IMG/VR virus record: IMGVR_UViG_3300042325_000372
Location: 1-21,978 of that record
Length of the DNA stretch: 21,978 nucleotides
Strand: one strand, 5' to 3'
Source: a virus
Numbering within the stretch: position 1 is the first letter of the stretch; the number at the start of each line of letters is the position of its first letter. The position numbers and the translations under genes are program-made. Shown piece by piece: positions 1 through 21,978 of this stretch. The notes beneath the pieces are model-generated. The model made no database searches. It had not been told where the DNA came from and worked only from the letters and a program-made list of their open reading frames with translations.

Positions 1-357
1 GAGATGCAGACAGTACGCATTCTCAGTCGCGTGTGGTTCAAGAACAGCGATGAACAGAAGATCGAATCATGGGATGATCTTGTGGAAGCATTGGCTGGCG
101 ATGATCCCTTTGGAGCGCATGCGTCTGAGTTCGCTGACAAGTTGAATGCGTGTCTGCCACTTGTGAATGCATTGCGTGATCTTCCTGCAACGAATGAGGA
201 GCAAACCGAGGGACGCAAGACTGATCCCGCGAATGCTCGTACGTTTCGTGAGAGTCGCAGGCGCCCGTACTACGCAGACATGCATGGCGGCAATGTGGGA
301 ATCTATTGCGGGCGCCTTGTCTGCATCGACTTTGGAGATTCATCATTTCGCAAGTGA
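1..357 (+). CDS. C-terminal part of a kinase-like phage protein (5' end outside window)
   Basis: The reading frame is open from the first base, so the ATG at 4 may be internal and the gene probably begins upstream. Counted from that ATG, residues 88-113 read YYADMHGGNVGIYCGRL followed by VCIDFG. This resembles the catalytic loop (D-x-H-x-G-N) and metal-binding DFG of protein-kinase and aminoglycoside-kinase folds. Short kinase-like proteins with D-H-x-x-N ... D occur in many tailed phages and their substrates are unknown. Only the C-lobe end is visible, so the ATP-binding lysine cannot be checked. The gene stops at 357, just before a repeat-rich non-coding block. The fold is inferred from motifs only. 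Confidence 0.5.
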   Translation, partial: EMQTVRILSRVWFKNSDEQKIESWDDLVEALAGDDPFGAHASEFADKLNACLPLVNALRDLPATNEEQTEGRKTDPANARTFRESRRRPYYADMHGGNVGIYCGRLVCIDFGDSSFRK

Positions 358-670
358 GCACACACCTGTCCGAACAGTACAGGGGAGTCATGGGACTCCC
401 GATGGAGCCTCGTGCTAGCTTGCCCCCCTCAAAGAATTCTTAGTTACCTCCCCTAGCCGGAATCCTCCTCTGGGACTCCTACCCAAAAATCCTTTAAGGG
501 ACTCCCTACCCGGAATCCTCCTTTGGGACTCCCACAGGGACTCCCACCCCAAAAATCCTTTAAGGGACTCCTACTGGGACTCCTACCCCGTGGAATTCGA
601 CGGGATTAAATCGAAAGGGACTCCTACCCCTGAGACTCCCCCATAAGAATTCTTTGAGATAAATACTCTT
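358..670. repeat. Gene-free block of dispersed GGGACTCC repeats
   Basis: This 313-base stretch has no convincing gene. GGGACTCC starts at 392, 472, 498, 525, 537, 564, 576 and 617, with a GAGACTCC variant at 632. Longer units are repeated: ACCC(C)AAAAATCCTTTAAGGGACTCC near 481 and 546, and CCGGAATCCTCCTYTGGGACTCC near 458 and 510. AAGAATTCTT occurs near both ends (about 432 and 646). GGGAGTC at 384-390 pairs with GACTCCC at 394-400 as a short hairpin. Spacing is irregular (12 to 80 bases), so this is not a CRISPR array. It could be an iteron-like protein-binding region, a replication origin or a recombination scar; the sequence does not decide. Confidence 0.75.
658..665 (+). promoter_or_regulatory. 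T4-type late promoter GATAAATA
   Basis: GATAAATA differs from the T4 late consensus TATAAATA only at the first base. The next five bases, CTCTT, lead straight into the ATG at 671. With T4 geometry transcription would start on the A of the start codon. No Shine-Dalgarno sequence is present. Confidence 0.75.
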
Positions 671-1228
671 ATGAAAACATTTCTTCAATACATTACCGAA
701 CTTAAATTAAACAAAGCCGTTAGACGATTAAAGTCAAAGGATTATGACACATCATTAGCTGGCTTTGATGATGTTGGTCGAGCAACACAGAGACAAACCG
801 CAAGAGCAATGACTGCAAGTATGGCTGGTGATCACGAAAAAGCTGGTGCGATTGGAACAGGTGTTGATGTTGCACATAAAGCATTGTTGTCTCGCGCTTA
901 TAATCGAAACGTAGCAAGACGCACCATGAGTGGTGAGAAGTTTGCTGGCGGCATCGCTGGTAAGATCGAAGACTTCCATAAGTCAGTCGGTGACAGAAAA
1001 AGATTTAATGATCGTATGAGTCAACAAGGTCCTAGTTTTCTTCCAACTTGGATGGAGATAGATGCTATACACAGACTCGATACTGGTAAAGACAAAGCAC
1101 CAGAACAGGAAGACAGCGACTTACATGGGCATATTCTAAGATCACAATTAGCCAATGCTGCTGTTGGATTGGGTGGGCGTGCTTCTGACGTTCCTGCGTT
1201 TAAACCCAAAAAAAATTATAAACTATGA
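671..1228 (+). CDS. Capsid-targeted internal head protein candidate, 185 aa
   Basis: The N-terminus MKTFLQYITE fits the T4 capsid targeting sequence, whose family cleavage rule is I/L-x-E, here ITE at residues 8-10. T4 internal proteins with such leaders are packed in the prohead core, trimmed by the gp21 protease and injected with the DNA. I recognise no domain in the rest, which is basic and helix-rich with a Lys-rich tail. It is the first gene after the repeat block and has its own late promoter five bases upstream. Its TGA overlaps the next ATG (ATGA), so it heads a tightly coupled operon. That it is packaged is inferred from the leader; its function in the host is unknown. Confidence 0.8.
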   Translation: MKTFLQYITELKLNKAVRRLKSKDYDTSLAGFDDVGRATQRQTARAMTASMAGDHEKAGAIGTGVDVAHKALLSRAYNRNVARRTMSGEKFAGGIAGKIEDFHKSVGDRKRFNDRMSQQGPSFLPTWMEIDAIHRLDTGKDKAPEQEDSDLHGHILRSQLANAAVGLGGRASDVPAFKPKKNYKL

Positions 1229-1950
1229 AGAGATTTATTGAGTACATCCTCGAAGATATTGAAGTAATAGACGATGTTGGGCATCCTGAAAGTGTAAGTG
1301 AACCTCGATCTGTGCTTGGTGTCCCACATAAAGCTTGGCAGAAGCATGCAATAGCAAATGGTCGAAACGTAGAGAAGCTCGGTAAAATCGGAGATCGTTA
1401 TACTGTCTATAGTTCCATAGGACATGGCAATTATAGAAAGAGTGAAGACGCGAATCTCGCTGACTACGAAGGTGAGTATCCCGGACACGAACAACGATTA
1501 GACCGCGAGTTAAATGACACACATCACTATGTGGCAGTTCATAATACGAGCGGTAAGATCGCAGCAATAACTTATGGAAGAGTCGGTAAAGGCACGAACA
1601 ACGAAGTTGCTAACCGCGGAACCTATAAACCCACCATGACTCATGCTGCATTGGGGCACAGATATAGTGACAATGGAATCTCGCTTCCTGCTGAGATATA
1701 CAAACACATCTCAAAGAAACACGCAGTCGAAAGCGGCATACAACAAAGCCCCGGTGGTGCTCATGTCTGGGAACGACTCATTCGAGACAGAGACGCAAAC
1801 GTGCAATTCAAAACTAGCTCTGGTGCTAAGCGAGTTCCTGCAGTGGGTGTTCCTACGTCTAAGATCTGGATAGACCAAGAGAATTGGGGATCTCCAGTGA
1901 AACGCGCAATGTTAGTGTTGCCAAAGAAGAAAGCTCAGAAAAAAAAATGA
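1225..1950 (+). CDS. Capsid-targeted protein, GNAT-like paralogue A, 241 aa
   Basis: Residues 1-10, MKRFIEYILE, form a capsid-targeting leader with an I-L-E cleavage site. The body (about 58-190) has alternating strands (YTVYSS, HHYVAVHNTSGKIAAITYG) and then a helix and signature at 152-186 (ISLPAEIYKHIS ... ESG ... QSPGGAHVWERL). The same block recurs in the next gene: at residues 98-130 of its first half, and again in its second half. The layout resembles a GNAT acetyltransferase-like fold, but I cannot identify an acetyl-CoA loop with confidence. The tail is Lys-rich (KKKAQKKK). The start overlaps the previous stop as ATGA and no Shine-Dalgarno is seen, so translation is probably coupled. 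Confidence 0.75.
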   Translation: MKRFIEYILEDIEVIDDVGHPESVSEPRSVLGVPHKAWQKHAIANGRNVEKLGKIGDRYTVYSSIGHGNYRKSEDANLADYEGEYPGHEQRLDRELNDTHHYVAVHNTSGKIAAITYGRVGKGTNNEVANRGTYKPTMTHAALGHRYSDNGISLPAEIYKHISKKHAVESGIQQSPGGAHVWERLIRDRDANVQFKTSSGAKRVPAVGVPTSKIWIDQENWGSPVKRAMLVLPKKKAQKKK

Positions 1951-3503
1951 AGAGCTTCTCACAATTTCTTCAAGAAGATTTTCCCATGATGGAACCCACT
2001 TCCAGGCATGCTGGTAATACATTCACTACTAGAATACCAGATGGTCCATCCACCAAACTTGGTCGTATTGGTCCATATGAAGTTCATCACCATCACGAAA
2101 TTGATCAGGTGTCTGTGCAGCATCAGGGAAAGCAAGTTGGTGTGATGGATATCGGTAATGTGGGAAGAGGTAGAATAAGCATTAATATGCCAGAGATGCA
2201 TAGAAAGCATAGTGGTAAGAATGCATTAGTAAGAAACCTAGTTCCAAAAGTCTATTCTATGATTGCAGATAAAATAGCACCAGTAGAGAGTGGAACAGTA
2301 CAGACTCCCGGTGGTAGATCTATTTGGAAAAGATTGGCAAAAATGAAACCAGTCACGCTTGGAACACCAACTGGATTCAGAGCCCCTACAAGCGTAAAAG
2401 TACATACTCATTCAAAGCATCCAAACCTCTTTATGAATGCAGGAAACTTTCAAGATTATGCTGATGAGCATGAAGCGTTACATGGTGGTGAATATGCGGG
2501 TTATGGAAATTTTAAAAATGCAAAAGAACATTTAACTGTTTCTGGAATGCACCCAAAAAGATTGGCAGCGATCAAGAAAAAAGAACATCTTCCTCATCCG
2601 AATGAGTTCAAAAAGAAAACAATTAAACTCAGTGATATTAAGAAGTATAATCCTGCTGTGCATGATTCGTTTGTTTATGGTCATCCATTTCAAGAAGATG
2701 GAAACGAAGATATAGTTCTACGCTTAGATGGTAAGAAAAAGAAGAGCAGAAGCTTGATGAAAAAATTTGTTCAATACATCTCCGAAGACATTGAACTGTC
2801 TGATGATCTGAGCAAACCCAGTATCAAAACAAAAAGACCGTATATTGGTATGCATGAAGATCAATGGAGAGAACATGCAACAAAAGAAAAAAGAAGAATC
2901 AAACCAATCGGTACTATTGGAACAGATTATACCGTGTATAGTTCTACCAATAACAGAGGAGATCATACTGATCATGACGGATCGGATAGTAAAGATCCTC
3001 AAAGAAGAGTTGGGCATTACACACATCATTTTCTAACTGTTCATAATAAAACTAAAAGTGTAGTTGCATCTGCCTTTGGACATAGTAACGAAGGAAATTG
3101 GTCTTCGGGAGCAACCTTTGTACATCCTGATCATAGTTCCAAGAAAGTTGGATTCTCTGTGCCTGGTGAAATGTACAAACACATATCAAACCACCACACA
3201 ATATGGTCTGGTCATACAAATACTGTTGGTGCAGTAAAGATGTGGAAAGGGTTGATACAAGATCCTGAGAATAAGGTACAGCATGTGCCGCCCACGCTAA
3301 GGGCTGGCAAAGCAAAACCAGCACATGGAATGCCCGATACTGAAATTTGGGCTACTCGTGCAGACGATACACAAACAATTGCAGCAGCTAAAAAGTCAGG
3401 AATAGCAACACATCCCGTGACTATGAAATGGGGCAGACCAGAGTCACAGGAATCTGCTAACATTGTATCTGGTAAATTAAAAATGCCAAGAAAAAACAAA
3501 TGA
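1947..3503 (+). CDS. In-frame tandem fusion of two capsid-targeted GNAT-like proteins, 518 aa
   Basis: I chose the ATG at 1947 because it starts a capsid-targeting leader (MKSFSQFLQE, site LQE) and overlaps the previous stop as ATGA. The frame is also open upstream. Residues 1-270 are one module with the conserved ESGTVQTPGGRSIWKRL block at 114-130 and a natural HHHH at 47-50. Residue 271 begins a second full leader, MKKFVQYISE, followed by a module closely similar to the 1225-1950 product (YTVYSS; VPGEMYKHIS; MWKGLIQD). The junction is Lys/Ser/Arg-rich and has no stop. The product may be a polyprotein cut at the internal ISE site, or the sequence may hide a lost or missed stop. The alternative is two genes, 1947 to about 2757 and 2757-3503. 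Confidence 0.75.
   Translation: MKSFSQFLQEDFPMMEPTSRHAGNTFTTRIPDGPSTKLGRIGPYEVHHHHEIDQVSVQHQGKQVGVMDIGNVGRGRISINMPEMHRKHSGKNALVRNLVPKVYSMIADKIAPVESGTVQTPGGRSIWKRLAKMKPVTLGTPTGFRAPTSVKVHTHSKHPNLFMNAGNFQDYADEHEALHGGEYAGYGNFKNAKEHLTVSGMHPKRLAAIKKKEHLPHPNEFKKKTIKLSDIKKYNPAVHDSFVYGHPFQEDGNEDIVLRLDGKKKKSRSLMKKFVQYISEDIELSDDLSKPSIKTKRPYIGMHEDQWREHATKEKRRIKPIGTIGTDYTVYSSTNNRGDHTDHDGSDSKDPQRRVGHYTHHFLTVHNKTKSVVASAFGHSNEGNWSSGATFVHPDHSSKKVGFSVPGEMYKHISNHHTIWSGHTNTVGAVKMWKGLIQDPENKVQHVPPTLRAGKAKPAHGMPDTEIWATRADDTQTIAAAKKSGIATHPVTMKWGRPESQESANIVSGKLKMPRKNK
2757..2786 (+). other. Internal capsid-targeting leader inside the 1947-3503 gene
   Basis: The ten codons from 2757 encode MKKFVQYISE, in the same frame as the upstream module. 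TGA triplets at 2755 and 2758 lie in another frame. A single-base shift in the nearby A-rich run (about 2730-2745) would therefore end the first module exactly here, with the overlapping stop/start seen at the other gene junctions. Confidence 0.7.
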
Positions 3504-4039
3504 AAAGCTTTACTCAATATATCTCCGAGATCTTTACTCCTCCAAAGGAACATACCAAGGGTGGATATCATCCCGATTTGGGATATGGTGGAAGTATTGC
3601 ACACGAACCAGATCGTCCACATCATTACTACAACAAAGAACACGGAACACACACAAGAGGAGTAGCATTTAACTACAATGATATTCCGGAGCATATGTAC
3701 CATGAAGTAGGAAAGTATATGAAGGGAGTGAATATTGGTGATTTACACTCCGGTAGAGCTGCGAAAATAGACTTTAGCACAGAAGAAGAAGATTTAAGTA
3801 GACCTGGAAAAAAAGTTCAGGTCTTTAATAAAGCCGAGCCAGGTAAGATGTTTCCTAGTCATGTTACACGAACGGTATTTGATCATGTTCATCATTTTAT
3901 AAATTCTCATAATGTGAATCATATATTCTACGAAACTGGTAATGATAAAAAAGACAGACTATATCAAAGAGCAGCAAAACGACTTGGTGTTGGTGCAACG
4001 AATATCATGGGAACTCGCCTATCACATTGGGATATGTAA
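3500..4039 (+). CDS. Capsid-targeted protein, paralogue family B, 179 aa
   Basis: The leader MKSFTQYISE ends in an I-S-E cleavage site. The remainder is rich in His and Tyr. Residues 118-165 (FPSHVTRTVFDHVHHF ... NDKKDRLYQRAAKRLG) match the C-terminus of the next gene and, more weakly, of the 6673 gene. The pattern (helix, strand, then [KR]-x-R-[IL]-Y-x-x-x-A-[KR]-[KR]-L-G) is common in GNAT-like phage proteins, where it forms the last helix and strand. A catalytic role is not demonstrable. The start overlaps the previous stop as ATGA and there is no separate promoter, so it is read from the 671 operon. Confidence 0.75.
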   Translation: MKSFTQYISEIFTPPKEHTKGGYHPDLGYGGSIAHEPDRPHHYYNKEHGTHTRGVAFNYNDIPEHMYHEVGKYMKGVNIGDLHSGRAAKIDFSTEEEDLSRPGKKVQVFNKAEPGKMFPSHVTRTVFDHVHHFINSHNVNHIFYETGNDKKDRLYQRAAKRLGVGATNIMGTRLSHWDM

Positions 4040-4043
4040 TAAT

Positions 4044-4610
4044 ATGAAAAGCTTTAAACAATATCTTTCAGAGATCTTTCAGGACAAACCCGGTGTGGTA
4101 TCTCATGAACATCCTGATCTTGAAACAAATTCAAAAGCTCCTGACTTTGCGCTTTATCATAATAAAGATGCGGGTGTTCAAACCAACATAACACTTCTTG
4201 GTACGGGTTCTGGTGTTGATGCAGATAGATTTCATGCAATACGACACAGATTACCTGCTCATTTTCCAGTAAGTTCTGATCAAGCGCACGAGTTGGCTCA
4301 TAGGTACGATAAACTATTCCATCCTGGCCCGATTGCAGAGATTGACTTTGGAGTTCGTCAACCAGATCGACCATCTGATGAATTTAGTTTTAGTACCGTC
4401 GGAAGTAACAAATTTCCTTCACATGTTACAAAAGCTGCATTTGATCATATTCATCACTTTGTTCGAAGTCGTGGAATCAAGAACATCATGTATTACACAC
4501 CCGATAAAAAGAAACATAGAATATATCAAGCAGGTGCAAAAAAGCTTGGTATTACTGCCGTAAATATGTCATATTTAGGACCGCTCGGTCCGCGAGACTG
4601 GCCATCATAG
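4044..4610 (+). CDS. Capsid-targeted protein, paralogue family B, 188 aa
   Basis: The frame is open well upstream, but the ATG at 4044 begins the leader MKSFKQYLSE (site LSE) four bases after the preceding stop, so I take it as the start. It is a diverged tandem duplicate of the 3500-4039 product. Shared features are an AxIDF segment near residue 100 and the C-terminal block at 124-170 (KFPSHVTKAAFDHIHHF, then KKKHRIYQAGAKKLGI). The middle (60-95) has no counterpart and is His-rich. I infer an internal head protein with a GNAT-like C-terminal fold. It is the last plus-strand gene of the operon that begins at 671, and no terminator hairpin follows it. Confidence 0.75.
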   Translation: MKSFKQYLSEIFQDKPGVVSHEHPDLETNSKAPDFALYHNKDAGVQTNITLLGTGSGVDADRFHAIRHRLPAHFPVSSDQAHELAHRYDKLFHPGPIAEIDFGVRQPDRPSDEFSFSTVGSNKFPSHVTKAAFDHIHHFVRSRGIKNIMYYTPDKKKHRIYQAGAKKLGITAVNMSYLGPLGPRDWPS

Positions 4611-4622
4611 ATAAACCAAAAG

Positions 4623-4630
4623 TATAGATA
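4623..4630 (+). promoter_or_regulatory. T4-type late promoter TATAGATA
   Basis: TATAGATACTATT at 4623-4635 matches the extended T4 late consensus TATAAATACTATT at all but one base and runs directly into the ATG at 4636. The predicted start of transcription is the A of that ATG. Confidence 0.7.
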
Positions 4631-4635
4631 CTATT

Positions 4636-4923
4636 ATGCAATACGAATTCAAAGATCCAATAAATCAAAAACTCGCACAAACCTACAGCAAAATGGTTTC
4701 TGAAAGTCACACCGCTAAAGAGATTGCGGGCACTCCAACAGCAGAACTTCGCAAACTCGCTGCGACTTACGAACGATCCGCATCGGATCATGGAGTCAAG
4801 CATGATGCAGCAGTGGAAGCTGGAGACAAAGACAAAGCTGCAATGCTAAAGAAGAAGATGCTAGATCACACGGACGAAGCCATTAATGTTCGTGCAGAGA
4901 TTCGCAAGAGAATTGGAAAGTAA
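4636..4923 (+). CDS. Small helical protein of unknown function, 95 aa
   Basis: The protein is strongly charged and predicted helical throughout. It has a Leu/Ala heptad-like stretch from about 30 to 90 (ELRKLAATYERSASDHGVKHDAAVEAGD, then AAMLKKKMLDHTDEA). Similar small helical proteins occur in T4-like phages of aquatic bacteria without assigned function. It lacks the MKxF leader of its neighbours. Its promoter places the transcript start on the ATG and no ribosome-binding site is visible, so leaderless translation is likely. It converges with the minus-strand nucleotidyltransferase gene, with one base between their stop codons and no terminator between them. Confidence 0.7.
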   Translation: MQYEFKDPINQKLAQTYSKMVSESHTAKEIAGTPTAELRKLAATYERSASDHGVKHDAAVEAGDKDKAAMLKKKMLDHTDEAINVRAEIRKRIGK

Positions 4924-4924
4924 T

Positions 4925-5644
4925 TTAAAGACTAAGTTCTTCGTCTTTGCGTAATCGAATGTACTCATTCATCTTGTCGAGTACTCCGGTGTTTCTTAGC
5001 TCTTTGAATACAAGATTCTCAAAGGCAAACTCTCCAGCTTTCTGAAGACCAGAAGCTCTCATATTCTTTACTTTATCTTTTAGTTGCTTGAAAGATTGAT
5101 CGCTGGCATTTGTTGCTATTAGAGTATTAATCTTTTTATTAAACTCAATAACTTTCTTCTGAATGTGAGCATTATCCATGTTCACATCGTGGTGCTTTGG
5201 TTGGTTTATCCACTTATCATTTTGTATGCTATATGCTCCCTGACCTTTTGGGAGTTTAGCATCCTTATCCTGAGCATACAGTTCTACGTCATGCCCATAT
5301 ATCTTGATCTTGTGAGTAAGACTCCATAGTTCTTTTTTGTCTTTGAAGTAATCATCCACCAACTCTGGGCAGTTTGGAAGTTTCTTCTTGTTGACTATTA
5401 TATGAATATCAACATCAGAGTGGTCTGTGTAATTGAAGTTCGCATTGCCACCAACCAGAATGATATCCAGTATTGCGTCTGTTGGTATGTGCGCCCATGC
5501 TGCCCATGTAGTACCAATATGCAGTAACTTCTTGCGAACCACAGACTTCAAATTAGTACCTCTCCACAGCTTCTTATTGAGGGTATCGTGGTATTGCAGA
5601 GTCAAGTCTGGCTCTTCTGTGATATATTGGCTAAAATGCTTCAT
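4925..5644 (-). CDS. Capsid-targeted nucleotidyltransferase (Pol beta-like fold), 239 aa
   Basis: The leader MKHFSQYITE has an I-T-E cleavage site. Residues 61-83 carry the nucleotidyltransferase signature: a glycine pair (GGN, 65-67), then SDVDIH with D77 and D79 as probable metal ligands. A later acidic residue (D119 or E121 in HDVELY) would be the third. Such enzymes transfer nucleotides to proteins, RNA or small molecules; this substrate is unknown. The C-terminal 100 residues are helical. A Pol beta-type NTase with a packaging leader suggests an enzyme delivered into the host at infection. It is the only minus-strand gene in the 671-12471 stretch and has its own late promoter five bases upstream. 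Confidence 0.85.
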   Translation of the reverse strand: MKHFSQYITEEPDLTLQYHDTLNKKLWRGTNLKSVVRKKLLHIGTTWAAWAHIPTDAILDIILVGGNANFNYTDHSDVDIHIIVNKKKLPNCPELVDDYFKDKKELWSLTHKIKIYGHDVELYAQDKDAKLPKGQGAYSIQNDKWINQPKHHDVNMDNAHIQKKVIEFNKKINTLIATNASDQSFKQLKDKVKNMRASGLQKAGEFAFENLVFKELRNTGVLDKMNEYIRLRKDEELSL

Positions 5645-5649
5645 CCGGT

Positions 5650-5657
5650 TATTTAGG
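5650..5657 (-). promoter_or_regulatory. T4-type late promoter CCTAAATA (minus strand)
   Basis: Read on the minus strand this is CCTAAATA followed by ACCGG and the ATG at 5644. It keeps the last six bases of TATAAATA and the same five-base gap to the start codon seen on the plus strand. Confidence 0.65.
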
Positions 5658-5683
5658 GATTTTCTATATACTAAGGAGAACCT

Positions 5684-6493
5684 ATGAACAATCCAGAGAC
5701 TATTATCCGTGGTATTATAAAAGAAGCAGCAATGACATCTAGCGGTGTCGAAGGTGATTATGAAGGAGATATGGCTCGTGGTGAACTACAAGCCATCATT
5801 GCAAATGCTCAAGATCTGTTGAGCCAGATCGAAGAGAAGACAGAACTAGAAGCATGGGTTCAATCTAAGATCACCAAAGCCGCTGATTACATTTCATCTG
5901 TTCGTAATTACATGCAGGGGCAGCAACACAGAATGCAATCCTCTGGTATGCACGAACAAAAGAATGCAATAGTACAAGCAGTTGCTTCTCATGTTGGAAG
6001 TACGAATCCAAAAAAGGTAAAGTCACATTTTAATCATGATGAAAAGGCAGCAAAAGAAATTGTTAAACTTGCAAACTCAATGGAAGAACAATTAGTAGCT
6101 GATGAAAAACAAAACAAAGAATTGAGAGAGGCTTGCTGGAAAGGTTATGTAGCTAAGGGAACAAAGAACAAGGGTGGAAGAACAGTTCCAAACTGTGTCC
6201 CACTTGAAGAAGCAAAGTCCGAAGCATGGCAGCGCAAAGAAGGTAAAGACCCAGAGGGTGGATTGAATGAAAAAGGTGTAGCTTCATATCGTAAAGCAAA
6301 CCCCGGTTCTAAACTACAGACTGCCGTTACAACCGAACCATCTAAACTAAAACCTGGTTCTAAGAAAGCAAAGCGCCGTAAATCATTCTGCTCTCGTATG
6401 AAGGGAATGAAAGCCAAACTAACCTCTGCTAAGACTGCTCGTAATCCAGATTCGCGCATTAACAAATCTCTAAGAAAGTGGAACTGTGAATGA
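5684..6493 (+). CDS. Conserved phage protein with WVQxKITKAxDYI and C-terminal KRRKSFCxRM ... LRKWNC domains, 269 aa
   Basis: The ATG has a strong AAGGAG at 5673-5678. Residues 53-78 (TELEAWVQSKITKAADYISSVRNYM) form a helical motif common in T4-like aquatic phages. Residues 150-173 (CWKGYVAKGTKNKGG, then PNCVP) and 192-268 (GGLNEKGVASYRK, KPGSKKAKRRKSFCSRMKGMK, LRKWNC) match a widespread phage module of unknown function that I believe is DUF6321-like. Its paired Cys and many Lys/Arg suggest metal or nucleic-acid binding. The N-terminus (IIRGIIKE) also ends in I-K-E and might be a variant cleavage site, though it lacks the MKxF form. TCTATATA at 5663-5670 is a possible weak late promoter, but its predicted start falls within the ribosome-binding site. 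Confidence 0.75.
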   Translation: MNNPETIIRGIIKEAAMTSSGVEGDYEGDMARGELQAIIANAQDLLSQIEEKTELEAWVQSKITKAADYISSVRNYMQGQQHRMQSSGMHEQKNAIVQAVASHVGSTNPKKVKSHFNHDEKAAKEIVKLANSMEEQLVADEKQNKELREACWKGYVAKGTKNKGGRTVPNCVPLEEAKSEAWQRKEGKDPEGGLNEKGVASYRKANPGSKLQTAVTTEPSKLKPGSKKAKRRKSFCSRMKGMKAKLTSAKTARNPDSRINKSLRKWNCE

Positions 6494-6600
6494 TTCCAAA
6501 GAAACCACAACCCACACCAATTCCATTTCGAAAAGTTGAACCACCTAAAGTGACAAAAAAGAAATGTAATTGCGCCAAAAACAATATAAATAAAAAGTAA
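6490..6600 (+). CDS. Very small Pro/Lys-rich protein with CxC, 36 aa
   Basis: The ATG overlaps the stop of the preceding gene (ATGA). The product starts MIPKKPQPTPIPFRKVEPP and ends in a Lys-rich tail with CNC. The overlap, the Pro-rich bias and the Cys pair argue that it is real. Tiny proteins ending in CNC plus Lys occur in related phages without known function; another CNC-ending protein is encoded at 10537-10758. A terminator follows 27 bases downstream. Confidence 0.6.
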   Translation: MIPKKPQPTPIPFRKVEPPKVTKKKCNCAKNNINKK

Positions 6601-6626
6601 CTCTCTGGGATTGTATCTCAGAATTG

Positions 6627-6659
6627 ACCTCCCGATCTACGCACGGGAGGTTTCTTTTT
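6627..6659 (+). terminator. Rho-independent terminator
   Basis: ACCTCCCG (6627-6634) pairs with CGGGAGGT (6644-6651) around a 9-base loop, followed by TTTCTTTTT. It ends the 5684-6600 transcript just before the next late promoter. Confidence 0.9.
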
Positions 6660-6667
6660 AATAAATA
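6660..6667 (+). promoter_or_regulatory. T4-type late promoter AATAAATA
   Basis: AATAAATA follows the terminator T-run directly. The five bases CCTAT separate it from the ATG at 6673, giving the same leaderless geometry as at 671 and 4636. Confidence 0.75.
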
Positions 6668-6672
6668 CCTAT

Positions 6673-7095
6673 ATGAGACTATTTGAAGGCATTACCGCAA
6701 AGCAGGTTCAGAATACTCCACATGGATTTTTAGGAGATACTAGTACCCATCCGAGGTATACTCAGCACGATTATAAGTTTGTGGGTAGAGATAACAAGAC
6801 AGTTGGGATTGTTACGATCAAAAAACAACATTCATGGGATCGACCATTCAGTGGTTCGGGTAACCACAGTACTTCGAATATCTCATTCACTATCAACAAT
6901 TCTGTTGTACGCCCAACTAGAGTATCAACAGAGGACACTTTGCATGTACTTCGCCATGTAGCGTCTGCAGTGAATCACCATATGACAAGATTTCCACAGA
7001 CGAGTCTACAATGGCAAACCACAGATTCACGAAAGAATAGACTCTATAAGAAACTAACAGAGCTACAACCAAAAAAAGAAAAAGATACTAAATGA
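6673..7095 (+). CDS. Small GNAT-like protein, 140 aa, heading a late operon
   Basis: The start MRLFEGIT is shorter than the neighbouring leaders and lacks the I/L-x-E site. The body has strand-like segments (YKFVGRDNKTVGIVTIKK; NISFTINNSVVRP). It ends with a helix and signature at 83-130 (TLHVLRHVASAVNHHM, then LQWQTTDSRKNRLYKKLTEL) that resembles the C-termini of the 3500 and 4044 products. I infer a shared GNAT-like or structural fold without a proven activity. There is no ribosome-binding site and transcription probably starts on the ATG. Its stop overlaps the next start as ATGA, linking it to the metalloprotease gene. Confidence 0.65.
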   Translation: MRLFEGITAKQVQNTPHGFLGDTSTHPRYTQHDYKFVGRDNKTVGIVTIKKQHSWDRPFSGSGNHSTSNISFTINNSVVRPTRVSTEDTLHVLRHVASAVNHHMTRFPQTSLQWQTTDSRKNRLYKKLTELQPKKEKDTK

Positions 7096-7463
7096 AAAAT
7101 TACATATCAAAATATTTAATAGAACAATATGACAAGCAGGACAAGGTTGATGACTTCGTTAAATTTGCAGCGCACCATCTTGACTTAGCAACTCCTTCTG
7201 TTATACTGCTCGATGAGAGAGAACCAGAGATGACAACTGCCAGTTACAATATGAAAACTGGAGAGATAAAAGTCTACATCAAAGATCGAGCTGTGTTTGA
7301 TATATGCCGTAGTATTGCACACGAGATGGTTCATAAAGCACAACACGAAAAGAGTGATGATCTAGATGGTTCTACTGGATCTCCACATGAAGACGAAGCA
7401 AACGCTATGGCTGGTCGAATCGTAAGAATGTATGGAAAAGAGCACCCAGACTTCTATGAATGA
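7092..7463 (+). CDS. Probable zinc metalloprotease with HExxH and capsid-targeting-like leader, 123 aa
   Basis: HEMVH at residues 77-81 is a zincin motif: two His zinc ligands and a catalytic Glu. The conserved stretch SPHEDEANAMAGRIVRMYGK follows at 97-116, where E100 or E102 could be the third ligand. This arrangement is typical of small phage metallopeptidase-like proteins often annotated only as structural or hypothetical. The N-terminus MKNYISKYLIE resembles the capsid-targeting leaders and ends in L-I-E, so the enzyme may be packaged. The start overlaps the preceding stop (ATGA) and the next gene starts eight bases before this stop. The substrate is unknown. Zinc chemistry is inferred from the motif. 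Confidence 0.7.
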   Translation: MKNYISKYLIEQYDKQDKVDDFVKFAAHHLDLATPSVILLDEREPEMTTASYNMKTGEIKVYIKDRAVFDICRSIAHEMVHKAQHEKSDDLDGSTGSPHEDEANAMAGRIVRMYGKEHPDFYE

Positions 7464-8172
7464 TAACATTAAATATGTAAAAGGATTACTAACTGAAATG
7501 AAGGACTTTACTTCTTCTCCTCGTTATGCTGCAGACAGATTACATCAACAAATAGTACATGATGATATTCATATTCCAATATCAAAACATATTCGTAAAC
7601 TAGGTTTCTTCGCCAATAAGCCTGAGTACACAAAAGGAATGGCAGAATATAACATCAACGGAAACTATAGAGGAAACGAAGTTCTTACTAATCAGCTAGG
7701 AATCGGAAAGTCATTAGTTCCGATCCCACAACACCATCCAACGCAGGAACATTCAATACGCCATTTGGTGGATCGTGCGTTTGGTAAGAAGCCATCGAAG
7801 TATTTGAATTATTTAAAAACTGTACACGACTCCGTAGATTCTGCAATTCAAAAGCATAGAGCAGCGTGGGAAAGTTCACACACAAATGCAAACGATACAA
7901 TTGCCGCTATTAAAGCATCAACTATGAATCAATTTCGTGGAGCTACACCAATTGGATCAAACATAGAAGATCAACAAAGAATGGCACATCACCATTCTGA
8001 AATGGCAGCAGAACACGAGAAGCACATTAGAAGTCTTACTCAACATAAACAAACTATTGTAAATCATGCAAGAGGATTGGGTTCTGTCTATGCTGTAGAT
8101 CTAACAGAACCAGAACATGGAAATTTAAACTCTCATAAGTTAGTGTCGGGAGTATGGGATGAGGTGTTCTGA
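7456..8172 (+). CDS. Uncharacterised late protein, 238 aa
   Basis: I chose the ATG at 7456 because it overlaps the end of the metalloprotease gene, as at the other junctions; an in-frame ATG at 7432 lies deeper inside that gene. The N-terminus MNDNIKYVKGLLTE ends in L-T-E and might be a variant gp21-type cleavage site. The rest is hydrophilic and His-rich. A helical stretch at about 175-210 (DQQRMAHHHSEMAAEHEKHIRSL) could form a coiled coil. No known domain is recognised. Position in the 6673 operon suggests a late, perhaps virion-associated, protein. The TGA at its end overlaps the next ATG. Confidence 0.6.
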   Translation: MNDNIKYVKGLLTEMKDFTSSPRYAADRLHQQIVHDDIHIPISKHIRKLGFFANKPEYTKGMAEYNINGNYRGNEVLTNQLGIGKSLVPIPQHHPTQEHSIRHLVDRAFGKKPSKYLNYLKTVHDSVDSAIQKHRAAWESSHTNANDTIAAIKASTMNQFRGATPIGSNIEDQQRMAHHHSEMAAEHEKHIRSLTQHKQTIVNHARGLGSVYAVDLTEPEHGNLNSHKLVSGVWDEVF

Positions 8173-8492
8173 TGGTAGGGATCATTCGAGATATATCTAA
8201 TAAAGAACTAACTAAAATCATCAACCCATCCACCGAGTGGATGATTGAGCAACTTGAGAATAATGTGTGCCAAGTATTTTTTAGAAAAAGATTGAATGGT
8301 CAGTTTCGGTCGCTAAGATGTACTAGGAATATAAGAAAGCTTCCTAGAAAGTATAAGATACAGTATGCACAAGGCATACAAAATCCGCAAGGATACGCTG
8401 ACATCATCCCCGTATGGGATAATGAAAGTAGAGATTGGAAAAGTTTTCATCGAACCAGTGTTATAAGTTTTATAGTATTACTTGGAGTGTAA
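8172..8492 (+). CDS. Small SH3-like phage protein (DUF2693/WYL_2-like), 106 aa
   Basis: Residues 20-58 (TEWMIEQLENNVCQVFFRKRLNGQFRSLRCTRN) and 80-100 (PVWDNESRDWKSFHRTSVISF) follow the pattern of the DUF2693 family found in T4-like phages: a valine-rich strand pair, an LxCT motif and a final VWDxExxxWxSF strand. The family has a small beta-barrel fold related to the WYL regulatory domain, and its role in infection is not known. The length is close to the usual 80-110 residues. The start overlaps the previous stop as TGATG, so translation is probably coupled. Confidence 0.65.
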   Translation: MVGIIRDISNKELTKIINPSTEWMIEQLENNVCQVFFRKRLNGQFRSLRCTRNIRKLPRKYKIQYAQGIQNPQGYADIIPVWDNESRDWKSFHRTSVISFIVLLGV

Positions 8493-8494
8493 TT

Positions 8495-8767
8495 ATGGAA
8501 AATATAGAAATGTCTAATATCATGCAATCACCAACCGCCTCTATTATTATCTCTGATGGTGGAGACTCTGTTTTAGTTTTATCCGATTGGAATGTTGAGG
8601 GTGCTATCGATGGATACACTAAGGACGAAGTTAAATCACTTATTAATATTCTTATGGAATCGTGGGAACTTATGGATAAATATAATAAAGCAAATGAGAG
8701 TTTGCCTTTATTCGAACCAACGGGATCTTCCAACGATGTTACCAAACAAAACTCGGCACTCGGATGA
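8495..8767 (+). CDS. Uncharacterised small acidic protein, 90 aa
   Basis: The ATG at 8495 has GGAG at 8484-8487, seven bases upstream, which decides this start over an in-frame ATG at 8435 inside the previous gene. The product is acidic. It has a strand-rich first half (TASIIISDGGDSVLVLSDW) and a helix at about 45-70 (TKDEVKSLINILMESWELMDKY). No known domain is recognised. It overlaps the following gene by 32 bases. Confidence 0.55.
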   Translation: MENIEMSNIMQSPTASIIISDGGDSVLVLSDWNVEGAIDGYTKDEVKSLINILMESWELMDKYNKANESLPLFEPTGSSNDVTKQNSALG

Positions 8768-8954
8768 ATGGACTAATACTCTAATAGAATTGTCAAGAGA
8801 TGCAGTTGTTGCATACGAACAATATCTGTTGGATAAGCTTGACCATAATTCTTTAGCAAAGGTTATGAAAAAGCTACACAATGTGTTACCATCTGCAGAA
8901 TATCCAAAAGCAAAGAAGATTGAAAATAGAGAACCCAAAGATTATTTTGAGTAA
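8736..8954 (+). CDS. Uncharacterised small protein, 72 aa
   Basis: The frame is open from 8592, but the protein-like part begins at about DEWTNTLIELSRDAVVAYEQY. The nearest ATG before it is 8736, with a weak GGGA some 12 bases upstream. The product is helical (residues 10-50) with a charged C-terminus. The start lies inside the previous gene, which suggests coupling. The exact start is uncertain and no function can be assigned. Confidence 0.5.
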   Translation: MLPNKTRHSDEWTNTLIELSRDAVVAYEQYLLDKLDHNSLAKVMKKLHNVLPSAEYPKAKKIENREPKDYFE

Positions 8955-8957
8955 ATT

Positions 8958-9482
8958 ATGAATATATTTGTATTAGATGCAGACCCATTTGTGGCTGCAC
9001 AAATGATGTGTGATAAACATGTAGTTAAAATGATTCTCGAAGGATGCCAGATGCTTTCAACTGTGCATTCTTTAGATGTTGTACAGGATAATAAACGAAC
9101 ATTATATAAGCCATGTTTTCATAATCACCCATGCACTATTTGGGCAAGGGCATCTAAATCCAATTACTATTGGCTAGCAAACCATACTTATGAATTGACT
9201 AATGAATATACTAGCCGTTATGGTAAAACCCATAAATCAACTAGTATGGCACAATGGTTTACATGTAATGTGCCTAGCAATCTTCCAAACACTATTTGCA
9301 CTAAGTTTGCTCAAGCCATGCCTGAAGTGTATAAAAACACAGATGCAGTAAAAGCATATCGTGCCTATTATGTCGGAGACAAACGTAGGTTTGCAAAGTG
9401 GTCTAACGGAAAAACTCCAAAATGGTTTCTTGACGAATGCGAAAAACATGATATACTTATAGATCAAGGAGCAACCCAATGA
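8958..9482 (+). CDS. Conserved phage protein of the MNIFxLDxDPxxAA ... CDKHVVKM family, 174 aa
   Basis: The N-terminus MNIFVLDADPFVAAQMMCDKHVVKM (residues 1-25) and the segments HNHPCTIWARAS (55-66) and RYGKTHKS (87-94) mark a family present in many large tailed phages. So does the C-terminal block with AYRAYYVGDKRR and a WF near its end. The conserved D, H, R and K residues suggest an enzyme or nucleic-acid-binding protein. Some databases link similar proteins to DNA glycosylases, but I cannot support that from sequence. The ATG follows the previous stop by three bases and has no clear ribosome-binding site. It is the last gene before a non-coding region with a structured RNA. Confidence 0.7.
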   Translation: MNIFVLDADPFVAAQMMCDKHVVKMILEGCQMLSTVHSLDVVQDNKRTLYKPCFHNHPCTIWARASKSNYYWLANHTYELTNEYTSRYGKTHKSTSMAQWFTCNVPSNLPNTICTKFAQAMPEVYKNTDAVKAYRAYYVGDKRRFAKWSNGKTPKWFLDECEKHDILIDQGATQ

Positions 9483-9503
9483 ACATCTATATGAATTTTA
9501 ATG

Positions 9504-9531
9504 TTACCATATGTTACTATACTGATATGAT
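9504..9531 (+). promoter_or_regulatory. Possible sigma-70 promoter for the structured RNA
   Basis: TTACCA (9504-9509), a 16-base spacer and TATGAT (9526-9531) give a moderate match. A start near 9538 would produce the RNA that ends at the 9669-9695 terminator. Confidence 0.4.
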
Positions 9532-9537
9532 ATTATA

Positions 9538-9697
9538 TTAAATAGGAGCCTGTACTCTTTAACACAGTAGATTTAGGTGGTTTAGAGACATCCACGCTAA
9601 GTCGAGATTAAAACTCTCGTCGTAAGGAGAATCGACGCCTCCCCTGCGAATACTAGGTAAACGATTCTCCCTGACCTTAAAAGTCAGGGATTTTTAA
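9538..9697 (+). ncRNA. Structured non-coding RNA candidate, about 155 nt
   Basis: No gene fits here, yet the stretch is dense in inverted repeats and ends in a strong terminator. Stems visible: CTGT 9550-9553 with ACAG 9564-9567; GTGG 9577-9580 with CCAC 9592-9595; CGAGA 9603-9607 with TCTCG 9615-9619; GGAGAATCG 9626-9634 with CGATTCTCC 9662-9670. The last stem shares two bases with the terminator stem, so the two may compete. It sits directly upstream of the tRNA cluster, as the unexplained stable RNAs C and D of phage T4 lie within its tRNA cluster. It is not a tRNA: no T-arm or acceptor stem closes. A cis-acting leader is the alternative. Confidence 0.5.
9669..9695 (+). terminator. Rho-independent terminator
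   Basis: CCCTGAC (9669-9675) pairs with GTCAGGG (9683-9689) around CTTAAAA, followed by ATTTTT. It separates the structured RNA from the tRNA promoter. Confidence 0.9.
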
Positions 9698-9726
9698 TTG
9701 ACGATTGTGTTGTTGTGTGTTATACT
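9698..9726 (+). promoter_or_regulatory. Sigma-70 promoter of the tRNA-Lys/tRNA-Glu unit
   Basis: TTGACG (9698-9703), a 17-base spacer and TATACT (9721-9726) form a near-consensus promoter. Transcription should start near 9733, just before tRNA-Lys. Confidence 0.85.
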
Positions 9727-9741
9727 TCAGTCTAACAAGTC

Positions 9742-9814
9742 GCCTCTATAGCTCAGCTGGTAGAGCATTCCGCTTTTAACGGAATGGTCCTAGGTTCGAT
9801 CCCTAGTGGAGGCA
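9742..9814 (+). tRNA. tRNA-Lys (anticodon TTT)
   Basis: A full cloverleaf: acceptor GCCTCTA with TGGAGGC, anticodon loop CTTTTAA in the stem ATTCCG/CGGAAT, and T-loop TTCGATC. The discriminator is A and CCA is not encoded. It reads AAA/AAG. Confidence 0.95.
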
Positions 9815-9827
9815 TTTGCAAGTGTTA

Positions 9828-9901
9828 GGCTCCATCGTCTAGCCTGGTTAGGACACGGCACTTTCAATGCCATAACAGGAGTTCAAATCTCCTTGGAGTC
9901 A
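9828..9901 (+). tRNA. tRNA-Glu (anticodon TTC)
   Basis: Acceptor GGCTCCA pairs with TGGAGTC (one wobble). The anticodon loop is CTTTCAA in stem GGCA/TGCC and the T-loop is TTCAAAT. CCA is not encoded. It lies 13 bases after tRNA-Lys and is probably cotranscribed with it. Confidence 0.95.
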
Positions 9902-9923
9902 CTGTATTTAAAGGAGTTAAACT

Positions 9924-10106
9924 ATGAAAACTGCTAGTATATGCCCAATGTATATTGATGAAAACGAAAAAGATATTATCTTTGTTGTCTTGTATTATTT
10001 GGATAACGAAGTAGTTAAGCGTTTCGCTTTTCGCGACCACATGAAAGCAGAAGAATCTTCACTTTCTTGGACAAAAGTATTGACACCAGATTTAAATTGT
10101 GTATAA
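9924..10106 (+). CDS. Uncharacterised small protein downstream of tRNA-Glu, 60 aa
   Basis: The ATG has AAAGGAG about seven bases upstream. The product has a strand-rich middle (DIIFVVLYYLDNEVVKRFAF) and resembles no domain I know. It is probably translated from the mRNA portion left after tRNA-Glu is cut out of the shared transcript. Its last codons contain the promoter of the next gene. Confidence 0.6.
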   Translation: MKTASICPMYIDENEKDIIFVVLYYLDNEVVKRFAFRDHMKAEESSLSWTKVLTPDLNCV

Positions 10107-10107
10107 T
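10080..10107 (+). promoter_or_regulatory. Near-perfect sigma-70 promoter
   Basis: TTGACA (10080-10085), a 16-base spacer and TATAAT (10102-10107): both hexamers are exact consensus. It lies in the end of the preceding gene and should drive the winged-helix gene strongly and early. Confidence 0.9.
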
Positions 10108-10121
10108 GAACTAAGTTAAAC

Positions 10122-10151
10122 TAATGGTGATTGTATAGACTTACACCATTA
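10122..10151 (+). promoter_or_regulatory. Inverted repeat in the leader of the winged-helix gene
   Basis: TAATGGTG (10122-10129) is perfectly complementary to CACCATTA (10144-10151) across 14 bases. It lies about 10 bases after the predicted transcript start and 37 bases before the ATG. It could be an operator for the encoded DNA-binding protein or a leader hairpin. Confidence 0.55.
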
Positions 10152-10188
10152 ATCTCTTCTAACAAAGTCTAGTAAAGGATTGTAAATT

Positions 10189-10458
10189 ATGGCTAACACT
10201 ATTAGCAAGACTCGTAAGGTTATTAACTATCTCGCAAACGGTAAGACTATTACCGCCTCCGAAGCACGCGCTCGATTTGGTGTGAAGAATCTTCGCGCCA
10301 CCATGAGCAACATTCGTGAGCTTGTTGAGCGCCATGACAATTGGCAAGTTGAGACTGATATTTCTGCAACGGGTAAGACTCGTTACAGTATGGTTGACAC
10401 ACATCCCGGTGATCGCACCTACGGGTTCCGTCCCGATGGTTCGCGCTATATGCTTTGA
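10189..10458 (+). CDS. Winged-helix/HTH DNA-binding protein, 89 aa
   Basis: Residues 5-45 (ISKTRKVINYLANGKTITASEARARFGVKNLRATMSNIRE) fit a helix-turn-helix: helix, turn at NGKTI, then ASEARARFGV and the recognition helix NLRATMSNIRELV. A wing-like hairpin follows (WQVETDIS ... KTRYSM). Small proteins of this type are common in T4-like phages and probably act as transcription regulators. Its strong consensus promoter, inverted repeat in the leader and immediate terminator make it a single-gene unit that could regulate itself. Codons are richer in G/C-ending forms (GCC, CGC, CGT) than in the flanking genes, which suggests high expression or separate origin. Confidence 0.8.
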   Translation: MANTISKTRKVINYLANGKTITASEARARFGVKNLRATMSNIRELVERHDNWQVETDISATGKTRYSMVDTHPGDRTYGFRPDGSRYML

Positions 10459-10479
10459 TTGGATGTTTGTTTCTGCGAG

Positions 10480-10509
10480 GGGGGTGTTGAGCAATCAACA
10501 CCCCCTTTT
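10480..10509 (+). terminator. Rho-independent terminator
   Basis: GGGGGTGTTG (10480-10489) pairs with CAACACCCCC (10496-10505) around AGCAAT, followed by TTTT. It ends the winged-helix transcript. Confidence 0.9.
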
Positions 10510-10513
10510 CGTG

Positions 10514-10521
10514 TATAGATA
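10514..10521 (+). promoter_or_regulatory. Possible late promoter TATAGATA
   Basis: TATAGATA has one mismatch to TATAAATA and lies between a terminator and the next gene. With T4 spacing the start would fall at about 10527, inside GGAGG, so this assignment is weaker than the leaderless cases. Confidence 0.4.
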
Positions 10522-10536
10522 TTATGGAGGATCTAT

Positions 10537-10758
10537 ATGGAACCAAAGTATTTTTATACAAAAGCACATATTGATGGAAGATGTATTGACTTACTTCTCA
10601 CTGCAGCAGAAGTGGCTCGTGCATTTAGCAGAGCAAAAGAAAACCCAAAAGATGTAGCTGATTATCGTGGGTACACTGAACTTTGTTGTAGTGTCCCAAC
10701 AGTACCAAAGAAATGTAGTATTTGGGAAAAGCTTCTAGGTAAATGTAATTGTGATTGA
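10537..10758 (+). CDS. Uncharacterised small protein ending in CNCD, 73 aa
   Basis: GGAGG at 10526-10530 lies six bases before the ATG. The product has a strand pair (YFYTKAHIDGRCIDLLL), a helix (TAAEVARAFSRAKENP) and a Cys-rich C-terminal half: CC at 50-51, then single Cys residues and a final CNC. The Cys pattern might bind metal or iron-sulfur, but I do not recognise a family. Nine bases separate it from the next gene. Confidence 0.6.
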   Translation: MEPKYFYTKAHIDGRCIDLLLTAAEVARAFSRAKENPKDVADYRGYTELCCSVPTVPKKCSIWEKLLGKCNCD

Positions 10759-10766
10759 GGAAAATT

Positions 10767-11087
10767 ATGAGTAATATTAAAATGGTTCGTTTGACTTCTG
10801 GTGAAGAAATTATTTGCAAGTACAACAAGGGTGAAGAGTGTCACATTCTCAAGGATTCTGCAATTCTGTTCTCTGTTGGTCAAGGAAAGTTGGCATTTGC
10901 AAAGTGGATGCCTTACTTGAGTGAAGAGACACATAAGACTGGCATTTCAATTCCAGATAAGTTTGTTATGTTTGTCGTTGACATCGATTCAGAGATGTCC
11001 GGGCAGTATCAGGGAATGATCTCTGGGCTAGTGGTTCCAAGTAATGGACCTGTTGGCGCAAACAGTGGATTGAAGCTTACGGTTTAA
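10767..11087 (+). CDS. Sm-like (Hfq-like) small phage protein candidate, 106 aa
   Basis: The ATG at 10767 has GAGGA about five bases upstream and gives the N-terminus MSNIKMVRLTSGEEIICKY; an in-frame ATG at 10755 overlaps the previous stop and is less likely. The pattern of VRLTSGEEIICKY, then an acceptor strand (HILKDSAILFSV) and LAFAKWMPYL resembles Sm-like beta-barrel proteins of cyanophages and related viruses, which may bind RNA. The C-terminal half continues in strands (KFVMFVVDIDSEM) and ends with a flexible Gly/Pro/Asn tail. RNA binding is not shown. The gene ends just before a hairpin and tRNA-Arg. Confidence 0.55.
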   Translation: MSNIKMVRLTSGEEIICKYNKGEECHILKDSAILFSVGQGKLAFAKWMPYLSEETHKTGISIPDKFVMFVVDIDSEMSGQYQGMISGLVVPSNGPVGANSGLKLTV

Positions 11088-11095
11088 GTTAGTGA

Positions 11096-11117
11096 TGCGG
11101 TATGAAATACTACCGCA
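11096..11117 (+). other. Hairpin three bases upstream of tRNA-Arg
   Basis: TGCGGTA (11096-11102) pairs with TACCGCA (11111-11117) across eight bases. No T-run follows, so it is not an ordinary terminator. After RNase P cuts at the tRNA 5' end, the upstream mRNA would end in this stem. Confidence 0.6.
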
Positions 11118-11120
11118 AAT

Positions 11121-11194
11121 ATTCTCGTAGCTCAGTTGGATAGAGCACTTGCCTTCTAAGCCAGTGGTCGTTGGTTCGAATCCAACCGGGAATG
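11121..11194 (+). tRNA. tRNA-Arg (anticodon TCT)
   Basis: Acceptor ATTCTCG pairs with CGGGAAT. The anticodon loop is CTTCTAA and the T-arm is TTGGTTCGAATCCAA. The anticodon stem CTTGC/GCCAG has one T-C mismatch. The discriminator is G and CCA is not encoded. It reads AGA/AGG. Confidence 0.93.
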
Positions 11195-11208
11195 TTTTAT
11201 TATGATGG

Positions 11209-11282
11209 TCTTCGGTAGCTCAGTTGGTAGTAGCGCGAAACTGTTAATTTCGATGTCGCTGGTTCGAATCCAGCCCGAGGAG
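11209..11282 (+). tRNA. tRNA-Asn (anticodon GTT)
   Basis: Acceptor TCTTCGG pairs with CCGAGGA. The anticodon stem CGAAA/TTTCG encloses CTGTTAA and the T-loop is TTCGAAT. The discriminator is G and CCA is not encoded. It lies 14 bases after tRNA-Arg. Confidence 0.94.
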
Positions 11283-11307
11283 TTTTGGTAGTACAAAATT
11301 TGCTAAC

Positions 11308-11315
11308 ACTATATA
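11308..11315 (+). promoter_or_regulatory. Weak late-promoter-like ACTATATA
   Basis: ACTATATA keeps five of eight bases of TATAAATA and is followed by CTAAT and the ATG at 11321, so the five-base spacing is kept. The match is weak and the leader could instead be read from the tRNA transcript. Confidence 0.35.
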
Positions 11316-11320
11316 CTAAT

Positions 11321-11647
11321 ATGGAAAATACCTGTAGCAAATGTAATAAAAAATATGTTTATGATCGCAAAAATGGTCATAGAAAAACTGTTTGCAACTC
11401 ATGTAATGTTACGCAATTTCGTAGAAGAAGAAAAGAAAATTGTGTAATTTACAAGGGTGGTAAATGCGAAAAATGTGGTTATAATAAATGTTTAGGTGCA
11501 TTACAGTTTCATCATTTAGATCCAAGTAAAAAACAATTTGGTCTATCTGCAAGAGGCGTACCAAGATCTTGGGAAAAATGTAAAATAGAATTAAATAAAT
11601 GTATAATGTTGTGTGCAAATTGTCATGCAGAATTACATAACATATGA
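11321..11647 (+). CDS. HNH endonuclease with zinc ribbons, 108 aa
   Basis: The product has paired CxxC motifs (C5/C8 and C25/C28; C49/C52 and C98/C101) around an HNH core: LQFHHLDPSKKQF at 61-73 with the catalytic-type HH, and LCANCHAELH at 97-106 with N and H. Enzymes of this type cut DNA, often as free-standing homing or packaging-related nucleases in phages. The ATG at 11321 is chosen over an in-frame ATG at 11285, which is too near tRNA-Asn. The gene sits beside tRNA genes, a common place for mobile HNH genes. Its stop overlaps the next start (ATGA). Confidence 0.9.
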   Translation: MENTCSKCNKKYVYDRKNGHRKTVCNSCNVTQFRRRRKENCVIYKGGKCEKCGYNKCLGALQFHHLDPSKKQFGLSARGVPRSWEKCKIELNKCIMLCANCHAELHNI

Positions 11648-11976
11648 TAATAATTGTTTTGTTTTCTTTGATTGGTGTTAGCATTGCCAATTGGATATAT
11701 GCAGATTTATGCTATAATAAATTATATGCAGATAAACCTTGGACAGTTTATGGGTTATGCATGTTTGCTGCATTCATTAGTACGAATGGTTGGTTTTTCT
11801 TGATACGCAATATCAAGTCACCAAAAGAATTAGTACTAACAAATATTCTTTGGGATGTTGGTGCCACAATATTGTGTATAGTTTTTCCAATATTACTATA
11901 CAATGTAAGAATTGATACGAAAACTATTATTGGTTGCATTATCGCCATTATCGGGTTGATTATTGCAAAGATATAA
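11644..11976 (+). CDS. Small four-helix membrane protein (SMR/EamA-like), 110 aa
   Basis: Four hydrophobic segments are visible: about 1-19, 36-54, 65-85 and 91-109. The C-terminal pattern (LTNILWDVGATILCIVFPILL, then TIIGCIIAIIGLIIAKI) resembles half-size EamA or small multidrug resistance transporters. No conserved charged residue is seen in the first helix (SMR drug pumps have a Glu there), so transport of drugs is doubtful. It is coupled to the HNH gene by an ATGA overlap, suggesting the two arrived together. A role in the host membrane is inferred. Confidence 0.65.
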   Translation: MIIIVLFSLIGVSIANWIYADLCYNKLYADKPWTVYGLCMFAAFISTNGWFFLIRNIKSPKELVLTNILWDVGATILCIVFPILLYNVRIDTKTIIGCIIAIIGLIIAKI

Positions 11977-12009
11977 AATTGCAGATTATAGATATTAAAA
12001 AGGATACCT

Positions 12010-12141
12010 ATGGGTTCAAATGGTAAGCATGGTGCGGGTAAGGGAGATAAGTACCGACCAGTAGATTCTAAAGTTTGGTCTGAAAATTGGGATATGATTT
12101 TCAATAAGAAAAAGAAAAAGAAAAAGGATAAGTCAAAATGA
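12010..12141 (+). CDS. Very small conserved phage-type protein, 43 aa
   Basis: The sequence starts MGSNGKHGAGKGDKYRPVD, continues with SENWDMIFNK and ends in a run of lysines. Small proteins with G-K-G-D-x-x-R-x-V-x ... N-x-D-x-I-F occur in many unrelated phages, with no assigned function. AAAAGGA lies six bases before the ATG, and the stop overlaps the next start (ATGA). Both support a real gene. Confidence 0.65.
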   Translation: MGSNGKHGAGKGDKYRPVDSKVWSENWDMIFNKKKKKKKDKSK

Positions 12142-12350
12142 CATATACACCCGGTTCTGCCTACGACGCAGGATATACAGCTAGAATTAATGGCGGAGAA
12201 AAAGCATCCAATGTTCACGAAGGAGCTAACAGCTATTGGCAAGAATGGGCTGTTGGTTGGAATGACGCTAATGAAAAGATCATAAGCGATTCCCGCATTC
12301 GTAACGAAGGAAAGCTAAATGAGAGCAAGCGACTCTTTCTGCAAGACTGA
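12138..12350 (+). CDS. RMF-like small protein, 70 aa
   Basis: The pattern A-Y-D-A-G-Y-x-A-R-x-N-G at residues 8-19, then W-Q-E-W-A-V-G-W-N-D-A at 34-44, recalls ribosome modulation factor and the many small phage proteins that share its A-x-x-x-G-Y ... G-W motif. RMF binds and inactivates ribosomes; a similar role here is only a guess. The C-terminus is charged. The start overlaps the preceding stop and the end overlaps the next small gene. Confidence 0.6.
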   Translation: MTYTPGSAYDAGYTARINGGEKASNVHEGANSYWQEWAVGWNDANEKIISDSRIRNEGKLNESKRLFLQD

Positions 12351-12471
12351 AGAATCTCTATTAAAAAATCATCCCCTCTACGAAAATAGAGGGGATGATG
12401 TCATTTATAGATTGATGAAAGAAATTGAAGAATTAAAACAAAAGTTAAGTCAAACTACTATTGAATCTTGA
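12319..12471 (+). CDS. Small protein with C-terminal helix, 50 aa
   Basis: The ATG has GAAGGAAA just upstream. The product is MRASDSFCKTEESLLKNHPL, then a charged C-terminal helix (VIYRLMKEIEELKQKLSQ). It overlaps the end of the minus-strand virion gene by 14 bases. A perfect 13-base inverted repeat lies inside it, so part of its sequence may be shaped by that hairpin rather than by the protein. Confidence 0.5.
   Translation: MRASDSFCKTEESLLKNHPLYENRGDDVIYRLMKEIEELKQKLSQTTIES
12368..12399 (+). other. Perfect 13-bp hairpin within a small gene
   Basis: ATCATCCCCTCTA (12368-12380) is fully complementary to TAGAGGGGATGAT (12387-12399) around CGAAAA. There is no T-run after it on either strand. 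It may slow or block transcription between the convergent genes, or stabilise an mRNA end. Confidence 0.7.
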
Positions 12472-14809
12472 TTCCGTTTGAGTGATAGAATGTTACTATA
12501 CCATTTTCTTTTTTGGCATATGCTAAAATAAATTTTGGTGGTTTTGTTGCATTTGCTACATTGTTTACTGGACTGTCATTCATACTGGATATAACTGTTG
12601 TTGTTCCGATATCAGATATCAAGATCAATGTGTTACTAAGAGAACCTTCAATTCTTAGTAAATTTCTAGATGCACCACATGGTGCATTTGCAGAGTCTCC
12701 TCCTGTATTATCTTTCAGCTCCGGATATTCATTACAAGTAATTATATTACCAGTATCAATTGTGAAAATTATCCAGCATACTTGAGTATTTGTCATGCTG
12801 GTGAGATCAACACTTATGGTTTTATTTTCTAATAGGTGAATATAATCTATATTATTAATAAAGGTGTTTGATTTTATTTGATCTTGAAAAGAACTGTCTA
12901 CATTATTAATTATTTCTTTATGTGCAGAAACAACACGATATTGATCTGGGCTTGCAGTTATAGTATATGTTCCATTTGGTGAAGCGCCAATACTAATAGA
13001 CATCGGATCTAATGGAATTATATTGTTCGCGCTATAACCAAAATTATCAAACGGTCTGTTCATTTTTCTAACATATGTGCCAAATATATCTTCTGGGTTT
13101 TGCTGCAAATTAGCTTTAGTTAACCACTTATTATACCCTCGAATAGTTAAGCTTTGATTTTTATAAAATTTTTCTTGTAACTCATTTAATTCTGCTGCTT
13201 GCAACATTGTTTGTTGATTAAAAGCTATAGTATTACTGTTCTCAAAAATATTATTCTTAGATTCTCTAGACAAATATGGAGATTCTTTTAATGGAAATTT
13301 TGTGGAATTATCAGATATAGCATCTAGCGTTGAATTATCTGGTTGTTGTATCTGTCCTGGAAATTGATAAAATACTATTTCTGGTTTCTCTAAATTTTTT
13401 AATAGAATTTGAGTTGAAAATGCTAAAGCCAGACCGGCTTTGCCGGGTTGACCACCCTGAGAACTACCGCGATAACTAGCGGGATCTGTTGAAAAATCAT
13501 TTGGATCATAAGTACTAAAACTTGTTGGATTAAATACTCCTGGATCCAATTCTTGATTTACAGTAATAGACATAAACCCGTTTGGTCCACCATCGAACAC
13601 TTTACGATATAGGTTTTCTGCGCTGGTTTTGTCTAATGGTTGAATTTTACTTGAACATTTAGTTCCCACATAATTCCAACCCATGAATATAGTTTCTGGA
13701 GTAGAAGATTGTGTTATTGTAAAAGATGGATGCCCATCATCACCCTGGCCACCGAATGTACTCTGCCACAAATTTTGAGTAAAGCCGCCATACGAAATCA
13801 TCTCTGTTCTTCCTAAAGATCTATCTGGTACTGCATCAATATTACCATTTGCTTTTTTGAACACCAAATACTTAGAAACTCGCATATGAGCATCTACATC
13901 ATATACCGGCCAACCTTTGTTAATATCCATTATATTAGTTGGAAGAGTTCCCAGTAAAACTTTGTGCCGTAATATGCTACTAGGTATTGATTCTTGTCCT
14001 CGTTTCATTACCCATAGTCTATAACTGTCTTGAGTTAACATCCCATTTGGCGCAGAACACACAAAACTAGAAACTGGAAGATCCCAAGCAACACATGGGC
14101 ATTGAAATATCCTACTTATAGTCTGTTCGCTACTTGAATCAAAGAATGAAAATGTTTGATCTCTTTCACATGGTTGTGCTGTTATTGGATGCCCTACTGT
14201 TATTAAATATTCTTCTCCGCCGTCTTCATAAGCAGGACCAGTATTTTTAATTAAAACCATACCATTATTAAATGCATTGTACCAAAGATTAGAATTATTC
14301 CAATATCTATAATTCTGTATTGGATTATCTCCATCTGGATCATCGATGGGCATAATATCTACATCAAATGGATCTATAAGTCTTGCTGGATATGGAAGAC
14401 CACCATCTGGTACTATAGAAGAACCAAAAATATCAATGCTGTTTTGTGGAGTTATATCTGCACACCCATTGTTCGCAGCCTCCTGCTGTGATCCCACAGC
14501 ACAATACAACCACCATGCTTTGCAGAAAGGCCACGGACGAATTTGAGAATTGCAAGAAGCACCACACCAAATACCACCATTATCTCCGTGTGATTTGCCA
14601 GCAGGATTAACAGTACATCCACTAAAATTTGCACTATAGTTAATTGATTGATTACTAACAACTACTGTTTCATTTCTAAAAAATGCCGAAGTATTTACTT
14701 CAGATATTGGGAATTGAGCAAATTCCGGATACTGATGGTGGTGACCACCATAATTGTAGATATCAACAAGTGTAGTGAGATTTGAGTTATAGGGTTCTAA
14801 CCATGTCAT
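12458..14809 (-). CDS. Large virion structural protein, about 783 aa
   Basis: I place the start at 14809 (MTWLEPYNSNLTTL) because a late promoter, TATACATA, lies eight bases upstream; the frame also allows 14839. The first third is unusually Cys- and Trp-rich (CTVNPAGK, IWCGASCNSQ, FCKAWWLYCAVG). The middle contains NTIAFNQQTMLQAAELNELQEKFYKNQ, resembling a motif in T4-like virion proteins (Lx[AG]xELNExQ). The last 250 residues are strand-rich and carry a Cys-containing loop. Length, Asn/Ser richness and late promoter suggest a baseplate, neck or fibre component. No exact T4 counterpart is recognised. Confidence 0.7.
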   Translation of the reverse strand: MTWLEPYNSNLTTLVDIYNYGGHHHQYPEFAQFPISEVNTSAFFRNETVVVSNQSINYSANFSGCTVNPAGKSHGDNGGIWCGASCNSQIRPWPFCKAWWLYCAVGSQQEAANNGCADITPQNSIDIFGSSIVPDGGLPYPARLIDPFDVDIMPIDDPDGDNPIQNYRYWNNSNLWYNAFNNGMVLIKNTGPAYEDGGEEYLITVGHPITAQPCERDQTFSFFDSSSEQTISRIFQCPCVAWDLPVSSFVCSAPNGMLTQDSYRLWVMKRGQESIPSSILRHKVLLGTLPTNIMDINKGWPVYDVDAHMRVSKYLVFKKANGNIDAVPDRSLGRTEMISYGGFTQNLWQSTFGGQGDDGHPSFTITQSSTPETIFMGWNYVGTKCSSKIQPLDKTSAENLYRKVFDGGPNGFMSITVNQELDPGVFNPTSFSTYDPNDFSTDPASYRGSSQGGQPGKAGLALAFSTQILLKNLEKPEIVFYQFPGQIQQPDNSTLDAISDNSTKFPLKESPYLSRESKNNIFENSNTIAFNQQTMLQAAELNELQEKFYKNQSLTIRGYNKWLTKANLQQNPEDIFGTYVRKMNRPFDNFGYSANNIIPLDPMSISIGASPNGTYTITASPDQYRVVSAHKEIINNVDSSFQDQIKSNTFINNIDYIHLLENKTISVDLTSMTNTQVCWIIFTIDTGNIITCNEYPELKDNTGGDSANAPCGASRNLLRIEGSLSNTLILISDIGTTTVISSMNDSPVNNVANATKPPKFILAYAKKENGIVTFYHSNGIKIQ

Positions 14810-14817
14810 AGTAGAAA

Positions 14818-14825
14818 TATGTATA
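14818..14825 (-). promoter_or_regulatory. T4-type late promoter TATACATA (minus strand)
   Basis: On the minus strand TATACATA has one mismatch to TATAAATA, identical to the element before the 19745 gene. The predicted transcript start is about three bases before the ATG at 14809. Confidence 0.6.
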
Positions 14826-14827
14826 TG

Positions 14828-14835
14828 CATAAATA
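14828..14835 (+). promoter_or_regulatory. Late promoter CATAAATA driving a small RNA
   Basis: CATAAATA differs from consensus at the first base only and lies back to back with the minus-strand promoter at 14818. The expected start is 14841. No gene follows before the terminator at 14907-14938. Confidence 0.55.
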
Positions 14836-14840
14836 ACATG

Positions 14841-14938
14841 ACGGGCTACACTCGCGAACTACGCAGTTCATGCGAAAAAGGAACTTCGCTACCTTTCGAC
14901 CGTCAGACCGGGGAGTTGGGCACTCCCCGGTTATTTTT
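14841..14938 (+). ncRNA. Candidate small RNA, about 98 nt, with terminator
   Basis: The stretch lies between a plus-strand late promoter and a strong terminator and encodes no protein. It folds on inspection: GAACT 14856-14860 with AGTTC 14865-14869 around ACGC, extended by CGC 14853-14855 with GCG 14872-14874. An outer GACGG 14840-14844 pairs with CCGTC 14900-14904. The 10-bp terminator hairpin closes the 3' end. The layout is that of a free-standing small RNA. It also lies antisense to the possible upstream leader of the minus-strand virion gene. It is not a tRNA. Function unknown. Confidence 0.5.
14907..14938 (+). terminator. Rho-independent terminator
   Basis: ACCGGGGAGT (14907-14916) pairs with ACTCCCCGGT (14922-14931) around TGGGC, followed by TATTTTTAT. 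Confidence 0.9.
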
Positions 14939-14939
14939 A

Positions 14940-14947
14940 TCTACATA
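14940..14947 (+). promoter_or_regulatory. Late-promoter-like TCTACATA
   Basis: TCTACATA matches six of eight bases of TATAAATA. CTAAT and the ATG at 14953 follow at the standard five-base spacing, directly after a terminator. Confidence 0.5.
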
Positions 14948-14952
14948 CTAAT

Positions 14953-15144
14953 ATGGCATTCAACGAAAACATAAACATCATACCTGTTGTGTACCTGAAA
15001 TACGGAGTAGATGGAATCACTGGTGGAATAACTGGCACCTATGTTATAGTCGATGGTAAAAGAGTTCCCGGAATAACAGGAGCAGATGTTCATATAACCG
15101 ATGACTGGGAAGCCTTAGTGAAATATACTCAAATTAGTTCTTGA
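14953..15144 (+). CDS. Uncharacterised small protein, 63 aa
   Basis: The product is strand-rich with repeated Gly/Thr/Ile (GVDGITGGITGTYVIVDGKRVPGITGADVHI), suggesting a small beta-sandwich or a piece of a virion protein. No ribosome-binding site precedes the ATG, but a late-promoter-like element lies five bases upstream. It is a single-gene unit: the next gene has its own sigma-70 promoter, whose -35 overlaps this stop codon region. Confidence 0.6.
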   Translation: MAFNENINIIPVVYLKYGVDGITGGITGTYVIVDGKRVPGITGADVHITDDWEALVKYTQISS

Positions 15145-15168
15145 CGAGTTTGTATATCTTGTTATAAT
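15141..15168 (+). promoter_or_regulatory. Strong sigma-70 promoter with start codon at the transcript start
   Basis: TTGACG (15141-15146), a 16-base spacer and consensus TATAAT (15163-15168). The ATG at 15175 is seven bases past the -10 end, where transcription is expected to begin, so the deaminase mRNA should be leaderless. Confidence 0.85.
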
Positions 15169-15174
15169 TCACTC

Positions 15175-15552
15175 ATGGTTATTGCTCAAGCAGAAGAATA
15201 TCTTCAAATGGCTTATCCTATCTGCTTGACTATACCAAGGCAGAAAAAACATGTTTCTTTGATTATATGCAAAAAGAGAATCATTGCAACTGGCATGAAT
15301 TTCTTTAAAACTCATCCAATGGCAAAAGAGATTGGATATAACTTCGAAGAAATGCACTCTGAGCTAGATGCTTTTAGGAAACTTACAAAAGAAGACAAAG
15401 GCAAAAAACTACATCTAATTAATGTTAGGTTTAATAAGTTTGGGCAGATGCGAATGTCCAAGCCATGCGAAAAATGTTTACCTTGGTGTATTGAAGTTTT
15501 CCACACAATACACTATACTACAGACTATGGTGTTCAACGAATTGAATACTAA
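15175..15552 (+). CDS. Zinc-dependent cytidine/dCMP deaminase-like protein, 125 aa
   Basis: The core motifs are in order: a strand KKHVSLIICKKRIIATGMN (24-42), H-S-E at 61-63 (zinc ligand H61, proton shuttle E63) and P-C-E-K-C at 97-101 (C98 and C101 as zinc ligands). A final strand motif YTTDYGVQRIEY follows. Enzymes of this superfamily hydrolyse the amino group of cytosine in nucleosides, nucleotides or nucleic acids. In phages a dCMP deaminase feeds dTTP synthesis, but this protein is shorter than T4 Cd and lacks its extra zinc-binding insert, so the substrate is open. It sits behind a strong sigma-70 promoter and is likely expressed early. Confidence 0.8.
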   Translation: MVIAQAEEYLQMAYPICLTIPRQKKHVSLIICKKRIIATGMNFFKTHPMAKEIGYNFEEMHSELDAFRKLTKEDKGKKLHLINVRFNKFGQMRMSKPCEKCLPWCIEVFHTIHYTTDYGVQRIEY

Positions 15553-15583
15553 ATTACTCATACCTTATACAAAAGGAAATTTT

Positions 15584-15877
15584 ATGTTTTACCGTGAAGT
15601 TAATTATCATCACTATTTGGTTGGAGCTGTTGTTTTTGGTGCAGTTTTTCTCAACTCTGCAAAGATTGAATCATCCGATTGGGTTTCCGGTGCTGGCGTT
15701 GCTGCTGTGATCTGTCTTGGTTTTGGTGTTTCGACACTACTTCGCTATGCGCGAAACACCAAGGAAGATCTACGAGCTGCTACTGAATTTGCTCGTGAAG
15801 AAGAACTTCGCCGCGAATACAGTGATCGCATTTCCACACTTGAGCGTACCATTGATCGCATGAACGAGAAGGCTTAA
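15584..15877 (+). CDS. Small membrane protein with C-terminal coiled coil, 97 aa
   Basis: AAAGGA precedes the ATG at 15584 by seven bases, which decides the start. Two hydrophobic segments (about 10-23 and 34-52) would span the membrane. Residues 57-97 (RNTKEDLRAATEFAREEELRREYSDRISTLERTIDRMNEKA) form a likely coiled coil. The layout is hairpin-in-membrane with a cytoplasmic coil, as in small phage membrane proteins, but no family is recognised. It is followed by a hairpin and tRNA-Leu. Confidence 0.65.
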   Translation: MFYREVNYHHYLVGAVVFGAVFLNSAKIESSDWVSGAGVAAVICLGFGVSTLLRYARNTKEDLRAATEFAREEELRREYSDRISTLERTIDRMNEKA

Positions 15878-15880
15878 AAC

Positions 15881-15898
15881 ATTGCCCACGGGGGCAAT
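15881..15898 (+). other. Hairpin three bases upstream of tRNA-Leu
   Basis: ATTGCCC (15881-15887) pairs with GGGCAAT (15892-15898) around ACGG. No T-run follows. The placement, three bases before a tRNA 5' end, repeats that of the hairpin before tRNA-Arg. Confidence 0.6.
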
Positions 15899-15901
15899 CA
15901 T

Positions 15902-15985
15902 GGCGCGGTGGCGGAATTGGCATACGCAGCAGACTTAAAATCTGCCGACTGTAAAGTCTTGTGGGTTCAAGTCCCACCCGTGCTA
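15902..15985 (+). tRNA. tRNA-Leu (anticodon TAA)
   Basis: A class II tRNA with a long variable arm. Acceptor GGCGCGG pairs with CCGTGCT (two wobbles). The anticodon stem GCAGA/TCTGC encloses CTTAAAA and the T-arm is GTGGGTTCAAGTCCCAC. The discriminator is A and CCA is not encoded. It reads TTA/TTG. Confidence 0.94.
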
Positions 15986-16000
15986 TTTAAAGGAGAGATT

Positions 16001-16228
16001 ATGTTCAGAATTCATATTGATATTCCTCTACAACTTTCAGAAGAAGAAGCAGTTGCTGTTACTAAGCAAGTAATTGAATTGTTAGATAAGACTAAACTAC
16101 TGCCAGTAGGAGTAGAGCAAATCAACTACAGGTTAGGTAACGATGAAGATCGACAGAATAGTAACTACTTAGTAAAAAATGAAAAGGGACATGTAACCAA
16201 TAAAAAAAGTAACATTTATTGGTTGTAA
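16001..16228 (+). CDS. Conserved small phage protein, 75 aa
   Basis: The ATG at 16001 has AAAGGAGA seven bases upstream and follows tRNA-Leu by 15 bases; the longer open frame would run through the tRNA. The N-terminal strand MFRIHIDIPLQL, the helix SEEEAVAVTKQVIELLDKT and the block INYRLGNDEDRQNSNYL are reminiscent of small proteins kept in T4-like aquatic phages. No biochemical role is known. It probably shares a transcript with the membrane-protein gene and tRNA-Leu. Confidence 0.7.
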   Translation: MFRIHIDIPLQLSEEEAVAVTKQVIELLDKTKLLPVGVEQINYRLGNDEDRQNSNYLVKNEKGHVTNKKSNIYWL

Positions 16229-16251
16229 CTTACCAAACATCAGTGTATAAT
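16223..16251 (+). promoter_or_regulatory. Sigma-70 promoter before tRNA-Ile
   Basis: TTGTAA (16223-16228, overlapping the previous stop), a 17-base spacer and consensus TATAAT (16246-16251). The expected start, about 16258, is just before tRNA-Ile. Confidence 0.8.
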
Positions 16252-16264
16252 TGATACACCACAT

Positions 16265-16337
16265 GGGATGTGGGGGTCTCGGAGGCCCAGCCTTGCTTAT
16301 AACGAGGTGGCAGTAGGTTCGAATCCTATACATCCTA
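16265..16337 (+). tRNA. tRNA-Ile (anticodon TAT), unusual D-arm
   Basis: Acceptor GGGATGT pairs with ACATCCT. The anticodon stem CCTTG/CGAGG encloses CTTATAA, and the T-arm is GTAGGTTCGAATCCTAT. Position 8 is G instead of the usual T, and the D-stem GGGT/GCCC is G/C-rich with an atypical loop. UAU is a rare isoleucine anticodon in bacteria, which usually read ATA with a modified CAT anticodon. CCA is not encoded. Confidence 0.85.
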
Positions 16338-16343
16338 TTTACG

Positions 16344-16351
16344 AATATATA
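16344..16351 (+). promoter_or_regulatory. Late-promoter-like AATATATA
   Basis: Six of eight bases match TATAAATA. ATATT and the ATG at 16357 follow at five-base spacing. No ribosome-binding site is seen. Confidence 0.45.
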
Positions 16352-16356
16352 ATATT

Positions 16357-16737
16357 ATGGCAGATCCTTTCTCATACAACATCGACCCTTCTCTTTTAAA
16401 TACTGACTTTGGTTTTAGTACAGTCAATGAGAGTGAACTAGGCGAGCTTATAGCACCATCTCCTGCAGACTCAGATGAGATTGCTGCAATTAAAGCTAAG
16501 CTCGATATGATCCTAGAAATTAACTCCACATGCGATGGAGCTATTGCCGTTAAGAATCAATACGATGAGTTGTTAAAGGCACGAATGGGAGAAATAGAAA
16601 AAGTCATTCTGCCATTGCTTGTAAGTTTGAAGAAGAACATTGCCAAAGATTATATCTTCTGGCCAGGTAAACAAAGAGACACTCAGTGTGATTTGCAAAT
16701 TCATAAACTATTAAATTTAACACGCGCTAAGCTTTGA
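16357..16737 (+). CDS. Uncharacterised late phage protein, 126 aa
   Basis: The N-terminal 35 residues are flexible (FSYNIDPSLLNTDFGFSTVNESEL). Residues 40-90 form charged helices (DEIAAIKAKLDMILEINS, then AIAVKNQYDELLKARMGEIEKVILPLLVSLKKN). The C-terminus has KDYIFWPGKQR followed by LQIHKLLNLTRAKL. The FSTVNxSEL and KDYIxWP motifs are reminiscent of T4-like phages of aquatic bacteria. The function is unknown; I suspect a small structural or assembly protein. It follows tRNA-Ile and may use its own late promoter with a leaderless start. Confidence 0.65.
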   Translation: MADPFSYNIDPSLLNTDFGFSTVNESELGELIAPSPADSDEIAAIKAKLDMILEINSTCDGAIAVKNQYDELLKARMGEIEKVILPLLVSLKKNIAKDYIFWPGKQRDTQCDLQIHKLLNLTRAKL

Positions 16738-16745
16738 TATATTAA

Positions 16746-16828
16746 GCAAGAGTACTCAAGCGGACAACGAGGGCAGACTGTAAATCTGCTGATTCATTTC
16801 TACGAAGGTTCGAATCCCTCCTCTTGCA
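16746..16828 (+). tRNA. tRNA-Tyr (anticodon GTA)
   Basis: A class II tRNA with a long variable arm. Acceptor GCAAGAG pairs with CTCTTGC. The anticodon stem GCAGA/TCTGC encloses CTGTAAA and the T-loop is TTCGAAT. The discriminator is A and CCA is not encoded. It abuts the tmRNA acceptor piece. Confidence 0.94.
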
Positions 16829-16891
16829 TTGACATTGTTGATCTCGGAACGAGAGTTGCACAACACAGGGGTTCGACTCCCCTCGGGTCCA
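16829..16891 (+). other. tmRNA acceptor piece
   Basis: This is the 3' half of the tRNA-like domain: T-arm 16867-16883, acceptor strand 16884-16890, discriminator A 16891. CCA is not encoded, as in the seven tRNAs here. The 5' end is set only by the end of tRNA-Tyr. Confidence 0.75.
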
Positions 16892-16930
16892 TTCGGTTCA
16901 TGGGAACCAACCCAAGTATTAGTTGTTAAG
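16892..16930 (+). other. tmRNA intervening segment
   Basis: These 39 bases join the acceptor piece to the coding piece and should be removed during maturation. GGTTC and GAACC (about 16895-16908) form a small hairpin within it. Confidence 0.65.
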
Positions 16931-17026
16931 GGGCCCGATAAGGTATCGATTGGCAAGTAGTAGTGAAGAAGTAGATGTCCGTTTCGGGTAACAAGAAACG
17001 TAAATAAACAGTTGCAAACCATGATT

Positions 17027-17053
17027 GCTAACCAATTAGCAATGGCTGCTTAA
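17027..17053 (+). other. tmRNA tag reading frame (ANQLAMAA-stop)
   Basis: GCT at 17027 opens the frame A-N-Q-L-A-M-A-A followed by TAA. Tags commonly begin A-N and end in a hydrophobic residue plus A-A, which ClpXP recognises. The stop lies in the loop of CTGCT-TAA-AGCAG. At 8 residues it is short. The resume codon is inferred; an upstream GCA-AAC frame ends after five codons. Confidence 0.7.
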
Positions 17054-17090
17054 AGCAGTGGGGACTGGTCATCCCGCATCTGAATTGACT

Positions 17091-17116
17091 CACCTCTGGC
17101 AACAGGGGTGTTTTTA
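17091..17116 (+). terminator. Rho-independent terminator of the tmRNA
   Basis: CACCTCTG (17091-17098) pairs with CAGGGGTG (17103-17110) around GCAA, followed by TTTTTA. It overlaps the stop codon of the convergent minus-strand gene. Confidence 0.88.
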
Positions 17117-18484
17117 TTTAACTATTTTTATTTTAAAGAACAAACTTCTATTAGAAGAAGACGTTAGATATATTTCTTTATTTTGTTTACCAGTCTGTAT
17201 TGAAATATATGAACTTGATGTTCCTGGCTTTCCAATATTAATAATATTATCCACGATTGGTGTTACTATTTTTTCTGGATTTGTAGAAGAGAACGCAAAC
17301 GAATAATTTAATAAAGTCGGATCGCTAGTTGATATCTTTATAGTGGTATCAATTCCAACAGCAACTTCGTTTAATGCTATTCCATCTTGAGTTATTGCTA
17401 GTTTTCCGCCTATTGTTGCTAGCTTTATACTTATATTCTTAACTGTAGTTTTAGGTCTAACAGTGCTTGATATAGCTAATATTGTGGTGGCATCAGTTGT
17501 TGTTAGAGCAACGGTGGGAGTCGGCACTACAGCAGTTGTATTTGTTGATGCAACTGTTGCAACTGTTGTTGATAGTGAATTGATATCATCGCAGGTGACG
17601 TATGGAGTATATGTTGCCGATGCTGCTTTTAGCTGGGTTGATCTATCTGTGCATTGAAATGAATTTTGGGATGGTAAACATATACTAGAACCATCTACAA
17701 ATCTAAGCACACAGGTTCCATAAGTTTTATTATCTAAATCAACTTCTGTTGAAGATTCTCCCTCGAAGTATAAATTAACTAGGATACCATTTCCTATCAG
17801 ATTCTCATCAGCGATTGCCGATTCTACTTCAATACATTCAAAGCCATCAGTATCGATGAATATATTTTTTACTTTTAACTTTGTCCATTTATTATTATCA
17901 GTTCCAGAAAAATCAACATAGTCACCCACTCTAGCACCCAACCGAGTAAATGAATACAATCCATTTGGAATAGTATTTTTAATTATATTGGTTCTTTGTT
18001 GGGTATCGGAAACTCCACCGGATTTATTCAGCTGTGGTGTGTCTGTAAAGAATTTAGAATTATAGAAATCTCTAGAAGAGGGCATACTAGCATTTGAAAT
18101 TAAGTTAGCTTTTATTAACTTATTTTGTTCAAATGATGTGAACTGATAAATGCCAGAAAGGTCAGCTGATGTACCAGATGCATCATTCACATAGATAGTA
18201 TCGGTATATTCAAATGTAATTCCTGAAGTAAGAGAATTAAAGAATGAAGAGATATACGACAGATCATCTGCGTTCTTAGAATTACTATAATCAATTATTA
18301 CTTTAGTCTGATTGCTATAGAATGTGAAAGACGGAGTTGTTACTAAGTTTCTATTTACCTTATAGTAATAACTCTGCTTCGAAGCAAACACTAATCCAAA
18401 AAACAGATCACTGCCAACAAGATGAAATGATCTCTTGTCTTTCTGTGTGAATGTTCTTTTTGTGTTTCTTCGTATTCCTGACAT
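17114..18484 (-). CDS. Virion structural protein, 456 aa
   Basis: The N-terminus is basic (MSGIRRNTKRTFTQKDKRSF). The body is rich in Ser, Thr, Asn and beta-strand patterns, with a Thr/Val-rich low-complexity linker at about 310-345 (TTVATVASTNTTAVVPTPTV). The last 100 residues look like an Ig-like or bacterial Ig-type module (KNISIKLATIGGKLAI; GIDTTIKISTSDPT; YSFAFSSTNPEKIVTPI). Such architecture suits a tail, baseplate or fibre protein. The ATG lies one base after the upstream gene's TGA, so both are cotranscribed from the late promoter at 19770. No exact family is recognised. Confidence 0.65.
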   Translation of the reverse strand: MSGIRRNTKRTFTQKDKRSFHLVGSDLFFGLVFASKQSYYYKVNRNLVTTPSFTFYSNQTKVIIDYSNSKNADDLSYISSFFNSLTSGITFEYTDTIYVNDASGTSADLSGIYQFTSFEQNKLIKANLISNASMPSSRDFYNSKFFTDTPQLNKSGGVSDTQQRTNIIKNTIPNGLYSFTRLGARVGDYVDFSGTDNNKWTKLKVKNIFIDTDGFECIEVESAIADENLIGNGILVNLYFEGESSTEVDLDNKTYGTCVLRFVDGSSICLPSQNSFQCTDRSTQLKAASATYTPYVTCDDINSLSTTVATVASTNTTAVVPTPTVALTTTDATTILAISSTVRPKTTVKNISIKLATIGGKLAITQDGIALNEVAVGIDTTIKISTSDPTLLNYSFAFSSTNPEKIVTPIVDNIINIGKPGTSSSYISIQTGKQNKEIYLTSSSNRSLFFKIKIVK

Positions 18485-18485
18485 A

Positions 18486-19745
18486 TCATGAACCGATGTA
18501 ACTTAACTTCTGTGATCCAGTAACTGATCTGGCATACAATCCGTTAACATTAGCACACTCTATGAATATGCTTTCACCAGCTTCTAGTGGATACCCATCG
18601 GTGGTGTTAGTAAGCAATGCAGATCCACCAACATACACAATGTCTGTGTTGGTGCTGTGTGCCTTGAGTGTAACTCCAACCTTGAGTGTTATGTTTGCTT
18701 CCAACTGACCAGCAGATGGAGTTATAGTCTTAGTCGCACTAGCTACTTTGCCTGGTCGAGTAATCTCGGAGATCTTAGCTCTAAGATTTCCATTGGTTAT
18801 ATCTGTCTTGAGCGAAGATATAACTGCTGTGTTTGTTTTGATATCTGTCAAGCGCGATACTAATGGATTCGTCTCTAAAGTAAGAGCATTAACTATTGCA
18901 GTATCATCTATCGATAGATCATTCGTTACATTTACATCAAGAGGAGTAGTAGCAGTGACTTCGATAGCATCCCCATTTTCGCCCTTTACAACAATAGCTC
19001 CACCACCAGTGGTTCCTGCAACAACAAGAGGAATGTTGTTATAGTTAGAAACTCCAGTATTGGCAGATATACTCACAGTTGCAGTAAAGCCAGCATTAGT
19101 CATATAGACGTTTAAAGCATTAGCTGTGGATGATAAAGTCGAACCAGCAGAATCAAATAGCTTGGTGAGAACTTTACTACCAAGATCTGAACCAAGGCAT
19201 GATACAGTATCAGTGACTGCGTTTAGATATCTACCACCACTAACAGCAACAGATCCTGTTACGGTAATACTGTCGGTAGAAGATGAGAAATATCTACCAC
19301 CAGTAATTGCTACAGCATTAACAGTGTTACCAGCAGAACCAGCTCCACCAACTATGATTGGTTGAGAAATTTTCAGAGTTCCTGTAACACCGATGAGAAC
19401 TCCGTTAGTCACTCCTTGAATGTTTCCAGTGACTGGTAATTGATATCCAGTGCTTCCTTTGACATATACAAAGCCACCAGTAGTTCCACTATTCTGCACA
19501 GTGACTGTTCCAGACACAGAGCCAGATATTCCTAGTATAGTACTTGGATTGGTGGAATAAATATTAACAGGAAGAGGAGTAGTCTGCGATACCCGGAATG
19601 CTTCTCCGCTTGCACCCCACATCACCTTGGTTATTTGAACGTGTGCAGCATCTGAACTTATACCATTGACATATAAGTAATCTGTTGCTATACTTGCGGT
19701 GTTTCCTGAAACATCAATCGTCAGGTCTTTATCGGTGTCTGCCAT
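18486..19745 (-). CDS. Repetitive beta-rich virion protein, 419 aa
   Basis: GGAG lies seven bases before the ATG. The protein is dominated by short strand repeats: several PLPVNI/PLDVNV motifs and GGRYFSSSTDSITVTGSVAVSGGRYLNAVTDTV in the middle. A C-terminal domain (TLKAHSTNTDIVYVGGSALLTNTTDGYPLEAGESIFIE, ending LSYIGS) resembles the strand-rich ends of T4-like virion decoration or fibre proteins. The Gly/Thr/Ser/Val bias and lack of long helices suggest an elongated beta structure. It is the first gene of a two-gene minus-strand late operon. Confidence 0.7.
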   Translation of the reverse strand: MADTDKDLTIDVSGNTASIATDYLYVNGISSDAAHVQITKVMWGASGEAFRVSQTTPLPVNIYSTNPSTILGISGSVSGTVTVQNSGTTGGFVYVKGSTGYQLPVTGNIQGVTNGVLIGVTGTLKISQPIIVGGAGSAGNTVNAVAITGGRYFSSSTDSITVTGSVAVSGGRYLNAVTDTVSCLGSDLGSKVLTKLFDSAGSTLSSTANALNVYMTNAGFTATVSISANTGVSNYNNIPLVVAGTTGGGAIVVKGENGDAIEVTATTPLDVNVTNDLSIDDTAIVNALTLETNPLVSRLTDIKTNTAVISSLKTDITNGNLRAKISEITRPGKVASATKTITPSAGQLEANITLKVGVTLKAHSTNTDIVYVGGSALLTNTTDGYPLEAGESIFIECANVNGLYARSVTGSQKLSYIGS

Positions 19746-19769
19746 TAAAATTCTCCGTATTAGTAAAAG

Positions 19770-19777
19770 TATGTATA
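19770..19777 (-). promoter_or_regulatory. T4-type late promoter TATACATA (minus strand)
   Basis: On the minus strand this reads TATACATACTTTT, one mismatch to TATAAATA. The predicted start near 19764 gives a 19-base leader that holds the GGAG at 19753-19756, so this late mRNA is not leaderless. Confidence 0.7.
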
Positions 19778-19798
19778 ACCATAGAAATAGGAACTAAA

Positions 19799-20026
19799 AT
19801 GATATTTGATCCAGAAAAACAACAACAGTTTTGTAAAAAAGTGGAGATACACATAAGCAAATGGAATGGCACATACTTAGAAGCCGTGATGGCTGTCACC
19901 GAAGACATGGAGATTGAACCAGAAGTTGCTGCGAAGTTTCTAACAAAACCAATCATCGAGAAGCTTCAAGAAGAGGCACGCCAGATTAATCTTCTACCAA
20001 AAATAAAGAATAAACTACCAATTTAA
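19799..20026 (+). CDS. 33: gp33-like late transcription coactivator, 75 aa
   Basis: In T4, gp33 links RNA polymerase to the gp45 sliding clamp so that gp55 can fire late promoters. This product (MIFDPEKQQQFCKKVEIHIS, then TYLEAVMAVTEDMEIEPEVAAKFLTKPIIEKLQEEARQINLLPK) matches the shape of the short gp33 proteins of aquatic T4-like phages: an all-helical core with the signature IEPExxAKFL and a C-terminal hydrophobic end. AGGAA lies six bases before the ATG. It lies directly upstream of gene 32, and the window holds many late promoters. A clamp-binding motif is not obvious, and T4 gp33 is longer (112 aa). Confidence 0.75.
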   Translation: MIFDPEKQQQFCKKVEIHISKWNGTYLEAVMAVTEDMEIEPEVAAKFLTKPIIEKLQEEARQINLLPKIKNKLPI

Positions 20027-20037
20027 GTATTATGTGT

Positions 20038-20043
20038 TATAAT
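20038..20043 (+). promoter_or_regulatory. Extended -10 promoter of gene 32
   Basis: TATAAT is preceded by TGT, giving an extended -10 (TGnTATAAT). The -35 region (CTACCA) is weak. Transcription would start near 20050 and include the hairpin leader. Confidence 0.65.
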
Positions 20044-20055
20044 TACTTATGTCGA

Positions 20056-20098
20056 GGCGGGGAGTTCCCGTCAAAATTTAACCGTGGGTAGATCCCAC
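20056..20098 (+). promoter_or_regulatory. Two-hairpin leader of gene 32
   Basis: Hairpin 1: GGCGGG (20056-20061) with CCCGTC (20067-20072). Hairpin 2: GTGGG (20084-20088) with CCCAC (20094-20098). AAAGGA and the ATG follow. T4 gene 32 controls its own translation through a folded leader that gp32 binds; this leader may act likewise. Confidence 0.55.
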
Positions 20099-20109
20099 AA
20101 AGGATACGA

Positions 20110-21057
20110 ATGTCATCATTTAGCGATTTTAAGAACAAGGCAAAGTCAAGCATCAGTGATCTTTCGAAGGCTCTTGAGAGTATCGAAGGAAAGAAGGATT
20201 ATAAGGATGATCGCTTCTGGCGTGCCACACCGGATAAGTCCGGAAACGGGTATGCAGTAATTCGGTTTCTGCCAGCACCGAAGCAGGAAGAACTTCCATT
20301 CATCAAACTATACTCTCATGCCTTTCAGGGAAAGAATGGTTGGTTCATTGAGAACTGCTTGACAACAAGCGGTGCAAAGTGTCCTGTGTGCGAGTTGAAT
20401 AACGAATTGTGGAATAGTGGAATTGAATCAGACAAGAACATTGCTCGTGAGCGCAAGCGTAAGTTGTCTTACATTTCCAACATTCTTGTAATCAAGGATG
20501 AATCTAATCCACAGAACGAAGGAAAGGTATTCCTCTTCAAGTATGGTATCAAGATCTTCGATAAGATCAAGGAAGCAATGTATCCAGAATTCAAGGATGA
20601 GAGTGCAATGGATCCGTTTAACTTCTGGGCGGGTGCTGACTTCAAGTTGAAGATTCGTAAGGTGGCTGGTTATACCAACTACGACAAGTCAGAATTTTCT
20701 CCTGCATCTCCTCTACTTGGTGGAGATGATGCAAAGTTGGAAGCAATTTGGAACAAGCAATATCCTCTCAATGAGTTTGTTTCTCCAAAGAACTTCAAGG
20801 ACTATGCAACTCTGAAGACTCGTCTGTATGAGATTCTTGGAGATGATGTTCGATCTGGCGTTATGGATAATCAAAGTCGTGCCGAAGACGAGACGATTGA
20901 GACTCCATTCGACAGCAAGGACCCTAGGGAAGAAAACAGGCAGTCTGCTAAGAGTCGTAGTAAGACTTCGGGTAAGAAGCAAGAGCCATCTCCAACAGAT
21001 GAGCCAGGAGAGGAAATGGATTCTCTCTCGTACTTCCAGAAGCTAGCTGGCGACTGA
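20110..21057 (+). CDS. 32: gp32 single-stranded DNA-binding protein, 315 aa
   Basis: gp32 coats single-stranded DNA during replication, recombination and repair and recruits other replisome proteins. The domain order matches T4: a basic N-terminal self-association region (residues 1-22), a core with the zinc site H70, C83, C91 and C94 (HAFQGKNGWFIENC, then CPVC) and aromatic strands, the KRK-type basic stretch RERKRKLSYISN at 113-124, and an acidic, flexible C-terminus (EEMDSLSYFQKLAGD) that contacts partner proteins. The length is close to T4 gp32 (301 aa). AAAGGA precedes the start, and a strong terminator follows the stop. A folded leader suggests autoregulation. Confidence 0.97.
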   Translation: MSSFSDFKNKAKSSISDLSKALESIEGKKDYKDDRFWRATPDKSGNGYAVIRFLPAPKQEELPFIKLYSHAFQGKNGWFIENCLTTSGAKCPVCELNNELWNSGIESDKNIARERKRKLSYISNILVIKDESNPQNEGKVFLFKYGIKIFDKIKEAMYPEFKDESAMDPFNFWAGADFKLKIRKVAGYTNYDKSEFSPASPLLGGDDAKLEAIWNKQYPLNEFVSPKNFKDYATLKTRLYEILGDDVRSGVMDNQSRAEDETIETPFDSKDPREENRQSAKSRSKTSGKKQEPSPTDEPGEEMDSLSYFQKLAGD

Positions 21058-21084
21058 GATAATTTGTAATTAGTTAATCTTAAG

Positions 21085-21115
21085 AAAGAACCCCATCTCG
21101 GTGGGGTTCTTTTTA
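21085..21115 (+). terminator. Rho-independent terminator after gene 32
   Basis: AAAGAACCCCA (21085-21095) pairs with TGGGGTTCTTT (21102-21112) around TCTCGG, and the T-rich run TTTTTATTT follows. It may also limit transcription from the convergent minus-strand gene. Confidence 0.93.
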
Positions 21116-21116
21116 T

Positions 21117-21978
21117 TTAACCATATTCTCTTCTGTAATTTGGTAACATGAATGAATCATCTGCAGTTTTTCTGTATACGTCGTATTGATTAGATACTGA
21201 GTTTACAATGGTAGCATTAGATCTAGCATCATTTGATACAGACACAGATTCTTTCTTATCGTTTCCTCCAAATACTGCATCTATTAGTTTACCACCCACA
21301 GTAGCATATGCCCCTGCAAGTCCTCCAACTGCAATACCTAGTCCTGCCGCAACCCCACCAACTCCTGCCGCAATTCCTCCCACTGCAGCTAATGCTCCTC
21401 CACCGCCAACTATGCCTCCTAGCATAGAACCCATACCACCTCCTCCTCCTCCTCCAGGCACTCCTATTCCTCCACCACCACCCCCGCCACCTTCGCCACC
21501 ACCTCCACCAGGCATTGCTCCTGCAAGTTTTGAAACTTTACCCAAACCTCCTGCAACTTTACTAGCACCACCAGCCATTGCTCCAACTCCTTTTAATGCT
21601 CCCATTGCAGCTCCTCCAACGCCAGGCAAAGCTATCGTTGCTGCTACCTGAGCAACTGTAGTAACTGCATCAACAATTCCTGCAATTCCTCTAGCGGCAC
21701 CTGCTCCTGCTTCTTCTGGGATGTCCGCTGTTTTTAATGTTTCTTCTGCTGCTGCTTGCGCTTGTTGTGGATCTGATCCTACTCCATTGTCGAAGTTTGA
21801 TTCGATTTTTGTTTCAGAACCCTTAGCTGGTCCAGTTGCTGTTGATATTGAACCACTAGCAGCCACAGGAGTAGGAGCAGCAGCCGCAGGAGCAGCAGCC
21901 GCAGGAGCAGCAGCCGCAGGAGCAGCAGCCGCAGGAGCAGCAGCCGCAGGAGCAGCAGCCGCAGGAGCAGCAGCCGCA
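21117..21978 (-). CDS. Gly/Ala-rich protein with Ala/Pro repeat, N-terminus outside window
   Basis: The frame runs off the right edge. A GTG at 21866 is in frame, but the coding bias continues upstream, so it is probably not the start. From the edge inward, (P-A-A-A-A)n repeats give way to a Ser/Thr/Lys linker, a hydrophobic Ala/Gly region, a polyglycine stretch (GGGGEGGGGGGGGIGVPGGGGGGG) and a second Gly/Ala region (IVGGGGALAAVGGIAAGVGGVAAGLGIAVGGLAG). The tail is polar (FGGNDKKESVS, ending PNYRREYG). The glycine-zipper-like segments could insert into membranes, as in some tail or DNA-delivery proteins. I recognise no family. Confidence 0.7.
   Translation of the reverse strand, partial: AAAAPAAAAPAAAAPAAAAPAAAAPAAAAPAAAAPTPVAASGSISTATGPAKGSETKIESNFDNGVGSDPQQAQAAAEETLKTADIPEEAGAGAARGIAGIVDAVTTVAQVAATIALPGVGGAAMGALKGVGAMAGGASKVAGGLGKVSKLAGAMPGGGGGEGGGGGGGGIGVPGGGGGGGMGSMLGGIVGGGGALAAVGGIAAGVGGVAAGLGIAVGGLAGAYATVGGKLIDAVFGGNDKKESVSVSNDARSNATIVNSVSNQYDVYRKTADDSFMLPNYRREYG
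21874..21978. repeat. 15-bp tandem repeat, seven copies to window end
   Basis: The unit GGAGCAGCAGCCGCA is repeated exactly seven times and continues past the edge. On the minus strand it encodes P-A-A-A-A in frame, so length changes keep the gene open. Confidence 0.95.

Follow-up and report, generated by a model that had tools for sequence, protein, structure and literature searches.

A complete circularly permuted tmRNA gene with a clade-specific tag in a T4-like phage

What kind of RNA is encoded directly 3′ of the tRNA-Tyr gene in this virus record, and what might it do during infection? The window, meaning the whole 21,978-base stretch analyzed and to whose full length all positions refer, contains seven tRNAs. 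One of them, tRNA-Tyr (GUA; 16746–16828, plus strand), is followed by an element that a first-pass annotation had read as a phage-borne, two-piece permuted tmRNA. A covariance-model search, which had been set beforehand as a refuting test for this reading, matched the Rfam family tmRNA_permuted (RF04321) at 16831–17053 over the full length of the model (1–213 of 213), with 70.7 bits against a cut-off of 47 bits (E = 5e-12 for the whole window). Furthermore, ARAGORN independently called a permuted tmRNA (tmRNA*) at 16799–17144, with a tag end identical to that of the Rfam-based reading. The annotation was thus borne out on this point, and, as judged from sequence, the element is a complete circularly permuted two-piece tmRNA gene of a T4-like phage that is selectively maintained. 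That it gives a working tmRNA dependent on host SmpB is very probable.

All parts of the gene lie on the plus strand. The acceptor piece (16831–16891; supported by direct reading, Rfam and relatives) begins 2 nt (TT) after the end of tRNA-Tyr, and because only these 2 nt lie between them, 3′ processing of tRNA-Tyr would generate the 5′ end of the acceptor piece as well. It comprises the P2 5′ strands, starting with GACAU of the outer helix (16831–16835), a T-arm AGGGG-UUCGACU-CCCCU with a 5-bp stem and the loop UUCGACU (16867–16883), the acceptor stem 3′ strand CGGGUCC (16884–16890) and A73 (16891), where the T-arm and A73 are likewise supported by all three lines of evidence. CCA is not encoded in the window tmRNA. 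An intervening sequence of 39 nt (16892–16930), whose absence from the mature RNA is expected, separates this piece from the coding piece, which is taken to extend from G1 up to the terminator (16931–17090; direct reading and Rfam). The coding piece opens with the acceptor stem 5′ strand GGGCCCG (16931–16937), which forms seven pairs with CGGGUCC including G3·U70, the alanine identity element, and continues with GGTATCGATTGG (16942–16953, by direct reading) and the outer P2 3′ strand AUGUC (16975–16979), the partner of GACAU. Further downstream, direct reading gave a helix-5-like hairpin, CUGCU-UAA-AGCAG, whose loop holds the stop codon (17046–17058), and a possible 3′ pseudoknot at 17059–17090 (UGGG/CCCG, 17059–17062/17073–17076; GGUCA/UGACU, 17067–17071/17086–17090). 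The gene ends in an intrinsic terminator CACCUCUG-GCAA-CAGGGGUG followed by UUUUU (17091–17110). Note that part of the helix-5-like hairpin served as a search pattern, so that its conservation is not independent. The T-arm, acceptor strands with G3·U70, 39-base spacer, tmRNA-like sequence, tag frame and terminator described in the first-pass annotation were all present.

Two pattern scans of IMG/VR provided at least 105 distinct related phage copies of the tmRNA, and 89 of the listed distinct copies were fully parsed. Pairing between the two halves, which the annotation had expected to recur in related phages, was found in the acceptor stem and the outer P2 helix of all 89. The outer P2 helix was fully paired in 89 of 89 with 8 sequence versions, as compared with a mean of 66 and a maximum of 74 for shuffled partners, and the inner P2 helix also varied in step. 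The acceptor stem occurred in 12 sequence versions among the 89 (matches listed), always with G3·U70 and A73, under a parser that required seven acceptor pairs, A73, UCC at 70–72 and GG at 1–2. Position 3, where the parser allowed A as well, was G in 89 of 89. The intervening spacer of the parsed relatives was 5–173 nt long, which fits the expectation for a removed segment, as compared with 8–46 nt in sampled cellular permuted tmRNAs. As a side observation, the spacer was 5–13 nt in 23 of 85 relatives, L099, L128, L185 and L205 among them, so that only a tiny loop would cap the acceptor stem of their precursor. On the tree of relatives, short and long spacer forms interchanged about six times.

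Covariation also defined pseudoknot 1 (16980–17015), with stem S1 CGUUUC/GAAACG (16980–16985/16995–17000) and stem S2 GUAAC/GUUGC (16988–16992/17011–17015). It was found in 78 of 79 distinct relatives with both stems covarying, and S2 occurred as GUAAC/GUUGC, GUCAAC/GUUGGC, GUCAAU/AUUGAC and GCUGAC/GUCGGC. Since a similar score was obtained for 22% of single shuffled sequences, the support for this pseudoknot was counted as comparative. A CCC/GGG candidate for stem 1 was dropped because of its overlap with P2. Pseudoknot 1 is followed by an 11-nt linker ending in AUGAUU (17016–17026; direct reading and relatives), and in the window and its relatives the resume codon lies 9–11 nt 3′ of the pseudoknot. 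The 11-nt spacing of the window is also that of E. coli tmRNA. The hexamer before the resume codon was of the AUAAUU type in most relatives, which fits the published preference for AUAG/AUAA in this context (PMC4236655). Among 44 distinct contexts, position −4 was A in 34 and G in 10, and a pyrimidine in none; the window (17023) is one of those with G. The near-invariant A at −4 is a usual, not strictly defining, tmRNA trait, and the G found instead was counted against a working tmRNA, being equivalent to the E. coli A86G substitution with low activity (PMC2481249).

The tag frame (17027–17053; Rfam, ARAGORN and relatives) reads GCT AAC CAA TTA GCA ATG GCT GCT TAA, with GCU at 17027–17029 as the resume codon, confirming the tag ANQLAMAA-stop of the first-pass annotation. 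The tag had eight codons in all relatives' copies, and the listed matches included AAPMRMAA (44), ANQLAMAA (14), ANELAMAA (12), AAPMAMAA (9) and others. Its first residue was Ala in all relatives but one (GAPMRMAA), and its end was hydrophobic-Ala-Ala plus stop. Note that the conservation of the last three codons comes partly from data selection, because they were included in one of the two search patterns; the scan with the other pattern, which was free of them, gave the ends MAA, IAA and VAA. The sampled cellular permuted tags all start with AND and have 10–13 residues, whereas the tag of this clade has 8 residues, lacks an AND(N/E) start and mostly ends in MAA. The AND(N/E) start is what the adaptor SspB binds.

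In addition, covariation and predicted structure point to a hairpin GCUAA/UUAGC that encloses the resume codon (17027–17040). Codons 1 and 4 co-varied at their third bases without exception in 103 of 103 relatives (C-G in 80, T-A in 23), with about seven changes of this pair on the tree. Structure prediction placed the resume codon within a hairpin or at its edge in all 25 distinct tag sequences (−3.6 to −7.3 kcal/mol), whereas 20 cellular and other phage tags were mostly unfolded over their first 18 nt. The hairpin claim rests on the co-variation, since individual hairpins were only moderately unusual as compared with random synonymous codons (fractions 0.02–0.25).

From these features, a course of action can be proposed. 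The precursor would be made together with the neighboring tRNAs; host RNase P would cut before G16931, and tRNA 3′ processing would cut after A16891, with CCA then added. The mature RNA would be charged with alanine, be bound by host SmpB and act on stalled ribosomes during infection, where the ribosome would resume at GCU, append ANQLAMAA after the tmRNA's own alanine and be released at UAA. Given a short tag without the AND(N/E) start, adaptor-assisted delivery of tagged proteins to proteases is expected to be weaker, and the phage would be expected to benefit mainly from the release of ribosomes, less from rapid breakdown of tagged proteins. We offer, tentatively and as a possibility that we do not hold to be the likely outcome, the proposal that this T4-like clade remodeled trans-translation: rescue would be kept, the clade-specific eight-residue tag would lack the adaptor-binding start that is usual elsewhere, and resumption would be gated by the hairpin over the resume codon, so that the tagging and disposal of unfinished proteins would differ between infected and uninfected cells.

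Alternatively, the phage RNA might be a competitor or decoy that occupies host SmpB and ribosomes and dampens host trans-translation. The tag-less tmRNA of mycobacteriophage DS6A provides a precedent (PMC11915505), and the weakened −4 position of the window, as well as a resume codon held in a predicted hairpin, would suit this role. However, a decoy needs no tag, whereas at least 105 copies retain the tag frame together with its stop codon and hydrophobic-Ala-Ala end, and at −4 the normal A is found in most relatives; a decoy is thus improbable. We consider resumption at another site to be less likely still, namely at the conserved upstream GCA in CAGUUGCAA or by a +1 shift there, giving a longer tag. 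This GCA lies 13 nt 3′ of stem 1 of pseudoknot 1, the consensus GCA of the Rfam model aligned there, and about half of the relatives have it in the reading frame of the tag end. On the other hand, its GUUGC serves as the 3′ strand of pseudoknot 1, where it covaries with the partner strand, the GCA is missing from relatives L185 and L209, and its frame meets an early stop, or no stop within the tag, in the window and many relatives. Because it belongs to pseudoknot 1 and is not conserved as a codon, the upstream GCA was rejected as the resume codon. That the element is a decayed or captured piece of host DNA, such as integration into a tmRNA gene of the host might leave behind, is hardly credible even though tmRNA genes are common integration sites (PMC11915505), because both pieces are complete, the helices covary over many lineages, and no integrase was found among the window proteins searched against Pfam and PHROG.

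A working tmRNA that resumes at GCU, which remains our preferred reading, probably uses host SmpB, as suggested by the absence of SmpB from 49 of 50 contigs with a tmRNA, several of which exceed 100 kb; these contigs are incomplete, so that smpB may lie elsewhere. The sole SmpB among the 50 was on a jumbo contig with a different tmRNA. As for the phage itself, its gene content indicates a T4-like type: the window encodes gp32, the T4-like single-stranded DNA-binding protein (20110–21057, plus strand; PHROG 224, E = 3.5e-115; Pfam PF08804, E = 3.7e-50), and gp23, the T4-type capsid protein, was found in 9 of the 50 tmRNA-bearing contigs, most of which are fragments. A permuted tmRNA above the cut-off was present in 13 of 50 related contigs, nearly all of which had been picked on the basis of a related gp32 gene. 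Among long relatives the closest is G004 (109 kb, near-identical), with the same order of tRNAs and tmRNA. Its gp23 shows about 58% identity alike to cyanophages and to Pelagibacter phage HTVC008M, and the host is thus not readable from phage relatives.

The first-pass annotation had further suggested that the tmRNA might reveal the host lineage, which was not supported. The betaproteobacterial permuted model (RF01850) scored 39 bits, below its cut-off of 84, and also matched many proteobacterial genomes weakly, and the alphaproteobacterial model (RF01849) gave no match at E ≤ 0.001; host inference from tmRNA type was not possible on these results. An exact linker-motif scan of 84,980 species genomes, which leaves room for diverged host copies, hit six places, none with tmRNA features, and a distant DNA search found no cultivated phage with such a tmRNA. 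The tRNA-Tyr matches and short mycobacteriophage matches in the DNA searches were not regarded as evidence of kinship.

The novelty of a permuted tmRNA in a phage had been overstated, given that phage Melnitz carries one and that 53 two-piece tmRNAs were predicted in 18,146 phage genomes, 50 of the 53 in marine or aquatic samples (PMC9004378). What is new here is the clade-specific tag and its hairpin. The window gene resembles the permuted tmRNA families (RF04321; older alpha RF01849, beta RF01850 and cyano RF01851) in the order of acceptor piece, intervening sequence and coding piece, and in its T-arm, G3·U70, A73, P2, pseudoknot 1 and tag frame, but differs in the 8-residue tag without an AND start, the hairpin over the resume codon and the G at −4. 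The ssrA of Methylophilales phage Melnitz (MZ577097; PMC9004378) is also a permuted tmRNA of an aquatic myophage with T4-type genes, lies near an ssDNA-binding protein gene, and shares with most relatives of the window the hexamer AUAAUU in front of the resume codon. However, its tag, ANDNYVPVDYALAA, is cell-like, unlike that of the window, and it differs in an encoded CCA, an intervening sequence of 145 nt and the T-loop GGCAGUA. DNA similarity to the Melnitz ssrA was found in Melnitz isolates only and none outside. Mycobacteriophage tmRNAs (e.g., those of Alice and HyRo) are likewise phage-borne, but of one-piece form, and differ in a tag annotated as ATDTDATVTDAEIEAFFAEEAAALV in several records.

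In a large uncultivated phage clade with more than 100 distinct copies, a tmRNA is maintained under strong structural selection, while its tag has diverged from the cellular form. Two questions thereby become testable: do phages provide trans-translation so that ribosomes stay free during infection, and do they change the way in which the infected cell destroys unfinished proteins? The clade also offers natural variation at −4 and across the resume codon, at places mutated in E. coli studies of tmRNA frame choice.

Several minor observations concern large contigs and the rest of the window. L269 (G050, IMGVR_UViG_3300045971_000577; 369,145 bp), a jumbo phage-like contig with gp23 matches, has a gene set at 2281–4429 on the minus strand that may represent a phage-borne ribosome-rescue module. 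It includes a permuted tmRNA with the tag ANDSFYTEALAA and scores of 89.6 bits for RF04321 and 87.7 bits for RF01850, and next to it an SmpB gene of full length (PF01668, 156 bits), an ORF with NUMOD3 and an ORF of 183 residues that resembles release factor 1 in its C-terminal half. The very large viral contigs L271, L281 and L284 (385, 524 and 359 kb) encode SmpB with no tmRNA found nearby; a GOLLD RNA and a cluster of tRNAs are further features of L271. In the window, three long minus-strand ORFs (12458–14839, 17114–18484 and 18486–19745) had no Pfam or PHROG match, one of them ending beside the tmRNA terminator, and a protein with low-complexity AAAAP repeats is encoded at the window end (21779–21977, minus strand). 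Several ORFs within 671–5644 have MKxFxQYIxE-like starts (MKTFLQYITE, MKRFIEYILED, MKSFTQYISE and MKHFSQYITE), which are similar to the sequence that targets T4 internal head proteins to the capsid.
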